From Rhodopseudomonas sp. (GTDB lineage: Bacteria > Pseudomonadota > Alphaproteobacteria > Rhizobiales > Xanthobacteraceae), in contig NZ_JACABA010000003.1 in NCBI RefSeq assembly GCF_013377015.1, positions 343,510 through 407,509 of the forward strand: DNA of 64,000 nt, read 5' to 3'. Of this stretch, positions 1 to 64,000 are shown piece after piece. Position 1 is the first letter of the stretch. Each line of letters begins with the position of its first letter. The notes beneath the pieces were generated by a model, which searched no databases, was not told the DNA's origin, and saw only the letters and a list, made by a program, of their open reading frames with translations. The translations under genes were made by a program, and so were the position numbers.

Positions 1-215
1 ACGACGTAGAGGTCGCCCTTGACGAACGGACCGGCCTTGTCGCTGATCGTCGGATAGGCCTTGTCGCCGCCTTCCGCCTTGATCAGCGTCACCGCCTGCT
101 TGACCATGGCGATCGCATCATCCTTGCTGGCGTTTTCGGCGGCGGCGGGGACAACGGAAGCGGTCAATACCGCCGCCGCGGCGACGACCATGATTTTCGA
201 AATCGAAATGCCCAC
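1..215 (-). CDS. Cache-domain-like exported protein, 3' part beyond window
   Basis: Only the first 71 codons are in the window; the gene runs off the left edge. The start is taken as GTG at 215, with GGAG 8 nt upstream (CTGGAGATTTGCAC then GTG); an in-frame ATG lies at 193. The N-terminus is a signal peptide (hydrophobic stretch VVAAAAVLTASVVP, then AAA before ENA). The mature part has a lysine-rich amphipathic helix (AIAMVKQAVTLIKAEGGDKA) followed by a KGDLYVV strand. That arrangement resembles small periplasmic single-Cache (sCache_2) proteins, which sense or bind small ligands. The family call is by pattern only and the ligand is unknown. Confidence 0.6.
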   Translation of the reverse strand, partial: MGISISKIMVVAAAAVLTASVVPAAAENASKDDAIAMVKQAVTLIKAEGGDKAYPTISDKAGPFVKGDLYV

Positions 216-451
216 GTGCAAATCTCCAGGAATTTGGAACGCGCGACCGAGCGGTCGCCGACGCGATGAAAGCTCGCACGAAAACGCGAACCATCGGTTA
301 ACAACCACCTAGGGTTATTACGTGAGTTCCCGAAGCCGGCTTGATAGTTATGCTAATCGGAACCGACGAAGGGCCGAGACGCTACCTGATACCATCGCTC
401 ACCGATCGCATCGTCAACGAAGATCCCACACAGTAACCTGCCAGATTTGTA

Positions 452-1639
452 CTAAGCGTGCTGCGCTGCCGCGTGGCCGGACGCCCACGCCCATTGAAAA
501 TTGAAGCCGCCGAGCTGGCCGGTGACGTCGACGACTTCGCCGATGAAGTAAAGACCGGGCACGGCCTTTGATTCAAATGTCTTCGATGATAATTCACTGG
601 TATCGACGCCGCCGAGCGTGACCTCTGCGGTGCGGAAACCCTCGGTCCCATTAGGCCGGACTCGCCATTCCTTCACCGCTGCCGCGAGTTGTTGCAACAG
701 TTTGTCGGATGCATCGGCGAGACGAAGCGGACCCGTGGTTCGGTCGGCGATCGCCTGCGCGAGCCGCTTCGGCACAAATTCGGTCAGCGCGGTCGCGGGT
801 TCCTGCCTGGGATGATCGCGGCGCAGCCGTTTCAATTCGGCCAGCAGATCGACCGTAGGCGCCATGTCGATGACGATCTCGCTACCTTCGTGCCAGTACG
901 ATGATATCTGCAGGATCGCCGGGCCGCTCAACCCGCGATGGGTGAACAGCAGCGCCTCGTCGAAGCTCGCCTTGCCGCAACTAACGACGGCATCGACCGC
1001 GATGCCGGACAGTTCGGAAAATTGCGGCAGCAGATCCGGGGCAAATGTCAGCGGCACCAGAGCCGCGCGCGGCGGCACGATCTTCAAGCCGAACTGCTCC
1101 GCCACCTTGTAGCCGAATCCGCTGGCGCCCATTTTTGGAATCGACGGGCCGCCGGTGGCGATCACCAGCGAGCGGGCACGAAAGACGCCCTGCTCTGTCG
1201 TCAGCACGAATCCGTCGGCGTCCTTCGCAATCGCCGGGCTGCGAATGCCGAACCGCAGCTGCACATCGCCGGCCCGGCACTCCTGCATCAGCACGTCGAC
1301 GATCTGCCGCGACGAGCCGTCGCAAAACAGCTGGCCGCGGGTCTTTTCGTGATACGCAATCCGGTATTTTTCGACCAGCGCGATGAAATCCTGCTGGGTG
1401 TAGCCGGCCAGCGCGGAGACGCAGAACCGCGGATTCTGCGATAGGAAGTTCGCAGGTCCGGTGTGCAGATTGGTGAAGTTGCAGCGGCCGCCGCCGGAGA
1501 TCCTGATCTTTTCGCCCGGCGCATTGCCCTGCTCGATCAGCAGCACCGAACGGCCGCGCTGGCCGGCAACGCCGGCGCACATCAGGCCGGCGGCGCCGGC
1601 GCCGAGAACGATGACGTCGTAGGCGTTAGGCTTGCTCAT
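452..1639 (-). CDS. BaiN/HI0933-type FAD-dependent oxidoreductase
   Basis: A 395-residue flavoprotein of the HI0933/YhiN/BaiN family. The N-terminal Rossmann motif is VIVLGAGAAGLMCAG (about residues 9-23), followed by the family hallmark ISGGGRCNFTN and a C-terminal FAD-contact segment GGFNFQWAWASG. Its length is normal for the family. The ATG at 1639 is chosen because it overlaps the stop of the upstream transglutaminase gene by 4 bp (ATGA); the open frame extends further upstream but only antisense-like sequence is encoded there. The tight overlap implies translational coupling with the ATP-grasp/transglutaminase cluster. Family members are poorly characterised; BaiN of gut clostridia reduces a steroid double bond. 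The substrate here is unknown. Confidence 0.88.
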   Translation of the reverse strand: MSKPNAYDVIVLGAGAAGLMCAGVAGQRGRSVLLIEQGNAPGEKIRISGGGRCNFTNLHTGPANFLSQNPRFCVSALAGYTQQDFIALVEKYRIAYHEKTRGQLFCDGSSRQIVDVLMQECRAGDVQLRFGIRSPAIAKDADGFVLTTEQGVFRARSLVIATGGPSIPKMGASGFGYKVAEQFGLKIVPPRAALVPLTFAPDLLPQFSELSGIAVDAVVSCGKASFDEALLFTHRGLSGPAILQISSYWHEGSEIVIDMAPTVDLLAELKRLRRDHPRQEPATALTEFVPKRLAQAIADRTTGPLRLADASDKLLQQLAAAVKEWRVRPNGTEGFRTAEVTLGGVDTSELSSKTFESKAVPGLYFIGEVVDVTGQLGGFNFQWAWASGHAAAQHA

Positions 1640-2514
1640 TCGACCGGCAATACGTCCACCGCCACCGCGAGCTTCTGCTTGCGCGATCCGACGATGACGC
1701 CATCCACCGGCGAAACGTCCGAGAAATCCCGTCCCACCGCGAGCACGATGTGGTCCTGCTCGACCAGGATATCGTTGGTCGGATCGAACCCGATCCAGCC
1801 GGTCTCGTTGCCGCACCACACCGAGACCCAGGCATGGGTGGCGTCGGCGCCCTGCAGCCGCGGCTGGCCCGGCGGCGGATAGGTGCGCAGATAGCCGCTG
1901 ACATAGGCCGCCGGCAAGCCGAGCCCGCGCAGTCCTGCGATCATCACATGGGCGAAGTCCTGGCAGACGCCGTGGCGCTTCTCGAACACCTCCTGCAGCG
2001 GCGTGGAGATCACCGTCGCCTTGGCGTCGTATTTAAACTCGGTGCGGACCCGGTGCATCAGGTCGACGGCGCCGGCGAGAATGCCGCGCCCCGGCGGAAA
2101 ACTCTGCACCGCATAGCGGGTGACCGCTTCCTGGATCGGCGCCAGCGGGCTGGCGAACACATAGCCGATCGGCGCCCCGGCGCTGAGGCTGGATGAATCG
2201 AACGCCGCCTCGCGCACGCTTTCCCACCCCGGGCTGCCGCCGTCGCGGGCGGGCGCCTTGCGGCTCACATCGACCCGTGAGCGGCTATCGATCCGCAGCA
2301 GCCGATGCGGGACCTCGATCAGGATGCATTCGGTGTCGGTGCCGAAGAAATCCACCCGGCTGGCGCGGCTTGCCGGCCGCGGCTTGATATCGACGCTGTG
2401 CGAGATCAAGCGCTGACCGGCGTCGCTGAGCGGCTTCAGCCGCAGCGAGCACCGCGCGAAACTGACCTGGCTGCTGTAGCTGTAAGTGGTGACGTGACGG
2501 ATGTCGTAAATCAC
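1636..2514 (-). CDS. transglutaminase-like protein (bacterial N-terminal type)
   Basis: A 292-residue protein. The N-terminal beta-rich bacterial transglutaminase domain begins MIYDIRHVTTYSYSSQVSFA. It is followed by a transglutaminase-like cysteine-protease core with an apparently intact triad: Cys184 (GVCQDFAH), His227 (ATHAWVSVW) and Asp244 (GFDPTND). The start codon overlaps the end of the ATP-grasp/alpha-E gene by 4 bp and the stop overlaps the flavoprotein start by 4 bp, so the three are almost certainly one transcript. In other genomes such proteins sit with circularly permuted ATP-grasp and alpha-E proteins and are predicted to cleave or form peptide/isopeptide bonds. The substrate is not known. 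Confidence 0.92.
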   Translation of the reverse strand: MIYDIRHVTTYSYSSQVSFARCSLRLKPLSDAGQRLISHSVDIKPRPASRASRVDFFGTDTECILIEVPHRLLRIDSRSRVDVSRKAPARDGGSPGWESVREAAFDSSSLSAGAPIGYVFASPLAPIQEAVTRYAVQSFPPGRGILAGAVDLMHRVRTEFKYDAKATVISTPLQEVFEKRHGVCQDFAHVMIAGLRGLGLPAAYVSGYLRTYPPPGQPRLQGADATHAWVSVWCGNETGWIGFDPTNDILVEQDHIVLAVGRDFSDVSPVDGVIVGSRKQKLAVAVDVLPVE

Positions 2515-5012
2515 GCAAGCCCCGTGAGCTTTTCGGGCCGCATCGCACTCGCCCCGTGCGGGAAGTAGTGCGAGCCGATCGCATCGGCGAGCGTCAGCAG
2601 GTCCTGCTCCAGCGCGAACAGCGACTTGGCGTCGAGCGCGGACGCCTCGGCGGTCGTCAGCATCGCCTGCAGCGCCACCGCGAGCCGCTGCGGCCGCTCG
2701 ATCAATCCGTCCTCCTTCAGGGCGGGCAGGCTGCCGATATGATCGTTCAACGCCTGCACCTGGAACGCCACCGAGCGCGGATTGTAGGGATCGAGCACGA
2801 CGAGGTCGCGCACCGGCGCCAGCAGCGGGGCCAGCAGATAGCGCGAGCGATAGGTGATCTGGCAGTCCCCGAGCGTCAGCAGGATGTCGAGATCCTCGCC
2901 ACTGGCGTCGTCCTGCGCGAACTGGCGGGCGAAGCGCGTGGTGTTGATGGCGCGCTCGACGCGGCGTCCCATCTTGAGAAAGCGCCAGCCGGCGGCGCGG
3001 TTCATGTTTTCCTGGGCGAGCCCGGCGAAGCTCGCCAGTTCCTGCAGGGTCAATTCGGCGGCGCTGACGACGCCGTCTTCGTCGTCGACCTTCTGCGCGA
3101 GACGATCCGACATCTGGGTGATGACCTGCCAGGCATCCGGCGAAAGCCGCTCGCGCAACGAGGTCGCGGTGCGCTGCGCGGCTCGCACCAGCGACAGCGC
3201 CGAGCCGAAATCCTCCTCGCCCTGCAGCGCATCGATCGCGATCTTCGCCGGCTGCGATCGCGCCCCGAGCGAGGTCGCGCCCCAGGTGATCAGCAGCCGT
3301 TGGATCCGGTCGATCGACTGGTGCAGCGGCCCCTTGCCGGGGTCACGCTGCGGCACGCTGAGCGCCCGCACCAGCCGCAGCGTCGACTCGGCGCGCTCGA
3401 GATAGCGCCCGAGCCAGAACAGATTGTCGGCGGCGCGGCTCGGCACCCAGCCTGCGATCCGCCGGATCCGCACCGTATCCACCGCCGGCAGCAGCGAGGC
3501 GGTCGAGACCGCCTTGTCGGATACCACCCAGACGTCGGCGGCGCTGGCGCCCTGGCCCATCGAGACTGCCCGCGAATCCAGCCGCTCGGCGATCCGGCAA
3601 AATCCGCCGGGCATGATGGTCCAGCCGTTCGCGGTCGCGGCGGCGAACACCCGCAGCACGAACGGCCGCGGCGCCAGCTTGCCGTTGTCCCACACCGGCG
3701 TGGTCGACAGCCGCACCAGTTCCTGCCCGACATAGTCGATGCCGCGATTGCCGATCGCGGTGCGCAGCCGGTCGCGGTCTGCGGCCGACAGATCCGCCGC
3801 GAGCACCGGGCCGTTACCGGGAAATCCCGGCACGCTTCCGCCATAAGCGCCTTCGATCGCGAAGTCGTCGAGCCGCGCCAGCACTTCCTCGCGGGCGGCA
3901 TTCTGTCCGCACCACCAGGTCGCGATATGCGGCATCTTGAGGTCTTCGCCGAGCAGGCGACGGCTCAGATTCGGTAAAAAACCCAACAGCGCGCGCGCCT
4001 CGATCACGCCGGAGCCCGGCATGTTGGCGATCACCACGCCATTCTTGCGCAATACATCGATCAGGCCCGGCACGCCGAGCTGCGAGGAGGCGTCGAGCTC
4101 AAGCGGATCGAGCGAATTGGAATCCACCCGCCGCAGCAGCACGTCGAGCCGCTTCAGCCCGGCGACGGTGCGGATGTGGACACGGTCGCCCTGCACCGCG
4201 AGGTCGTCGCCCTCGACCAGCAGGAAGCCGAGATAGCGCGCCAGCGTGGCGTGCTCGAAATAGGTCTCGCTGAAGGTGCCCGGCGTCAGCAGCCCGATCC
4301 GCGGCTCGTCGCGATCGGCGCTGGCGCGCAGAGCGTCGCGAAACGCCTCGAAGAACGGCGCCACCCGCTCGACATTCATCGACTTGTAGAGATCGGTGAA
4401 GGCGCGCGACAGCACCAGCCGGTTCTCCAGCGCATAGCCGGCGCCGGACGGCGCCTGGGTGCGGTCGCCGAGCACCCACCAGCGGCCGTCGGGGCCGCGG
4501 CCGATATCGGCGGCGTACAGGTAGAGATAGCGGCCGCCCGGCGGCGGGACCCCACAGACCGCGCGGAGATATTCGGCGCTGCCGGCGATCGCCGCGGCCG
4601 GCACCGCGCCTTCCGCGACCAGCCGTCCCTCGCCATAGAGATCGTGCAGCACCCGCTCCAGCAGCGTCGCCCGTTGCGCGATGCCGGCGGAAATCTGCTG
4701 CCATTCGACGTCGTCGATCAGCAGCGGCACATGGCTCAGCGACCAGGCGCGGTCGGTGGATTCGCCGGGCGCCCGATAGGTGACGCCGGCCTCGCGCAGA
4801 TGCCGGTCGGCGGAGCCGAACCGCCGCTCGACGTCGGCCGGCGACAACGTCGCGAAGGCCTCGAGAAACCGGCTCCAGACTCCGCGCGGCGCACCGTCCG
4901 CGCCGATGAATTCGTCGGGAATTCCGGGCAGCCGGACATAGTCGCGCGTCCACTGCGCGACCTTCCGATCGCGCGGACGAATCTTGCTGCCCTGGGCGGC
5001 GTCTCCCGCCAT
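2511..5012 (-). CDS. circularly permuted ATP-grasp / alpha-E domain fusion protein
   Basis: An 833-residue two-domain protein. Residues of about 50-490 match the circularly permuted ATP-grasp family (COG2308), with conserved blocks such as RYLYLYAADIGRGPDGRWWVLGD, the peptide TQAPSGAGYALENR, and GSGVIEARALLGFLPNLSRR. From about residue 515 (PSRAADNLFWLGRYLERAES) to the end is a helical alpha-E domain (COG2307). Many genomes encode the two parts as separate adjacent genes; here they are fused. Family knowledge predicts peptide or amide ligation using ATP. A 210-bp gap separates it from the DUF2126 gene upstream, and it overlaps the downstream transglutaminase gene by 4 bp. No Anbu proteasome-like gene is visible beside it. 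Confidence 0.93.
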   Translation of the reverse strand: MAGDAAQGSKIRPRDRKVAQWTRDYVRLPGIPDEFIGADGAPRGVWSRFLEAFATLSPADVERRFGSADRHLREAGVTYRAPGESTDRAWSLSHVPLLIDDVEWQQISAGIAQRATLLERVLHDLYGEGRLVAEGAVPAAAIAGSAEYLRAVCGVPPPGGRYLYLYAADIGRGPDGRWWVLGDRTQAPSGAGYALENRLVLSRAFTDLYKSMNVERVAPFFEAFRDALRASADRDEPRIGLLTPGTFSETYFEHATLARYLGFLLVEGDDLAVQGDRVHIRTVAGLKRLDVLLRRVDSNSLDPLELDASSQLGVPGLIDVLRKNGVVIANMPGSGVIEARALLGFLPNLSRRLLGEDLKMPHIATWWCGQNAAREEVLARLDDFAIEGAYGGSVPGFPGNGPVLAADLSAADRDRLRTAIGNRGIDYVGQELVRLSTTPVWDNGKLAPRPFVLRVFAAATANGWTIMPGGFCRIAERLDSRAVSMGQGASAADVWVVSDKAVSTASLLPAVDTVRIRRIAGWVPSRAADNLFWLGRYLERAESTLRLVRALSVPQRDPGKGPLHQSIDRIQRLLITWGATSLGARSQPAKIAIDALQGEEDFGSALSLVRAAQRTATSLRERLSPDAWQVITQMSDRLAQKVDDEDGVVSAAELTLQELASFAGLAQENMNRAAGWRFLKMGRRVERAINTTRFARQFAQDDASGEDLDILLTLGDCQITYRSRYLLAPLLAPVRDLVVLDPYNPRSVAFQVQALNDHIGSLPALKEDGLIERPQRLAVALQAMLTTAEASALDAKSLFALEQDLLTLADAIGSHYFPHGASAMRPEKLTGLA

Positions 5013-5222
5013 GAACTGGACTCCCGAAAATTCCGATGCTGCGGTGAATCAGACGTCCCGACCGCCACGCCTGGTCGCGGACAGAACATCTGGATCGCCA
5101 CCCTAGCCCATGATCCGCCCCAGCGTGAGCGGTTTGGCGGCAATATCCCCGCACCAAATGACGCGCGCACGACTTGCGCCAGCCGCTTGACAGCGTTGCC
5201 GGGGGATTCCAGAGCGGGCCGC

Positions 5223-8200
5223 TCAATGCGACAGCGGCAGCCGCAGATCGAGGGTCAGCGGGAATTCCAGCGAGCGTTCGTCGCGCGGCGGATCGATCCA
5301 TCCCGGGGTGTGGCCGTGGTCCTGGAAGCGCGCCAGCCGCCGCGCTTCGGCTTCGTAGGAATTGACCGGCTTGGTCTCGTAAGCGCGGCCGCCCGGATGG
5401 GCGACGTGATAGACGCAGCCGCCGAGCGAGCGGCCGTTCCAGCGGTCGACGATGTCGAACACCAGCGGCGCATGCACGGGAATCGTCGGATGCAGACCCG
5501 ACGCCGGCTGCCACGCCTTGAACCGCACCGCCGCGACGGCTTCGCCGGAGCGGCCGGTCGGCGTCATCGGCAGCGCGCGGCCGTTGCAGGTGATGACGTG
5601 GCGACCCTCGACGAAGCCTTCGGCTTTCAGCTGCAGCCGCTCCACCGAGGAATCCACATAGCGCACGGTGCCGCCGGCCGAGCCTTCCTCGCCCATCACA
5701 TGCCACGGCTCCAGCGCCTGCCGGACTTCCAGCGTGACGCCGCCATGATAGACGCTGCCGAACACCGGGAAGCGAAACTCCAACTGCGCCTCGAACCATT
5801 CGGGCGAGAACGGATAGCCGGACTGACCGAGCTCGGCGAGCACGCCCTTGAAATCCTCCCACAGGAAGAACGGTAGCATGAAGCGGTCGTGCAGCGTGGT
5901 GCCCCAGCGCACGAAATTGCCCTGCTGGGGTTCGCGCCACAATTTGGCGATCAGTGCCCGGATCAGCAATTGCTGCGCGAGACTCATCCGCGGGTCCGGC
6001 GGCATTTCGAGCGCGCGGAATTCCACCAGGCCGAGCCGGCCGGTGGCGCCGTCCGGCGAATACATCTTGTCGATGCAGATTTCGGCGCGGTGGGTGTTGC
6101 CGGTGATATCGACCAGGATGTTGCGGAACAATCGATCGGTCAGCCACAGCGGCGCCTTGGTGCCGGGCTTCGGCACATGCGCCAGCGCAATCTCCAGTTC
6201 GTACAGCCCATCGTGGCGGGCCTCGTCGATCCGCGGCGCCTGGCTGGTCGGACCGATGAACATGCCGGAGAACATGTAGGACAGCGACGGACGCCGCTGC
6301 CAGTACAGCACCAGGCTCTTCAGCAAATCGGGCCGGCGCAGGAACGGCGAATCCTCCGGCTTGCTGCCGCCGACCACAACGTGATTGCCGCCGCCGGTGC
6401 CGGTGTGGCGGCCGTCGATCAGAAAGCGGTTGGCGCCGAGCCGGACCTGGGCGGCTTCCTCATAAAGTCCGAAGGTGGTGTCGACCGCCTCGCGCCAGCT
6501 TTGCGCCGGATGAATGTTGACCTCGATCACGCCGGGATCGGGCGTCACCTTGATCACCTCGACGCGCGGGTCGAACGGCGGCGGATAGCCCTCGATGTGA
6601 ACCAGAACCTTCATCTCTTCGGCGGTGGCCTCCACCGCCGCGATCAGTTCGAGATAGTCCTCGAGCTTTTCCACCGGCGGCATGAAGGCGCATAGGATGC
6701 CGTCGCGGATTTCGATCGACATCGCGGTGCGCACCGGGGCGGCACGGCGCGCGACCTTCTCGCGCTGCTGCGGCGATTTGCCGTCCGGCTTCGCCTCCGC
6801 GCCGTCCGGCAGCGGATCGCGCGGCTCCATCGGATCCTGCTCGACGATGTAGGGATAGTCTTCGGGCGCGACATAGGGCAGCGAGGCGATCGGCAGCCGC
6901 AGCCCGAGCGGGGAATCGCCGGGCGTCAGAAACAAATTGCCGCGGCGGAATTTCCAGCGCTCGCTGCGCCAACGATCGGCCTCGGCATTCCAGCGCTGGA
7001 TCGGAAGCACGAAGCCTTTCGGCACGTTGAGGCCCTGATCGAACACCCTCGCCATCCGCGCGCGTTCTTCCGGATCCGACAATTTGCTGTCGGTCGGATC
7101 GACATTGGGCGGCAGGCCGGCTTCCTTCTGCAGCCAGTGGCCGGGGTCCTCGAACGCCGGCAGCACGTAGTCGGTTCCGATGCCGAGCCGCCGCGCGGTG
7201 CCTTCGGCGAAGCGTTCGGCCTCGTCGATTTTGACCGGGCGCTCGCCCTCCATGCGGGCGATTAGCTCCGGGTTCTTCCAGATCGGCACGCCGTCCTTGC
7301 GCCAGTAAAGGCCGAACGCCCAGCGCGGCAGGCTCTCGCCCGGATACCATTTGCCCTGGCCGAAATGTAACAGGCCGCCCGGCGCGAACCGCTTCTGCAT
7401 CCGCCGGATCAGATCGTCGGCCAGCCCGCGCTTGGTCGGGCCGACCGCGGCGATGTTCCATTCCGGCGATTCGAGATCGTCGATCGAGACGAAGGTCGGC
7501 TCGCCGCCCATGGTGAGGCGGACGTCATGCGCCTTCAGATCGGAGTCGACCTGCTCTCCGAGCCGGTCAAGCCGCGCCCAGGATTCGTCGGAGAACGGCT
7601 TGGTGATGCGCGGCGCCTCACGGATTCGCTTCACCTTCATCTCGAAGGCGAATTCGACCTCGGCGAAACCGACCGCGCCCGAGATCGGCGCCGCCGAGCG
7701 GTAATGCGGCGTGGCGGCGACCGGGATGTGGCCCTCGCCGGTCAGCATCCCGGAAGTGACGTCGAAGCCGATCCAGCCGGCGCCGGGCAAATAGACCTCG
7801 GCCCAGGCGTGCAGATCGGTGAAATCGTTCTCGACCTCGACCCGCCCATCGACCGGCGCGATGTCGGGCCGCAACTGGATCAGATAGCCGGAGACGAATC
7901 GCGCCGCGAGGCCAAGATGGCGCAGCGTCTGGATCAACAGCCAGGCCGAATCGCGGCACGAGCCCGCGCCCGATGCCAGCGTCTCCTCCGGGGTCTGGAT
8001 CCCCGGTTCCATCCGGATGATGTAGCGAATCCGGTCGCGCAATTTGGCGTTGAGCTCGACCAGGAAATTCACCGTGCTCGGCGCCTGCCGCGGAATCTCG
8101 GCCAGGTAGGCCGCGAACAGCGGCCCCGGCGGCTCGGTCGCCAGATAGGGCGCGAGCTCGATCTTCAGGTCTTTGCTGTAGGTGAAGGGAAACGAATCGG

Positions 8201-8495
8201 CGGACGGCTCGACGAAGAAATCGAACGGATTGATCACCGTCATTTCGGCGGTGAAGTCGACCTCGATCTTCAGCTCCGTCGCCTTCTCCGGAAACACGAA
8301 GCGCGCCAGCCAGTTGCCCTGCGGATCCTGCTGCCAGTTGACGAAGTGGTTGGCCGGCGTGACCTTGAGTGAATAGCTCAGGATCGGCGTGCGGGTGTGC
8401 GGCGCCGGGCGCAATCGGATGGTCTGCGGGCCAAGGTCGATCGGACGGTCGTATTTGTAATGGGTGACGTGGTGTAGCGCGACGAAGATCGACAC
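5223..8495 (-). CDS. transglutaminase / DUF2126 putative amidoligase protein
   Basis: A protein of about 1090 residues. The N-terminal 300 residues are a transglutaminase-like module with triad candidates Cys180 ([10 protein letters not shown]), His229 (DLHAWAEVY) and Asp245 (GFDVTSG). The rest is the long DUF2126 region, described in Pfam as a putative amidoligase, with blocks such as [24 protein letters not shown] and [17 protein letters not shown]. The chosen start is GTG at 8495 ([17 protein letters not shown]), because homologues begin there and GGAG lies upstream, although the frame is open to 8552. It is probably the first gene of the amidoligase cluster. The biochemical role is predicted, not known. 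Confidence 0.9.
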
Positions 8496-8631
8496 AGGCG
8501 GGGTAACTCCAGCATTATTTTTGAGCAGAACACCGGAGCAGATGCAGAGCAAGCCCTAACAACGGGCAAGATTTGCCCGCGATGCGGGCGGTTTTCGGGC
8601 GACGATTCCGGGGAGACGATCGGCCAAAGCA

Positions 8632-8757
8632 GTCATTCCGGGGCGCGCGCAGCGAAGCTGCGAGCGGACCCGGAATCTTGCGGCGAGCGCCGCTGGCCAT
8701 ATACCCGCGGCAGGATTCCGGGTTCGCTCGGCCTGCGGCCTCGCGCCCCGGAATGAC
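8632..8757. repeat. interspersed palindromic repeat, type B (copy 1)
   Basis: The element begins GTCATTCCGGGGCGCG and ends with the complementary CGCGCCCCGGAATGAC, with inner complementary blocks (GGACCCGGAATCTTGC and AGGATTCCGGGTTCGC). A second, diverged copy lies at 53705-53828. It is non-coding and could fold into a long cruciform or RNA hairpin. Confidence 0.85.
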
Positions 8758-8781
8758 TTGTCGCAGGATCGCACGGCACGG

Positions 8782-8899
8782 TCCCTCATGGTGAGGAGGC
8801 GCGCAGCGCCGTCTCGAACCATGAGGATGGTGGCCCCCTCAGGTGAACCGGCCTCATCCTTCGAGACGCGGCCAAGGGGCCGCTCCTCAGGATGAGGGA
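8782..8899. repeat. interspersed palindromic repeat, type C (copy 1)
   Basis: The element begins TCCCTCATGGTGAGGAGGCG, passes through GTCTCGAACCATGAGG and CCTCATCCTTCGAGACGC, and ends CTCCTCAGGATGAGGGA. Other copies are at 11511-11609, 44640-44737 and 51910-52011. The two halves are mutually complementary, so a long stem-loop is possible. Confidence 0.88.
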
Positions 8900-8925
8900 C
8901 TCACTTGGTCCCTCAGGATGAGAAC

Positions 8926-10449
8926 CTACATCGTCGCGCCTTGCACCCAGGGGGCGAATTCGGCGCCGCCGAAATCGAAGTTCTCGCTTTTGGTGGGTGC
9001 GCCCGATGCGGTCTTCAGCATCAGGTCGAAGATGCGCTGGCCGCATTGCTCGACGGTCTCGTCGCCGTCGAGGATGGTGCCGCAATTGATGTCCATGTCC
9101 TCTTCCATCCGCTGGAACATCGGCGTGTTCGTGGCGATTTTGATCGACGGCGCTGGCTTGCAGCCGAACACGCTGCCGCGCCCGGTGGTGAAGCAGACCA
9201 GATTGGCGCCACCGGCGACCTGCCCGGTCGCCGCCACCGGGTCGTAGCCCGGCGTATCCATGAAGTTGAAGCCCTTCTTGGTAATGGCTTCGGCATAACC
9301 CACGACGTCGACCAGGTTGGTGCTGCCCGCCTTCGCCATCGCGCCGAGCGACTTTTCCAGAATCGTGGTGAGGCCGCCGGCCTTGTTGCCGGGCGACGGA
9401 TTGGCATTCATCTCGGCGCCCTCGCGCGCGCAATAATCCTCCCACCAGCGCATCAGCGCGACCAGCTTCTCGCCGACCTCGCGCGACACCGCGCGTCGGG
9501 TCAGCAGATGCTCGGCGCCGTAGGTCTCCGGCGTTTCCGACAGGATCACAGTGCCGCCGTGACGGACTAACAGATCGCTGGCCTGCCCAAGCGCCGGATT
9601 GGCGGAGATGCCGGAGTAACCGTCGGAGCCGCCGCATTGCAAAGCAACCGTCAGCTCACTCGCCGACACCGGCTCGCGTCTCACATTGTTCGCATCGGTC
9701 AGCGCCTCGCGTACGAAGGCAACGCCGGCCTCGACGCTCTTGCGGGTGCCGCCGAGTTCCTGGATCTCGAGTTCGCGCAAGCGGCCGGCGAGCTTCTGCT
9801 CCTGCATCAAGCCGCCGATCTGGTTGATCTCGCAGCCCAGCCCCAGCACCACCACCGCGGAAAAATTCACATGCCGCGCATAGCCGCCGAGCGTGCGGCG
9901 CAGAATCCGCAACGGCTCGTCCTGGGTCATGCCGCAGCCGGTCTTGTGGGTCAGCGCCACCACACCGTCGACGTTGGGAAAGTCGGCCAGCGGATTGTGG
10001 CCGCTGAACGGGCTCTTCTTGAATACATCGGCGACCATGCTGGCGACGTGGGCGCTGCAATTCACCGATGTGAGAATGCCGATGTAGTTGCGGGTGGCGA
10101 CGCGGCCGTCGCCGCGCACGATGCCGTCGAACGTGGCCGGCAGATCGAAGTTCGGCGTCGGCTTGACGTCGACCCCATAGGCGTAGTCCCGGGCGAAATC
10201 GCCCATCCCACAATTCTGCGTATGCACATGCTGGCCGGGCGCGATGGCCTGCGTCGCAAAGCCGATGATCTGGCCGTAACGCCGGATCGGCTCGCCCGTT
10301 GCGATCGGCCGGATCGCCACCTTGTGGCCGGCGGGAATCCGCTCGCTGGTGGTGACGCCATCGGCGACCGCGATGCCGGGCAACAGCGTGGTCCGCGCGA
10401 TCAGTACGGCGTCGTCGGGATGCAGGCGGATCGTGGTGGATACGGACAT
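8926..10449 (-). CDS. UxaA/altronate dehydratase-family protein
   Basis: A 507-residue protein of the altronate/galactarate dehydratase family. The N-terminal SAF domain spans about residues 8-85 (HPDDAVLIARTTLLPG ... VHTQNC). It is followed by the large UxaA catalytic region with HKTGCGM, LGLGCEINQ, LQCGGSDGYSG and the C-terminal GRGSVFGCKPAPSIKIATN. These enzymes dehydrate sugar acids to 2-keto-3-deoxy acids with a metal cofactor. The ATG at 10449 is preceded by AAGGAGCCCACC; the longer open frame is rejected. It is the last gene of the minus-strand run livK to uxaA, though a 31-bp inverted repeat separates it from the aldolase gene. The substrate cannot be fixed from sequence. Confidence 0.88.
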   Translation of the reverse strand: MSVSTTIRLHPDDAVLIARTTLLPGIAVADGVTTSERIPAGHKVAIRPIATGEPIRRYGQIIGFATQAIAPGQHVHTQNCGMGDFARDYAYGVDVKPTPNFDLPATFDGIVRGDGRVATRNYIGILTSVNCSAHVASMVADVFKKSPFSGHNPLADFPNVDGVVALTHKTGCGMTQDEPLRILRRTLGGYARHVNFSAVVVLGLGCEINQIGGLMQEQKLAGRLRELEIQELGGTRKSVEAGVAFVREALTDANNVRREPVSASELTVALQCGGSDGYSGISANPALGQASDLLVRHGGTVILSETPETYGAEHLLTRRAVSREVGEKLVALMRWWEDYCAREGAEMNANPSPGNKAGGLTTILEKSLGAMAKAGSTNLVDVVGYAEAITKKGFNFMDTPGYDPVAATGQVAGGANLVCFTTGRGSVFGCKPAPSIKIATNTPMFQRMEEDMDINCGTILDGDETVEQCGQRIFDLMLKTASGAPTKSENFDFGGAEFAPWVQGATM

Positions 10450-10503
10450 GGTGGGCTCCTTGAATGCTCGGCAAGTATTCCGCAACGGCGCAGCGCGTAC
10501 CAC

Positions 10504-10622
10504 GTCATCGCCCGGCTTGACCGGGCGACCCAGTAAGCCCGGCCTTACTGTTTCGTTTCGGCAGCGGAGAGAAACTCCCACGCTCTGGGAGACTGGGTCG
10601 CCCGGTCAAGCCGGGCGATGAC
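10504..10622. repeat. interspersed palindromic repeat, type A (copy 1), 31-bp perfect arms
   Basis: The arm at 10504-10534 (starts GTCATCGCCCGGCTTGACCG) and its exact reverse complement at 10592-10622 are separated by 57 bp. It lies between the aldolase and UxaA genes. A diverged copy is at 22084-22186. Confidence 0.9.
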
Positions 10623-10691
10623 GATGAGTCAAGCGGCGCCGACGATGCAAGCCATTCCGACGCCTTACGCTACGCCTCGCCACGGCTTGCG

Positions 10692-11468
10692 CTACGCTTT
10701 GCCGCCCGAGTTCTTCCGCGTCTCGCCGACCCATTGCTTGGCGGCGGTGGCCATGATGCCGCTGTCGTTGAGCAGCGTCACCAGCTTGAAGCCCATGCCG
10801 ATATTTTTCGCGGCGCCGACCGGGCCGGAGCAATGGATGCCGGGGTAGATGCCGCGCTTGTCGCATTCCTTGATCAGCTTGTCGTAGATCTTGAGGATCT
10901 CCGGCTCCTCGCGGTCGAGCTTCGGCACCAGGCCGTAGGAGAAGCCGAGATCGGAGGGCCCGACATAGACGCCGGCTATGCCTTCGACGTCGAGGATCGA
11001 TTCCATGTTCTCGACCGCGGTGCGGGTTTCCAGCATCGGAATGCACAGCGTCTCGGCGTTGGCCGTGTCCTGATAGCTGCCGCCCGAGCCGTACATGCCG
11101 GCGCGGATCGGGCCGTTGCTGCGGGTGCCGCGCGGCGGATATTTGCAATAGGAGACGAAGTTCTCGGCTTCCTGCCTGGTGTTGACCATCGGGCAGATCA
11201 CCCCATAGGCGCCGCCGTCCAGCACCTTGCCGATGATGCCGGGCTCGTTCCACGGCACCCGCACCATCGGGGTCACCGGATGGCCGTTCATCGCCTGAAA
11301 GCAGGACACCATCGACTGATAGTCCTGCACGCCGTGCTGGATATCGACGGTGACGCTGTCGAAGCCGCATTGCGCCATCACCTCGGCGGAGAAGCCGGAC
11401 GGGATCGCCAGCCAGGCATTGACCACCACCTTGCCGGAGGCCCAGATTTTCTTGACGTTGTTGGCCAT
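10692..11468 (-). CDS. HpcH/HpaI-family 2-oxo acid aldolase
   Basis: A 258-residue class II (metal-dependent) HpcH/HpaI aldolase. Recognisable blocks are FDSVTVDIQHG, ending the second strand, then MVRVPWNEPG, GVICPMVNT, CIPMLETRTAVEN and GVYVGPSDLGFSYG. The ATG at 11468 is preceded by AAAAGGACC and is preferred to an in-frame start 30 bp upstream. Family members split 4-hydroxy-2-oxo acids into pyruvate plus an aldehyde. It could supply the last step of the homoprotocatechuate pathway encoded at 18-23 kb (as HpaI). It could instead act with the neighbouring UxaA-like dehydratase on a 2-keto-3-deoxy sugar acid. I cannot choose between these from sequence, so no symbol is given. Confidence 0.85.
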   Translation of the reverse strand: MANNVKKIWASGKVVVNAWLAIPSGFSAEVMAQCGFDSVTVDIQHGVQDYQSMVSCFQAMNGHPVTPMVRVPWNEPGIIGKVLDGGAYGVICPMVNTRQEAENFVSYCKYPPRGTRSNGPIRAGMYGSGGSYQDTANAETLCIPMLETRTAVENMESILDVEGIAGVYVGPSDLGFSYGLVPKLDREEPEILKIYDKLIKECDKRGIYPGIHCSGPVGAAKNIGMGFKLVTLLNDSGIMATAAKQWVGETRKNSGGKA

Positions 11469-11510
11469 AGTCTGCCGGTCCTTTTCTTTATGATGCAAAT
11501 ACGAAGCTAG

Positions 11511-11609
11511 TCCCTCATGGTGAGGAGGCGCGCAGCGCCGTCTCGAACCATGAGGCCGAACACCTCATCCTTCGAGACGCGCGCAAGAGCGCGCTCCTCA
11601 GGATGAGGG
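11511..11609. repeat. interspersed palindromic repeat, type C (copy 2)
   Basis: It begins TCCCTCATGGTGAGGAGGCG and ends CTCCTCAGGATGAGGG, matching the copy at 8782. It fills the gap between the Ldh-family gene and the aldolase gene. Confidence 0.88.
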
Positions 11610-11622
11610 CGTGGGTGCGGTG

Positions 11623-12711
11623 TCACGCCGCCGTAGCGGTCTGCACCGCGCGTTCGGTGACGCCGACCTCGCGCGCGGTCTTGACGATCGCCGCCCAGGT
11701 GTCGTCGGGCAGCGGCACGCCGTTCGCGGTGCGCTCGGCGCGGGTCTTCGCCTCCGGATCGCCCGGGATCAGCACCGCCTCGGTGCCGGCGATCGGCTTG
11801 CTGGCCTTGAAGTAATCGATGTAGCGCTTGACCTCGCCGTCGAAGAAATTGTCGGGATCGATCCGTTTCGGATCGACATAGATCGCGAACATGCCGTTGG
11901 TCATATGCCGGTCCGGCCTGGTGGCGCCGTTGCCGGTCAGCGCACCGCCCAACAATTCGCAGATCAGCGCCAGGCCGGAACCCTTGTGCTCGCCGAAGGC
12001 GCGGATCGCACCGCTGCCATTGGCGTGGTTGATCGGGCCGTCCTTCTCGTACGGTCCATACAGCACCGCCGGGTCCTCGCTCAGCGTGCCGTCGGCGTCG
12101 ACCAGCGCGCCGGCCGGCAGCTTCTTGCCGCCGCGCGCCGCCACCAGCACCTTGCCTTCGGCGACGATCGAAGTGGCGAAATCCAGCACGATCGGGTCCT
12201 GCCCGGGCCGCGGAATTCCGACGCAATACGGCGCGGTCGACAGCCGTCGCTCGACGCCGCCATAGGGCGCCACCAAAATCGAACCGGCGGCGTTGACGAA
12301 ATGGATCGACACCAGCCCTTCGGCCGCGGCCATTTCGGCCCAGTCGCCGACCCGGCCGATATGGCCGGCATTGCGCAACGCGATCGCCGAAAGCCCATTG
12401 GCCTTGCACTTCTCGATCCCGATCCGCACCGCCTGCGGGCCGACGGTCTGGCCATAGCCGAACTTGCCGTCGATCACCGCCAGCGACGGCGTATCAACCG
12501 GGACATCCACGATCTGGTCCGGCACCACCGCGCCGGCATTGCGCCAGCGCACATAGACCGGCACCCGTATCACGCCATGGCTGTCATGACCGGTCAGGTT
12601 CGCGGTGGTCAGATAGGTGGCGATCCGCCGCGATTCGGCGTCCGAAGAGCCGGTATGCGCAAAGACGTCCGCGACGAAATCGATCAGTCTCTCGACTTGC
12701 AGTGTAACCAT
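11623..12711 (-). CDS. Ldh-family (malate/L-lactate-type) NAD(P)-dependent oxidoreductase
   Basis: A 362-residue protein of the YlbC/Mdh-like malate/L-lactate dehydrogenase family. Hallmarks are the GHDSHGVIRVP block near the N-terminus (catalytic His), ALRNAGHIGRVGDWAE, HFVNAAG, LDFATSIVAEGKV and FGEHKGSGLALICELL. It probably oxidises or reduces a 2-hydroxy/2-oxo acid. It lies directly downstream of livF (12 bp gap) and upstream of the HpaI-type aldolase, so it likely acts on the acid brought in by the ABC transporter or on an aldolase substrate. Confidence 0.9.
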   Translation of the reverse strand: MVTLQVERLIDFVADVFAHTGSSDAESRRIATYLTTANLTGHDSHGVIRVPVYVRWRNAGAVVPDQIVDVPVDTPSLAVIDGKFGYGQTVGPQAVRIGIEKCKANGLSAIALRNAGHIGRVGDWAEMAAAEGLVSIHFVNAAGSILVAPYGGVERRLSTAPYCVGIPRPGQDPIVLDFATSIVAEGKVLVAARGGKKLPAGALVDADGTLSEDPAVLYGPYEKDGPINHANGSGAIRAFGEHKGSGLALICELLGGALTGNGATRPDRHMTNGMFAIYVDPKRIDPDNFFDGEVKRYIDYFKASKPIAGTEAVLIPGDPEAKTRAERTANGVPLPDDTWAAIVKTAREVGVTERAVQTATAA

Positions 12712-12723
12712 GCTGTCCGTTTC

Positions 12724-13467
12724 TTATACGTTGGCCGCGGTCGCGGCTTGCTTGGCATGGCCGCCCAGATAGGCGGCGGCGATCGCCTCGTTGCCCCACA
12801 ATTCGTCCGGCTTGCCGCCGAGCACGATGCGTCCGGTTTCCAGAACATAGCCGTAATCGGCCACCGACAATCCCATCCGCGCGTTCTGCTCGACCAGCAG
12901 CACCGTGGTGGTGCGGCGGATTTCCGAAATGATCCGGAACACCGCCTGCACGATCACCGGCGCCAGGCCGAGCGACGGCTCGTCCAGCAGCAACAGCCGT
13001 GGCTTCGCCATCAGGCCGCGCGCCACCGCCACCATCTGCAATTGTCCGCCCGACAGTGTCCAGCCCAGCGCGTTGGAAAACGCGCGAATATCCGGAAACA
13101 GGTCGAACATCGCATCCGCCTCGCGCGACAGCTCGGACTTCTTGGCGCGGCGATTGGAGGCGCCGAGCATGATGTTTTCCTTCACCGTCAGGCCGGGGAA
13201 CACGCGACGGCCTTCCGGCACGTGGCTGATGCCCATCCGCACGATCGCCTCGGGGCCGAGCCCGACGATCGACTGGCCCTGATAGAGGATCTCGCCGGCT
13301 GCGGGTTTCGCCAACCCGGAGATCGCGCGCAGCGTGGTCGACTTGCCGGCGCCGTTGGCGCCGAGCAGCGTCACCACCTGGCCTTCCTCGACGCTGAGCG
13401 AGACGCCGCGCAGCGCTTCGATCTCGCCATACAGCACGATCAGGTCGCGGATTTCGAGGAGCGGCAT
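12724..13467 (-). CDS. livF: branched-chain/carboxylate-type ABC transporter ATPase (LivF-like)
   Basis: A 247-residue ATP-binding subunit. Walker A is GANGAGKST, the ABC signature LSGGQLQMVAVARGL and Walker B LLLLDEPSLGLAP; the size is normal for LivF. The start codon overlaps the stop of the livMG fusion by one base (TAATG), so translation is coupled. It is part of the livK-H-MG-F importer upstream of the Ldh, aldolase and UxaA genes. The symbol reflects the family, not the substrate. Confidence 0.93.
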   Translation of the reverse strand: MPLLEIRDLIVLYGEIEALRGVSLSVEEGQVVTLLGANGAGKSTTLRAISGLAKPAAGEILYQGQSIVGLGPEAIVRMGISHVPEGRRVFPGLTVKENIMLGASNRRAKKSELSREADAMFDLFPDIRAFSNALGWTLSGGQLQMVAVARGLMAKPRLLLLDEPSLGLAPVIVQAVFRIISEIRRTTTVLLVEQNARMGLSVADYGYVLETGRIVLGGKPDELWGNEAIAAAYLGGHAKQAATAANV

Positions 13468-15242
13468 TATTCGGTCCCCAGATAGGCGGAGACGACGTCG
13501 GGATGGCGCAGCACCGCCATCGATTCGCCGTCCGCGATGCGGCGTCCGAAATTCAAGACGGTGATATGTTGCGCCGCCTCGGAGACCAGTGTCATGTCGT
13601 GATCGATGATCAGGATGGTGAGGCCTTGCGCCGCGATCCGCTTGAGGAGTTCATGCAGTTCGAGCTTCTCGCTGGAATTCAGGCCGGCGGCCGGTTCGTC
13701 GAGCAGCAGCAGCGTCGGATTGGCGGCAAGCGCACGCGCGATCTCGATCAGCCGCTGATGGCCGTAGGAAAAGCAGGAGATCAATTCGTTGGCGCGCAGG
13801 CCGAGGCCAACAAAGGCCAGCGCCGACATCGCGCGCTGGGTCAGCGCGTCCTCGCTGGTGTCGACCAGCGCATTGCCCGGCCGCTCGGCGCCGATCACCA
13901 CGTTCTCCAACGCGGTCATCGAGCGGAACAGCCGGATGTTCTGGAAGGTGCGGCCGAGTCCGGCGGCAGTGCGCAGATGCGGCTGCATGTCGGTGATGTC
14001 GGTGCCGTCGAGCATCACCTTGCCGGCGGTGGCGTGATAGAGCCCGGACAGCACGTTCAGCGTGGTGGTCTTGCCGGAGCCGTTCGGCCCGATCAGCGCG
14101 TGGACGCCGCCGCGGCGCACCGCGATGTCGACATTGTCGACCGCTTTCAGGCCGCCGAAATATTTCGACAGCCCGGTAACTTCCAGCACGATTTCGCCGC
14201 CAACCTTGCCGGGCGCGAGTTGCAGCGGCGGACCGGCGGCGTGGACTCGCGCCTTGGCGCGCCAGCGCTGCGTGGCGACATTGACGAAGCCCCAGATGCC
14301 GTCCGGCATGAAGCGGATGATCAGGATCACCGACAGACCGTAAATCGCGAGATAAAGCCCCGGCACGCTCTTCAGGAAGCGCAGCCATTCGGGGATCAGG
14401 ATCAGCAGGCCGGTGCCGATCGCCGAGCCGATCGGCGACGCCACGCCGCCGAGCAGCGACATGGTCAGGAACACGATCGATTCCGCGAAAGAGAACTGGT
14501 CCGGGCTGATATAGGCGAAGCCGCCGGCGAACAGGCCGCCGCCGAGCCCGCCCAGCACCGCGCAGATCGCGAAGGCGTAGACCTTGGTGCGGAACACGTC
14601 GATGCCGGCGACACCGGCGGCGAGTTCGTTGTCGCGCACCGCGCGCATCGCGCGGCCGAGCCGCGTATCCGGCAGATGCCAGACGAAATAGCCGATCAGC
14701 GCCAGCGTCGCGACGCAGAAGGCGAGATAGGATTGCTGGGTCTGGAACAGCGCCGGACGGCCGATCTTGCCGACGCCGTCGGGGCCGTGGGTCAGCCAGA
14801 TCGCGTTGATCATCACCAAAGTGACGATCTGCTGGAACGAGATCGTCACCATCGCGAGGTAATGGCCGCCGAGCCGCAGCGTCGAAGCGCCGAGGATGGC
14901 GCCCGCGACCAGCGCCATGACGCAGCCGGCCAGCAGACAGAGCCAGTAGCTCATCTGGAAGTCGGTGGTGCCGATGCCGACCGCATAGGCGCCGAAGCCG
15001 AAGAACGCGGCCTGAGCGAGATTGATCTGGCCGCACAGGCCGAGCACCACTGAGAGCCCGAACACCGCGATCGCGAAGGTGGTCGCCTGCATCAGGATGT
15101 TGAGGATGTAGCCGTCGAAGCTCATGGTCGCGGCCAGCGCCACCACGATCGCGGCGCCGATGAAATACGGCAGATGCCGCAGCAGCAGCGGTTTGGCGCG
15201 CGGCGTGATGACGGCGATCGGCATGTTGTCGCTGGCGCTCAT
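13467..15242 (-). CDS. LivM permease - LivG ATPase fusion protein
   Basis: A 591-residue single polypeptide. The first 310 residues or so are a LivM-type permease with multiple hydrophobic helices (AVFGLSVVLGLCGQINLAQ, AFFGFGAYAVGIG, GGVASPIGSAIGTGLLIL). From about residue 335 follows a complete LivG-type ATPase with Walker A GPNGSGKTT, switch LGRTFQNIRLFRSMT, signature FSYGHQRLIEIARAL and Walker B LLLLDEPAAGLNS. The ATG at 15242 overlaps the livH stop by 4 bp; the longer open frame is rejected. No stop or frameshift separates the halves, so this is a real fusion, also seen in other proteobacteria. Confidence 0.92.
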   Translation of the reverse strand: MSASDNMPIAVITPRAKPLLLRHLPYFIGAAIVVALAATMSFDGYILNILMQATTFAIAVFGLSVVLGLCGQINLAQAAFFGFGAYAVGIGTTDFQMSYWLCLLAGCVMALVAGAILGASTLRLGGHYLAMVTISFQQIVTLVMINAIWLTHGPDGVGKIGRPALFQTQQSYLAFCVATLALIGYFVWHLPDTRLGRAMRAVRDNELAAGVAGIDVFRTKVYAFAICAVLGGLGGGLFAGGFAYISPDQFSFAESIVFLTMSLLGGVASPIGSAIGTGLLILIPEWLRFLKSVPGLYLAIYGLSVILIIRFMPDGIWGFVNVATQRWRAKARVHAAGPPLQLAPGKVGGEIVLEVTGLSKYFGGLKAVDNVDIAVRRGGVHALIGPNGSGKTTTLNVLSGLYHATAGKVMLDGTDITDMQPHLRTAAGLGRTFQNIRLFRSMTALENVVIGAERPGNALVDTSEDALTQRAMSALAFVGLGLRANELISCFSYGHQRLIEIARALAANPTLLLLDEPAAGLNSSEKLELHELLKRIAAQGLTILIIDHDMTLVSEAAQHITVLNFGRRIADGESMAVLRHPDVVSAYLGTE

Positions 15243-16114
15243 GCTTTCTCCGCGACGCGTTCGCCGAAGATGCCCTGGGGTCGGAACACCAGGAACAGCA
15301 CCAGCACCAGGAAGGCGAAGGCGTCCTTGTACGGCACGGAAATATACGCTGCACCGAAGGTCTCGATGATGCCGAGCGACAGTCCGCCGATAATCGCGCC
15401 GGTGACGTCGCCGAAGCCACCGATGATGGTGGCGGCGAATGCCTTCAGCGCGATGGTCGAGCCCATCTGGATCGAGACGAACAGGATCGGCGCCACCAGG
15501 ATGCCGGCGAGGCCGCCGAGCACCGCCGAATAGATGAAAGTGATCATGATCATGGTGGACACGGAGATGCCGAGCAGCGAGGCCATCTCCTTGTCCTGCG
15601 AGGTCGCCTGCAGCTTCTTGCCAACCATGGTGTGTTCGAAGAACCAGTAGTTGAACGCCACCAGCACGCAGGTCACCGCGATGATCAACAGATACTGGCT
15701 GTCGAGATAGACCGGGCCGAGCTGGATGCCGGGGGTTTCGAACCAGCCCTCCAGCACCTGCGGCTGCGGGCCGTAGATCGCCAGCACCGAGTTCGCCATC
15801 AGGATCGAGGCGCCGATGGTGGCGATGATCACAGGCAAAAAGGTACGGTGACGCAGCGGATAGTACACACCGAGATTGAAGATCGCACCGAGCAGTGCCA
15901 TCCCGGCCAGCGCGCAAAGGAAGGAGACCCAGTACGGCCAGCCGAGATCGACCGCGAACACCACCATCAGATAGGCCGCCACCATCGAGAACTCGCCTTG
16001 CGCGAAATTGACGACGTTGGTGGCACGGAAGATCAGCACGAAGCCGAGCGCGACCAGCGCATAGACCGCGCCGATCCCGATCCCGGTGAACAGCAATTGT
16101 AAGGCGAGGTCCAT
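15239..16114 (-). CDS. livH: branched-chain-type ABC transporter permease (LivH-like)
   Basis: A 291-residue integral membrane permease. LivH hallmarks include GIGIGAVYALVALGFVLIFRATNVVNFAQGEF at the N-terminus and IGGFGDVTGAIIGGLSLGIIE in the later half. It would pair with the LivM half of the fusion protein. It lies 151 bp downstream of livK and overlaps the fusion gene by 4 bp. It carries solute across the inner membrane; the substrate is set by the binding protein. Confidence 0.93.
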   Translation of the reverse strand: MDLALQLLFTGIGIGAVYALVALGFVLIFRATNVVNFAQGEFSMVAAYLMVVFAVDLGWPYWVSFLCALAGMALLGAIFNLGVYYPLRHRTFLPVIIATIGASILMANSVLAIYGPQPQVLEGWFETPGIQLGPVYLDSQYLLIIAVTCVLVAFNYWFFEHTMVGKKLQATSQDKEMASLLGISVSTMIMITFIYSAVLGGLAGILVAPILFVSIQMGSTIALKAFAATIIGGFGDVTGAIIGGLSLGIIETFGAAYISVPYKDAFAFLVLVLFLVFRPQGIFGERVAEKA

Positions 16115-16196
16115 CAGCAGCAGCTCCGATTCGTCATTGCGAGGGCAAGCGAACCTTGCATTTTGGTTGGGACGTCAGTTGTGAGCACGGACCTCA

Positions 16197-16220
16197 CCTC
16201 TCCCCGCAAGCGGGGAGAGG
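16197..16220. repeat. short palindrome in livK-livH gap (type D)
   Basis: CCTCTCCCCGCAAGCGGGGAGAGG is near-perfectly self-complementary with a 2-4 nt loop. Related hairpins occur at 42030-42054 and 48705-48727, also between co-oriented genes. It may stabilise or attenuate the transcript between livK and livH. Confidence 0.8.
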
Positions 16221-16265
16221 GAGCAACGGCCGCGCAGCTCCAATCAAACTCGGCACCGTGCGCGA

Positions 16266-17411
16266 TCAGTCGGTGAACTCGATGTGCTTGTCGAAGACGA
16301 TGTTGCCCTTGTCGTTCTTGACGATGTTGTAGCCGTGCAGGCCATCGCCCTTGTCGTCGAAATTGTATTCGCCTTCGGCGCCGGGGAACTTCTTGATCGA
16401 GATGATCGCCTCGCGGATCTTCTGCGGGTCGGTGCTGCCTGCCTTGTTGATCGCCGCAGCCAGCACGGTGACCGCGTCGTAGGGCCACGAGCTCTGATTG
16501 TCAGGGGCGACCTTGTAGGCTTCGCGATAGGCGGTGCCGAATTTCTTCGAACCGGGGCTGGAATCCTCGGCGTAGTCAGCGACGCCGTAGGTGCCGTACA
16601 GCGCCGGCCCGGCGAGCTTCAGCGCAGTGACGTTGACGATCGAGGGCGAGCCGACCCACGGAATGGTGACGCCGAGCTGGCGCAATTGCCGCGCGAAGAT
16701 GCCGAGGTCGTTCTCGAAGGTGAAGTAGGAGCCGAGGATGTCGGCCCCCGAGGATTTGATCGCCAGCACCACGGGGGTGAAGTCCTGGCTCTGGTTGGCG
16801 TAGCCCTGATCCAGCACCGGCGGCGCGCCGAGTTTTCCCAGTGCGTCGCTGAGCGCCTTGCCGCCGGCGGTGCCGAAGGCGTCGGTGGAGTGCAGCACCG
16901 CCCACTTCTTCTTGCCCAGCGTGTTGACGCCGTAATCGGCGATCACCCGGCCGGAATAGGAGTCGTTAGGGCGGAACCGGAACAGCCAGGGATTGCCGAG
17001 CTTGGTCAGGTTCGGATCGGTGCCGCCGAACATCACCGGCTTGCCGAGCTTCAAGACGTCCGGCGCCATCGCGTGCACCTGGGTCGAGCGGATCGAGCCG
17101 AGGAAGGCGACGATGTCGGGCTGCGCCGCGAGCTTGGAGAACGCCAGCACGATGCCAGGATTGGTGGTCTGGTCGTCTTCGATCACCAGTTCGAGCTGCT
17201 TGCCGAGCACGCCGCCGGCTTTGTTGACCGCCTCCAGCGCCAGCTTGGCGCCGCCGGTGGCGTATTTGCCGGCTTCCGCCGCAGGGCCGGTAATCGGCGC
17301 GCACATTCCGATCTTGAGGGTTGCGCCCTGCCCGCGCGCGCTGCCGATCACGTAGGGGGCGGTCACACCAATGGCCAGGCCGGCCGCGAAATCGCGTCTC
17401 GTGAGCTTCAT
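16266..17411 (-). CDS. periplasmic amino-acid/carboxylate-binding protein (LivK-like)
   Basis: A 381-residue solute-binding protein of the leucine/isoleucine/valine type-I fold. The N-terminus MKLTRRDFAAGLAIGVTAPYVIGSARG has a twin-arginine motif before the hydrophobic core and could use the Tat route. The mature part starts ATLKIGMCAPITGPAAEAGKYATGGAKLA and contains LELVIEDDQTTNPG and VAFLGSIRSTQ. It is first in the importer operon, with about 215 bp of upstream non-coding DNA before the convergent-side hpaR gene. Such proteins bind amino acids, aromatic acids or other carboxylates; given the neighbouring homoprotocatechuate genes, an aromatic acid is possible. Confidence 0.9.
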   Translation of the reverse strand: MKLTRRDFAAGLAIGVTAPYVIGSARGQGATLKIGMCAPITGPAAEAGKYATGGAKLALEAVNKAGGVLGKQLELVIEDDQTTNPGIVLAFSKLAAQPDIVAFLGSIRSTQVHAMAPDVLKLGKPVMFGGTDPNLTKLGNPWLFRFRPNDSYSGRVIADYGVNTLGKKKWAVLHSTDAFGTAGGKALSDALGKLGAPPVLDQGYANQSQDFTPVVLAIKSSGADILGSYFTFENDLGIFARQLRQLGVTIPWVGSPSIVNVTALKLAGPALYGTYGVADYAEDSSPGSKKFGTAYREAYKVAPDNQSSWPYDAVTVLAAAINKAGSTDPQKIREAIISIKKFPGAEGEYNFDDKGDGLHGYNIVKNDKGNIVFDKHIEFTD

Positions 17412-17626
17412 TCAATCCTCCCGTGGCGGCCGGACTTTGTCGCCGGCCTGCTTTCACTTGCTTGATTTGATCGAAAAATCGCGCGGCTGTCTATGGCCTC
17501 TCGCTCAAAGCCGATCGGTACCGCGCGACGATCCGGCTTCGTGTTCCATTGCTGATGAACAGCGCTGCATTGGAGATATTCCCCGACGTATTGTTTTGCC
17601 CAAGCAGGGAGCTAACCAAGGCGGTG

Positions 17627-18139
17627 TTAGTCCTCCCCATCCGCCTCACCACCGGCGATCGGCATCGCCTGCAGGCTGGCTTCCAGCCCACGCAGCATCT
17701 CCTGCAATTCGGCGAGCTTGCCGGCGCCGTAGCGTCTGGCGATCTCGGCATAGATCGCCTCCGAGGACGGCGCCACGGTTTCGATCAGCCTCAACCCCTT
17801 CGGGGTGATCGAGACGATGCCGCGACGCAAATCGGCCTTCGGCACCCGGCGTTCGATCAGCCGGCGGGCTTCGAGATCGCGCAGCATCCGCGACAGGCTG
17901 GGCGCCAGCAGACAGGCGGTGCGCGCCAGATCGGTGACCTCAATGTCGTCGACCGAAGCCAGCGCTCGCAGGATCCGCCATTGCTGCTCGCTCAAGCCAT
18001 GCGCCCGCAGCGACGGCCGGAAATGCCGCATCACCGCCTCGCGGCCGCGCAGCAGCAGCATCGGCAGCGAGCGCGAGAATTCGCGCATCGGCGCGCGCTT
18101 GCCGCCGCGCCCGCCTGGCTGTTTTTTCGCCGCCGCCAT
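17627..18139 (-). CDS. hpaR: MarR-family repressor, HpaR-like
   Basis: A 170-residue MarR-type winged-helix regulator. Conserved segments are FSRSLPMLLLRGREAVMRHFRP, LSEQQWRILRALA, TDLARTACLLAPSLSRMLRDLE and the wing LIERRVPKADLRRGIVSITPKG, typical of the homoprotocatechuate repressor subgroup. The ATG at 18139 is chosen for its GAGG 9 nt upstream; the frame is open to 18220. It is transcribed divergently from hpaH, with the perfect palindrome TTAACATGTTAA between them. By analogy with E. coli HpaR it should repress the meta-cleavage operon and be relieved by a hydroxyphenylacetate-type ligand. Confidence 0.85.
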   Translation of the reverse strand: MAAAKKQPGGRGGKRAPMREFSRSLPMLLLRGREAVMRHFRPSLRAHGLSEQQWRILRALASVDDIEVTDLARTACLLAPSLSRMLRDLEARRLIERRVPKADLRRGIVSITPKGLRLIETVAPSSEAIYAEIARRYGAGKLAELQEMLRGLEASLQAMPIAGGEADGED

Positions 18140-18220
18140 GCCGCCCGCCTCGGTGCACCCGCTGTGTCGCCGCAACCTTTTGCATCGCAGCAAGACAGGT
18201 TTCGGTTGGAGCCGGATCAT

Positions 18221-18232
18221 TTAACATGTTAA
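18221..18232. promoter_or_regulatory. candidate HpaR operator palindrome
   Basis: TTAACATGTTAA is a perfect 12-bp palindrome in the AT-rich part of the hpaR-hpaH divergent region, 45 bp before the hpaH start and about 80 bp before the hpaR start. MarR proteins bind such palindromes near their own promoters. The assignment is inferred from position and symmetry. Confidence 0.55.
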
Positions 18233-18277
18233 TCAGTTTGCCGCGCAACAACTTTCCGCGACAGCGACGGACCCGAG

Positions 18278-19084
18278 ATGGCATTGACTGACAGCGAGAT
18301 CCGCGCCGCGGCCGAGCGGCTGCATCGCGCGGAACAGACCAAGGTCCAGATCCGGCAATTGTCGCAGGATCATCCGGCGATCACCATCGCGGATAGCTAC
18401 GCCATTCAGAAAGCCTGGATCGAGATCAAGCTGGCCGAAGGCCTTCTCGTGCGCGGCCACAAGATCGGGCTGACCTCGAAGGCGATGCAGAGCGCGCTCG
18501 CCATTAACGAGCCGGATTCCGGCGTCCTGCTCGACAACATGTTCTTCGCCGACGGCGGCGTGGTGCCGACCGACCGCTTCATCGCCACGCGGATCGAGGC
18601 CGAACTGGCGTTCGTGATGAAGCAGCGGCTGGCCGGCCCGGATTGCACCATCTTCGATGTACTCAATGCGACAGACTTTGTGGTGCCGGCGCTGGAAATT
18701 CTCGATACCCGCATCGAGCGGGTCGATCCGGCGACCAAAGCGACGCGAAAAATCTTCGACACCATCGCCGACAACGCGGCCAATGCGGGAATCGTGCTCG
18801 GCGGCCGGCCGCTGCGCCCGCTCGACGCTGATCTGCGCTGGATCGGCGCGCTGGCGTACAAGAACGGCCAGCTCGAAGAAACCGGCCTCGCCGCCGGCGT
18901 CCTGAATCATCCGGCGACCGCGGTGGCCTGGCTCGCCAACAAGATCGCGCCGCAAGGCCTGGCGCTGGAGCCGGGCCAGGTGGTGCTGGCCGGTTCGTTC
19001 ATCCGCCCGATCGAAGCCCGCAAAGGCGACACGATTCAGGCCGACTATGGTCCCTACGGGACAGTGAGTTGTTACTTCGGCTGA
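18278..19084 (+). CDS. hpaH: 2-oxo-hept-4-ene-1,7-dioate hydratase (HpaH-like)
   Basis: A 268-residue member of the hydratase/decarboxylase family (MhpD/HpaH/XylJ fold). The metal-binding pair is Glu107 and Glu109 in RIEAELAF, and the segments [21 protein letters not shown] and [21 protein letters not shown] are typical of HpaH. It adds water to the dienoate formed after decarboxylation in homoprotocatechuate breakdown, giving the HpaI substrate. It is the first gene of the plus-strand hpa operon; hpaF follows after 25 bp. It should be controlled by HpaR through the upstream palindrome. Confidence 0.9.
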
Positions 19085-19109
19085 ATTCTTCAACTGAGAC
19101 ATGTGAGCC

Positions 19110-19508
19110 ATGCCCCACTTCACTCTGGAATATTCCGCCGATCTGGAAGACCTGGTCGATATCGCCGATGTCGTCGAGGAGGTGCGCGCGGCGGCGGTCG
19201 AGACCGGGCTGTTTGCGCTCGGCGGCATCCGCGTCCGCGCCATCCGCTGCGAATATTACGCCATCGCCGACGGCCGTGACGGCCTGAACTTTCTGGCGAT
19301 GCTGCTGCGGCTCGGCGAAGGCCGCGACCTCGCCGCGCGCAAGAAGGCCGGCGAACACATCTTCAAAAAACTGTCGCATTTTCTCGATCCATTGTTCGCC
19401 GACGAGGGATTCGCGCTGTCGTTCGACATGCAGGTCAACGACAAGGAAACCAGCTGGAAACGCAACAGCATCCATGATCTGCTGGTTGCCGAGGCCCGAC
19501 ATGGCTAA
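19110..19508 (+). CDS. hpaF: 5-carboxymethyl-2-hydroxymuconate isomerase (HpaF-like)
   Basis: A 132-residue small isomerase of the CHMI/tautomerase superfamily. The sequence begins MPHFTLEYSADL, so after Met removal Pro becomes the N-terminal catalytic base. LSFDMQVNDKETSWKRNSIHD near the C-terminus is typical of CHMI. It tautomerises the ring-cleavage acid in the homoprotocatechuate pathway. Its stop overlaps the start of hpaE by 8 bp. No strong ribosome binding site is seen before its start, which may be translated by re-initiation after hpaH. Confidence 0.9.
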   Translation: MPHFTLEYSADLEDLVDIADVVEEVRAAAVETGLFALGGIRVRAIRCEYYAIADGRDGLNFLAMLLRLGEGRDLAARKKAGEHIFKKLSHFLDPLFADEGFALSFDMQVNDKETSWKRNSIHDLLVAEARHG

Positions 19509-21042
19509 AGCCGATACCGCCGCGGCCTTTGCCGCCAATCGCGACCGCGCCGCGCCACTGTTGAAGCAACTCAATGCCGACGCCATCGGCCATCTCATCG
19601 ACGGTGAGATCTTGCCGTCGACGTCCGGCGAGGTTTTCGAGACCACCTCGCCAATCGACGGCAGCGTGGTGGCGCAGGTGGCGCGTGGCAACGCAGACGA
19701 CATCGACCGCGCGGCAAGAGCCGCGCAACGCGCGTTCAAATCCTGGCGCGACATGCCGGCGGCGAGCCGCAAGAAACTGCTGCATCGCGTCGCCGACGCG
19801 ATCGAAGCGCGCGCCGACGATATCGCCGTGCTGGAATGCATCGACACCGGGCAGCCGCATCGTTTCATGGCCAAGGCCGCGATCCGCGGCGCCGAGAATT
19901 TCCGCTTCTTTGCCGACAAATGCATGGAAGCACGCGACGGCCGCAATATGCCGAGCGACGAGCACTGGAACGTCTCGACCCGGGTGCCGATCGGCCCGGT
20001 CGGGATCATCACGCCGTGGAACACGCCGTTCATGCTGTCGACCTGGAAGATCGCGCCCGCGCTCGCCTCCGGCTGCACTGTGGTGCACAAGCCGGCGGAA
20101 TGGTCGCCCGTCACCGCGGACCTGTTGTCGCGGATCGTCAAGGACGCCGGCGTGCCCGATGGCGTGCTCAATACGGTCCATGGCTTCGGCGAGGATGCTG
20201 GCAAGGCCCTGACCGAACATCCCGCCATCAAGGCGATCGCGTTTGTCGGGGAGACCTCCACGGGTGCCGCGATTATGGCGCAGGGCGCGCCGACCCTGAA
20301 GCGGGTGCATTTCGAACTCGGCGGCAAGAATCCGGTGATCGTGTTCGACGACGCCGATCTGGAGCGCGCGCTCGACGCCGTGGTGTTCATGATCTACTCG
20401 CTGAACGGCGAGCGCTGCACCTCGTCGAGCCGGCTGCTGATCCAGTCGAGCATCGCCGACACATTCATCGAGCAGCTGACGGCGCGGGTCCGCGCGCTGA
20501 AGGTCGGCCATCCGCTCGATCCCGATACCGAAATCGGCCCGCTGATCCATCAGCGCCACCTCGACAAGGTCTGCTCCTATTTCGAGATCGCCAGGCAGGA
20601 CGGCGCCACCATCGCGGTCGGCGGCGCGCCGTTCGCCGGCCCCGGCGGCGGCCACTATGTGCAGCCGACGCTGGTGACCGGCGCGCGCGGCGAGATGCGG
20701 GTGGCGCAGGAAGAAGTGTTCGGTCCCTTCCTCACCGTGATCCCGTTCGGCGACGAGCGCGAGGCGATCGAGATCGCCAACGCGGTGCAATACGGCCTCA
20801 CCGGCTATGTCTGGACCGCCGATATGGGCCGCGCGCTGCGCGTCGCCGACGCGCTGGAGGCAGGCATGATCTGGCTGAATTCGGAAAACGTCCGCCATCT
20901 GCCGACCCCGTTCGGCGGCATGAAATCCTCCGGCATCGGCCGCGACGGCGGCGACTATTCGTTCGACTTCTACATGGAAACCAAACATGTCGCGCTGGCG
21001 CGCGGCACGCACAAGATCCAACGGCTGGGGGTCTCGACGTGA
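19501..21042 (+). CDS. hpaE: 5-carboxymethyl-2-hydroxymuconate semialdehyde dehydrogenase (HpaE-like)
   Basis: A 513-residue aldehyde dehydrogenase. Catalytic residues are visible: Asn174 (TPWNTPF), Glu272 (FELGGKNP) and Cys306 (NGERCTSSS). It also has the cofactor segment VHKPAEWSP and the C-terminal NSENVRHLPTPFGGMKSSGIGRDGG typical of the HpaE/HpcC subgroup. It oxidises the ring-fission semialdehyde with NAD(+). The ATG at 19501 lies inside the last codons of hpaF; the frame is open a little upstream but no better start is seen. Confidence 0.93.
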   Translation: MAKADTAAAFAANRDRAAPLLKQLNADAIGHLIDGEILPSTSGEVFETTSPIDGSVVAQVARGNADDIDRAARAAQRAFKSWRDMPAASRKKLLHRVADAIEARADDIAVLECIDTGQPHRFMAKAAIRGAENFRFFADKCMEARDGRNMPSDEHWNVSTRVPIGPVGIITPWNTPFMLSTWKIAPALASGCTVVHKPAEWSPVTADLLSRIVKDAGVPDGVLNTVHGFGEDAGKALTEHPAIKAIAFVGETSTGAAIMAQGAPTLKRVHFELGGKNPVIVFDDADLERALDAVVFMIYSLNGERCTSSSRLLIQSSIADTFIEQLTARVRALKVGHPLDPDTEIGPLIHQRHLDKVCSYFEIARQDGATIAVGGAPFAGPGGGHYVQPTLVTGARGEMRVAQEEVFGPFLTVIPFGDEREAIEIANAVQYGLTGYVWTADMGRALRVADALEAGMIWLNSENVRHLPTPFGGMKSSGIGRDGGDYSFDFYMETKHVALARGTHKIQRLGVST

Positions 21043-21086
21043 AACGCATCAATCAACAACAGCCGAGATAGTTTCAGGAAATATCC

Positions 21087-22070
21087 ATGCCGGTGCCGCA
21101 ACATATCTTCGATCCGCCGTTCAACATCATCCGCTGCAGCCATGTCGTGCTCGACGTCGCCGACCTCGGCGCCAGCGTCGCGTTCTATGAGAACATCATC
21201 GGCCTGCATGTCGAGGACCGCGACAATACGAGCGCGTACTTGCGCGGCAGTGAGGAGCATCAGCATCACTCGCTGGTGCTGCGCAAGGCGGCGACGCCGG
21301 CCTGCGCCCGGCTCGGCTTTCGGGTCGGCGACGAGAGCGACCTCGACAAGGCCGGCAGCTTCTTCGCCGAAAACGGCGTGCTGTACTCTTTCGTCGAGCG
21401 CCCGTTCCAGGGCCGCACCCTGCACGTCACCGACCCGTTCGGGTTCCGGCTGGAATTCTGCGCCAGCATGGAGAAGCGCCCGCATCTGCTGCGCCGCTAT
21501 GATTTGTACAAGGGCTGCCACCCGCAACGGCTCGATCATTTCAACGTGTTCGCCGCCGAGGTGCAGGACACCGTCGATTTCTACGCACGGCTGGGCTTTC
21601 GCCTGACCGAATATGCCGAAGAGGATGGCGAAGGAGGTCGGATCGCCGCGGCCTGGATGCAGCGCAAGGGCAATGTCCACGACTTCGCCATCACCAACGG
21701 CCGCGGCCCGCGGCTGCACCACTTAGCCTATTGGGTGCCGAACCCGATGAACATCCTGCATCTGTGCGACGTGATGGCGTCGAGTGGCTTGCTGACCAGC
21801 CTCGAGCGCGGCCCCGGCCGCCACGGCATTTCCAATGCGTTCTTTCTCTATGTCCGCGATCCCGACGGCCACCGCGTCGAACTCTATTCCAGCGACTATC
21901 AGACCATGGACCACGACCACGAGCCGCTGCGCTGGTCGCTGCGCGACCCGCGCCGGCAAACGCTGTGGGGCGCGCCGGCGCCGCGGTCCTGGTTCGAGCA
22001 GGGCTCGCCGTTCCTCGGCCAGGAGGTGCGCGAACCGCTGTTCGTCGCCGATGTGAGGATCGCGGATTGA
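21087..22070 (+). CDS. hpaD: homoprotocatechuate 2,3-dioxygenase, vicinal-oxygen-chelate type
   Basis: A 327-residue extradiol dioxygenase with two vicinal-oxygen-chelate modules. Metal ligands are apparent: His151 (RLDHFNVF), His212 (RLHHLAYWV) and Glu265 (HRVELYSSD). Second-sphere residues His198 (NVHDF), His246 (GRHGISN) and Tyr255 (FLYVRDPDGH) align with His200, His248 and Tyr257 of the Brevibacterium/Arthrobacter enzymes. It opens the ring of 3,4-dihydroxyphenylacetate. E. coli HpaD belongs to the unrelated LigB family, so this operon uses a different dioxygenase at the same step. A good ribosome binding site (CAGGAAATATCC) precedes the ATG. Confidence 0.9.
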   Translation: MPVPQHIFDPPFNIIRCSHVVLDVADLGASVAFYENIIGLHVEDRDNTSAYLRGSEEHQHHSLVLRKAATPACARLGFRVGDESDLDKAGSFFAENGVLYSFVERPFQGRTLHVTDPFGFRLEFCASMEKRPHLLRRYDLYKGCHPQRLDHFNVFAAEVQDTVDFYARLGFRLTEYAEEDGEGGRIAAAWMQRKGNVHDFAITNGRGPRLHHLAYWVPNPMNILHLCDVMASSGLLTSLERGPGRHGISNAFFLYVRDPDGHRVELYSSDYQTMDHDHEPLRWSLRDPRRQTLWGAPAPRSWFEQGSPFLGQEVREPLFVADVRIAD

Positions 22071-22083
22071 CGCCACGCTACGA

Positions 22084-22186
22084 CGTCATCGTCCGGCTTG
22101 ACCGGGCGACCCAGTATTTCGAAACGTCAATGCCGAACCTGGGCGCTCTGGAACACCGGGTCACCCGCTTCCGCGGGTGATGACGC
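22084..22186. repeat. interspersed palindromic repeat, type A (copy 2)
   Basis: It begins CGTCATCGTCCGGCTTGACC and ends CCGCGGGTGATGACG, a diverged relative of the 10504 element. It sits between hpaD and hpaG inside the operon and lengthens that gap to 135 bp. Confidence 0.82.
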
Positions 22187-22205
22187 CCACCAACAGGACC
22201 CCCCT

Positions 22206-23078
22206 ATGCCCCCTTACCGCCTCGCGACGTTCACGGTCAACGGCATCACGCGCTACGGCGCGGTGGTCGATGGTGGCATCGTCGATCTGTCGGCACGTCA
22301 CGCCGCCACCTATCCGACGCTGCGTGACGTGATCGCCGCCGGTGCGCTGACGCGGCTGGCCGATGAGGCGGCGAAGCTGGCGCCGGATTTTGCTCCTGAC
22401 GCGGTGGCCTGGCAGCCGCCGATCCCGTCGCCTGACAAGATCATCTGCATCGGCGTCAATTATCCGGACCGCAACGCCGAATACAAGGACGGCTCCGAGG
22501 CGCCGAAATATCCCAGCATGTTCATGCGAACGCCGCGCTCCTTTGTCGGCCATGAGGCGCCGCTGGTGCGGCCGCGCGCCTCACCGCAGCTCGACTATGA
22601 GGGCGAACTGGTGCTGATCATCGGCAAGGCCGGGCGACACATCGCGGAAGCCGCGGCGCTCGACCACATCGCCGCGGTGACGCTGTGCAACGAGGGCACC
22701 ATTCGCGACTGGGTGCGGCACGCCAAATTCAACGTCACGCAAGGCAAGAATTTCGATTGCACCGGCAGCCTCGGGCCGTGGCTGGTGCCCTACACCGACG
22801 CAGCGCAGATCGCCGATATCCGCCTCACCACCCGCGTCAATGGCGAGACCCGGCAGGACGATCGTACCAGCCGAATGATCTTTGGCTTCCGTTATCTGAT
22901 CCACTATATCTCGACGTTCACCACGCTGGTCCCCGGCGACGTCATCGTCACCGGGACGCCAACCGGCGCTGGCGCGCGGTTCGATCCGCCGCGTTATCTC
23001 AAACCCGGCGACGTCGTCGAGGTCGAAGCTGACGGCATCGGCGTGCTGCGCAACGGCGTGATCGACGAGACCGCGTGA
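22206..23078 (+). CDS. hpaG: FAH-family isomerase/decarboxylase (HpaG-like)
   Basis: A 290-residue fumarylacetoacetase-fold protein. The conserved core is IICIGVNYPDRNAEY, then the metal ligands Glu132 and Glu134 (LDYEGELVLIIG), GKNFDCTGSLGPWLVP and PGDVIVTGTPTGAGAR. The third ligand position, usually Asp, reads Glu163 here (LCNEGTIRDW). In this context it should decarboxylate/isomerise 5-oxo-pent-3-ene-1,2,5-tricarboxylate, the step before HpaH. The ATG at 22206 is chosen; the longer frame runs into the palindromic repeat. It is a single FAH domain, not the duplicated E. coli HpaG form. Confidence 0.85.
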   Translation: MPPYRLATFTVNGITRYGAVVDGGIVDLSARHAATYPTLRDVIAAGALTRLADEAAKLAPDFAPDAVAWQPPIPSPDKIICIGVNYPDRNAEYKDGSEAPKYPSMFMRTPRSFVGHEAPLVRPRASPQLDYEGELVLIIGKAGRHIAEAAALDHIAAVTLCNEGTIRDWVRHAKFNVTQGKNFDCTGSLGPWLVPYTDAAQIADIRLTTRVNGETRQDDRTSRMIFGFRYLIHYISTFTTLVPGDVIVTGTPTGAGARFDPPRYLKPGDVVEVEADGIGVLRNGVIDETA

Positions 23079-23103
23079 ACTCGATTCAACGATTGGAAGT
23101 CCG

Positions 23104-24729
23104 ATGACTGCACTGACCGGCGGCGAAGCGATCGTTCAGGGCCTCAAGGCGCACGGCGTCGACGCCGTGTTCGGCCTGCCAGGCGCGCAGATCTACGGGC
23201 TGTTCGACGGCTTCGCCAAGGCGCAGCTCAAGGTGGTCGGCGCCCGCCACGAACAGGCCTGCGGCTACATGGCGTTCGGCTATGCCCGCGCCAGCGGCAG
23301 GCCGGGCGTGTTCAGCGTCGTGCCAGGCCCCGGCGTGCTCAACGCCGGCGCGGCGATGCTGACCGCGTTCGGCTGCAACGAGCCGGTGCTGTGCCTCACC
23401 GGGCAGGTGCCGACGGCGTTTCTCGGCAAGGGCCGCGGCCATCTGCACGAAATGCCGGACCAGTTGGCGACGCTGCGCAGCTTCGTCAAATGGGCCGACC
23501 GGATCGACTATCCTGACGACGCGCCGACCAAGGTGTCGCGCGCATTCCAGGAGATGCTGAGCGGCCGACGCGGCCCGGTGGCGCTGGAAATGCCGTGGGA
23601 CGTCTTCACCCAGCGCGCCGCGGTCGCGGCGTCCACGCCGTTCGCGCGGTTCGCGGCGCCGCAGCCCGATCCGGACCGCATCAAGGCGGCCGCCGCGCTG
23701 GTCGCCGCCAGCAACGCACCGATGATCTTCGTCGGCAGCGGCGCGATCGATGCGGCGGACGAGATCCTCGACCTCGCCGAACTGATCGACGCGCCGGTGG
23801 TGGCGTTCCGCTCCGGCCGCGGCATTGTCAGCAACGCACATGAACTCGGGCTGACCTTCGCCGCCGCCTATCACCTATGGCCGCAGACCGATCTGATCAT
23901 CGGCATCGGCACCAGGATGGAGCTGGCGACGATGTCGCGCTGGCCGTATCGGCCGGACGGGCAGAAATCGATCCGCATCGATATCGATCCCGCCGAGATG
24001 CGGCGCTTCACCCCCGACGCCGCCGTGATCGCCGACGCCCAAGCCGGCACACGCGACCTCGCCGCCGCGGTGCGCAAGCAGGGCTATACCAAATCCACCA
24101 CGCGGCGCGGCGAAATCCGCGAGGCCTCGGCGCTGGCCGCGAAGCAGATCCAGTCGGTGCAGCCGCAGATGGCCTATCTGAAGATCCTGCGCGAGGTGCT
24201 GCCCGACGACGCCATCGTCACCGACGAATTGTCGCAGGTCGGCTTCGCCTCGTGGTACGGCTTTCCGATCTATCAGCCGCGCACCTTCATCACGTCGGGC
24301 TATCAGGGCACGCTCGGCAGCGGCTTTCCCACCGCGCTCGGCGCCAAGGTGGCGCATCCAGATCGCGCCGTGGTGGCGATCACCGGCGACGGCGGCTTCA
24401 TGTTCGCCGTGCAGGAACTCGCCACCGCCGTACAGTACAAGATCGGCGTGGTGACGCTGGTGTTCAACAACAGCGCCTATGGCAATGTCCGGCGCGATCA
24501 GGTCAATCTGTTCGAGGGCCGCGCCGTGGCGTCCGATCTGACCAATCCGGACTTCGTCAGGCTGGCGCAATCCTTCGGCGTCGGCGCCGCGCGCGTCACT
24601 GCGCCGGACCAGTTCAAGGCGGCACTGGAAACCGCGCTGGCCGATGGCGGGCCGTATCTGATCGCAATCGAGGTGCCGAAGGATTCCGAGTCGAGCCCGT
24701 GGCCATTCATCCATCCGGCACGACCGTAG
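23104..24729 (+). CDS. ThDP-dependent enzyme, acetolactate-synthase-like
   Basis: A 541-residue thiamine-diphosphate enzyme with the usual three domains. The N-terminal pyrimidine-binding domain has the activating Glu in GARHEQACGYMAFGYAR. A central domain spans about residues 195-330. The C-terminal pyrophosphate domain has the GDG...N motif (ITGDGGFMF then VFNNSAYGNVRRDQ). It follows hpaG after 25 bp on the same strand, with GGAAG before the ATG, so it looks like part of the hpa operon. The standard homoprotocatechuate route does not need such an enzyme; it might process a 2-oxo acid such as 4-hydroxyphenylpyruvate, or succinic semialdehyde. The reaction is not known. Confidence 0.85.
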   Translation: MTALTGGEAIVQGLKAHGVDAVFGLPGAQIYGLFDGFAKAQLKVVGARHEQACGYMAFGYARASGRPGVFSVVPGPGVLNAGAAMLTAFGCNEPVLCLTGQVPTAFLGKGRGHLHEMPDQLATLRSFVKWADRIDYPDDAPTKVSRAFQEMLSGRRGPVALEMPWDVFTQRAAVAASTPFARFAAPQPDPDRIKAAAALVAASNAPMIFVGSGAIDAADEILDLAELIDAPVVAFRSGRGIVSNAHELGLTFAAAYHLWPQTDLIIGIGTRMELATMSRWPYRPDGQKSIRIDIDPAEMRRFTPDAAVIADAQAGTRDLAAAVRKQGYTKSTTRRGEIREASALAAKQIQSVQPQMAYLKILREVLPDDAIVTDELSQVGFASWYGFPIYQPRTFITSGYQGTLGSGFPTALGAKVAHPDRAVVAITGDGGFMFAVQELATAVQYKIGVVTLVFNNSAYGNVRRDQVNLFEGRAVASDLTNPDFVRLAQSFGVGAARVTAPDQFKAALETALADGGPYLIAIEVPKDSESSPWPFIHPARP

Positions 24730-24745
24730 AGGTCGTCACGCCCAG

Positions 24746-25978
24746 CTACACCGTCCGCGCCTGCCGCGCGCGCAGCCGCGACGCCGCCAGCACCAGCAGG
24801 CCGCAGCCGGCGACCGCCCAGCACGCCACCGGCGCCCAGCGCAGCAGCGGCTCGTACTCCGGCAGTTTCTGCAGACCGCCGGCGACCGCGGCGATCCGCG
24901 CGAAGGTCGCCAGCGCCAGCGCCGAGAACACGAGGCCAACCACCTTGCCTTCGGCGCCGGTCTCGCCGATCGCCAGCGCCGCCGACACCGCGCTCATCAG
25001 CATGCAGCCCCACGCCGCCCCGGCGATGAATTGCGTCACGATCAGCATGTTGAGACTGCCGGCCTGCTCGGCGCCGAGCACCGCCAGCGCGCCCAGCAGC
25101 CCGGCGGCGCCCATCACGATCAGGCCGCCATGGCGTTTGGTGACGACACTGGCCGGAAACATCGCGATGTTGAACCCGATCCAGAACACCGGCATCAACC
25201 ATTGCAGATCGGCGGGCTTGGCAAAGCGCAGGAAGAACGGCGCGCTGTTGACGCTGAAGTGGAACTGGTAGCCCAGCGCCAGGATCACCATCGAGGCGAT
25301 GAACAGCAGCGGCACTTGGCCGAGTGATTTGGTGTCCGCCGCCACTTTCGCCGGCACCGACACCGATTGCGCCATGCCGCGCTCGACCCGTGACAGCGAC
25401 AGCGCGACGAGAAACAGCACCCCGCTGGAGATCGCGAACGGAATCCGCGGATCCTGATCGCGTAGTACCACGCCGAGATAGGGCGACACCGCGCCGGCCA
25501 GGCCGTAGCCCAGCATCGCCAGCGCCGAAAGGAACGGAAGTTTCGGTCGTGCGCCGTATTTGCCGAGCAGCGTCAGCGGCGGCGCCCGCAGCGCCGAGGA
25601 GGTGACCACCCAGGTCACGATCAGGGCGATGAACACAGGCAGCGCCACCGGACCATTGCCGGCGACGAACGGCAGTGCGACAAACGCCGCGCAGGACAGC
25701 GCCGTCACCGCGCCAACGAACACGCCGAGCCGGCCGACGATTGGCGCCAGCCGGTCCGCCGCGATCCCCATCGCGGTGTCGGTGACGGTGAAGATCGCCT
25801 GATCGAGCATCAGGATCAGCAGCACCGTGGATGGCGCGATCCCGACCTGCGCGGCGAGCTTCGGCAGATAGACCACATAGACGGTCCAGCCCAGCGTGAA
25901 CACCAGTTGCAGCACCGCCAGATAGACGCCGAAGCGGTTGGCGCCGGCGGCGGATGTCTCGTCTGCTTTTTCAGTCAT
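24746..25978 (-). CDS. MFS transporter
   Basis: A 410-residue membrane protein with about 12 hydrophobic helices. It starts with a polar N-terminus (MTEKADETSAAGANRFG) and helix one (YLAVLQLVFTLGWTVYVVYLP); a central polar loop near residue 205-220 divides two six-helix halves. No close substrate signature is recognised. It is convergent with the ThDP-enzyme gene (16 bp between stops), so it is not in the hpa operon. Confidence 0.85.
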   Translation of the reverse strand: MTEKADETSAAGANRFGVYLAVLQLVFTLGWTVYVVYLPKLAAQVGIAPSTVLLILMLDQAIFTVTDTAMGIAADRLAPIVGRLGVFVGAVTALSCAAFVALPFVAGNGPVALPVFIALIVTWVVTSSALRAPPLTLLGKYGARPKLPFLSALAMLGYGLAGAVSPYLGVVLRDQDPRIPFAISSGVLFLVALSLSRVERGMAQSVSVPAKVAADTKSLGQVPLLFIASMVILALGYQFHFSVNSAPFFLRFAKPADLQWLMPVFWIGFNIAMFPASVVTKRHGGLIVMGAAGLLGALAVLGAEQAGSLNMLIVTQFIAGAAWGCMLMSAVSAALAIGETGAEGKVVGLVFSALALATFARIAAVAGGLQKLPEYEPLLRWAPVACWAVAGCGLLVLAASRLRARQARTV

Positions 25979-26066
25979 GCGGCCCCTCGATCGGCGCCAG
26001 CTTAAACCGGCGAATGCCGCGATGGAAAGCCGCGCTCACTCGTGCAAGGAGGGACAACAACGCCGC

Positions 26067-26717
26067 TCAGCGCGCCTTGCGAAACGTCAGGTTGATGCGC
26101 TGCGGTCCGAGCAGCGGATGCGTGCCGTCTTTCAGTGGAGCCACGCCGTGATAGGCCAGCCGCGCCGGGCCGCCCCACGCCACCACGTCGCCATGGGTGA
26201 GCGCCAACCGCAGCGGCTTATCGCTGCGCGCCATGCCGCCGAACAGGAATGTCGCCGGCAGCCCGAGCGACACCGAGACGATCGGCGCGCCGAAATCCTG
26301 CTCGTCCTTGTCCTGATGCAGCGCCATTTTGGCACCCGGCCGGTAGCGGTTGATCAGGCAGGCGTCGGGATCGAAGCCGGGAAAGCCGGCCTGCACAGCC
26401 GCGCGCAACGCCAGATCGCGCAACGGCGCCGGCATCGCCGGCCACGGCTGGCCGCTGTCGGGATCGGTGGCGGCATAGCGATAGCCGCTGCGATCAGTGA
26501 CCCAACCGACCGCGCCGCAATTGGTCATCGCCACCGACATCCGATGGCCGCCCGGCGTCTGCATATGACGAAACGGCGCGCAAGCAACGACGTCCCGCAA
26601 TGCGGCAATCAGGTCGGCTTCGCCGTCCCGCGCCAATCCACGCAGCAGCACGGCACCTTCCGCGATCTGCTCTCGCACGGGGCGGAGGTCGGGCAGGCTA
26701 TCGAACAAATCGTTCAT
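26067..26717 (-). CDS. alkB: AlkB-type alkylated-DNA dioxygenase
   Basis: A 216-residue Fe(II)/2-oxoglutarate dioxygenase. The iron ligands are His134, Asp136 (LHQDKDEQD) and His190 (LAYHGVAPL). The 2-oxoglutarate contacts are Arg207 and Arg213 (QRINLTFRKAR). Each lies three positions from the E. coli AlkB equivalents (131, 133, 187, 204, 210). It directly reverses alkyl damage such as 1-methyladenine and 3-methylcytosine. The ATG at 26717 is chosen; the frame is open further upstream. It is not linked to other repair genes here. Confidence 0.95.
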   Translation of the reverse strand: MNDLFDSLPDLRPVREQIAEGAVLLRGLARDGEADLIAALRDVVACAPFRHMQTPGGHRMSVAMTNCGAVGWVTDRSGYRYAATDPDSGQPWPAMPAPLRDLALRAAVQAGFPGFDPDACLINRYRPGAKMALHQDKDEQDFGAPIVSVSLGLPATFLFGGMARSDKPLRLALTHGDVVAWGGPARLAYHGVAPLKDGTHPLLGPQRINLTFRKAR

Positions 26718-26919
26718 CGCTTCGGTTGCACCTGCGTCACATCCCAGTTGAGATTGGGTCTCAATGATTTTCAGCCGCCTATGTATCATTTAGGGCGGAC
26801 GAAGCTGCAACCGTCGATTGATACTGATTGTAAGCGTGATTCGCGGCAGTCCGCCCCCGCTGAACCGTCCGGACTCGTTTTGTGTCGATAGCGTCTGACC
26901 AGCCCCCACGGAGGCCATC

Positions 26920-27354
26920 ATGTCGCGCATTCTGGTTGTCGACGACGAACCGTCGGTCTGTGCATCGATCAGTGCGCTGCTGAGCCGCAACGGTTACGAA
27001 GTGACCACCGCGGACGGCGCGGATACCGGCCTGCAGGCACTCGCCGGCGCGAGCTTCGACCTGATGATCGTCGATATTTTTATGCCGCATATGCACGGCT
27101 TCGAGGCGGTCAGGATCTTCCACCAGCGCGCGCCCAAGGTGCCGCTGGTCGCGATCTCCGGCTACGCCTTCGCCGAAACCGATCGGCTCGCCCCGGATTT
27201 TCTCAGCATGGCGATCGAACTCGGCGCCTGGCGCTGCCTGCGCAAGCCGTTCACCTCGGCGGCCTTACTGTTCGTGGTCAGAGAATGCCTGAACGAGGCC
27301 AAGGTCGTCGACAGCGTCTTCAGCGCGGACCGGCTCGAACTTCGCGATCCCTGA
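26920..27354 (+). CDS. single-domain response regulator
   Basis: A 144-residue receiver domain without an output domain. It has acidic residues Asp8/Asp9 (VVDDEPS), phospho-acceptor Asp52 (MIVDIFMP), Ser80 (VAISGY) and Lys109 (LRKPF), so it should be phosphorylatable. No histidine kinase is adjacent. A purine-rich GGAGGCC precedes the ATG. It probably works through protein-protein contact, as in CheY-like or stalk-control circuits; the partner is unknown. Confidence 0.9.
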   Translation: MSRILVVDDEPSVCASISALLSRNGYEVTTADGADTGLQALAGASFDLMIVDIFMPHMHGFEAVRIFHQRAPKVPLVAISGYAFAETDRLAPDFLSMAIELGAWRCLRKPFTSAALLFVVRECLNEAKVVDSVFSADRLELRDP

Positions 27355-27451
27355 GACTGGTCGCGTGGCATTGCGACATCGCTTGCTGGCCATTGCCGGC
27401 CGTTCGTGATCAATTCCGAAATCAGCGCGGAGGCGCGCAACCGGGGGATTG

Positions 27452-27871
27452 ATGACGATCACCGAGATTCCCGACGGGTTCGCCCGACATTTCCGCCAAA
27501 GCCCGCTGACCGACCCGTGGGAGCCGATCTATTCGAAGCGAACGCCGGACGCCGTAATCATCGGGCTGCGGCTCGCCGCCCCACACACCAATTCGCGCGG
27601 GCTGGCCCATGGCGGGCTGATCACCTCGCTGGCCGACAACGCGATGGGGCTGAGCTGCGGCGTTAAACTCGGAGACGGCTCGCGGCTAGTCACCGCCAGC
27701 CTATCGATCGATTTCATCGGCCCGGCCCAAATCGGGCAATGGCTGCAAGTCGAGACCGAGGTGATCAAGGCCGGCCGCACGCTGTGCTTCGCGCAATGCT
27801 TCGTCACCGTCGACGGCGTGCGCTGCGCCCGCGCCAATGCCACTTTCAGCGTGGTGAAGCAGAAGGAATAA
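27452..27871 (+). CDS. PaaI-family hotdog thioesterase
   Basis: A 139-residue hotdog-fold protein. The family motif is NSRGLAHGGLITSLADNAMG, with the HGG loop before the central helix and the Asp in ADNA as likely catalytic base; SLSIDFIGPAQIG and ATFSVV follow. It probably hydrolyses acyl-CoA or aryl-CoA esters. The ATG at 27452 is preferred to the adjacent TTG; GGGGG lies just upstream. It is convergent with the LysR gene, 8 bp apart. Confidence 0.88.
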   Translation: MTITEIPDGFARHFRQSPLTDPWEPIYSKRTPDAVIIGLRLAAPHTNSRGLAHGGLITSLADNAMGLSCGVKLGDGSRLVTASLSIDFIGPAQIGQWLQVETEVIKAGRTLCFAQCFVTVDGVRCARANATFSVVKQKE

Positions 27872-27879
27872 GCGCTGCT

Positions 27880-28779
27880 TCAGCGCGTCGCGAACTGCCA
27901 GTCGCAGGTCTCGCCCGCCAGATCGATGAAGGCGCGGACCTTTGCCGACAACAACCGCGAGGTCGGATAGACGATGTGGATCGGCAGCGGCGGCACCTCG
28001 TAATCCGCCAACACGATTTGCAGCCGGCCGGCCTTGATCGCGTCGGCGGCCTGATAGGCCAGCACGCGGGTCAGCCCGCCGCCCTGCTCGGCATGCCAGA
28101 TCGCGGCGTCGGCGACATTGCTGGTGAAGCGCGGCGTGCATGGCACGCGGATCTCACGGCCGGCCTCGACGAAGCGCCAGTCCGGGCTGGCGGCGAGCGC
28201 GCCGAACTGAATGGTGTCGTGCGCGGCGATCGCCGCCGGCGTGGCCGGCACGCCGCGCTGGCTCAGATAGTCCGGCGACGCCACCACGATGCGCCGCATC
28301 TGCCCGAAACCACGCGCCACCAGACTTGAATCGGGCAGATGCCCGATCCGGACCGCGCAGTCGATGCCGTCCTCGACCAGATTGATCATCCGGTCCGACA
28401 ACCGCAATTCGCCGCTGACCTCCGGATAGCGCTTCAGATAGGCCGACATCAGCGGGGTGACGTGAATCCGGCCGAAGCCCACCGGCGCCGATACTACCAG
28501 CCGACCCTTCGGCAGGGTCCGCTCCGCGCCGGCGGACGCCTCGGCCTCCTCGACATCGGCAAGGATCCGGCGGGCGCGTTCGAGATAGCGCGCGCCGATA
28601 TCGGTCAGCGTCACCGAGCGCGTGGTCCGCTGCAGCAGCCGCGCGCCGACCCGGTCCTCGAGCGCGGCGATGAGCCGGGTGACGCCGGACGGCGACAGCC
28701 CGAGTTTGCGCGCGGCCGGCGCAAAGCCCTGCAGGTCGGCAACCGCGACGAAGGCGGCCATGGCGTCGAGGCGGTCCAT
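27880..28779 (-). CDS. LysR-family transcriptional regulator
   Basis: A 299-residue regulator. The N-terminal winged HTH is clear (residues 1-60: MDRLDAMAAFVAVADLQGFAP then RKLGLSPSGVTRLIAALEDRVG, LLQRTTRSVTLTDIGARYLE). It is followed by the ligand-binding domain with the typical QGGGLTRVLAYQA segment. It is divergent from the AhpD-like/PNPOx pair across 125 bp of AT-richer DNA, where its operator probably lies, so it likely controls those genes. Confidence 0.93.
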   Translation of the reverse strand: MDRLDAMAAFVAVADLQGFAPAARKLGLSPSGVTRLIAALEDRVGARLLQRTTRSVTLTDIGARYLERARRILADVEEAEASAGAERTLPKGRLVVSAPVGFGRIHVTPLMSAYLKRYPEVSGELRLSDRMINLVEDGIDCAVRIGHLPDSSLVARGFGQMRRIVVASPDYLSQRGVPATPAAIAAHDTIQFGALAASPDWRFVEAGREIRVPCTPRFTSNVADAAIWHAEQGGGLTRVLAYQAADAIKAGRLQIVLADYEVPPLPIHIVYPTSRLLSAKVRAFIDLAGETCDWQFATR

Positions 28780-28904
28780 GGCACTATTTCATATATCGCA
28801 ACAATGAAGTGTCAAGATCGATAATTGCCCCAAATTCGAAGGTGGAGCATGGTCCGCGGCGTCGGGAGAGCGTCGCTCCCCCAAGCAACCCAAGGAAAGC
28901 CAGC

Positions 28905-29456
28905 ATGTCCCGTATCCCGGTCCCCGCCTCGATCGAAGCCTCCCCCGAAGCCGCGCAGCCGCTGCTGCACGCTGTCAAGAAGCAGCTCGGCGTGGTTCCG
29001 AACCTGTTCCGGCTGGTCGCCACCAGCCCGGCCGCGCTGGAAGGCTATCTCGGCCTCAACGGCGCGCTCGGCAAGGGCACGCTGGACGCGCCGACCCGCG
29101 AGCGCATCGCGCTGGCGGTGGCCGAGATCAACGGCTGCGATTACTGCCTGTCGGCGCACAGCTATCTCGGCAAGAACCTGGCGAAGCTGAGCGAGGCCGA
29201 GATCGCCGCCAATCGCAACGGCGGCTCGACCGACCCGAAGGCCGATGCCGCGGTGCGCTTGGCCGCCAAGCTGGTGCATGCGCGCGGTCAGGTCTCCGAC
29301 GACGATCTGCGCGCCGTCAGGCTGGCCGGCTACACCGACGCGCAGTTGATCGAGATCGTGCTGCACGTCGCGCTCAACACCCTGACCAACTACGTCAACG
29401 AAGCCTTCAAGACCGAGATCGACTTCCCGGTGGTGACCGCAAAGGCCGCGGCCTGA
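28905..29456 (+). CDS. AhpD-like / carboxymuconolactone-decarboxylase-family protein
   Basis: A 183-residue alkylhydroperoxidase-like protein. The redox motif is Cys78-x-x-Cys81 followed by His85 (INGCDYCLSAHSY), with a preceding Glu (VAEINGC) forming the AhpD proton-relay pattern. The ATG at 28905 has AAGGAAAGCC upstream. It lies divergent to the LysR gene and 60 bp before the PNPOx-like gene; a strong hairpin lies between them. It is likely a peroxide- or electrophile-responsive reductase, judged from family and motif. Confidence 0.9.
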   Translation: MSRIPVPASIEASPEAAQPLLHAVKKQLGVVPNLFRLVATSPAALEGYLGLNGALGKGTLDAPTRERIALAVAEINGCDYCLSAHSYLGKNLAKLSEAEIAANRNGGSTDPKADAAVRLAAKLVHARGQVSDDDLRAVRLAGYTDAQLIEIVLHVALNTLTNYVNEAFKTEIDFPVVTAKAAA

Positions 29457-29463
29457 TCGAACC

Positions 29464-29492
29464 GACGCGCCGCCCTCCATTGGCGGCGCGTC
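29464..29492 (+). terminator. hairpin after AhpD-like gene
   Basis: GACGCGCCGCC and GGCGGCGCGTC form a perfect 11-bp stem around a 7-nt loop, starting 8 bp after the stop. The following CCCCTTTGC is only weakly T-rich, so termination may be partial and let some transcript continue into the PNPOx-like gene. Confidence 0.65.
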
Positions 29493-29516
29493 CCCTTTGC
29501 AGTCGATGATCGAAAG

Positions 29517-30149
29517 ATGACGGCGATGTCGGATAGCACTGTGTATTCCAGCGACGTCGCCTTCACGCCCGCGGTGAAGGCGATCCAGGCCCGCAAGGGA
29601 TCGCGCAAGGCCTATGCCCGCGTCGAGGAGAACGGTGGCTGGCGCACCGAGGTCGATGGCGAGCTCGCCACGTTTCTGGCGGCGCAGACCAGCATGTTCC
29701 TCGCCACCGCCAGCGCCGATGGCCAGCCTTACATCCAGCACCGCGGCGGACCGCCCGGCTTCATCCGAATTCTCGATTCGAACACGCTGGCATTCGCCGA
29801 TTTCAGCGGCAACCGGCAATACATCACGCAGGGAAATCTCGGAGAAAATCCGAAGGCGAATATCTTCCTGATCGACTATGCGCATCGTCGCCGCATCAAG
29901 ATCTGGGGCGAGGCGCGCGTGGTCGAGGACGACCCGGAATTGCTGCAATCGCTGATGCCGGAGGGCTACAAGGCGCGGCCCGAACAGGTGATCGTGTTCA
30001 AGATCAGCGCCTGGGACACCAATTGTCCGCAGCACATCCCGCAGAAATTCGACGCCGCCGACGTCGCCACAGCGCTGGCGTCACGCGACGCGCGGATCGC
30101 CGAACTGGAAGCGGCGCTGATGACGGCAACCGGCAGGCTCGCTGACTGA
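29517..30149 (+). CDS. pyridoxamine-5'-phosphate-oxidase-like flavin protein
   Basis: A 210-residue FMN-binding split-barrel protein. Typical segments are FLAAQTSMFLATASADGQPYIQHRGG, TLAFADFSGNRQYITQGNL and VFKISAWDTNCPQHIPQKF, the last typical of the subgroup annotated as pyridoxamine 5'-phosphate oxidase family. It lies downstream of the AhpD-like gene and is probably co-regulated by the divergent LysR protein. It may be a flavin reductase or detoxifying protein; the substrate is unknown. An alternative start is 9 bp further in. Confidence 0.85.
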   Translation: MTAMSDSTVYSSDVAFTPAVKAIQARKGSRKAYARVEENGGWRTEVDGELATFLAAQTSMFLATASADGQPYIQHRGGPPGFIRILDSNTLAFADFSGNRQYITQGNLGENPKANIFLIDYAHRRRIKIWGEARVVEDDPELLQSLMPEGYKARPEQVIVFKISAWDTNCPQHIPQKFDAADVATALASRDARIAELEAALMTATGRLAD

Positions 30150-30235
30150 ATTCGCAGCCATGCGCGGGTCGGCTGACCTCGCCATCGCCGGAAAATGCCG
30201 TATCGAAAACCGCAAGGCCGCGCTAAAATGATGCG

Positions 30236-30553
30236 ATGACAATGATCGCGACCGCATCGGAACCGGCCAGCCCGTGCCAGGGCTGCGGCGCCTGCTGCGC
30301 CTATTCGGCCAACTGGCCGCGCTTCACCATTGAGGACGACGCCGCGCTCGACCTGATCCCGGTTTCATTGGTCAATGATCGGCTATCGGGAATGCGCTGC
30401 GAGGGTGAGCGCTGCGGCGCGCTGACCGGCAAGATCGGAGTGGCGACGGCGTGCAGCATCTATGCCGTTCGGCCGGAGGTTTGCCGCACCTGCATGCCGG
30501 GCGATCCGGAATGCGCGATGGCGCGGCGCAAATTCGGCCTGCCGCTGCTCTGA
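30236..30553 (+). CDS. YkgJ-family cysteine-cluster protein
   Basis: A 105-residue protein rich in cysteine: C14, C17, C20, C21 (CQGCGACC), then several more in MRCEGERCGAL, ATACSIY and EVCRTCMPGDPEC. This is the zinc- or iron-binding cysteine cluster of the YkgJ (UPF0153) family. The function is not established for the family. Confidence 0.85.
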   Translation: MTMIATASEPASPCQGCGACCAYSANWPRFTIEDDAALDLIPVSLVNDRLSGMRCEGERCGALTGKIGVATACSIYAVRPEVCRTCMPGDPECAMARRKFGLPLL

Positions 30554-30579
30554 AATCAGGAAGAACGAGATCCGCCCGA

Positions 30580-30990
30580 TCAGCCGGTCGCCGCCTGGGC
30601 GAGATCGTTGTCGTCGTCGAGATCGTTCTCGAGCGGCGCGACGCTGCTAAGCGGCGTGGTCGACAGCGTGATCGGCTTGCGATTGCCGTAGGATGATGAC
30701 TGGGCCGGGCGAGCTGTCGCGGTCTCGCGCGACTGCGCGTACAACGTCGAACCGACGCGGCCGCCGAGCTGGATCAATTCGCGCTCGTCGCAGCTTGCCG
30801 CGATTGTCAGCGCCAGCGAGTGCAGATGGCTGCGGCGGTAGCAGAACAGTGCCAACATCGCCCTCACCTCGGACGACACGCTCTCCACCAGCTGCGGAAG
30901 GCCATTCTCATTGGCCCGATACATTTCACCGAGCAGATCCTCGCGGACCGGACAAAAGTCATTCTCGAATGCTTCGCGGCTCGACCACAT
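30580..30990 (-). CDS. hypothetical protein
   Basis: A 136-residue protein I do not recognise. The ATG at 30990 (MWSSREAFENDFC) is preceded by GGAGAGCGCCC and is preferred to a start 33 bp upstream. Residues 1-75 look helical and globular (ENDFCPVREDLLGEMYRANE, VRAMLALFCYRRSHLHSLAL). The last 50 residues are low-complexity and polar, ending in an acidic stretch (NDLDDDNDL). No membrane segment or signal peptide is present. Codon use is like its neighbours, so it is probably real. Confidence 0.65.
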   Translation of the reverse strand: MWSSREAFENDFCPVREDLLGEMYRANENGLPQLVESVSSEVRAMLALFCYRRSHLHSLALTIAASCDERELIQLGGRVGSTLYAQSRETATARPAQSSSYGNRKPITLSTTPLSSVAPLENDLDDDNDLAQAATG

Positions 30991-31145
30991 GGGCGCTCTC
31001 CAATGCAGCAGCATGCAATGCAATTCGTTAACGAGGAGTTAACCACACCTCCCGATGCCACCAAATGGTCTTGAATAGGAGCCGCGAATCAGACAGGCGC
31101 GACGCATTCTGCGGAGAACCTGTCCGGATAGATCGAGGACAGCGG

Positions 31146-33374
31146 TCAGGAGCCGAGCGGCGCCAGGTCGGCCCCGTCCACCATGGGCGTATCGAGCTCC
31201 ACCCGGTTGCGGCCGTTCATCTTGGCGCGGTACAGCGCGTTGTCGGCGCGGGCGACCAACGTCGCCGCGGTGTCGCCCGCGGCGTAGGTGGCGACGCCAA
31301 AACAGCAGGTAATAGTGCCGATTTCGTCGAATGACCTTCCCGCAATCATGCCGCGCAGCTTCTCCGCGACGACGCCTGCCTGCAGCGCATCGGTCCCCGG
31401 TAGCAGGACGACGAACTCCTCGCCGCCCCAGCGCGCCAGAAGATCGGACTGCCGGATTCCATGCGATACGATCGCCGACAGCTCAATCAGGACGCGGTCG
31501 CCGGCCTGATGACCATAGGCGTCGTTAACTTCCTTGAAGTGATCGACGTCGTACAGCGTCAGCGTCAGCGGCGTTGCGTAGCGGCGCGCGCGCTCAATTT
31601 CCTTGAGCAGTTCTTCATCGAATTTCAACCGGTTGTAGACTCCCGTCAACGGATCCGTCGTCGCCTGAACCTGCAGGTTGTCCGCGCGCTGCTGCAATTC
31701 CAGCCGGCGCACCATCTCGATATTGTCGCGAACGCCGTGTTCCCGGCCGAAAAAATAGAACAGCGTGGTGATCGCGAACTGCAGCGTGATGATAATGCCC
31801 AGGAACCGGCTGGCGAACATTCCCGACACCGGAATCACGATCACCATCGACCATTCGCTGTGCTCGACCGGCGTGCGCAGCACAAAGCCGCGCCGGCCGT
31901 CGAATTTCGTCCAGGCCGAGGTCTTGACCTCCCGCTCCAGCATCGTCGGCCGCGCAGGCGCTCCGAATTGCTCGGTGAGTGCCAATTTGGGCCTTGCAGC
32001 CGTCGGCCACAGCGGCCGCTTGAACTCGTCATTGCGATTGGTCAGCAGCACCACGCCATCGGCGTTGACGAAGAAGAAGGCTCGATCAAACCCCTGCAGA
32101 TTGAGATCGAGAGCATCCAGTGACTTCTTGAGGACCACCGCCCCGACGATCGCGCCGTCCGAAGATCGCACCGGCTGGCTTGCGTAATAGATACGCTGGC
32201 CGCTGACGGAATCGAATTCGAACTGATGGCCGGACGTTCCGTTCATTGCCTGTTCGAACCACGGTGCTGCACTCTGGTTCGGCGTGCCCAGCAATGCGAA
32301 TTCCCGCGGCTCGGACGATGCAACGGCCTGGCCGCTGCGGTCCAGGATTTGTCCGAGCACCGCGCCCGATGCCTCGACGTCGAGTTCCAGCGCTTGTTGC
32401 GCGTCGGCGCTTTCCTTCGGCCCTGCGCCGCTCAGCATCGCCGACACCGCCGGAACCCCAGCGAGCGCTTTCGCCATCGCCCGCACCGCCGAGGTCTCGC
32501 CGGCCAGGCGGCTTGCAAGCAGATCGTTGTCGCCCCTGGCTTCCTCCTGGACGTCGTCGCGGTAGATCCCGCCGAGAAAATCGGTCAGCATCCAGCCGCC
32601 GACAAAGATCGCCGCCAGGGCCACCAGCGTGCCGATGAATTGCCGGCGCAGATATTCGGTGTAGCGCGCGGAATCGACCGATTTAATCAGCAATTGTCCC
32701 CAGATCCCCCAGATCAGCACCGCCAATGTGCATGCGATCAGCCCGCGTACCAGCTGAATTGGCATGCCGGTGAGCTTCATGAAGGAGGTCTGGTTGATGA
32801 TATTCGCGGGCCAGAACGGCACTTCCGGAACGATGAATCCGGCGGCGACGCCATAGACAATCAGCATCACTGCGGCGATCTTGGTAAGCGGACCGACCAG
32901 CGTCGCTCGTTGCTGCGCCCGCTCGAGCATCACCAGCGCGCTGCCGATCGCGCCGAGCAATCCGAACGCATAGCGCGCCAGCGCATTCGCCGTCGCCAGG
33001 TCGCCCACAATGCCGCCGATCACCACGATGCAAAGCAGCGGGAGGTGAATCCAGCCGCCCGGCAGCCGATATCCGAGCCGGACCGCGCCCACCCGCGCGA
33101 ATTCGAGCAGGAACATGTAGGAGACGGTCATGCATCCGACGCGGATGTTCGCGAACAGCGGCGAGTCGCCGACGATCAGCGCGGCGAGGTCGAGCCATTC
33201 GGAAAAGCCGTGGATCAGGCCGAAGCCGCCGAATAGCACCAGCCCGACCGCTCGGCCGCGCGGTTCCTTGGCAATCGAGAGGCAGACGGCGCCGAGCAGG
33301 ATGAACGCCAGGCCGTAGAAGAAGAAGATGAAGTCCAACTGGCTTTCAAGGAACGCAGCCATATTCTCTCGCAT
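31146..33374 (-). CDS. membrane diguanylate cyclase with extracytoplasmic sensor
   Basis: A 742-residue protein. The N-terminal 240 residues contain about seven to eight hydrophobic helices (FIFFFYGLAFILLGAVCLS, SYMFLLEFARVGAV and others). After a further helix (TLVALAAIFVGGWMLTDFL) comes a Cache-like sensor region (about residues 265-515) closed by LGIIITLQFAITTLFYFF. The GGDEF domain occupies the C-terminal 170 residues: TDPLTGVYNRLKFDEEL, signature GGEEF, and an RQSD inhibitory site five residues before it. It should make cyclic di-GMP and be product-inhibited. No EAL domain is present. Confidence 0.92.
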   Translation of the reverse strand: MRENMAAFLESQLDFIFFFYGLAFILLGAVCLSIAKEPRGRAVGLVLFGGFGLIHGFSEWLDLAALIVGDSPLFANIRVGCMTVSYMFLLEFARVGAVRLGYRLPGGWIHLPLLCIVVIGGIVGDLATANALARYAFGLLGAIGSALVMLERAQQRATLVGPLTKIAAVMLIVYGVAAGFIVPEVPFWPANIINQTSFMKLTGMPIQLVRGLIACTLAVLIWGIWGQLLIKSVDSARYTEYLRRQFIGTLVALAAIFVGGWMLTDFLGGIYRDDVQEEARGDNDLLASRLAGETSAVRAMAKALAGVPAVSAMLSGAGPKESADAQQALELDVEASGAVLGQILDRSGQAVASSEPREFALLGTPNQSAAPWFEQAMNGTSGHQFEFDSVSGQRIYYASQPVRSSDGAIVGAVVLKKSLDALDLNLQGFDRAFFFVNADGVVLLTNRNDEFKRPLWPTAARPKLALTEQFGAPARPTMLEREVKTSAWTKFDGRRGFVLRTPVEHSEWSMVIVIPVSGMFASRFLGIIITLQFAITTLFYFFGREHGVRDNIEMVRRLELQQRADNLQVQATTDPLTGVYNRLKFDEELLKEIERARRYATPLTLTLYDVDHFKEVNDAYGHQAGDRVLIELSAIVSHGIRQSDLLARWGGEEFVVLLPGTDALQAGVVAEKLRGMIAGRSFDEIGTITCCFGVATYAAGDTAATLVARADNALYRAKMNGRNRVELDTPMVDGADLAPLGS

Positions 33375-33665
33375 ATTGTGCTATCGACCTTGGTGCAGAC
33401 GGCATGCCAGACGGAAATCACCTGTACTCGCTACCAAGCGTAGTATCGGTCTCACCCGTTCGAGTTAATTTGCCCCCCAGTAGGACTACCAGCGGTGCGT
33501 TAGCTACGAGGTACCGTCGCAGCCGACCGGTTCCGCAATTCTGTCGTGGTGAATCAAATCTTGCTGATTGGCCAATATTGAACATCGGCACATCGTCGCC
33601 AAACTTATCCTGGCAACGACCACTGCGAGAGTGATTGCAACTCAACCACCACAGGGAGAATTGCC

Positions 33666-34058
33666 ATGAGTGAACGCGTGACGTCATTCCCGAACATGTT
33701 GCAGCCTACGGTGGCATTGAAGACCTATGCGCCGGTCAGCATGAAGTTTTGGGAGAGCGAGGAGAGTGTGCTCAACGGCATGAAGGAGTTTGCCGACGGT
33801 TGGTTTGTGCGACGCCATACCGGAACCCAGGCCGCTCTGGGCGCCGCCAAGCGCATGGGCGAAGCCGCCACGCCGCTCGACGCGCTGCGCGAGTATCAGG
33901 ACTGGTTCAATGGCGCGCTGGCGCGTCTAATGGAAGACGGCCTGGCGTTCCAGCAGCAGGTGATGCGCGCGGGCAGTGAGTTCGGATCGCAGTTGCCCTC
34001 GGGAGAAGCCGAGGTCACGATCAAGAACCCGTCGTCCGATGAACGCCGCAGCGCGTGA
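33666..34058 (+). CDS. phasin-like small protein
   Basis: A 130-residue mostly helical protein (MKFWESEESVLNGMKEFADGWFVRRH, ALREYQDWFNGALARLMEDGLAFQQQ) resembling small phasin-family proteins that coat polyhydroxyalkanoate granules. GGGAG lies 8 nt before the ATG. A 290-bp upstream region with AT-rich stretches suggests its own promoter. The family assignment is by pattern only. Confidence 0.6.
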   Translation: MSERVTSFPNMLQPTVALKTYAPVSMKFWESEESVLNGMKEFADGWFVRRHTGTQAALGAAKRMGEAATPLDALREYQDWFNGALARLMEDGLAFQQQVMRAGSEFGSQLPSGEAEVTIKNPSSDERRSA

Positions 34059-34170
34059 AGCACCGGTTCCGGACTTGAGGATGCGCGGTCTGCGTTCCGC
34101 GAGGACGCCTTGAATCCCGCGATTGCCATTCGCCGGTTTGGGTAAGCTGCCGTTCGGAATGCAACCGTGC

Positions 34171-35052
34171 TCAGGATCGAACGGTCTTGATCCACTGCGC
34201 TATCGCGCGGCCGATCGTGGGTCCGGAATCCTCCTGGATGAAATGCGAGCCGGGCACGGTGACTTCCGTCTGGGCTTTCCAGCTTCGGCAGAATTCGCGC
34301 GACGCGCCGATCAGGATGGCGCCGGGATCGGCGTTGATGAACAGTTTCGGAATCTCGTTCTGCGCCATCCATCGCGCGTAATCGGCGACGATCGCGGCGA
34401 CGTCGGCGGGTTCGCCGCCGATCGGAATTTGTCGCGGCCAGGTCAGGGTCGGCCAGCGATCCTCCGGGCGCGCAAACGGCTTGCGATATTCCGCCATTTC
34501 GGCGTCGGTGAGTTTGCGCAGCACCGATCCGGGCAGCACCCGTTCAACGAACAGGTTGCGCTCGAAGATCATGGCCTCGCCCTTGTCGGAGCGGAAGCCC
34601 TGAAACACCGGCGTGGCTGACGGACTCCAGTCGTCCCAGCTGGCGATCGGCCTGACGATGGCTTCCATATAGGCGATCCCCAATACCCGGTCGCGGTGCC
34701 GGTTCGCCCAGTCGAAGCCGAGCGCCGAGCCCCAGTCGTGGATCACCAGAAACACCGACTCCGTCGGACCGACCACCGCATCGATCAGGCCGTCGAGATA
34801 GTCGCGATGGGTGGTGAAGCGATAGCTGTCAGGACCCGGGTCGGGCAGCTTGTCGGAATCGCCCATGCCGATCAGGTCGGGCGCAATCAGCCGGCCGAGC
34901 CCTTCCAGTTCAGGGATGACATCGCGCCACAGATAGGATGAAGTCGGATTGCCGTGCAGCAACAGCACCGGCGCTCCTTCGCCGCGCGCGTGATAGGCCA
35001 TCCGGCGACCGCGTACGGTGACGTTTTGTTTTTGTAGCGGGGTATCGGTCAT
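34171..35052 (-). CDS. haloalkane dehalogenase (DhaA/LinB-like)
   Basis: A 293-residue alpha/beta hydrolase with all the landmarks of haloalkane dehalogenase subfamily II. The nucleophile is Asp106 and halide-binding Trp107 (VIHDWGSALGF), the second halide ligand Asn35 (LLHGNPTSSYLWR), catalytic acid Glu130 (AYMEAIVRP) and base His270 (PGSHFIQED). Rhodococcus DhaA has the triad at 106/130/272. The ATG at 35052 follows GGAGGAACGCCG; the longer open frame is rejected. It converts haloalkanes to alcohols. No dehalogenase regulator or transposon is adjacent. Confidence 0.93.
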   Translation of the reverse strand: MTDTPLQKQNVTVRGRRMAYHARGEGAPVLLLHGNPTSSYLWRDVIPELEGLGRLIAPDLIGMGDSDKLPDPGPDSYRFTTHRDYLDGLIDAVVGPTESVFLVIHDWGSALGFDWANRHRDRVLGIAYMEAIVRPIASWDDWSPSATPVFQGFRSDKGEAMIFERNLFVERVLPGSVLRKLTDAEMAEYRKPFARPEDRWPTLTWPRQIPIGGEPADVAAIVADYARWMAQNEIPKLFINADPGAILIGASREFCRSWKAQTEVTVPGSHFIQEDSGPTIGRAIAQWIKTVRS

Positions 35053-35161
35053 CGGCGTTCCTCCGCGCTCACCTTGCCGCGCGGTCTGGCCGGGTGCAAT
35101 CGGCCACGCAAGGGTTTCCGGCCGACGGGACAAGCGTCATGCCGCAACATGGAATTTGCGA

Positions 35162-35641
35162 ATGACGAACGCTTTCACGATCTCCGATCTGCGGCAGCGG
35201 CCGGAATTCTTCGACGCCGTCTCCGACCGGATCTGGCGGGCATGGTGGCAGCCGCGCGGTTATCCGGCGAGCTCAATTTCCCATCGGCTGCGCGACAACA
35301 TCAATCCGGCGCCAATTCCATTTGCTCTCGTCGCGCACGACGAAGACAAATTCCTCGGCACCGCCTCGGCGATCGCGCACGATCTTGCCGAGCGGCCGCA
35401 ATTCACTCCGTGGGTGGCGGCGGTATGGGTCGATCCCGCGCATCGGGGATTGCGCGTAGGCGCGGCGCTGGTCGACCGCGCCGCCGGCGATTGCTTCGCG
35501 TTGGGGATGACGCGCGTCTATCTCTGCGCGCGGCCGGCACGAAGCGGATTTTACGGCAGACTCGGTTGGACCGCGATCGAGCACGGCGTCGGAACAGACG
35601 ATCTCACGGTCTGGAGCAAGGCCGCCGCCGCTGCGGTCTGA
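35162..35641 (+). CDS. GNAT-family N-acetyltransferase
   Basis: A 159-residue acetyltransferase. The acetyl-CoA-binding segment is AAVWVDPAHRGLRVGAALVDRA, followed by the beta-bulge helix MTRVYLCARPARSGFYGRLGW. The ATG at 35162 is chosen because homology starts there; the frame is open much further upstream over the dehalogenase promoter. It is divergent from the dehalogenase gene. The substrate is unknown. Confidence 0.87.
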   Translation: MTNAFTISDLRQRPEFFDAVSDRIWRAWWQPRGYPASSISHRLRDNINPAPIPFALVAHDEDKFLGTASAIAHDLAERPQFTPWVAAVWVDPAHRGLRVGAALVDRAAGDCFALGMTRVYLCARPARSGFYGRLGWTAIEHGVGTDDLTVWSKAAAAAV

Positions 35642-35645
35642 AAGC

Positions 35646-36050
35646 TCAGCCGTTCACCGCCAGGAAGATCGACAGCCCGAAACCGGTGAGATGATGCAGC
35701 GCCTGATCGGTCCCGATCAGCCACCAGAACCATTGGTGCTGATAGGTGACGTTGAAGGTCGCGACGCAAAATCCCTTGGCGCGATCAATCGCGAGATGAA
35801 TCACAAAATCGATCGGGCCGACGAACCAGAACCGCGGCGCGAGCATCAGCATCAGCGTCGTCGTCAGCAGCAAATGCACGCCGCAATGCGCCAGCAGCGG
35901 CAGCGCCCAGTCGGACTTCTGGTCCTTGCCCAGCGCCATCCATGAATTCTGCAGGAAAAAATCCGCAACGACGTGCTTCGCCGTGAGCACAAGCATCCAT
36001 CCGACCAGCGCACCGACGGCAACTGACGACGACAAAGCGGGAAAAATCAA
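35646..36050 (-). CDS. DUF3307-family membrane protein
   Basis: A small membrane protein of about 134 residues with the DUF3307 pattern: KHVVADFFLQNSWMALGK after the first helix, then hydrophobic segments LLLTTTLMLMLAPRFWFVG and HHLTGFGLSIFLAV, and a family-typical DFVIHLAIDRAKG. The start is uncertain. A TTG at 36050 with AAAGGG 7 nt upstream keeps the whole first helix, while an ATG at 35996 would cut it. The function is unknown. Confidence 0.7.
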   Translation of the reverse strand: MIFPALSSSVAVGALVGWMLVLTAKHVVADFFLQNSWMALGKDQKSDWALPLLAHCGVHLLLTTTLMLMLAPRFWFVGPIDFVIHLAIDRAKGFCVATFNVTYQHQWFWWLIGTDQALHHLTGFGLSIFLAVNG

Positions 36051-36343
36051 GCGGACGCCCTTTGCTTGGACCTGACGGGAGCATCGAAAGGAAGAACCGG
36101 CGAACGACTTGCCGACATGCTCTCCCGAGCCTCCCAACAGGCACTGAGCCTTGCAAGCCACTCAAGGCTTGGCCGGCATTTTTTCGTTTATGACATTTCC
36201 AGATCGGGAATGCACGTGGCGGCAGGCCCCGGAATCCACCAACAATCAAGCGCTGTGACAAGTTTGCCTCTTGCGGTCAAACCGGTTTTGCGGCTACCCG
36301 GGTGCCGCCGCCCACCGGTAACCCGTAACCAGTTGCGGGGCAT

Positions 36344-37237
36344 TTAGCTCTCCAGATCCGAAGCAGCGCCGAGCTGCTCCTCGGCCATCGCCGCCGTCCT
36401 GATCGCGGCGATCTTGCGCTTCAGCGCGGCCTGCCGCGGGTCCGGCAACGCCGCGGCGCGTGCCTCGACGATCGCGCCAGCGAGATCTTTCAACGGCAGC
36501 GCGCCATCGAAGGTGGGCTTGGCCAATTGATCGATGATCAGATGCCAGTCCGCCAGTCCCTGCCGATAGCCCGTGCCATAGCCCTGCACCATGGTCGCGG
36601 TCTGCACGATTTCAGCAACGGCCTGCGGCTGCTTGGTCAGGCAGCGGTCGATCATGTGCAGCCAGCGCTCGACCCAGGCCCGCTCCTTCGGATAGCGCAC
36701 CGACAACAGCCGCCAGCGCCGCAGCCACGACTCGATCTTCAATCGGCGTATCCCGAGGAGGCTGGTCGCGTTGAAACGCACCTTGACCGGCATGTGCAGC
36801 CAGCCGATATATTCGAGGACACTCAACACCGGGTCCGCGACCATTTCGGGCAGGGCCGACACCAGTTCGTCGAGCCGGAAGCGGTATTTCTTGTCGATGC
36901 CGCGGGCCGCCGGCCCCGTCTTGCCGACACCGGCCTCGGCCAGCGTCAATTGCGCGATCCGGATCGCGTCCTCGTAGCACATCCGCGCCGCCATCAGCCG
37001 CGCGATCTCGATCAGCAGGGCGTCATCGACACCCCTGCGCCCGGCAAAGCGCCGCAGCCGATCGAGATAAAGCTGCGCGTAGCCCGGGCCCTGATACGTG
37101 ATGAGTTGCGACTTGGCGTCTTCGACCACCGGCTTCACCGCCTCGGGCAGGCCGTCGATCGAAAGCGGAACCGCGATGTCGCGCTCGCCGAGCAACTCGG
37201 CGAGCGTGGATCGCATCGCATCGATATATCCTGCCAC
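36344..37237 (-). CDS. DUF6537-like protein resembling the IorB C-terminal region
   Basis: A 297-residue protein. Segments such as SQLITYQGPGYAQLYLDRLRR, LMAARMCYEDAIRIAQLTL, NATSLLGIRRL and VQGYGTGYRQGLADWHLI resemble the C-terminal domain found after the catalytic part of indolepyruvate oxidoreductase beta subunits (IorB, DUF6537). The oxidoreductase domain itself is absent and no iorA-like gene is nearby. The start is GTG at 37237 with GAGGG upstream. It follows the cyclic-nucleotide-binding membrane protein gene by 17 bp and is probably co-transcribed with it. It may be a stand-alone regulatory or remnant domain; the match is from memory of the family pattern. Confidence 0.55.
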   Translation of the reverse strand: MAGYIDAMRSTLAELLGERDIAVPLSIDGLPEAVKPVVEDAKSQLITYQGPGYAQLYLDRLRRFAGRRGVDDALLIEIARLMAARMCYEDAIRIAQLTLAEAGVGKTGPAARGIDKKYRFRLDELVSALPEMVADPVLSVLEYIGWLHMPVKVRFNATSLLGIRRLKIESWLRRWRLLSVRYPKERAWVERWLHMIDRCLTKQPQAVAEIVQTATMVQGYGTGYRQGLADWHLIIDQLAKPTFDGALPLKDLAGAIVEARAAALPDPRQAALKRKIAAIRTAAMAEEQLGAASDLES

Positions 37238-37254
37238 GATGATCCCTCGCCGTT

Positions 37255-37932
37255 CTACACCCGATCGCTGGCCACGGCTTCAGCCGGGGTCGGCGCCGAC
37301 GCTTTCTCCAGACGTTCTTCCAGCAGTCCGATATTCTGGAACAGCCGGGCACTGGCGAGCCGCAGAAAATAGAATCCGAACTCCGGATTCTGCACGTAGA
37401 GTTCCTCGACTTTGCTGTAGCTGACGCCGAGCACGGTGCCGCTTTCGATACATTCCAGCGTCTGGGTTCGCGTATTGGATGGCGACAGCATGCCGAGTTC
37501 GCCGACAATGGCGCCGACCGGAAGCTCGATGCCGGATTCGACCAATCTAAAGCGGCCGCTGACGATGTAGAACATGCTTTCGGCCTTCTCGTCCTTGTAG
37601 AACAACGCCTCGCCAGCCTCGCATATCCGCTCGGTCATGAACGGCTTCAGCCATTCCATCGACAGGTCGCCGTTCACCGACTTCTTCACGTCGCGGACCA
37701 GTTGCAGCATTTCGTGCAGCCGGTACGCGTTGAGCGGCAGCAGCACGGCGTGCAGGACCATCGTTGGATAATTGTGAGTCGGGATCGAGGTCGCGATCAG
37801 CACAACGTTGGTGAGAATGCCGAACACCCGCAGCGGAATCATCGTCCGCATCGTCGAGGTCGCCACCACGAACACCGTCGCGAACAGGGTGCCTGCTGTT
37901 CCGGCATGCTGTGCAAGCTGTGACGCATCCAT
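37255..37932 (-). CDS. Popeye-like membrane protein with cyclic-nucleotide-binding domain
   Basis: A 225-residue protein. About three hydrophobic segments (TLFATVFVVATSTMRTM, VFGILTNVVLIATSIP, TMVLHAVLLPLNAYRL) precede a cyclic-nucleotide-binding domain (about residues 100-205: EALFYKDEKAESMFYIVSGR, GAIVGELGMLSPSNTRTQTLE). The layout and the LHAVLLPLN segment resemble the Popeye-domain arrangement. The phosphate-binding cassette has GELGML followed later by TRTQ rather than the usual Arg-Ser/Thr-Ala, so the nucleotide preference is unclear. ATG 37932 is chosen over an in-frame TTG at 37959. It is probably the first gene of an operon with the DUF6537-like gene. Confidence 0.8.
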   Translation of the reverse strand: MDASQLAQHAGTAGTLFATVFVVATSTMRTMIPLRVFGILTNVVLIATSIPTHNYPTMVLHAVLLPLNAYRLHEMLQLVRDVKKSVNGDLSMEWLKPFMTERICEAGEALFYKDEKAESMFYIVSGRFRLVESGIELPVGAIVGELGMLSPSNTRTQTLECIESGTVLGVSYSKVEELYVQNPEFGFYFLRLASARLFQNIGLLEERLEKASAPTPAEAVASDRV

Positions 37933-38233
37933 GGGGAACCAACCATATTCCTGAGTCAAACGTTCGGTCGAAATATCGGAGCACGCGGCATCGCCGCGTG
38001 ACGGATCTCAGAGTATTCGTCGCCGCCTCGCCGCCCCCTGATATCCGGGGAAGCCCACGGAATTATAATCGATCCTCGGCAAATGTCCCGCGTTGCGGTA
38101 TTCGAGCGCGACGACGCGCTGCGGTTGACGGCTCAGGGCGGCGCGGGCACTTTGCCCCGACGATCGCGTATGCCATGGCTGTCGAGCGCCCCTCCTGCTG
38201 CGTCGGGATTCTCCGTCAGGCCCACGCCAGAAA

Positions 38234-39346
38234 GTGTCAGAGCCGTCCGTGTTCGCTGTATTCTCGCAGTTTCTGGCCGCGACCGCGGGCCGCGGCGTCA
38301 CCCGGGTCGCCTATCTAGCCGTGGCGACCGGCCTTGCCATGCTGCTGGTGCTGACGGTCGACCCCGCCTACGAAGCCACGCATCACTGGGTCGATTCCCT
38401 GCTGTGGGTCTGCCTGGCCTTTTTCGCGATGGAATGGCTGATCCGGCTGTGGCGCGGCTTCCGCGCCGGGCGCGGCTGGCACTATGTGGCGTCGGCCCGC
38501 GGGCTGGTCGATGCCGCCGCCGCGGTCGCGGTGCCACTGGCGATGGGGTTCGGCGTCGATCCGAAATCCGCCTGGCTGTTCAGCGTACTGTGGCTGCTGA
38601 AGATCGTGCCTGGAATTCCGGGATTGCGGCAGCTGCGCCGCGTCATCGTGCTGGAAGCGCGGCCGCTGGTCAGCGTGCTGGTGCTGTTCGTGATGGTGCT
38701 GTTCCTCGCCTCGGTCGCGGTCTACGCGCTGGAGCGGGACGGCCAGCCGGTCGCGTTCGGCAGCCTGCCGGCGACGCTGTGGTGGGCGGTCGTCACCCTG
38801 ACCACCACCGGCTATGGCGACGTGGTGCCGGTGACGCCGCTGGGACGGCTGGTGGCGGGGCTGGTGATGATCTCCGGCCTCGGCGTGTTCGGGCTGTGGA
38901 CCGGCATTCTGGCCACCGCCTTCGCCGCCGAAACCCGGCGGGACAACTTCCTGCGAACCTGGGAGGCGGTCAGCCGGGTGCCGTTCTTCGCGTCGCTCGG
39001 CGCCGCCGCGATCGCCGACGTCACTCAGATGCTGCGCATGATCGAACTGCCGACCCGCACCACGATCATCCGCAAGGGCCATCACGGCGACTGCATGTAT
39101 TTCATCGCCAGCGGCGAGGTCGAGGTCGAATTGCCGGGCAGGAAGATCCGGCTCGGCGAGGGCGCGTTTTTCGGCGAGATGGCGCTGCTCGGCAACTCGC
39201 TGCGTTCGGCCGATATCACCACCACACAGCTTTCACGGCTGCTGGTGCTCGATCTGGCCGATTTCCGCATGTTGATGGCGCGGCATCCGGATCTCGCCGT
39301 CACCATCGACGCCGAAGCCAAGCGGCGCATCGCGGAGAACAACTAA
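38234..39346 (+). CDS. cyclic-nucleotide-gated potassium channel, MloK1-like
   Basis: A 370-residue six-helix channel. Hydrophobic segments lie at about residues 24-42, 54-71, 86-106, 113-125 and 145-166, then the pore loop with selectivity filter TTTGYGD (190-196) and the last helix (207-230). The cyclic-nucleotide-binding domain spans about 248-365, with the phosphate-binding cassette FFGEMALLGNSLRSAD (Glu315, Arg324) intact. Length and order match Mesorhizobium MloK1 (355 residues), which is opened by cAMP. The start is GTG at 38234 with a weak ribosome site. It is divergent from the Popeye-like gene. Confidence 0.93.
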   Translation: MSEPSVFAVFSQFLAATAGRGVTRVAYLAVATGLAMLLVLTVDPAYEATHHWVDSLLWVCLAFFAMEWLIRLWRGFRAGRGWHYVASARGLVDAAAAVAVPLAMGFGVDPKSAWLFSVLWLLKIVPGIPGLRQLRRVIVLEARPLVSVLVLFVMVLFLASVAVYALERDGQPVAFGSLPATLWWAVVTLTTTGYGDVVPVTPLGRLVAGLVMISGLGVFGLWTGILATAFAAETRRDNFLRTWEAVSRVPFFASLGAAAIADVTQMLRMIELPTRTTIIRKGHHGDCMYFIASGEVEVELPGRKIRLGEGAFFGEMALLGNSLRSADITTTQLSRLLVLDLADFRMLMARHPDLAVTIDAEAKRRIAENN

Positions 39347-39388
39347 TCGGCGCGTTGCGTCGTTGATAAGATCAAGGGAGAGACCACC

Positions 39389-40174
39389 ATGTCGGACACG
39401 GCGGACACCGCGAGCACGCCCGTGCTCAGCATCGACGGCGCCCGCGCCACCATTCGCCTGAACCGACCGAAGCATCTGAACCGGTTGCAGCCGGACGATC
39501 TCGCCGCCCTGCTGCGCCTGTTCGATCGGATCGAAGCCGACGCCGCGATCCGGGTGCTGGTGCTGACCGGTACCGGCCGCGCCTTCTCGGCCGGATTCGA
39601 CCTCGGCAAGATCGCCGAACGCGCCGCCAGCGTGCCCGAGGGCGAACCGTCCGGATCGGCGTTCGAGGCCGTCGCCAACCGGCTCGAGGACCTGAAACTC
39701 CCGACGATCTGCCGGCTCAATGGCGGGGTCTATGGCGGCTCGACCGATTTGGCGCTGGCCTGCGATTTCCGGATCGGCGTCGACAGCGCCGAAATGTTCA
39801 TGCCGGCGGCCCGGCTCGGGCTGCATTACTACCCGGGCGGCATCAAGCGCTACGTCACCCGACTCGGGCTGAACAACGCCAAGAAGCTGTTCCTCACCGC
39901 GCAAAAGATCGACGCCGACGAGATGTTGCGGATCGGCTATCTCACCGCGTTGGTGCCAATCGAGCAACTCGACGACGAGGTCGACGCGCTGGCTGACGTT
40001 CTGGCCGGCAACGCGCCGCAGGCGATGGCCGGGATGAAGCGCGCCATCAACGAATTTGCCCGCGGCGCCTTCGATGAGGAGGCCGCCGACGCCCGCGCTC
40101 GCACCAGCATGCGCGGGCCCGAGATCAAGGAGGGCATCGCGGCGTTCAAGGATAAGCGCGCGCCGCGGTTTTGA
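39389..40174 (+). CDS. enoyl-CoA hydratase/isomerase-family protein
   Basis: A 261-residue crotonase-fold protein. The oxyanion-hole segments are GTGRAFSAGFDLGKI and LNGGVYGGSTDLALACDFRIG, followed by ARLGLHYYPGGIKRYVTRLG. It binds a CoA thioester and catalyses hydration or isomerisation. AAGGGAGAG precedes the ATG. It is 42 bp after the channel gene but has its own ribosome binding site, and the substrate is unclear. Confidence 0.9.
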   Translation: MSDTADTASTPVLSIDGARATIRLNRPKHLNRLQPDDLAALLRLFDRIEADAAIRVLVLTGTGRAFSAGFDLGKIAERAASVPEGEPSGSAFEAVANRLEDLKLPTICRLNGGVYGGSTDLALACDFRIGVDSAEMFMPAARLGLHYYPGGIKRYVTRLGLNNAKKLFLTAQKIDADEMLRIGYLTALVPIEQLDDEVDALADVLAGNAPQAMAGMKRAINEFARGAFDEEAADARARTSMRGPEIKEGIAAFKDKRAPRF

Positions 40175-40209
40175 ACAAGGCCAGCCTTAGCCAACGGTCC
40201 GGAAGGTCG

Positions 40210-41142
40210 CTACCAACCGAATGCTTCCTCAGGCCCGGCAAAGATCGTGTCCAATCTCTTCAGCAAGGGCACCAAGGCAAAAAAATCGAATGCCCTGTGG
40301 TCAAACACAAGGCAAATAGGAATGAACTTCCGAATTCCAATTTGCTGGCCCTTGGCTTGATCGACGAATAGTCCTGGCTTGTCCTGAACGGCACCGACGC
40401 CGATCGCCAAGACCTGCGGCGGGACGAGTTCAAGCAGGCCGAGGTATCCGCGTTGTTCGCGGTAAAGTGATCCGATGTTTGAAATCGTCACCGTCCCGTT
40501 CATAATGTCTTTCCTCGACAGGCGAACATCCTCGGACAGTCGGTAGTATCGTTTGCGTTCTTCGCCCCGGAGGCGTGGGGTTTTTCGACCGCGAATGGCC
40601 AAATTGAGGACTCGCCAGATCGTACCGAGATGAAATTTCTTAATGTCATCCGCGGTCTTCGCAGCGATCGCGTCGAGAAGCATTTCATCGATATTCGTCT
40701 GATCTATTTTTCGCGCCAGCTTGGCTATGGCATCCGCCATTGCGTCGAGCGACATCGCTTCGGCATGGGCGATGACTGGCGTGATGGTTCGGCCGTCCGG
40801 CGTGAACCACGGCAAGGAAATATTGATGTCCGGGCACATTTGCAGGCGACCGCTTCCGGTAGCCGCATCAAATTCAATCAGCGAATTGAGCTTTGGCGCT
40901 GCCAACAACCCCTCCACCAAGGCCTTCAGCAGGATCGTATTGAATGAAATCTTCCTTGGCTGATCGGCTCTCGCCAGACGCTCGGCTGCGATTGTCCTGA
41001 ATACAGCGTAAAAATCGGTAATGTCCGGCTCATAGATGAAGCTCACGTGAGGCGCGTTGCGCCATGACGCGGACGTCATGTGAGCAACTACCTTGCGCTG
41101 CAGATCGAACTCCAGGACCTCGCCAACTGCGAAATTGCTCAT
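40210..41142 (-). CDS. lone 2-oxoacid-dehydrogenase E2-type acyltransferase domain
   Basis: A 310-residue protein with only the catalytic domain of dihydrolipoyl acyltransferases; no lipoyl or E1/E3-binding domain is present. Recognisable parts are MTSASWRNAPHVSFIYEPDI, ISLPWFTPDGRTITPVI, GTVTISNIGSLY and the C-terminal FDHRAFDF, where His282 and Asp286 of the HxxxDG active site are kept but Gly is replaced by Phe. An insertion of about 50 charged residues (about 155-210) precedes the TISNIG block. The DNA is visibly less GC-rich than its neighbours, suggesting later acquisition. The acyl donor and acceptor are unknown. Confidence 0.8.
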   Translation of the reverse strand: MSNFAVGEVLEFDLQRKVVAHMTSASWRNAPHVSFIYEPDITDFYAVFRTIAAERLARADQPRKISFNTILLKALVEGLLAAPKLNSLIEFDAATGSGRLQMCPDINISLPWFTPDGRTITPVIAHAEAMSLDAMADAIAKLARKIDQTNIDEMLLDAIAAKTADDIKKFHLGTIWRVLNLAIRGRKTPRLRGEERKRYYRLSEDVRLSRKDIMNGTVTISNIGSLYREQRGYLGLLELVPPQVLAIGVGAVQDKPGLFVDQAKGQQIGIRKFIPICLVFDHRAFDFFALVPLLKRLDTIFAGPEEAFGW

Positions 41143-41290
41143 TGGAGCTGTCACACGAGCCGAGTGTTGCGGACGGAGCGAAACAAGCCGGTCCGCACCA
41201 GTATCGTGCAAGGACGCGGCTTACCTTGACCTCAATCAAGGCGCTCGCCGCCGGGCCGTGACGAGGGCTGGCCGGATGCGGCCCGGGCGG

Positions 41291-41983
41291 CTACTCGTCG
41301 ACGAAGGTCGCCACCTCGCCCAGGCCGGCGCGGCTGGTGCGGTAGTTGTTGATCTTGTGCTCGCGATCCGGATAGCCGAACGAGATGCCGCATACCATGC
41401 GGCGATCGTCGGCCATGCCGAAGTGTTTCCGCACCACGGCAGCATGAAATGCCAGCGCCGCCTGCGGCACGGTGGCAAGGCCCAGCGCCTGCGCGGCGAG
41501 CATGAAACTCGTCACATAGCCACCACAGTCGATCGCGCCATAGACGCCGAGCGCCTCGTCGGTGGTGATGATCGCGACGTGCGGCGCGCCGAAGAAGTTG
41601 AAATTCTCCAGCGCCTGCCTGGCATAGGCCGCCTTGTCGCCGCGCGCGATGCCGAGCGTGTTGTAGAGCTGGAAGCCGCTCTCGCGGCGGCGTTCCTGAT
41701 AGACGCCCTTATATTCGCGCGGGAACGGAAAGTCGCCGCTCGGCGCCGCGCCGCTGGAGGCCGCGCCATACATCACGTCGCGAAACTTCTTGGTCGCCTC
41801 GCCCGACGTGATCGTCACCTGCCAGGGCTGGCTATTGCACCACGACGCGGTCTTCTGCGCCGCATTGAGGATACGCTCGATGGTGGCGCGCGGCACCGGG
41901 TCGGGCTTGAAGGCGCGGCAAGAATAACGCTGCGCCAGCAAGTCTTCGAGCACGTCGATCGGGGCGGTGTGGTCGGTTGTCAT
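41291..41983 (-). CDS. nitroreductase-family flavoprotein
   Basis: A 230-residue FMN-dependent nitroreductase. The FMN phosphate site is in QRYSCRAFKPDPVPRATIERIL, with TASWCNSQPWQVTI, VGYVTSF-like helix CGGYVTSFMLAAQALGLATVP and the C-terminal GISFGYPDREHKINNYRTSRA. It lies at the 3' end of the acyl-CoA dehydrogenase operon, 104 bp after the last dehydrogenase gene with a small palindrome between. It could reduce nitro groups or a conjugated double bond on an aromatic substrate; its role in the operon is inferred only from position. Confidence 0.9.
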   Translation of the reverse strand: MTTDHTAPIDVLEDLLAQRYSCRAFKPDPVPRATIERILNAAQKTASWCNSQPWQVTITSGEATKKFRDVMYGAASSGAAPSGDFPFPREYKGVYQERRRESGFQLYNTLGIARGDKAAYARQALENFNFFGAPHVAIITTDEALGVYGAIDCGGYVTSFMLAAQALGLATVPQAALAFHAAVVRKHFGMADDRRMVCGISFGYPDREHKINNYRTSRAGLGEVATFVDE

Positions 41984-42029
41984 CGAAAATTCGTCCTTGC
42001 ATCGTCGTTCAAACGCGCCGGCGTCCTGA

Positions 42030-42054
42030 CCTCTCCCCGCGTGCGGGGAGACGG
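42030..42054. repeat. short palindrome between nitroreductase and acyl-CoA dehydrogenase genes (type D)
   Basis: CCTCTCCCCGCGTGCGGGGAGACGG forms a stem of about 9 bp with one late mismatch. It is related to the 16197 and 48705 hairpins. Confidence 0.75.
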
Positions 42055-42087
42055 AAGAGGAAAGTGCACGGCGTCTGCAACGATCGA

Positions 42088-43335
42088 CTACCCTCTGCCC
42101 TTGGTCGGAATCTTGTTGAACGGCACGTCCTTGTCCACCCGGATGTCGCCGGGCAGGCCGAGCACCCGCTCGGCGATGATGTTGCGCAGGATCTCGTCGG
42201 TGCCGCCGGCGATCCGCATCGACGGCGACGACAGCAGCATCGCCTGGAACTGTCCGCCGGCCTCGGCGACCGCCGGATCGTTGAACACTCCGGCTGCACC
42301 CTCAAGGTCCATCGCGTAGGCCGCGATGTCCTGCATCATGCTGCCCGCCACCAGCTTGCCGATCGAATTCTCCGGCCCCGGCCGTTCGCCCTTCGACAGC
42401 GCCGACACCGCGCGGTGGCTGGTGTATTTCAGCCCGCTTGCCTGCACCGCCCACTTCGCCAGCTTCGAGCGGGTGGCGCGATCGTCGATCGCCAGCCCGT
42501 CCTCGGTCATCAGGTTGCTGCAGAATTCGAAGATTTCCGGAAAGCCGGTGGCGAGCCGCGCGCCGATCGACATCCGCTCGTTCATCAGCGTGGTCAGCGA
42601 CACGTTCCAGCCGTCGCCGACCGCGCCGAGCCGCTGGCTGTCCGGAATCCGCACATTGGTGAAGAACACCTCGTTGAATTCCTGCATGCCGTTGGCCTGC
42701 TTGATCGGCTTCACCTCGACGCCTTCGCTCTTCATGTCGAGGAAGAACATCGTCAGCCCCTTGTGCTTGGGCACGTTGGGGTCGGTGCGGGTGATCAGCA
42801 AACCATAGTCGGAGTAGTGTGCGCCGGAGGTCCAGATCTTCTGGCCGTTGACGATCCAGCCGTCGCCGTCCTTTTCCGCGCGGGTGCGAAGGCCGGCGAC
42901 GTCGGAACCGCCGGCGGGCTCGGAGAACAACTGGCACCAGATGTTCTCACCCGACGCCAACTTCGGCAGGAAGTGCCGCTTGTGCTCCTCGGAGCCGAAC
43001 GCCATCACGGTCGGGCCGCACATGCCCTCGCCGATCTGGAACGGCGAGGTCAGCTTGCCGTAGATGCCCTCCTCCTGCTGCCAGATCACCTTCTCGATCG
43101 GGGTGGCGCCGCGGCCGCCGTAGTCCTTCGGCCAGTGCAGACAGGCCCAGCCGCCCTCGGCCTTCTTCTTCTGCCAGGCCTTGCCGACCTCGACGATGTC
43201 GGCGTGCTTCAGGCTGATGCGGCCGAGCGGTGCCTTGGTCAGCTCAGCCTCAAACTCCTTCGGCGCGTTGGCGTCGATCCATTTGCGGGCCTCGGCGCGG
43301 AACGCGGCTTCCTGCGGGGTGTCATCGAAATTCAT
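42088..43335 (-). CDS. acyl-CoA dehydrogenase (tandem copy 1)
   Basis: A 415-residue acyl-CoA dehydrogenase with the full fold. The FAD/substrate segment is CQLFSEPAGGSDVAGLRTRAE, with GQKIWTSGAHYSDYGLLITRTD and the C-terminal GGTDEILRNIIAERVLGLPGDIRVDK typical of the FadE subgroup that acts on side chains of aromatic or cyclic acids. AAGGAGAACC precedes the ATG. It follows the adjacent paralogue by 20 bp and is co-directional with the whole minus-strand arm. Confidence 0.94.
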   Translation of the reverse strand: MNFDDTPQEAAFRAEARKWIDANAPKEFEAELTKAPLGRISLKHADIVEVGKAWQKKKAEGGWACLHWPKDYGGRGATPIEKVIWQQEEGIYGKLTSPFQIGEGMCGPTVMAFGSEEHKRHFLPKLASGENIWCQLFSEPAGGSDVAGLRTRAEKDGDGWIVNGQKIWTSGAHYSDYGLLITRTDPNVPKHKGLTMFFLDMKSEGVEVKPIKQANGMQEFNEVFFTNVRIPDSQRLGAVGDGWNVSLTTLMNERMSIGARLATGFPEIFEFCSNLMTEDGLAIDDRATRSKLAKWAVQASGLKYTSHRAVSALSKGERPGPENSIGKLVAGSMMQDIAAYAMDLEGAAGVFNDPAVAEAGGQFQAMLLSSPSMRIAGGTDEILRNIIAERVLGLPGDIRVDKDVPFNKIPTKGRG

Positions 43336-43355
43336 GGCGGGTTCTCCTTGGGGGC

Positions 43356-44603
43356 TTACGCCCGCCCCTTGGTGGGAATCTTGTTGAACGGCACGTCTTT
43401 GTCGACGCGAATGTCGCCGGGCAGGCCGAGCACGCGCTCGGCGATGATGTTGCGCAGGATCTCATCGGTGCCGCCCTCGACGCGGGTGGCCGGCGAGCGC
43501 AGCAGCATCGCCTGGAATCGTCCGGCAACCTCCGCATCCTCGGCTCCGGTCAGCATGCCGGCGGCGCCCTGCAGATCGAGCGCATAGGTCGCGACGTCCT
43601 GGATCATCGATCCTGCCACCAGCTTGCCGATCGAATTCTCCGGCCCCGGGCGTTCGCCCCGCGACAGCGCCGAGATCGCGCGGAAGCTGGTGTACTTCAA
43701 GCCGCTGGCGCGCACCGCCCAGCTCGCCAGCTTGCTGCGCACCGCGCGGTCGTCGATCGCGGGCCCGTCCTCCAGCATCAAATTGTTGCAGAACTCGAAC
43801 AGTTCCGGAAAGCCGGTGGCGACATTGGCGCCAATCGACATCCGCTCGTTCATCAGCGTGGTCAGCGACACGTTCCAGCCGTCGTTCACCGCGCCGAGCC
43901 GTTGGCTGTCCGGAATCCGCACGTCGGTGAAATACACCTCGTTGAAATCGGAATTGCCGTTGGCCTGCTTGATCGGCTTGATCTCGACGCCCTTGCTCCG
44001 CATGTCGAGGAAGAACATCGTCAGCCCCTTGTGCTTGGGCACAGTGGGATCGCTGCGGGTGATCAGGATGCCGTAGTCGGAATAATGCGCACCGGAGGTC
44101 CAGATCTTCTGGCCATTGATGATCCAATCGTCGCCATCGCGCTCCGCGCGGGTGCGCAGCCCGGCGACGTCGGATCCGCCGGCGGGTTCGGAAAACAACT
44201 GGCACCAGATGTTTTCGCCTGACGCCAGCGGCGGCAAATAGTGCCGCTTCTGTTCTTCCGTGGCGTAGGCCATCATGGTCGGCCCGCACATCCCCTGCCC
44301 GATGATGAAAAGCGCGCCGAGCTTGCCGAACACACCCTCTTCCTGTTGCCAGATCACCCGCTCGATCGGCGAGACGCCGCGGCCGCCATAGTCCTTCGGC
44401 CAGTGCGGCACCGCCCAGCCGGCTTCGGCCTTCTTCTTCTGCCAGGCCTTGGCGACATCGAGCACATTGGCGCCGTCGAGCTTGAGCCGGCCGAGCGAAG
44501 CCTTCTTCAGCTCGGCTTCATACTGCTTCGGCGCGTTGGCGGCGATCCAGGCCCGCGCCTTGGCGCGGAACTCGGCTTCCTGCGGGGTGTCGTCGAAATT
44601 CAT
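43356..44603 (-). CDS. acyl-CoA dehydrogenase (tandem copy 2)
   Basis: A 415-residue paralogue of the neighbouring gene, of identical length and with near-identical blocks (CQLFSEPAGGSDVAGLRTRAE, SQRLGAVNDGWNVSLTTLMNERMSIG, NIIAERVLGLPGDIRVDKD). The ATG at 44603 is chosen; the open frame runs upstream into a palindromic repeat. The pair is an obvious tandem duplication whose products may form a hetero-oligomer with each other or with the third dehydrogenase, or act on different chain lengths. Confidence 0.94.
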   Translation of the reverse strand: MNFDDTPQEAEFRAKARAWIAANAPKQYEAELKKASLGRLKLDGANVLDVAKAWQKKKAEAGWAVPHWPKDYGGRGVSPIERVIWQQEEGVFGKLGALFIIGQGMCGPTMMAYATEEQKRHYLPPLASGENIWCQLFSEPAGGSDVAGLRTRAERDGDDWIINGQKIWTSGAHYSDYGILITRSDPTVPKHKGLTMFFLDMRSKGVEIKPIKQANGNSDFNEVYFTDVRIPDSQRLGAVNDGWNVSLTTLMNERMSIGANVATGFPELFEFCNNLMLEDGPAIDDRAVRSKLASWAVRASGLKYTSFRAISALSRGERPGPENSIGKLVAGSMIQDVATYALDLQGAAGMLTGAEDAEVAGRFQAMLLRSPATRVEGGTDEILRNIIAERVLGLPGDIRVDKDVPFNKIPTKGRA

Positions 44604-44639
44604 CTGGTCGGCCTGTCTGTGATCTTGCACGCTCTGTTG

Positions 44640-44737
44640 TCCCTCATGGTGAGGAGCGCGCCCTGGCGCGCGTCTCGAACCATGAGGCCGCCTCATCCTA
44701 CGAGACGCCGCGCGTCGCGCGGCTCCTCAGGATGAGG
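44640..44737. repeat. interspersed palindromic repeat, type C (copy 3)
   Basis: It begins TCCCTCATGGTGAGGAGCGC and ends CTCCTCAGGATGAGG. It ends directly at the stop codon of the next dehydrogenase gene (44738) and fills the gap to the tandem pair. Confidence 0.88.
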
Positions 44738-45865
44738 CTAAGCCGCGTTCTTCTTGCGCATCCGGTCGATCAAGGTGTCTTCCCAATAGGACAGGCTGCC
44801 GAGCGACAGCGCCAGCGCGTTGGAGCGCCGATAGTACAGATGGCAGTCGAACTCCCAGGTGAAGCCCATGCCGCCATGGACCTGGATGTTGTTCTTGGAG
44901 CAATGCTGGAACGCCTGGGTCGCGCTGATCCGCGCCGCCGCCGCCGCTTCCGGCAATTCCGAAGCGTTGGTCGAAAGCGCCCAGGCCCCGTAGTAGCAAT
45001 TCGAGCGCGCTAGCGTGGCCGAGACATACATGTCGGCGAGCAGGTGCTTGACCGCCTGGAAAGAGCCGATCGGCCGGCCGAAGGCGATGCGGTCGAGTGC
45101 GTAGTCGCGGCCCATCTCCAGCGCGCGGTCGGAACCGCCGACCTGTTCGAACGCGATCAGCACCGCGGCGCGGTCGAGCACGCGAGACAAAATGCTCCAG
45201 CCCTCATTGGCGGGGCCGAGCGGCTCGGCCTTGCAGTTCTTGAAGGTCAGTTCGGCCTGCTGGCGCGACGGATCGACATTCTGCAACGCTTTCGCCTCGA
45301 CGCCGCCGGCCTTCAGATCGACCAGGAACAGCGAGATGTCGGTCTCGCGCCCGCTCGACCCGGTGCGCGCCGCGACGATGGCGAAATCGGCGATCGCGCC
45401 GTCCGGTACCGGCTTCTTCACGCCGGTCAGCGTGCCGTTCGACGCCACCAGCTTGATTGCCTGCGGCGACGGATTGCCGGTGCCCTCGAACAGCGCCAGC
45501 GTGCCGATCGCTTCGCCCGACGAAATCGCCGGTAGCCATTTGCGCTTCTGCGCCTCGCTGCCCGCCAGCATCAACGCCTCTGCGGCCAGATACACAGTGG
45601 AGGCGAACGGCACCGGCGCCAGCGCGCGGCCGATCTCCTCGGCGATCACGCAGAGCTCGAGATGGCCCGCGCCGGCGCCGCCGAATTCCTCCGGGATCGC
45701 GACGCCGAGAAAGCCCATCTCGGCGAGGCCCTTCCACAATTCGCGGTCATAATCGGCGTTGCCCTCCAGCACCGCGCGCACCGCCTTCGGCGGGCATTTT
45801 TCGGCGAGAAACCGCCGGGCCTGATCGCGCAACTGCTTCTGGTCGTCGGAGAAATCGAAATTCAT
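44738..45865 (-). CDS. acyl-CoA dehydrogenase (third, 375 residues)
   Basis: A 375-residue acyl-CoA dehydrogenase of the shorter subgroup. The N-terminal domain starts MNFDFSDDQKQLRDQARRFL, with GFLGVAIPEEFGGAGAGHLEL, and the C-terminal helical domain has FGRPIGSFQAVKHLLADMYV and VHGGMGFTWEFDCHLYYRR. The usual middle-domain flavin segment is weak (LALFEGTGNP). Short and long dehydrogenases of this kind often form alpha2-beta2 complexes, so it may partner one of the two 415-residue proteins; this is inferred from family knowledge and position. Confidence 0.93.
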   Translation of the reverse strand: MNFDFSDDQKQLRDQARRFLAEKCPPKAVRAVLEGNADYDRELWKGLAEMGFLGVAIPEEFGGAGAGHLELCVIAEEIGRALAPVPFASTVYLAAEALMLAGSEAQKRKWLPAISSGEAIGTLALFEGTGNPSPQAIKLVASNGTLTGVKKPVPDGAIADFAIVAARTGSSGRETDISLFLVDLKAGGVEAKALQNVDPSRQQAELTFKNCKAEPLGPANEGWSILSRVLDRAAVLIAFEQVGGSDRALEMGRDYALDRIAFGRPIGSFQAVKHLLADMYVSATLARSNCYYGAWALSTNASELPEAAAAARISATQAFQHCSKNNIQVHGGMGFTWEFDCHLYYRRSNALALSLGSLSYWEDTLIDRMRKKNAA

Positions 45866-45911
45866 GGGCGTGTACTCGTGTTGATGTTGAAGGCTTGAAT
45901 ATTCGTATGTT

Positions 45912-47786
45912 TCACTGCAGCACCATCACGTCCTGATCCGGATGCTCGGCATAGAGCCGCGCGACCAGATCGGCGCGGCGCTCAAGGCCGGCGCGCTGGT
46001 TGATGTAGCCCTTGTCGGTGAGTTCGTTGCCGTCGATCGAGGCCGGCTCGGTCATCAGCATGACACGCGCGATCCGCATCGAGCTGGCACCTTCGGTCGC
46101 CGCGTTGTGCGCCTGCAAGCCGCTGCGGAGCGCCGCCAGCACCAAAGGATGCTTCACCACATCGTCGTAAGTCGCCTCCGGATCGCCGACGATCTGCCGG
46201 CACGCGTGCAGGTTCGGCCAGGCCAGCAGGCCGACGAAGGGGCGGTCCTGGCCCGCGACCAGCGCATCCTGGATCACCGGCGTGGCGGCGGCGATCGCGT
46301 CGGTGCGCAATGAGCCGACATGCACGAAGGTGCCGGTCATCAGCTTGAAATCCTCGACCACGCGACCGGCGAAGATGATGCCTTGCACCGGATCGTTGGG
46401 ATCGACGAACACGCCAGCATCGCCGATCTTGTAGAAACCCTCCTCATCGAACGCGGCTTCGGTGAGGTCTGGTCTTCCGAAATAGCCGGGCGTGACGTTG
46501 ACGCCGCGCAGCCGCAATTCGTATTTATCGCCGATCGGGATCATCTTGAGCTCGACGCCGGGGAACGGCAGCCCGATCAAGCCGACTCGCTCGGTGTCCC
46601 AATAGGTCCCGGTCGAGGTCGGCGCGGTCTCGGTCGAGCCGTAGCCGGTATAGAATACAATGCGTTCGCCGGTGGCGCGCACCGCCAGCGCCTGCATCCG
46701 GTCGAACAGATCGTCCGGCAGCCGCGCACCGCCATAGGCCATCAGGCCGAGATTCTTGAAGAAGCTGCGGCACAGCGCGTCGTCCTTCTCCATCGCCGCC
46801 GCCAGCGCCGCATAGCCGGCGGGCACATTGGCGTAGTAGGTCGGCGAAATTTCCTTGAGGTTGCGCAGCGTCTCGTCGATCAGGCCGGGCATCGGCCTTC
46901 CGTCGTCGATATACAGCGTGCCGCCTTCGATCAGCACCGGATTGAACAGCGCGTTGCCGCCCATGGTGTGGTTCCACGGCATCCAGTCGAGATAGGTCGC
47001 CTGCGGTGCGTTCGGATCGCGCGGCCGCACCTGCATCATCATCGCGGCGTTGGCGCACATCATCGCCTGAGTATTGATCACCGCCTTCGGCATCCCGGTC
47101 GAGCCAGAGGTGAACAGCAATTTGCCAACAGTGTCGGGGGTGATTCGCGCGATCGAGTCCGCGACCTCGCTGGTCACCGGCGTCGCAGCTAGATCGGCGA
47201 AGGCGATGCTGTCGATGCCGTCGACCGGGTTGGCGACATGCACCACGGTGACGCCGGTGAGATCGAGCGCGTGCAGCGCTTTCGCGAACGCCGTCGCATC
47301 CTGCACCAGCACCAACGCCGGTTTCACCAGATCGAACAGGTACTTCAATTTGACGTGGTCGTGGCTCATCAGCGAATAGGCCGGCGACACCGGCGCCGCC
47401 GGAATCCGCGCCTGCATCGCAGCCATCGTCATCAGCGCGTGCTCGATCGAATTGCCCGACAGGATCGCCACCGGCCGGCCGGGCGGCAGCTTGAGATCGA
47501 GGATGCCCTGGGTCAGCGCGTCGACGGTGCGTTTGGCCTCGCCATAGCTGAGCTTGCGCCATTGCCGCTCGGCGCCGGTGCGCTGCGCCAGCCAAGTCCG
47601 CTCCGGTCGCTCCACCGCCCACCGCGCCAGCGCGGCCGGGATATGCGGCTCGTAATCCTTCAGCGGGAAATTCGATTTCAGCACGATCACGCCATCGGGG
47701 CGGCGTTCGACGGCGATGTCGCGCGGCAGCCAGTCGATCTTGCGAAAGGCGGGTTTTTCCAGCACGGCGGCGGCGCTTGGACTCAT
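45912..47786 (-). CDS. feruloyl-CoA-synthase-like acyl-CoA ligase
   Basis: A 624-residue AMP-forming ligase. The P-loop is LLFTSGSTGMPKAVINTQ, the adenine motif FYTGYGSTETAPTSTG, and the hinge region EEGFYKIGDAGVFVD. The overall pattern (KIDWLPRDIAVERRPDGVI at the N-terminus, WMPWNHTMGGNALF) is that of feruloyl-CoA synthases rather than general fatty-acyl ligases. It activates an aryl- or aryl-propenoate-type acid to its CoA ester. CGGGAGACGCC precedes the ATG. It lies inside the operon that encodes the matching beta-oxidation enzymes. Substrate specificity is not certain. Confidence 0.88.
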   Translation of the reverse strand: MSPSAAAVLEKPAFRKIDWLPRDIAVERRPDGVIVLKSNFPLKDYEPHIPAALARWAVERPERTWLAQRTGAERQWRKLSYGEAKRTVDALTQGILDLKLPPGRPVAILSGNSIEHALMTMAAMQARIPAAPVSPAYSLMSHDHVKLKYLFDLVKPALVLVQDATAFAKALHALDLTGVTVVHVANPVDGIDSIAFADLAATPVTSEVADSIARITPDTVGKLLFTSGSTGMPKAVINTQAMMCANAAMMMQVRPRDPNAPQATYLDWMPWNHTMGGNALFNPVLIEGGTLYIDDGRPMPGLIDETLRNLKEISPTYYANVPAGYAALAAAMEKDDALCRSFFKNLGLMAYGGARLPDDLFDRMQALAVRATGERIVFYTGYGSTETAPTSTGTYWDTERVGLIGLPFPGVELKMIPIGDKYELRLRGVNVTPGYFGRPDLTEAAFDEEGFYKIGDAGVFVDPNDPVQGIIFAGRVVEDFKLMTGTFVHVGSLRTDAIAAATPVIQDALVAGQDRPFVGLLAWPNLHACRQIVGDPEATYDDVVKHPLVLAALRSGLQAHNAATEGASSMRIARVMLMTEPASIDGNELTDKGYINQRAGLERRADLVARLYAEHPDQDVMVLQ

Positions 47787-47840
47787 CTGGCGTCTCCCGT
47801 TGTCGCGGTCTCTTCTCGGACCGATCGAAATCTTCTGGTT

Positions 47841-48647
47841 CTAGCGTCGAATATAGACCGGCTTGCGCTTTTCCAGAAACGCGCTGATGCCCTCGTCGAA
47901 ATCCTCCGAGCGCGAGCACAGCACCTGGTTGCGGTCTTCCAGCGCAATCACCTGCTCGATCGATCCCGCATCGACCGCCATGTTGAGGCATTCCTTCGAT
48001 AGCCGCAGCCCGATCGGCGACGCCGCCAGCATCGCGTCGATGAAGGGTGCGGCGGCCTCGTCGAGCTGGTCGTCCTCGACCAGCTCTGAGACCAGCCCGA
48101 CCATCAGCGCGCGTTCGGCGCCGATGAAGCGGCCGGTCAGGATCAGTTCGGACGCCACCGAGACACCGACCAGCCGTGGCAGGAAATAGCTGGTGCCGAT
48201 GTCGCAGCCGCCGAGACCCAATTTGATGAAGGCGCAGTTCATCCGCGCCGAGCGCCCGGCGATGCGGATGTCCGCCGCCAGCGCCAGCGCGAAGCCGCCG
48301 CCGGCCGCGGCGCCATGCACCAAGGCGATGATCGGCTGTGGGCAGCGCCGCATCAGCATCACGATGTCGGCGATCCGCCGCTGGGAGTCCAAAGATTCGG
48401 TGACGCCCGGCGGCTCCTGCCGGGTGGCGCGGCGCGCCATCGCCTCCTTGAGGTCGAGGCCGGCGCAGAAATTCTTGCCGGCGCCCTTCAGTACGACGAT
48501 GCGGGTATCGCGATTGCGCTGCAACTGGCCGAAGTAAACGTTCAATGCGTCGATCAGTTCGGGATTGAGCGCATTCAGGCTGTCGGGTCGATTCAGCGTC
48601 ACCCAATCGACGCCGTCGGCGTGGTCGATCAGCAGCGGTTGGGTCAC
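47841..48647 (-). CDS. enoyl-CoA hydratase/isomerase-family protein
   Basis: A 268-residue crotonase-fold protein with oxyanion-hole segments GAGKNFCAGLDLKEAM and VHGAAAGGGFALALAADIRIA, then KLGLGGCDIGTSYFLPRLVG. The start is GTG at 48647 because GGGAG lies 9 nt upstream; the open frame extends into a hairpin. It sits between the SDR dehydrogenase and ligase genes and would hydrate the enoyl-CoA made by the acyl-CoA dehydrogenases. Confidence 0.92.
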   Translation of the reverse strand: MTQPLLIDHADGVDWVTLNRPDSLNALNPELIDALNVYFGQLQRNRDTRIVVLKGAGKNFCAGLDLKEAMARRATRQEPPGVTESLDSQRRIADIVMLMRRCPQPIIALVHGAAAGGGFALALAADIRIAGRSARMNCAFIKLGLGGCDIGTSYFLPRLVGVSVASELILTGRFIGAERALMVGLVSELVEDDQLDEAAAPFIDAMLAASPIGLRLSKECLNMAVDAGSIEQVIALEDRNQVLCSRSEDFDEGISAFLEKRKPVYIRR

Positions 48648-48704
48648 GCACGCTCTCCCGGACTTTTGTTGTTCGTCCCGCCGGTGGCGGCGGTTGGTGT
48701 TGCA

Positions 48705-48727
48705 CCCTCTCCCACGAGGGGAGAGGG
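48705..48727. repeat. short palindrome between SDR and hydratase genes (type D)
   Basis: CCCTCTCCCACGAGGGGAGAGGG folds into an imperfect hairpin in the gap between the SDR gene and the hydratase gene. Confidence 0.7.
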
Positions 48728-48745
48728 GCAAATCGCTTCGGAGAA

Positions 48746-49504
48746 CTACCGCGGCGCCATGCGGATGGCGCCGTCGAGCCGGATCGTCTCGCCGTTCAGC
48801 ATTGGGTTCTCGACGATCTGCACCGCCAGCATGGCGTATTCGCTGGGATCGCCGAGCCGCGCCGGATGCGGCACCTGGGCGCCGAGGCTCTTTTGCGCTT
48901 CTTCGGACAAGCCCATCAGCAGCGGAGTCAGGAACAGGCCCGGCGCGATGGTCATGACGCGGATCTTCATCGAGGCGAGATCGCGCGCCACCGGAAGCGT
49001 CATGCCGACGATGCCGCCCTTCGAGGCCGAATAGCCGGCCTGGCCGATCTGGCCGTCATAGGCCGCGACGCTGGCGGTGTTGATGATGACGCCGCGTTCC
49101 TCGCCGATGGTCGGCGCGTTCTGCATGCGCTCGGCGACGAGGCGAATGCAGTTGAAGGTGCCGATCAGGTTGACCTTGATGATGCGGGAGAAGTGATCGA
49201 GCGGATAGGCGCCCTGCTTGCCGACGGTCTTGATCGCGCCGCCGATGCCGGCGCAATTGACCAGCACGCGAATCGTGCCGTTGGCGGCCTCGGCCTTTTC
49301 GATCGCGGCCTTGACTGGGGCTTCCTCGGAAACGTCGCCGACGCAGGCCACGCCGTTGATCTCGGCGGCCACCTTCTCGGCATTGTCCTTGTTCATGTCG
49401 AGCACGGCGACCTTGGCGCCCTTGGCAGCCATCGCGCGCGCGGTCGCGGCGCCGAGCCCCGACCCTCCGCCGGTGACGAGAACGGAGACGTCTTTCAACT
49501 GCAT
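48746..49504 (-). CDS. short-chain 3-hydroxyacyl-CoA dehydrogenase (SDR, HSD10-like)
   Basis: A 252-residue short-chain dehydrogenase. The cofactor motif is TGGGSGLG, with NCAG, catalytic Tyr and Lys in YSASKGG, and DMNKDN after strand 2, where Asp favours NAD(H). The pattern [35 protein letters not shown] is typical of type II 3-hydroxyacyl-CoA dehydrogenases. It would oxidise the hydroxyacyl-CoA for the thiolase encoded divergently. The ribosome site AAGGAAAGGG lies within the last unit of a degenerate repeat array upstream. Confidence 0.92.
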
Positions 49505-49929
49505 TGTACAATCCCTTTCCTTGGGCGTTTTCGCTTGTTCTTGAAACTGGTGCTCAAGTCGGCGCTGTTGCCGGTTCTTGAAGCCGTGTTCGCTGGCCGA
49601 ACCTTACAGCAGATCCTTGGGCGTTTCCCGATGGTTTTTGGTCTTAAAACTGGTCCTTGAGCGTTTCCCCGGTGTTCCGGGTTGTTGTTTAATCCGATTC
49701 TCAAACCAATCCTTGGGCGCTTCCTGATATTTTCTTGTTGAGCTCAGTCAGTCCTTGGGCATCGCCTGAAGTTTCTTTCGCCTGCCTCTTGCGGGCAGGT
49801 CCAAAACTGGTCCTTGGACGTTTCTTGTTATTGTTCGGAATTATCCTTGGGCGTTTCCCGGTATTTTCTTGTTGAGCCTTCGCGTCTTCAGTTGTCCTTG
49901 GGCCGTTTCTTCTTCTTGTTATTCCTGCA
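49505..49929. repeat. degenerate repeat array between TetR and SDR genes
   Basis: A 425-bp gap built largely from about eight copies of a core close to TCCTTGGGCGTTTCC (plus-strand reading) at 49518, 49614, 49654, 49710, 49752, 49811, 49844 and 49895, at irregular 33-96 bp spacing. Two longer units match over about 34 bp (49710-49743 and 49844-49877, both ending TATTTTCTTGTTGAGC). Read on the minus strand each core contains AAGGA, and the last copy supplies the ribosome site of the SDR gene. Short minus-strand frames through it give recurring KRPR or (S/N)AQG peptides but no convincing protein. Confidence 0.8.
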
Positions 49930-50625
49930 TCATCCGGCGGTCGCTGGCTTCGGCAGCAACAGGCCGCCGAGGATGAGTTGGTCCATGTGCGCGATATAAT
50001 CGCGGCAGACTTCATCGGTGATCGGCCCGACGCCGACCGCGCGCGACATCGCGTGCCGTCCGAAAAACAGGTGATCGCAGGCGCCGATCAGGCTGGTGTA
50101 GAACAGCACCGGGTCGACCGGGCGGAACTCGCCGGCCGCCACGCCTTCCTCCAGCAGCCGGCGATGGAATTCGAGCAGCGGTCCGACGAAGAATTTCGAC
50201 ACTTCATCGGCGGCCTCTTCGCTGCTTTCGTGCAGCAGATAGTGGATCAGCCGGTTCATATAGGGGAACTGATAATACGCCTTGATGATGCCGGCGATGT
50301 GCAGCTTCAGCTTGGCGGTCGACGAGATCGGCTGCGCCAGCAGATAATTGAGCTGGGCGGTCTCGTTGGCGGCGTCGTGCGCCAGCAGCGCCAGCAGCAG
50401 GCCTTCCTTGTTGCCGAAATGATATTTCACCAACGCGGCGTTGACGCCGGACTTCTGCGCGATGTCGGCAAGCGAGATCTCGATCGAATTGTGTTCGATC
50501 ATGAGTTCGCCGGCCGCCACCAACAGTTTGTCGGCGGTCTGGTTCTTGCCGGCCGGGACCCGGACCGCTGACGAGAGGTTCAAATGCGCTGCCATCGGCG
50601 TCGCAGATAGCGCATGGCCGGCCAT
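49930..50625 (-). CDS. TetR-family transcriptional regulator
   Basis: A regulator of about 231 residues. The N-terminal HTH is KLLVAAGELMIEHNSIEISLADIAQKSGVNAALVKYHFGNKEGLLLALL; the C-terminal ligand domain is helical with many aromatic residues (IIKAYYQFPYMNRLIHYLLHESSEEAADEV). The start is uncertain: ATG 50625 is used, ATG 50595 is possible, and neither has a clear ribosome site. It is divergent from the thiolase gene and heads the acyl-CoA catabolic arm, so it probably represses both and responds to an acyl-CoA. Confidence 0.9.
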   Translation of the reverse strand: MAGHALSATPMAAHLNLSSAVRVPAGKNQTADKLLVAAGELMIEHNSIEISLADIAQKSGVNAALVKYHFGNKEGLLLALLAHDAANETAQLNYLLAQPISSTAKLKLHIAGIIKAYYQFPYMNRLIHYLLHESSEEAADEVSKFFVGPLLEFHRRLLEEGVAAGEFRPVDPVLFYTSLIGACDHLFFGRHAMSRAVGVGPITDEVCRDYIAHMDQLILGGLLLPKPATAG

Positions 50626-50635
50626 CACTCAAGGG

Positions 50636-50657
50636 TTTAATTGATTGATTGACTAAA
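50636..50657. promoter_or_regulatory. candidate TetR operator
   Basis: TTTAATTGATTGATTGACTAAA is an AT-rich, partly palindromic stretch (outer TTTA/TAAA) with three tandem TTGA-type units, between the TetR and thiolase genes. Repressors of fatty- or aromatic-acyl-CoA genes bind such sites next to their own gene. The assignment is by position and symmetry only. Confidence 0.45.
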
Positions 50658-50726
50658 TCCTGCCCCGTCCCTTAAATCCGACGCATCCGCCTACCAGCAA
50701 ATCACAGAAAAACCGGGAGAACGCTC

Positions 50727-51899
50727 ATGGCTGAGGCCTATATCGTCGCCGCCGCACGGACCGCCGGCGGCCGCAAGGGAGGCCGGCTCGCTGGCTGGCA
50801 TCCGGCCGATCTCGCAGCCTCGGTGCTCGATGCCCTGGTGGAGCGTTCCGGCGCCAATCCTGACCAAATCGAGGACGTCATCATGGGCTGCGTCAGCCAA
50901 GGTGGCGAACAGTCGGTGAACATCGCCCGCAACGCGGTGCTGGCGTCAAAGCTGCCGGAAAGCGTTCCCGGAACCTCGATCGACCGGCAGTGCGGCTCGT
51001 CGCAGCAGGCGCTGCATTTCGCCGCCCAGGCGGTGATGTCTGGCAGCATGGACATCGTGATCGCGTCGGGCGTCGAGAGCATGACAAGGGTGCCGATGGG
51101 CTCGCCCAGCATCCTCGCCGCCAAGGCCGGGCTCGGCAGCTACAAGAGCCCGCATATGGAGCAGCGTTACCCCAATATCCAGTTCAGTCAGTTCACCGGC
51201 GCGGAAATGATGGCGGAGAAATACGGGCTGACCAAAGACGAACTCGACCAGTTCGCCTATCAGAGCCATCAGCGCGCGATCGCGGCGACGCAGGGCGGCC
51301 GGTTCAAGGACGAAATCATTCCGCTGCAGATCACCCGCGCCGACGGCTCGACCGACACCCATCAGATCGACGAAGGCATTCGGTTCGACGCCACGCTCGA
51401 CGGCATCCGCGGCGTCAAGCTGATCCAGGAAGGCGGCCGGCTTTCGGCCGCCTCCGCCAGCCAGATCTGCGATGGCGCCTCCGGCGTCCTGGTGGTCAAT
51501 GAGCGCGGGCTGAAGCAACTCGGCATCAAGCCGATGGCGCGGATCCATCACATGACCATGATGGGCGGCGATCCGGTGATCATGCTGGAAGCGCCGCTGC
51601 CGGCTACCGAACGCGCGCTGCAGAAGGCCGGGATGAAGATCGACGACATCGACCTGTTCGAGGTCAACGAGGCCTTCGCCTCGGTGCCGGCCGCGTGGCT
51701 GAAGGCCACCGGCGCGGATCCCGCGCGGCTCAACGTCAATGGCGGCGCCATCGCGCTCGGCCATCCGCTCGGCGGCTCCGGCACCAAGCTGATGACCACG
51801 CTGGTGCACGCGCTGCAGCAGAGCGGCAAGCGCTACGGCCTGCAGACCATGTGCGAAGGCGGCGGCATGGCCAACGTCACCATCGTCGAGCGGCTCTGA
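50727..51899 (+). CDS. acetyl-CoA acyltransferase (thiolase)
   Basis: A 390-residue thiolase with an intact active site: nucleophile Cys89 (DRQCGSSQQAL), His346 (GGAIALGHPLGGSG) and Cys376 (MCEGGGMAN). It cleaves a 3-oxoacyl-CoA to acetyl-CoA and a shortened acyl-CoA. GGGAGAACGCTC precedes the ATG. It is the first gene of the plus-strand arm and is divergent from the TetR gene. Confidence 0.95.
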   Translation: MAEAYIVAAARTAGGRKGGRLAGWHPADLAASVLDALVERSGANPDQIEDVIMGCVSQGGEQSVNIARNAVLASKLPESVPGTSIDRQCGSSQQALHFAAQAVMSGSMDIVIASGVESMTRVPMGSPSILAAKAGLGSYKSPHMEQRYPNIQFSQFTGAEMMAEKYGLTKDELDQFAYQSHQRAIAATQGGRFKDEIIPLQITRADGSTDTHQIDEGIRFDATLDGIRGVKLIQEGGRLSAASASQICDGASGVLVVNERGLKQLGIKPMARIHHMTMMGGDPVIMLEAPLPATERALQKAGMKIDDIDLFEVNEAFASVPAAWLKATGADPARLNVNGGAIALGHPLGGSGTKLMTTLVHALQQSGKRYGLQTMCEGGGMANVTIVERL

Positions 51900-51909
51900 C
51901 GCACGATAT

Positions 51910-52011
51910 CCTCATCCTGAGGAGCGCGCGTTTGCGCGCGTCTCGAAGGATGGGGCCGATCATCCTCATGGTTCGAGACGCGCGCCAGCTGGCGCGCTGC
52001 TCGCCATGAGG
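51910..52011. repeat. interspersed palindromic repeat, type C (copy 4, inverted)
   Basis: It begins CCTCATCCTGAGGAGCGCGC, passes through CATCCTCATGGTTCGAGACG and ends CTCGCCATGAGG, in the opposite orientation to the other copies. It lies between the thiolase and ligase genes. Confidence 0.85.
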
Positions 52012-52138
52012 CGCAGATTGTGCCGCGGGCTCCTTTAAGGTATCGCGGGGCGGGTTGAGCGCTACGCCACCATCCAGCAAAATCACCAACGACAAATCGA
52101 GCGGACCAATCCGCCTTCATCGCCCAAGAGGAACGCCC

Positions 52139-53683
52139 ATGACCCATCCGTCGATCTACGCCAAGACCCAGCCCGACAAGATCGCCTATCAGATGGCGGA
52201 CTCCGGCAAGGCGATCACCTATCGCCAGCTCGACGAACTGTCGAACCAGGGTGCGCAGTTGTTCCGCGCGCTCGGCCTGAATGCCGGCGATCACATCGCG
52301 CTGTTGATGGAGAACCGACTGGCGTTCATGGAAATCTGCTGGGCGGCGCAACGCGCCGGGCTGTACTACACCGCGATCAGCCGCTACCTGACCCCGGACG
52401 AGATCGCCTACATCGTCAAGGATTGCGGCGCCAAAGTCGTGATCACCTCGCCGAAAGGCGGCGACGCCATCGCGCCGCTGATCGCCGCGTCGCCAGGCGT
52501 GGCTTTCTTCATGGTCGACGAGCCGCTGCCCGGCTTCCGCTCCTGGGACCGCGAGGCCGCCGCGCAGCCGACCACGCCGATCGCCGATCAGGTCGCCGGC
52601 TACGACATGCTGTATTCGTCCGGCACCACCGGGCGACCCAAGGGCATCAAGCGCGCCTTCGAAGGCAACCCGATCGAGCTGCCGAATCCGTTCCTGAAAA
52701 TCCTGTGCGCCGACATGTGCGGCATGAGCGCCGACAGCATCTATTTGTCGCCGGCGCCGCTGTATCACGCGGCTCCGTTGCGCTTCAACATGATGGCGAT
52801 CACGCTCGGCGGCACCTCGATCATCATGGAGAATTTCGACGCCGAGGAATTTCTGCGGCTGGTGGAGAAGTACAAGGTCACCCAGTCGCAGCTGGTGCCG
52901 ACGATGTTCGTCCGCATGCTGAAGCTGCCCGAGGAGGTCCGCAAGCGCTACGATGTCTCCTCGCTGAAAGGCGCGATCCATGCCGCCGCGCCCTGCCCGG
53001 TCGACGTCAAGGCCAAGATGATCGAATGGTGGGGGCCGATCCTGATCGAGTACTACGCCGGCTCCGAGGGCAACGGCGTCACGGTGTCGAACTCGCAGCA
53101 ATGGCTAACCCATCGCGGCACCGTCGGCCGCGCCGTGGTCGGCAAGGTCAGGATTTTGGGCGAGAACGATGAGGAAATGCCGGTCGGCGAGATCGGCACA
53201 GTGTACTTCGCCGATGCGCCGGTGTTCAGCTATCATAACGATCCGGACAAGACCAAGCGCGCCTACAACGATCGCGGCTGGTCGACGCTCGGCGACGTCG
53301 GTTATCTCGACGCCGAGGGTTTTCTCTATCTCACCGACCGCAAGAGCTACATGATCATCTCCGGCGGCGTGAACATCTATCCGCAGGAGACCGAGGACGT
53401 GCTGCTAACCCATCCCGACGTCGCCGACGTCGCGGTGTTCGGCGTGCCGAACGAGGAGATGGGCGAAGAGGTCAAGGCCGTGGTACAGGTGCGCGACGGT
53501 GCGCGCGCCGACAAGGCGCTTGCCGACGAACTGATCGTGTTCTGCCGCAAGCATCTGTCGCCGATCAAATGCCCGAAGAGCATCGACTTCGAAGCCGAAC
53601 TGCCGCGCACCCCAACCGGCAAGCTGGTGAAGCGACATCTGAAGGATCGCTACTGGCCGAAGAAGGAATCCGCGGCGGCGTGA
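52139..53683 (+). CDS. AMP-dependent acyl-CoA ligase
   Basis: A 514-residue AMP-forming ligase with P-loop MLYSSGTTGRPKGIK, adenine motif EYYAGSEGNG, and hinge/lysine region YLTDRKSYMIISGGVNIYPQE ending PTGKLVKRHLKDRY. The ATG at 52139 follows AAGAGGAACGCCC; the upstream open frame is rejected. It is the second ligase of the regulon, distinct from the feruloyl-CoA-synthase-like one, so the cluster may take two acids or activate an intermediate after side-chain shortening. Confidence 0.93.
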   Translation: MTHPSIYAKTQPDKIAYQMADSGKAITYRQLDELSNQGAQLFRALGLNAGDHIALLMENRLAFMEICWAAQRAGLYYTAISRYLTPDEIAYIVKDCGAKVVITSPKGGDAIAPLIAASPGVAFFMVDEPLPGFRSWDREAAAQPTTPIADQVAGYDMLYSSGTTGRPKGIKRAFEGNPIELPNPFLKILCADMCGMSADSIYLSPAPLYHAAPLRFNMMAITLGGTSIIMENFDAEEFLRLVEKYKVTQSQLVPTMFVRMLKLPEEVRKRYDVSSLKGAIHAAAPCPVDVKAKMIEWWGPILIEYYAGSEGNGVTVSNSQQWLTHRGTVGRAVVGKVRILGENDEEMPVGEIGTVYFADAPVFSYHNDPDKTKRAYNDRGWSTLGDVGYLDAEGFLYLTDRKSYMIISGGVNIYPQETEDVLLTHPDVADVAVFGVPNEEMGEEVKAVVQVRDGARADKALADELIVFCRKHLSPIKCPKSIDFEAELPRTPTGKLVKRHLKDRYWPKKESAAA

Positions 53684-53704
53684 ACAGACGCGTCGCCTCC
53701 AGCC

Positions 53705-53828
53705 GTCATTCCGGGGCGCGAGCCCTTGGGCGAGCGAACCCGGAATCTCGCTGCAGACCAATGCGCCGGCGTCCTGCGCAAGGTTCCGGGTTCGCTCGCA
53801 GCTATCGCTACGCGCGCCCCGGAACGAC
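53705..53828. repeat. interspersed palindromic repeat, type B (copy 2)
   Basis: It begins GTCATTCCGGGGCGCGAGCC and ends CGCGCGCCCCGGAACGAC, matching the copy at 8632. It lies in the gap before the alpha/beta hydrolase gene. Confidence 0.85.
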
Positions 53829-53852
53829 GCATTCAATGGGAAGACCACAAGC

Positions 53853-55019
53853 GTGACCGATACCGGAACGATCGGCCCCATCCCTCTCCCGCCCGGCATC
53901 CGCGCGCGCTATGTCGATGGCATCAACGGCTTGCGCGTCCACGTGCTGGAGGCCGGCTTCGAGACCAAGGGCCGGCGCTGCGTGCTGCTGCTGCACGGCT
54001 TTCCGGAACTGGCCTATAGCTGGCGCAAGGTGTTGCCGCGGCTGGCGGCGGCGGGCTATCACGTGATCGCGCCGGACCAGCGCGGCTATGGCCGCACCAC
54101 CGGCTGGGACGCCGACTACGACGGTGATCTCTGCTCGTTCCGGCTGCTCAATCTGGTACGCGACGCGCTCGGTGTTGTCGCGGCTTTCGGCTATCGCAGT
54201 GTCGACGCCGTAGTGGGGCATGATTTCGGTGCATCGGTGGCGGCGTGGTGCGCGCTGGTGCGGCCCGACGTGTTTCGCTCGGTGGCGCTGATGAGCGCGC
54301 CGTTCTCCGGGCCGCCGCCGCTGCCATTCGCCACCGTCGATGCGCCGCGGCAGCCGACGCCGGAGGATCCGGTGCATCGCGACCTCGCGGCGCTGCCGCG
54401 GCCGCGCAAGCATTACCAATGGTACTATTCGACTCGCGAGGCCAATGCCGACATGCAGCACGCGCCGCAGGGCGTGCATGATTTCCTGCGCGGCTATTAT
54501 CATTACAAGAGCGCCGACTGGACAGGCAATGCGCCCTATCCGCTCGAGGGCTGGACCGCTGCCGAACTGGCGAATATGCCGACCTATTATGTGATGGACC
54601 TGGCGCAAACCATGGCGCAGACCGTCGCGCAGGAAATGCCGACGGCCGCGGAGATCGCCGCCTGTCGCTGGCTGCCCGACCATGAGCTCGCGGTCTACAG
54701 CGCCGAATATGCCCGCACCGGATTTCAGGGTGGGTTGCAATGGTATCGCTGCGGCACATCCGGCGCGTTCACCGCCGAGCATGAAACCTATGCCGGCCGC
54801 AGCATCGACGTGCCGTCCTGCTTCATCGCTGGCTTACAGGATTGGGGCACATATCAGCGCCCGGGCGCGTTCGAGGCGATGCAGAGCACCGCCTGCAGCA
54901 ACATGATCGGCTGCGATCTGATCGACGGCGCCGGCCACTGGGTGCAGCAGGAGCAGCCGGACGAGGTCAGCCGGCTGCTGCTGCGGTTCCTGGACAACGG
55001 CGCGGCCGCCCGGTCCTGA
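53853..55019 (+). CDS. alpha/beta hydrolase, epoxide-hydrolase-like
   Basis: A 388-residue alpha/beta hydrolase. The oxyanion motif is LLHGFPELAYSWRKV. The nucleophile position is Asp124 (VVGHDFGASVA) rather than Ser, as in epoxide hydrolases and dehalogenases, with APDQRGYG before it and the catalytic His in GAGHWVQQEQPDEV. The start is GTG at 53853, beyond the palindromic repeat. It is the last gene of the plus-strand arm after the ligase. It may open an epoxide or hydrolyse a ring-derived substrate; this is unproven. Confidence 0.87.
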   Translation: MTDTGTIGPIPLPPGIRARYVDGINGLRVHVLEAGFETKGRRCVLLLHGFPELAYSWRKVLPRLAAAGYHVIAPDQRGYGRTTGWDADYDGDLCSFRLLNLVRDALGVVAAFGYRSVDAVVGHDFGASVAAWCALVRPDVFRSVALMSAPFSGPPPLPFATVDAPRQPTPEDPVHRDLAALPRPRKHYQWYYSTREANADMQHAPQGVHDFLRGYYHYKSADWTGNAPYPLEGWTAAELANMPTYYVMDLAQTMAQTVAQEMPTAAEIAACRWLPDHELAVYSAEYARTGFQGGLQWYRCGTSGAFTAEHETYAGRSIDVPSCFIAGLQDWGTYQRPGAFEAMQSTACSNMIGCDLIDGAGHWVQQEQPDEVSRLLLRFLDNGAAARS

Positions 55020-55123
55020 TCCAGAGCGCCGGCAGGGCGGACGGCGGCAAGAAAAAGAGTCCACCGCCCGGTGCCGCGGGCTATGCTGCTCGATATGGGC
55101 TTTGCGATCTCGACCACGCACCG

Positions 55124-55936
55124 ATGACACCGCGATTGCTGATCCGCTCGGGGGCCGCCGCGTCGGCCATCGCACATCTGGCACTGCTCGGCCTGGTACT
55201 GTTGATGGCCGAGGTGCATCCGTTTGCCGCGGAACAGGTCGAGACGATCGCGGTCGACGTGGTGACGCCGGAGGAGGCGCCGCCGCCCCCGGCCCCCGAA
55301 GCGACACCGCCAACGCCGCCGCCGATCATCGAACCGCCGGCGAAACCCTCGTTCGCCGAGGCGGCTCCGCCCGTGCCGCCGCCTCAACCGGCACCGCCAC
55401 CGGCCGAGCCGGAAAAGCGACCGCAGCCAAAGGCGTCCGCCGCGCCGCCCGCGAAGCCGGCGCCCCAGGCGCAAACCGCGCCCCAAGCAGCAGCCGCGCC
55501 ACAGCAGGCCGTCGCCCCCGCGTTGCCGCCGGCGATTCCGCAGGAGCCCGACGTCACCGTCAAATATTCCGTGTTGCTCGGCTTGCCGCCCAACACCGAC
55601 TTCGACGCGCCAGCGGAAACCCAGGCCAATATCGGCGCCGACAATGTCGCGGCGTTGCGGCGACACCTGAAATCCTGCGCACCGCTGCCGGCGGCGCTGT
55701 CGCCCAGCGACACGGTCAGAATCGTGCTGCGGGTGTCGCTGACGCCGGATGGACGGCTGGCGCGGCCTCCCGATCTGATCGAGGCCAGCGCCTCAGCTAA
55801 GGGCCCGGCGCTGATGCGCGGCGCGATCGACGCGCTCACCAAATGTCAGCCCTACAGCATGTTGCCGGCGGGCAAATACCAGGAATGGAAGGTGCTCGAC
55901 CTCGACTTCAAGCCGCAGGATTTCGGCGGCGGATAG
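55124..55936 (+). CDS. TonB/TolA-like energy-transducer protein
   Basis: A 270-residue protein. An N-terminal membrane anchor (SAIAHLALLGLVLLMAEVHPF, residues 15-35) is followed by a long proline/alanine-rich spacer with PPPP-type runs (about residues 52-140). A compact C-terminal domain (IGADNVAALRRHLKSCAPLPAAL to the end) resembles the TonB/TolA C-terminal region. It probably spans the periplasm to contact an outer-membrane protein. No ExbB/ExbD or TonB-dependent receptor gene is adjacent, so the partner is unknown. The ATG at 55124 is chosen where the hydrophobic segment begins. Confidence 0.78.
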   Translation: MTPRLLIRSGAAASAIAHLALLGLVLLMAEVHPFAAEQVETIAVDVVTPEEAPPPPAPEATPPTPPPIIEPPAKPSFAEAAPPVPPPQPAPPPAEPEKRPQPKASAAPPAKPAPQAQTAPQAAAAPQQAVAPALPPAIPQEPDVTVKYSVLLGLPPNTDFDAPAETQANIGADNVAALRRHLKSCAPLPAALSPSDTVRIVLRVSLTPDGRLARPPDLIEASASAKGPALMRGAIDALTKCQPYSMLPAGKYQEWKVLDLDFKPQDFGGG

Positions 55937-55944
55937 CGCGCAAC

Positions 55945-55970
55945 AAAAAAGCTCCGGTTGGACCGGAGCT
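55945..55970 (-). terminator. rho-independent terminator of the outer-membrane protein gene
   Basis: On the minus strand AGCTCCGGTCCAACCGGAGCT forms an 8-bp stem with a short loop followed by a run of T (TTTTTT), about 65 bp after the stop of the downstream porin gene. It could also slow plus-strand transcripts from the TonB-like gene. Confidence 0.82.
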
Positions 55971-56034
55971 CCAAGTCACGAGAGAGACCAGACGGGGCGT
56001 CGACGCGGAGTCGGCCCCGCGAAATCCTCAATCC

Positions 56035-56736
56035 CTACCGCCCGTTGAAGCGATAGTTCAAATGCACGGCGAAGACGTCGAGATCCTGGCGGATCCGGTA
56101 GATGTCGCCGGTCGAGAACACCAGGTCGCGGCGGCCGAGGAACACATGGTTGTATTCGCCGGCGATCGAAACGTGCTCGGAGAAGGCCAGCTCGAAGCCA
56201 AATCCAGCCGAGGGTCCAAAGCGGGTTTCCGAGGCGGTCGCCAGGGTCAGCCCGGTGCCGGTGTCGAAGACGTCGTATTTGTCGTGGACCCCGCCGACGC
56301 CGCCCTTGCCGTAAAATAGCACGTTATTCAGCGCGTAACCAAGCCGGCCGCCGAACAGGCCGAACGCATTGATCAGCGAGCGGTTGGTTTGCACGCCGGG
56401 GAACAGCAGGCTGGCAGCGCTGCCCCGCGCCTCGCCCCAATCACCCTGCGCCGAGAGGCCGAGCACCCAGCTGCCGACCTGATAGTCGAAGCCCGCCTGG
56501 ACGCCGCCAAAGGCGCCGTCAATTCTTTGATTGCCGTCGGGACCGGTCGGCAACAGCGGCCCGAGATAGTCCCAGCGCTTGTCGGCGTGGATGATGGTGG
56601 CATTGCCGCCGATATAGAAGCCGGTCCAGTCATAGACGGAAGCGACCGGCGCGGCCTTCACCGGCAGGTCGGCGGCCAACGCCGGAGACGCCCCAACCAA
56701 CGCCAGCAGACCCGCACCCCACAAAGCTGATTTCAT
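56035..56736 (-). CDS. Omp25/31-type outer-membrane beta-barrel protein
   Basis: A 233-residue small barrel. The signal peptide is MKSALWGAGLLALVGASPALAADLPVKA, with cleavage after ALA. Repeated amphipathic strands follow (YDWTGFYIGGNATI, GFDYQVGSWVLGLSAQGDWG, NALNNVLFYGKGGVGG) and the last strand ends VHLNYRFNGR. This is the Omp25/Omp31 (OmpA-like barrel) family of alphaproteobacteria. AGGGG lies 7 nt before the ATG, and a terminator follows. It is downstream of, and co-directional with, the cytochrome-porin gene. Confidence 0.9.
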   Translation of the reverse strand: MKSALWGAGLLALVGASPALAADLPVKAAPVASVYDWTGFYIGGNATIIHADKRWDYLGPLLPTGPDGNQRIDGAFGGVQAGFDYQVGSWVLGLSAQGDWGEARGSAASLLFPGVQTNRSLINAFGLFGGRLGYALNNVLFYGKGGVGGVHDKYDVFDTGTGLTLATASETRFGPSAGFGFELAFSEHVSIAGEYNHVFLGRRDLVFSTGDIYRIRQDLDVFAVHLNYRFNGR

Positions 56737-56832
56737 GTCGATCCCCTGAGCTCGCCCACCCGAGCGTCCTTGCTATCCATGTCGCCGCTTTGCGGCGCCT
56801 GCCTTGGATGGAGGCGCCGCCGTTCGATCCCG

Positions 56833-58542
56833 TCAGAACAAGATCGTCGAGTAGAGAATGAACGTGTTCTTGTTATGCTGGGTCAGCGTGTCGCCGTTGT
56901 ACTTGGTGTAGTAGAAGTACTGGGCGCCCAGCCGTGCATTGAACCACGGCCAGTATGGCGCCCGACTGGTGCCGAACGGCAGATAGGCGAGTTCGGCCAT
57001 GAAGCCCGTGGTATCGGGAACGATTCCCCAGTTCGGGTCCGTCAATGTCGGCCCGTACAGGCCGGCGTCGGGCGATCCCCAGGTCCGGAAATATTGTCCG
57101 GTCGCCACCACGCGGTTGTCACCGCCAATCGCCACGGTCGAGCTGAGCCGCAACGTATTGAGCGAGTCGCTCAGGTTCGCGGGCGTCGATGCTCCGACAT
57201 AGCCGGCGTCGTAGCGCTGCTGCTCGCGGATATAGGCGCCTTTCAGGATCACCCAGAAATTGTCGCCGCGGTACTGATACTGGGTGTCGACGCCGATGTC
57301 GGTGTATTTGTTGGTGATCGCATAGGGCGACGCCGCGATAGCGCCGGTCAGATCGAGGGGAACCGGAACGCCAGCCACCGACCATGGAGCAATCTCGAAC
57401 CGGCTGGCAAAGCCGCCGACCATCAGATTGTGATCGCCGAAGCGCTGCTCCAGCGCGATGCGGCCGTAGGGAGCGATGCCGGCGATCTGGCCGAGGCTGC
57501 CGAGCGGATCCGCACCCAACCGGGTCGCCGCCGCGACGCCGAGCGTCTTGTAGCCGGTGGCTTCCAGATACAGCATGTCGTTGATGAACAGGTAGGTGCC
57601 GAGGCCGCCGACGCGCTGGCCATATTGACCGTCGATCACCGTCGAGGTGGCCGGCCCGGTGAAGCCGAGCTGGGTGGTGAAATAGGGATGGGTCCAGGCC
57701 GGCGCCGTGTTCCAGACATCCTGCACGGTCGGATTGTTATGCGCGGTGATGCCGAACAGCACGTCAGTGCCGGCGACCTGGAACGTACTGGCGTAGCGCA
57801 GGTCGACATTGTCCCAGCCCCACGTTCCCTTTGCGGCGTCGATCGCCGGGAAGCCATAGGTCAGCTGGGCGAACACGCCGACATTGTCGCTCATCGCGCC
57901 GCCGCCGAACAAACTGGCCTGCGCCAGCCCGACATTGTCGTTCGCCTTCCAGTGGTTGACGCCGGGCTGCCAATTCGGATCCGCCGCCTGGGTGTGGGTG
58001 TAGCCGGAGATCAGCATGACGGCGAGAGGCGGATACCAGCCCTTTTCCTCATCGGCCTGCTGAACGGCAGCGAACGCATTGTTGATCGCCTGCTGCGGGG
58101 CCGTCGTGGTCTTCTTGCCGTTGTTTTGAGGGCCGGCGTTATCTTGGCCAGCCGTCTGCGCCGCATAGGAGCGCAATTCGGCGGTCGCGTCCTTCGCGGC
58201 GGCGACGCCGGGCACCAGGACGCTGCGGAAATCGTCCACGGTCGGAAAGACCTTGCCCGACGGCGGGATCGGAAACAGCGTCTTGCGGAACGGACCACCG
58301 CCCAGCGTGTAGCCGCCGAGCTTGAAGCGGCGACCGAACGGCGTCAGCCCGAGCACGTCGGTGTGACAATTGCCGCAAGGCTGCGCGGTCTGTCGCGCAA
58401 AAATCGGCAAGGCCTGCGCGGATTGCGTGGTTGCCACCAGCGTGGCCGACGCCAGCAGACCCACCGCCAGAGCACCTATGACGCCGACAATGGTCTTCCC
58501 AAGACATCGACCTAACAGCATGGCACCGCCCCCAATGCGCAA
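56833..58542 (-). CDS. Cyc2-like fused monoheme cytochrome / outer-membrane porin
   Basis: A protein of about 569 residues. A signal peptide (hydrophobic core IVGVIGALAVGLLASATLV) ends at AQA before LPIFARQTAQPCGNCH. The mature N-terminus reads ALPIFARQTxxxCGNCH (heme site Cys56-Cys59-His60) then LTPFGRRFKLGGYT, which fits the signature I know for Cyc2 iron-oxidase cytochrome-porins (AxPxFARQTGxxCxxCH). The remaining 480 residues are beta-barrel-like, with alternating aromatic strands and a C-terminal Phe (ILYSTILF). A TTG at 58542 has GGAGGAG exactly 6 nt upstream and is chosen; the ATG at 58521 is the alternative. The HiPIP gene lies upstream on the same strand. A role in electron uptake or Fe(II) oxidation is inferred. 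Confidence 0.85.
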   Translation of the reverse strand: MRIGGGAMLLGRCLGKTIVGVIGALAVGLLASATLVATTQSAQALPIFARQTAQPCGNCHTDVLGLTPFGRRFKLGGYTLGGGPFRKTLFPIPPSGKVFPTVDDFRSVLVPGVAAAKDATAELRSYAAQTAGQDNAGPQNNGKKTTTAPQQAINNAFAAVQQADEEKGWYPPLAVMLISGYTHTQAADPNWQPGVNHWKANDNVGLAQASLFGGGAMSDNVGVFAQLTYGFPAIDAAKGTWGWDNVDLRYASTFQVAGTDVLFGITAHNNPTVQDVWNTAPAWTHPYFTTQLGFTGPATSTVIDGQYGQRVGGLGTYLFINDMLYLEATGYKTLGVAAATRLGADPLGSLGQIAGIAPYGRIALEQRFGDHNLMVGGFASRFEIAPWSVAGVPVPLDLTGAIAASPYAITNKYTDIGVDTQYQYRGDNFWVILKGAYIREQQRYDAGYVGASTPANLSDSLNTLRLSSTVAIGGDNRVVATGQYFRTWGSPDAGLYGPTLTDPNWGIVPDTTGFMAELAYLPFGTSRAPYWPWFNARLGAQYFYYTKYNGDTLTQHNKNTFILYSTILF

Positions 58543-58978
58543 TCTTCGCTCCTCCCAACGCCGCATTACTCACCGCGCCGCTGCAGCCACCCGCCGAATC
58601 CGAATCCGCGGCGACGGCACTGGTACATTAACTAACAACTACCAAGTCTGCGCAATTGTCCAGATTGGTAGTTCACGGCAACATTGTCAGATATATTTCC
58701 CGATGTGTCTTGCCGGCAACAACCGATATAAGCCTAGACGCAAATCAGTTACGAGTAGTTCGCAAGTATCAAATTACCATAATGATTTAATACGTCGTCC
58801 ATCCGACATTAAGCACCAATAATTCATCTGCCGGATTTGCGATTGCCTGTGTCGCAGCGACGACCGTAGCAACAGCTGGAATTCCAGAACTCAACAGCGG
58901 CCTCGCGCGCTCGAAATGCCTCAGTTCTGAAAGCAACCGGTTGATGCGGTGCTGGGCCGAGGCCCAGCACGCTGATGA
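58543..58978. other. AT-richer intergenic region between HiPIP and cytochrome-porin genes
   Basis: About 435 bp without a gene and less GC-rich than its surroundings, especially 58620-58830. It is long enough to hold a promoter of its own for the cytochrome-porin gene. A perfect hairpin lies at its HiPIP end (listed separately). No coding sequence is seen. Confidence 0.7.
58949..58970 (-). terminator. perfect hairpin downstream of the HiPIP gene
   Basis: GTGCTGGGCC-GA-GGCCCAGCAC is a perfect 10-bp inverted repeat starting 8 bp after the HiPIP stop. There is no T-run behind it on the minus strand, so it may be a weak terminator or an mRNA-stabilising hairpin that separates HiPIP levels from those of the cytochrome-porin. 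Confidence 0.6.
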
Positions 58979-59257
58979 TCAGGCCTTCGCGTTGAACAAA
59001 GTGCACCAGCCATTCGGGCTGACGGGGCCGTCGACCTGGGAGCAATTGCTCGGCGCCGTGAAGTTCTGGCACTTGGCACAGGTCTGACCGCCTTTCGGCG
59101 TCGCCTGGTAGTTGGCCGCCTGCTTGGTCATCTTGGCGGCGAGCACTTCGTTGCTGGTCAGACCGACGAGGGCCACTGCCCCGGCGGTACCAGCGACGGC
59201 CTTGAACAACCCGCGCCGGGTCATCGATGCCGACAATTCACGCGTGATTTTTGTCAT
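58979..59257 (-). CDS. high-potential iron-sulfur protein (HiPIP)
   Basis: A 92-residue precursor. A twin-arginine signal (SMTRRGLFKAVAGTAGAVALVG) ends near VLA-AK, matching Tat export of a folded cofactor protein. The mature part has four cysteines, Cys60, Cys63, Cys72 and Cys85 (TCAKCQNF, SNCSQ, NGWCTLF), in the HiPIP spacing that binds one 4Fe-4S cluster. GGGAGGAAGTT precedes the ATG. It carries single electrons in the periplasm, for example to the photosynthetic reaction centre or an oxidase. Its position directly upstream of the Cyc2-like gene suggests they form one electron-transfer chain. Confidence 0.93.
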   Translation of the reverse strand: MTKITRELSASMTRRGLFKAVAGTAGAVALVGLTSNEVLAAKMTKQAANYQATPKGGQTCAKCQNFTAPSNCSQVDGPVSPNGWCTLFNAKA

Positions 59258-59605
59258 AACTTCCTCCCAATTCGGTGATGAATTTTTTGAAGACGTCGTC
59301 TGCTTCGTACGACGGACTGCGCAAACAAACTCGACCGGATTTGCGCAGTTTCAATTTCGCAAACGGCTACTTCTGGCCGCGGTCGATCGATACGAACCGA
59401 AGCACGCTTCAAACTCATCATTTGCGGCGATGCTGCATCTATGATTCAGATCAAAAAACTACCGCCGCAGCGCGCCTGCGACAATTTGCTGCAGCCGCTT
59501 GTCAGCGTTTGGTAATCATTCGTCCGATTGGTTGGTCCGCGCGAGTGATAATCATTCGCGCAGATTTGTCGCACGGGCGGCAACCACCGCAACGGAGATC
59601 ATGAC
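59258..59605. other. intergenic region between HiPIP and amidase genes
   Basis: A 348-bp divergent gap, comparatively AT-rich at 59430-59560. It contains two copies of TAATCATTCG (59513-59522 and 59549-59558), the second within GTGATAATCATTC, which resembles half of a Fur-type iron box. No gene is seen in it. Confidence 0.6.
59513..59558. promoter_or_regulatory. paired TAATCATTCG motifs, Fur-box-like
   Basis: Two direct copies 36 bp apart, 48-93 bp before the amidase start and about 256 bp before the HiPIP start. The second reads GATAATCATT, equal to ten bases of the classical Fur consensus. Binding by Fur or another regulator is a guess from sequence alone. Confidence 0.35.
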
Positions 59606-61078
59606 TTGGCCGAATTGCATTCAAGCTTCTCAACCGCGACCGAACTCAACGCCGCGCTGAGAGCCAAGAAGGTCTCCGCAGTCGAACTGGCCAAGGACGC
59701 GATCGACCGCATCGAACGCTACGACGCGAACATCAACGCGATCTGTGTTCGCGATTTCGAGCGCGGCCTGCAGAGCGCGCGCGCCGCCGATCTGGCGCTG
59801 TCGCGCGGCGGGCGCGAACCGCTGCTCGGCATTCCGATGACCATCAAGGAGTCGTTCAACCTCGCCGGCACGCCGACAACATGGGGATTTCCGCCGCAGA
59901 AGAATTTCATCGCGGCGGACGATGCGCTGGCGGTGCAACGGGTGAAGGCGGCCGGCGGCGTGGTCCTGGCCAAGACCAATGTACCGATCGGGCTCGGCGA
60001 CTGGCAGAGCTACAACGACATCTACGGCACCACCAACAACCCGTTCGATCTCGGCCGCACGCCCGGCGGTTCGTCCGGCGGATCGTCCGCGGCGCTCGCC
60101 GCCGGTTACGGCGCGCTGTCGCTCGGCTCCGACATCGGCGGCTCGCTGCGGGTGCCGGCGCATTATTGCGGCATCTACGCCCACAAGCCGACCTTCGCGC
60201 TGTGCCCGGCGCGCGGCCACACCCCGCCGCCGCTACCGCCGCTGCCGTCGAACCGCGATCTCTCGGTAATCGGACCGATGGCGCGCTCGGCCGCCGATCT
60301 GTCGCTGCTGCTCGACGTCATCGCCGGACCCGACCCGATCTTCGACGGCATAGCCTACCGGCTGGAGCTGCCGGCGCCGCGGCACACCGCGCTGAAGGAT
60401 TTTCGCGTGCTGCTGCTCGACAACCATCCGTTGCTGCCGACCGGCGCCAACGTGCGCCAGGCGCTGCAGGCGCTCGCCTCCGGACTGAGCAAGGCCGGCG
60501 TCACCGTGACCCGCGAGACGCCTCTGCTGCCCGACCTCGCCGAGACCTCGCGGCTCTATGTCCGCATGCTGATGTCGTTCCTCGCCGTGGGCTTCCCATC
60601 GGAGATCTATGCCGGCGCGCAGGCCGAGGCCGCGCGGCTCGACCCCAAGGATCGCAGCCTTGCCGCCGAGCAGCTCCGCGGCATCACGCTCGGTCACCGC
60701 GACTGGCTGATCGACGACGGCGCCCGCACCGGCCTGCGCGCGCAGTGGCGCGCCTTGTTCGAGCAATACGACGCAGTGATCTGCCCGGTGATGCCGACGC
60801 CGGCCTATCCGCACGACCACAGCGAGCCGCAGGAGGCACGTCGCATCATCATCGACGGTGTCGAGCACCCTTACACCAGTCAGCTGGTATGGCCCGGCAT
60901 CGCGACGCTACCCGGCCTGCCGTCGACCGCGATCCCGGTGGCGATGTCGCCGGAGGGATTGCCGATCGGCGTGCAGATCGTCGGCCCCTGGCTCGAGGAC
61001 CGCACGCCGCTGAAGCTGGCCGAGTTGATCGAGCGTGAATTCGGCGGGTTCAAGCCACCGCCGGCGCTGATTGACTGA
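59606..61078 (+). CDS. amidase-signature-family hydrolase
   Basis: A 490-residue amidase. The Ser-Ser-Lys triad is apparent: Lys81 (GIPMTIKESFN), Ser156 (GGSSGGSSAA) and nucleophile Ser180 (SDIGGSLRVPA). GIYAHKPT and SFLAVGFPSEIYAG-type helices follow, with a normal C-terminal domain ending in GVQIVGPWLEDRTPLKLAEL. The start is TTG at 59606 with GGAG 8 nt upstream; an out-of-frame ATG lies at 59601. It hydrolyses an amide; the substrate is unknown. It is unrelated to the GatCAB operon as far as the context shows. Confidence 0.9.
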   Translation: MAELHSSFSTATELNAALRAKKVSAVELAKDAIDRIERYDANINAICVRDFERGLQSARAADLALSRGGREPLLGIPMTIKESFNLAGTPTTWGFPPQKNFIAADDALAVQRVKAAGGVVLAKTNVPIGLGDWQSYNDIYGTTNNPFDLGRTPGGSSGGSSAALAAGYGALSLGSDIGGSLRVPAHYCGIYAHKPTFALCPARGHTPPPLPPLPSNRDLSVIGPMARSAADLSLLLDVIAGPDPIFDGIAYRLELPAPRHTALKDFRVLLLDNHPLLPTGANVRQALQALASGLSKAGVTVTRETPLLPDLAETSRLYVRMLMSFLAVGFPSEIYAGAQAEAARLDPKDRSLAAEQLRGITLGHRDWLIDDGARTGLRAQWRALFEQYDAVICPVMPTPAYPHDHSEPQEARRIIIDGVEHPYTSQLVWPGIATLPGLPSTAIPVAMSPEGLPIGVQIVGPWLEDRTPLKLAELIEREFGGFKPPPALID

Positions 61079-61136
61079 TCGGCGACGCCGGACGATCCTC
61101 TGCCGGCGCGCCTTGCGCCGGCTGCCGGAGCACGAG

Positions 61137-61631
61137 ATGAGACTGAGCGCCCTGAGCTTGATCGCCGCCCTGGCCGTCAGCGTGACCACACCTTCGCTCG
61201 CCGCGACGGTGGTCGCTCTGGGCGCGAGCAACACCTTCGGCAAGGGCGTGGCGCGCAGCCAGGCCTACCCGGAGCAGTTGCAGGCGATGCTGCGCGCCAA
61301 GGGTCGTTCGGTCAGGATCGTCAATGCCGGCATCAATGGCGACACCACCGACCACATGCTGGCGCGGCTCGACGGCCTGCTCGGCCGCGACACCGTCGCG
61401 GTGATCCTGCAGCCCGGCGGCAACGACCGGCGCAAAGGAAAGAGCGACACCGGCGCCAATATCGAGGCGATCCGCGCCAAGGTGTCGGCGCGCGGCATCA
61501 GGCTGATCATGCTGCCGAACAACATGCTGCACGGGCTGCCGCATCAGCCCGACGGTCAGCATCTCACCCCGGAAGGTTATCGCAGCCTCGCCGCGTCGCT
61601 CGCGCCCGAAGTCGAGGCCGCGCTGCGCTGA
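61137..61631 (+). CDS. secreted SGNH/GDSL-family hydrolase
   Basis: A 164-residue exported esterase-like protein. The signal peptide (MRLSALSLIAALAVSVTTPSLAA) is followed by VVALGASNTFGKG, where the usual GDSL is replaced by GASN but the catalytic Ser31 is kept. Block III is PGGNDRR and the Asp/His pair is in DGQHLTPEGY. The length fits short arylesterase/TesA-like proteins. The ATG at 61137 gives a normal signal peptide; the open frame starts 66 bp earlier, overlapping the amidase end. Confidence 0.88.
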   Translation: MRLSALSLIAALAVSVTTPSLAATVVALGASNTFGKGVARSQAYPEQLQAMLRAKGRSVRIVNAGINGDTTDHMLARLDGLLGRDTVAVILQPGGNDRRKGKSDTGANIEAIRAKVSARGIRLIMLPNNMLHGLPHQPDGQHLTPEGYRSLAASLAPEVEAALR

Positions 61632-61656
61632 CTGGCGCGGCGCAGCCTCGCGGTTG

Positions 61657-62745
61657 CTACGAGTCGAACATGATCACGCTGCGCACGGTCTTGCCGGCCT
61701 TCATCGCCGCGAAGCCTTCGTTGATCTCCGACAGCTTCAGCCGCGCCGAAATCCAGTCGTCGAGGTGCAGCCGGCCGCGCAGATAGAATTCGACCAGCCG
61801 CGGCATGTCGACGCGAAAATGGTTCGAGCCCATCGACGAGCCCTGGATTCTCTTCTCGCGCAGGAAATCGAAGCCGTGCAGTTCGATCTTCTGGCCGAAC
61901 GGAATCATCCCGACGATGGTGGCGGTGCCGCCCGGCGCCAACATCGCAAAGGCCTGTTCGGCGGTCTCCTTGCGGCCGAGCACCTCGAACGCATGATTGA
62001 CGCCGCCCTTGGTGAGATCGCGCACCTGCTGCACGACGTCACCATTGGCGGGATCGACGATATCGGTGGCGCCGAGCTTGGTGGCGAGCTGCAATTTCGC
62101 CGGGTTGGTATCGATGGCGATGATACGGCCAGCGCCGGCGATCTCGGCGCCGTTGATCGACGCCATGCCGACGCCGCCGCAGCCGATCACCGCCACGGTT
62201 TCGCCCGGCGCGACCTTGGCCGTATTCACCACCGCGCCGAAGCCGGTGATGACGCCGCAGCCGATCAACGCGGCGAGATCGAGCGGCATGTCGCGGCGGA
62301 TTTTGACGATGGCGTTCTCGTGCACCAGCATCTGCTCGGCGAACGATGAAAGATTTAGGAATTGGTGGAGCTTCTCCGAGCGCGCCCAGCTCAGCCGATT
62401 GGACACGCCGGGCAAGAGCTTCACCGTGGTGTCAGTGCACAACACCGGCCGCCCGGTCGAGCAATTGTCGCAGGTGCCGCAGAACACCGAGAGGCAAGTC
62501 ACGACGTGATCGCCCGGCTGCACGTAAGTGACGTCGGAGCCGACCTGCTCGACCACGCCGGCCGATTCATGGCCGAGCACCGCCGGCAGCGGATGCGGAT
62601 ACAGCCCCTCCATGAAATGCAGGTCGGAATGGCACAGCCCCGCCACCGTGGTGCGGATCAGCACCTCGCGAGGCCCAGGCTTCTGCACGCTGACATCCTC
62701 GATCACGAGCGGCTTGTTGACTTCGTGGAGCACGGCGGCCTTCAT
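61657..62745 (-). CDS. zinc-dependent alcohol dehydrogenase
   Basis: A 362-residue medium-chain dehydrogenase. The catalytic zinc ligands are in GLCHSDLHF (Cys38) and GHESAGVV (His59, Glu60). The structural zinc loop is SVFCGTCDNCSTGRPVLC, and the NAD fold starts VAVIGCGGVGMASINGAEIAGA with an acidic residue after strand 2 (IAIDTN), favouring NAD. It oxidises an alcohol or reduces an aldehyde; the exact substrate is unknown. It is 55 bp from, and downstream of, the AidB-like gene on the same strand. Confidence 0.93.
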   Translation of the reverse strand: MKAAVLHEVNKPLVIEDVSVQKPGPREVLIRTTVAGLCHSDLHFMEGLYPHPLPAVLGHESAGVVEQVGSDVTYVQPGDHVVTCLSVFCGTCDNCSTGRPVLCTDTTVKLLPGVSNRLSWARSEKLHQFLNLSSFAEQMLVHENAIVKIRRDMPLDLAALIGCGVITGFGAVVNTAKVAPGETVAVIGCGGVGMASINGAEIAGAGRIIAIDTNPAKLQLATKLGATDIVDPANGDVVQQVRDLTKGGVNHAFEVLGRKETAEQAFAMLAPGGTATIVGMIPFGQKIELHGFDFLREKRIQGSSMGSNHFRVDMPRLVEFYLRGRLHLDDWISARLKLSEINEGFAAMKAGKTVRSVIMFDS

Positions 62746-62800
62746 TGGCGGTTTCCCTTGTTGCGGTCTTCTTGATTGCTCTTTGATCGTTGCGCGGCGG

Positions 62801-64000
62801 TTAGGCCGCCGTCAATAACTCGGCGATTTCCTTCATGTTCGCGGGGCCATCACCGAGCAGATGTTCGGCGATAGCAAATTCAGTATTGCCATTGCTCAGC
62901 GCAAACGGATCCGGCGCATTGAGCCGATGATCGACCACCAGCCGCGACAGCAGCACCCGGCGAGCATCGCCGCGCATCGCGTCGATCCGCGCGCCTTCCC
63001 AGGCCAACGTTACTGCGCTTGCAACGTGATACAGCGTGCTGGTGGCGCGGCGAGCGTCGGCTTCATGATCGGCGCGGCTGGCGACCTCGCGGGCGAAGCC
63101 GATGGCGCGATCAACCAGGCCGCGCAGCCGGTCGCGCCAGGCTTGCGGCACGCTGGCCGCGTCGTCGAGCCGCGCATGCAGATCGGCGGCCAGCGCCGAT
63201 TCCGCGCCGTGGCGGCCGACCGCGCGCTTCAGCGCGTCGATCGCGACGATATTGCCGGTGCCTTCCCAGATCGAGCCGAGATGCGCGTCGCGCAGCAGCC
63301 GCGCGGTGGCGAATTCCTCGACATAGCCGATGCCGCCGCGCATCTCCAAGGCGTCGCCGCAGACTTTGCGCGCATCGCGCGTGGCGCGAAACTTCAAGGT
63401 CGGAGTCAGAATCCGCAGCAAGGCTGCGGCGTCCTGGCTGCCGGCCTCGGCGCGATCGAGCGCATCGGCGGTGAGGAAGCTCATCGACAGCGCCTGTTCG
63501 GTCGCCAGCATGATCTTCATCAACTGCCGCCGCGCCAGCGGCAGATCGACGATGCGACTTCCGAACACCACGCGACCACGCGCCACCGCCATCGCATCGT
63601 GATGCGCGCGTCGCATCAAAGCGGTCGACTTGACGCCATTCGACAGCCGCGACGAATTCACCATCTCGGCCATCTGCGCGAAGCCGCGGTCGAGTCGGCC
63701 GACCGAAAAGGCGATCGCGCCTTCCAGCTTGATTTCACCCGACGCCATCGAGCGGGTGCCGAGCTTGTCCTTCAGCCGCACGATCCGATAGTGATTGGGC
63801 GAGCCGTCATCGAGATGGCGCGGCATCAGGAACAGTCCGACGCCCCTGGTGCCGGGGCCGGCGCCCACCGGGCGCGCCAGCAGCATCACGATTTCGGCGT
63901 CGGCGTTGGAGCAGAACCATTTCTCGCCGCTCAGCCGCCAGTTATCACCCTCCTGCACCGCCGTGGTGGCGAGCGTGCCGACGTCGGAGCCGCCCTCCTT
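62801..64000 (-). CDS. AidB-like acyl-CoA dehydrogenase, 5' part beyond window
   Basis: The C-terminal 399 codons of an acyl-CoA dehydrogenase-fold protein; the frame is open through the right edge and begins there with KEGGSDVGTLATTA, so the start is outside. WRLSGEKWFCSNADAEIVMLLARP and MRGGIGYVEEFATARLLRDAHLGSIWEGTGNIVAIDALKR fit the AidB/isovaleryl-like subgroup. E. coli AidB is induced by alkylation stress and binds DNA, but homologues in other operons are metabolic. An internal GTG at 63958 should not be taken as the start. Confidence 0.88.
   Translation of the reverse strand, partial: KEGGSDVGTLATTAVQEGDNWRLSGEKWFCSNADAEIVMLLARPVGAGPGTRGVGLFLMPRHLDDGSPNHYRIVRLKDKLGTRSMASGEIKLEGAIAFSVGRLDRGFAQMAEMVNSSRLSNGVKSTALMRRAHHDAMAVARGRVVFGSRIVDLPLARRQLMKIMLATEQALSMSFLTADALDRAEAGSQDAAALLRILTPTLKFRATRDARKVCGDALEMRGGIGYVEEFATARLLRDAHLGSIWEGTGNIVAIDALKRAVGRHGAESALAADLHARLDDAASVPQAWRDRLRGLVDRAIGFAREVASRADHEADARRATSTLYHVASAVTLAWEGARIDAMRGDARRVLLSRLVVDHRLNAPDPFALSNGNTEFAIAEHLLGDGPANMKEIAELLTAA

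Follow-up and report, generated by a model that had tools for sequence, protein, structure and literature searches.

A Cyc2-like cytochrome-porin, a HiPIP and a small barrel as a candidate electron-entry module in Rhodopseudomonas and a relative

Described Cyc2 and Pio systems and the present locus

PioABC is the system through which phototrophic iron oxidation has been investigated in Rhodopseudomonas. The Cyc2 protein of Acidithiobacillus ferrooxidans (rus operon), a fused monoheme cytochrome-porin, has the cytochrome c4 Cyc1 plus rusticyanin as partners. HiPIPs are high-potential carriers. One of them, PioC, participates in photoferrotrophy according to an excerpt of PMC6831781. The criteria for Cyc2 in PMC8406198 (Keffer et al. 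2021) include a length of at least 365 aa, a single CXXCH and the consensus AXPXFAR[Q/K][T/Y] shortly before it. PXL, 4 aa past CXXCH, is a consensus of all Cyc2 homologs in the same paper, which screened by length, CXXCH, the PXFAR motif and a blastp match (E <= 1e-5 to a query from any of its three clusters) and named PXL only as consensus. The sequence network of A. ferrooxidans Cyc2 reaches homologs in Hyphomicrobiales, Rhodanobacteraceae and Burkholderiales (PMC10654088 section 6), and all three groups are present in our porin tree. Cyc2 homologs in R. palustris strains were reported in 2017 (PMC5566968), as was a Bradyrhizobium cluster of Cyc2, HiPIP and three cytochromes, cited in that source; given this prior art, the locus described here is not unprecedented.

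This locus lies in a window (the whole stretch of DNA analysed) of 64,000 nucleotides (Table 1). The organism had been taken for a Rhodopseudomonas, but our genome set places it in another genus (g1, with the Rhodopseudomonas genomes in g28).

Table 1. Positions of the features of the locus in the window
Feature	Coordinates	Strand	Details
Intrinsic-terminator-like hairpin	55948..55972	(-)	11 pairs, T tail; after small barrel gene
Small outer-membrane beta-barrel protein	56035..56736	(-)	PF13505, 70.3 bits
Cyc2-like fused monoheme cytochrome-porin	56833..58566	(-)	577 aa; motif, CXXCH, predicted strands, profile match
HiPIP to Cyc2-like intergenic stretch	58567..58978	(-)	AT-richer segment
Tat-type HiPIP	58979..59257	(-)	92 aa; RRGLFK; Cys 60/63/72/85

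The Cyc2-like cytochrome-porin

The central gene, a single copy in its genome, is confirmed to encode a Cyc2-type fused monoheme cytochrome-porin. An earlier first-pass annotation had found the gene, a real open reading frame; the start it gave (58542) lies eight codons inside that frame, and M16 (58521) is a further candidate start. By eye, a hydrophobic stretch and AQA precede L53, and the structural model has a helix at residues 15-46; the mature protein would begin at about L53, after a putative signal peptide. As annotated before, the last residue is Phe. The Cyc2 N-terminal signature that had been claimed stands for the motif and the heme site: ALPIFARQT occupies residues 52-60 (A52-T60) ahead of CGNCH, the sole CXXCH (C64-C67-H68), and the three-residue T60-C64 spacing is the same in 12 Cluster-1-like rows. 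It does not extend to PXL, as L72-G73-L74 is found there, 3 aa past CXXCH.

The resemblance to Cyc2 is not a chance one: a profile search, proposed earlier as a check, recognised the protein. A profile built from 12 Cluster-1-like Cyc2 sequences was run on all 8,022 ORFs from the fetched loci. It recovered its own 12 and, of the 115 further Cyc2-like ORFs with the motif (a few of them duplicates), 114; at E<=10 it matched nothing outside these Cyc2-like ORFs. The window protein was the weakest match (E 4.4e-6 in this small set), over residues 52-87 only. Neither it, against Pfam and PDB sequences, nor a Cluster-1-like protein, against the PDB, gave a credible match, and a plasmid search for named Cluster 1 Cyc2 found none, its matches being confined to these Cyc2-like genes and covering 8-35% of the query. 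Cluster 1 Cyc2 proteins (Mariprofundus, Gallionellaceae, Chlorobium) share the N-terminal motif, CXXCH and, by the literature, a fused barrel with the window protein, while their barrel does not align with it confidently; Cluster-1-like rows and the window group are separated by about 4 changes per column.

The AlphaFold model (pLDDT 78.3, pTM 0.77) contains a 16-strand barrel, as expected of the Cyc2 porin, so that the barrel claimed earlier passed, as a prediction, a check set beforehand. The CXXCH (residues 64-68) is followed by a linker (88-179) and the 16 predicted strands (181-576). Structural matches of the model are porins of the OmpF/PhoE class. In Foldseek the TM-scores were modest, reaching 0.39 by model and 0.59 by target (rmsd 8.8) for 5o9c in the top row; in a second look with VIA-align, many porins tied and the top row was 5o78 (Z 21.7, rmsd 3.6, 298 residues), also the best PDB match published for predicted A. 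ferrooxidans Cyc2 (PMC10654088 section 6).

Family comparisons rested on 108 rows. ORF extraction covered L035-L172, of which L040, L052 and L056 had no motif-bearing ORF, nor did L134, L142 and L148 among 80 named loci; the N-terminal-only matches L020-L027 were left out, and six loci identical to others (the same genomes fetched twice) were dropped. Alignment A2, with 61 sequences, combined the window protein with those from 60 of these 80 loci. The porin tree is anchored by Cluster-1-like rows, without A. ferrooxidans chromosomal Cyc2 and Leptospirillum Cyt572. In this tree, the four-member window clade sits beside a clade from Bradyrhizobium and kin, whose porin-cytochromes are 44-48% identical over aligned rows. 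The plug-barrel linker comprises 85-92 aa in the window clade, compared to 24-51 in the sister clade and 6-51 in all other rows. The PXL proline is present in 101 of the 108 rows and in 14 of 16 sister-clade rows, whereas all four window-clade members have leucine. Position 184, a methionine in the window protein (M184), is M in 100 of the 108 rows and might, speculatively, supply the distal heme ligand.

Loss of this proline, held to help heme stability, from all four carriers counts against a role of the protein in electron entry. Together with the swollen linker, the long stem branch of the window clade (0.54, porin tree) and a patchy presence (3 of 16 Rhodopseudomonas), it would suit a heme-poor or decayed protein that has become an ordinary porin or is disappearing. 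We nevertheless regard such decay as highly improbable, with the heme site intact, the HiPIP retained in all four carriers and dN/dS values of 0.16-0.26 against the three other carriers. L74, G78, F81 and K82, residues outside the row selection, are moreover invariant in 108/108 rows, while the invariance of CXXCH and P54 across these rows is a product of that selection.

The HiPIP and its relation to the porin

The small iron-sulfur protein scored 20.5 bits against the HIPIP family (PF01355), under the cut-off of 22, and 66.2 bits against NCBIfam Iro (NF041615), under the curated cut-off of 100, which places it outside the Iro iron oxidases. Among solved structures, PioC (6xyv, E 7.2e-12) is the best match to its sequence, and in the alignment to it the four cysteines show the [4Fe-4S] spacing. 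A HiPIP of this kind in a genome with reaction-centre genes is what the locus has in common with PioABC of R. palustris TIE-1. We nevertheless rejected PioC identity and PioABC membership, since no PioB match was found and the proteins fall into separate clades: a tree of 59 columns, whose deeper forks lack resolution, groups the four carrier HiPIPs with support of 98/94 and, separately, six PioC with 100/98, and the gene does not lie beside pioAB. The PioB model found PioB in 6 of 16 Rhodopseudomonas and nothing in the window's genome, in agreement with the earlier claim of a route other than PioABC; judged by the PioB-type porin, the locus is likewise no PioAB/MtoAB conduit. While the TIE-1 conduit is decaheme, the one encoded here has a single heme. 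Counts among the 16 Rhodopseudomonas do not show mutual exclusion of PioB and the Cyc2-like gene (5 PioB only, 2 Cyc2-like only, 1 both, 8 neither).

The HiPIP gene lies directly upstream on the same strand, as annotated before, although 412 bp separate it from the Cyc2-like gene. Because of this gap, the two genes possibly do not share one transcript. GC content is 0.53 in 58500-58999, compared to 0.63-0.66 in 56000-58499, and the intergenic stretch may contain a separate promoter; a promoter scan gave nothing above chance and no sigma-70-like match there.

The gap would also fit a reading in which the two proteins adjoin without being partners and the HiPIP serves photosynthetic cyclic electron flow alone; an excerpt of PMC10715153 lists other roles of HiPIPs in purple bacteria. 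In addition, the genes differ in history. The porin tree nests the window protein among the Rhodopseudomonas carriers (support 96 by a quick method), whereas the HiPIP tree puts the window outside them (99/95), and dS is higher for the HiPIP (1.27, 1.34) than for the Cyc2-like gene (0.64-0.96). This conflict gives no support to strict joint inheritance. However, the pair adjoins on the same strand in all four clade members and is jointly absent from eight examined empty sites, and a HiPIP lies near 28 of 88 Cyc2-like loci. We therefore consider it unlikely that the two proteins are neighbours without being partners.

In the sister clade, a HiPIP is found at 3 of 16 loci, and diheme cytochromes adjoin 15 of 16, compared to none of four in the window clade; elsewhere in the window's genome, the best diheme match has 32% identity and 54 bits. 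In contrast to these closest Cyc2-like clusters, no carrier other than the HiPIP is encoded beside the porin; A. ferrooxidans Cyc2 differs again, in having Cyc1 and rusticyanin as partners. A HiPIP or diheme-type cytochrome lies near 53 of the 88 loci (25 with a HiPIP alone, 25 with a diheme-type cytochrome alone and 3 with both) and near none of the other 35 (Fisher p 0.0034), by a detector for HiPIPs and diheme relatives that counts monohemes, annotated beside L035 and L038, as neither; 20 of the 108 rows have a flank below 1.2 kb on one side. That the two carriers are alternatives was not upheld after tree correction (of 11 pairs, on average 0.2 changed the same way and 3.7 the other way; median p 0.22). 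Nor can the presence of a HiPIP alone be put down to phototrophy in general, since three Bradyrhizobium loci that have dihemes (L092, L095, L099) belong to genomes with reaction-centre genes, and when 11 further alphaproteobacterial genomes whose loci are HiPIP-only (L103, L105, L106, L108, L110, L115, L137, L152, G434, G305, G251) were tested, only two (L110, L115) gave a reaction-centre match; many genomes in this comparison are MAGs of unstated completeness.

Distribution and proposed function

Besides the window's genome, three of 16 Rhodopseudomonas genomes examined carry the unit, flanked by a TonB-like gene on one side and, in three of the four carriers, an amidase on the other. In eight non-carriers, the TonB-like gene and the amidase adjoin, and none of the three unit genes matched at their junction; the other five of 13 non-carriers had no flanking-gene match at E<=1e-100, so the empty-site count covers these eight. 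All four carriers possess the reaction-centre L/M genes, and one, R. pseudopalustris DSM 123, is a culture-collection strain without a PioB match. In comparisons with the three other carriers, the dN/dS of the HiPIP (0.30 and 0.22, the third pair being saturated) and that of the Cyc2-like gene show purifying selection on both genes.

From the sequence and its predicted fold, the order and conservation of the genes, the signs of purifying selection, the reaction-centre genes and the lack of a PioB match, we suggest that the HiPIP, the Cyc2-like protein and the small barrel probably constitute an outer-membrane electron-entry module, with Fe(II) as the most likely donor. The Cyc2-like protein would form a 16-strand outer-membrane barrel plugged by the short heme domain at its N-terminus. 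Its heme, if loaded, would be reduced by a soluble donor, most likely Fe(II), and would in turn reduce the periplasmic HiPIP. From the HiPIP, electrons may go to the reaction centre of photosynthesis when there is light, or via cytochromes to an oxidase.

The same proteins could also work outward or on another substrate: they might reduce Fe(III), trade electrons with Mn, sulfur compounds, humics or electrodes, or remove Fe(II) in a stress response, instead of supplying growth with electrons from Fe(II). Large parts of Clusters 2 and 3 of Cyc2 are described as uncertain in function (PMC8406198 section 13), homologs occur in many bacteria not known as iron oxidisers, including R. palustris strains (PMC5566968 section 12), and, in excerpts of two further sources, FeGenie lists Cluster 3 under probable oxidation and possible reduction (PMC7005843), and Fe(III) reduction is tied to Cyc2 isoforms of Acidithiobacillus (PMC10715153). 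The high potential of HiPIPs and the photoferrotrophic role of PioC in the PMC6831781 excerpt suit inward flow better, as do the reaction-centre genes of the carriers, and we regard this alternative as the less likely one, albeit with an appreciable chance. For inward flow, we tentatively propose as one possibility that Rhodopseudomonas kin oxidise Fe(II) phototrophically, or take up electrons, independently of PioAB, through a single heme in the outer membrane, a single HiPIP and the reaction centre. On this view, the HiPIP might have replaced the dihemes and the porin adapted to it through its longer linker (85-92 residues) and changed heme pocket.

With this compact gene set, a photosynthetic bacterium can probably use dissolved iron as an electron source and do without the many-heme system known in its relatives, which raises the question of whether one heme and one iron-sulfur cluster suffice for electron entry. 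As the carriers are phototrophs with and without a PioB match and the site is empty in examined relatives, effects of the module on Fe(II) oxidation and electron uptake are testable in laboratory strains.

The small barrel gene, overlooked in the first-pass annotation, lies 96 bp downstream of the Cyc2-like gene. The hairpin behind it is a consensus match only, one of 6 such sites in the region compared to a shuffle mean of 4.0. An HMM for the small barrel was built from first-pass matches in the same set, so that its counts, unlike its E-values, are independent. Within 2.5 kb, the gene was found at none of 88 other Cyc2-like loci, some with short flanks, and is absent from one carrier (G169); in the window and sister clades together, it is present at 16 of 20 loci, 13 of them among the 16 of the sister clade.

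Sequence and predicted fold of the Cyc2-like protein

The Cyc2-like protein carries the sequence ALPIFARQT at residues 52–60 and a single CXXCH at residues 64–68. It matched no Pfam family, reached the cut-off of no NCBIfam model and gave nothing credible against PDB sequences. A profile built from 12 Cluster-1-like Cyc2 sequences and searched against 8,022 ORFs recovered its own 12 and all but one of the 115 other Cyc2-like ORFs, which include a few duplicates, with no match outside the Cyc2-like ORFs in that set; the window protein was the weakest match (E = 4.4e-6, residues 52–87). The 12 anchors came from family f38, which contributed 65 of the 88 matching genomes among 398 Pseudomonadota searched, many of its genomes with two matches. 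We tentatively take f38 for Zetaproteobacteria, because two Cyc2 types are reported there in the available text of McAllister et al. (PMC7029218).

The barrel proposed in the first-pass annotation was borne out by structure prediction. An AlphaFold model based on a 61-sequence alignment (mean pLDDT 78.3, pTM 0.77) contained 16 strands between residues 181 and 576, with pLDDT below 50 at residues 92–128, 146–152 and 168–177. Foldseek returned mostly 16-strand porins, although with modest scores (top row 5o9c, TM-score 0.39 by model and 0.59 by target). In a second look with VIA-align, 5o78 ranked first (Z 21.7 over 298 residues, rmsd 3.6), on a par with many OmpF/OmpC rows; in the available text of PMC10654088, 5o78 is also the best match reported for the predicted A. 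ferrooxidans Cyc2. The proposed Cyc2 identity held in part: the protein shows the published Cyc2 inclusion features that were tested (motif, heme, length and predicted barrel) but lacks the Cyc2 consensus motif PXL. Because PXL is missing, we label it Cyc2-like rather than a canonical Cyc2.

A conserved unit with derived traits

The HiPIP gene reported as a neighbour indeed lies upstream of the Cyc2-like gene on the same strand, and a small outer-membrane barrel gene follows downstream.

Features of the Cyc2-like/HiPIP locus, in window coordinates
Feature	Position	Strand	Remark
HiPIP gene	59257-58979	minus	first in transcription order
Perfect GC-rich inverted repeat (GTGCTGGGCC, 2-base loop, GGCCCAGCAC)	58949-58970		just past HiPIP stop codon; read by eye
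Cyc2-like gene	58566-56833	minus	second, after HiPIP gene
Small outer-membrane barrel gene, PF13505	56736-56035	minus	directly downstream of Cyc2-like gene
Terminator-like hairpin	55972-55948	minus	after small barrel gene

HiPIP transcription may be ended or attenuated at the inverted repeat. The unit is flanked by an amidase gene and a TonB-like gene (the latter named by eye, without a Pfam match), in a neighbourhood that also holds genes for a TetR regulator, thiolase, AMP-ligase, hydrolase, GDSL lipase, alcohol dehydrogenase and acyl-CoA dehydrogenase. In scans reaching 5.4 kb upstream of the Cyc2-like gene and 7.8 kb downstream of it, no further cytochrome was seen.

The Cyc2-like/HiPIP module is real and conserved, and its members consistently share several derived traits. 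A HiPIP gene lies near the Cyc2-like gene in all four members of the window clade (the window protein and three Rhodopseudomonas carriers) versus 3 of 16 in the Bradyrhizobium-type sister clade, while diheme cytochromes occur within 2.5 kb in 0/4 versus 15/16. Residue 72 is leucine in all four and proline in 101 of 108 family rows. The stretch from plug to first strand spans 85–92 residues in the window clade, compared with 24–51 in the sister clade, 6–35 in other family rows and 18–19 in Cluster-1-like rows. The small barrel gene is present in 3/4 and 13/16 loci of the two clades (16/20 together) and in none of 88 other Cyc2-like loci (0/3, 0/17, 0/68), some of which have short flanks. The gene seems to have been inherited in this lineage as part of the cluster, even if it is missing from one carrier. 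In a separate small Bradyrhizobium-type clade (L055, L100, L101), no HiPIP, diheme or small barrel was found nearby (L101 has short flanks).

In the HiPIP tree the four sequences group together with support (98/94), separately from a group of six PioC (100/98); therefore, the window HiPIP is not a borrowed PioC. One carrier, G169, has both kinds.

Ancestry of the unit

A search of 248 genomes of the family gave matches to the window protein in 23, some at the N-terminus only; the closest relatives were in three genomes of one genus (77–81% identity), including R. pseudopalustris DSM 123 and a Rhodopseudomonas groundwater MAG. A named-genome scan gave at least 557 relatives, of which 80 were kept. 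In a maximum-likelihood tree of 120 proteins (quick method), the window protein falls within the clade of four (SH-aLRT 100, stem 0.54), adjoined by the 16-row sister clade, all 20 rows being joined at 95; about 4 changes per column separate them from the Cluster-1-like rows.

The TetR, thiolase, AMP-ligase, TonB-like and acyl-CoA dehydrogenase genes occupy the same places in all three other carriers, the amidase in two (absent from carrier G140), the small barrel in two (absent from G169) and the alcohol dehydrogenase in one. The flanking acyl-CoA dehydrogenase was present in 11 of 16 Rhodopseudomonas genomes, the 3 carriers and 8 of the 13 non-carriers, whose loci were then examined. In all 8, 428–763 bp separate the TonB-like and amidase matches, and no HiPIP, porin or barrel matched at that site at E 1e-10. 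Between window and carriers, dS was 0.64–0.96 for the Cyc2-like gene (dN/dS 0.16–0.26), 0.36–0.60 for thiolase and amidase, and higher for the HiPIP (1.27 and 1.34; one pair saturated). The window sequence lies inside the Rhodopseudomonas carriers in the porin tree and outside them in the HiPIP tree. Despite this disagreement, a unit present in the common ancestor and later lost seems to fit these sequence comparisons better than recent transfer.

Proposed electron route and wider distribution

Fe(II) would probably donate an electron to a plug heme within the barrel, from which the HiPIP would pick it up on the periplasmic side and pass it on, either to the reaction centre or in the direction of an oxidase. 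Such a route would resemble that of A. ferrooxidans Cyc2-Cyc1, with another carrier in place of cytochrome c4, and its receiving side would parallel PioC. Neither the window genome nor two of the Rhodopseudomonas carriers had a PioB match; the same model finds it in 6/16 Rhodopseudomonas.

Reaction-centre genes were found in the window genome and the other one of that genus, in the three Rhodopseudomonas carriers and in one non-carrier, with no match in nine sister-clade genomes searched. A simple rule equating HiPIP-only loci with phototrophy is contradicted by three Bradyrhizobium with both dihemes and reaction-centre genes, and by the finding that, of 11 other HiPIP-only genomes, just 2 have reaction-centre genes.

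A HiPIP near a Cyc2-like gene is common in our set (28/88 loci, with at least 13 state changes across the tree). The available text of He et al. 2017 (PMC5566968) describes Cyc2 homologs as lacking in R. palustris TIE-1 but found in several other strains of that species, and cites a Bradyrhizobium cluster that combines a Cyc2 gene with a HiPIP and three cytochromes c. Among the titles listed in our literature search, none concerned a HiPIP-only Cyc2 unit from Rhodopseudomonas; this absence is weak, as subscription papers mostly lie outside its coverage.

Caulobacteraceae/Sphingomonadaceae-type relatives (L038, L062, L121, L126, L129, L136, L143, L144, L146, L147 and others) carry FA[A/V/M/D/E/I]QT or YADQT in place of FARQT, so screening for PXFAR would overlook such Cyc2-like porins. 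A Cyc2-like copy in A. multivorum (L040) is annotated in two pieces. Loci on plasmids of two acidophiles of different classes, Acidithiobacillus ferrooxidans (L035, CP084173.1) and Acidiphilium cryptum (H8, NC_009469.1), gave identical scores and ranges against the window protein, and a transposase lies beside the gene in L035, which hints that a Cyc2-like gene was recently transferred on a plasmid.
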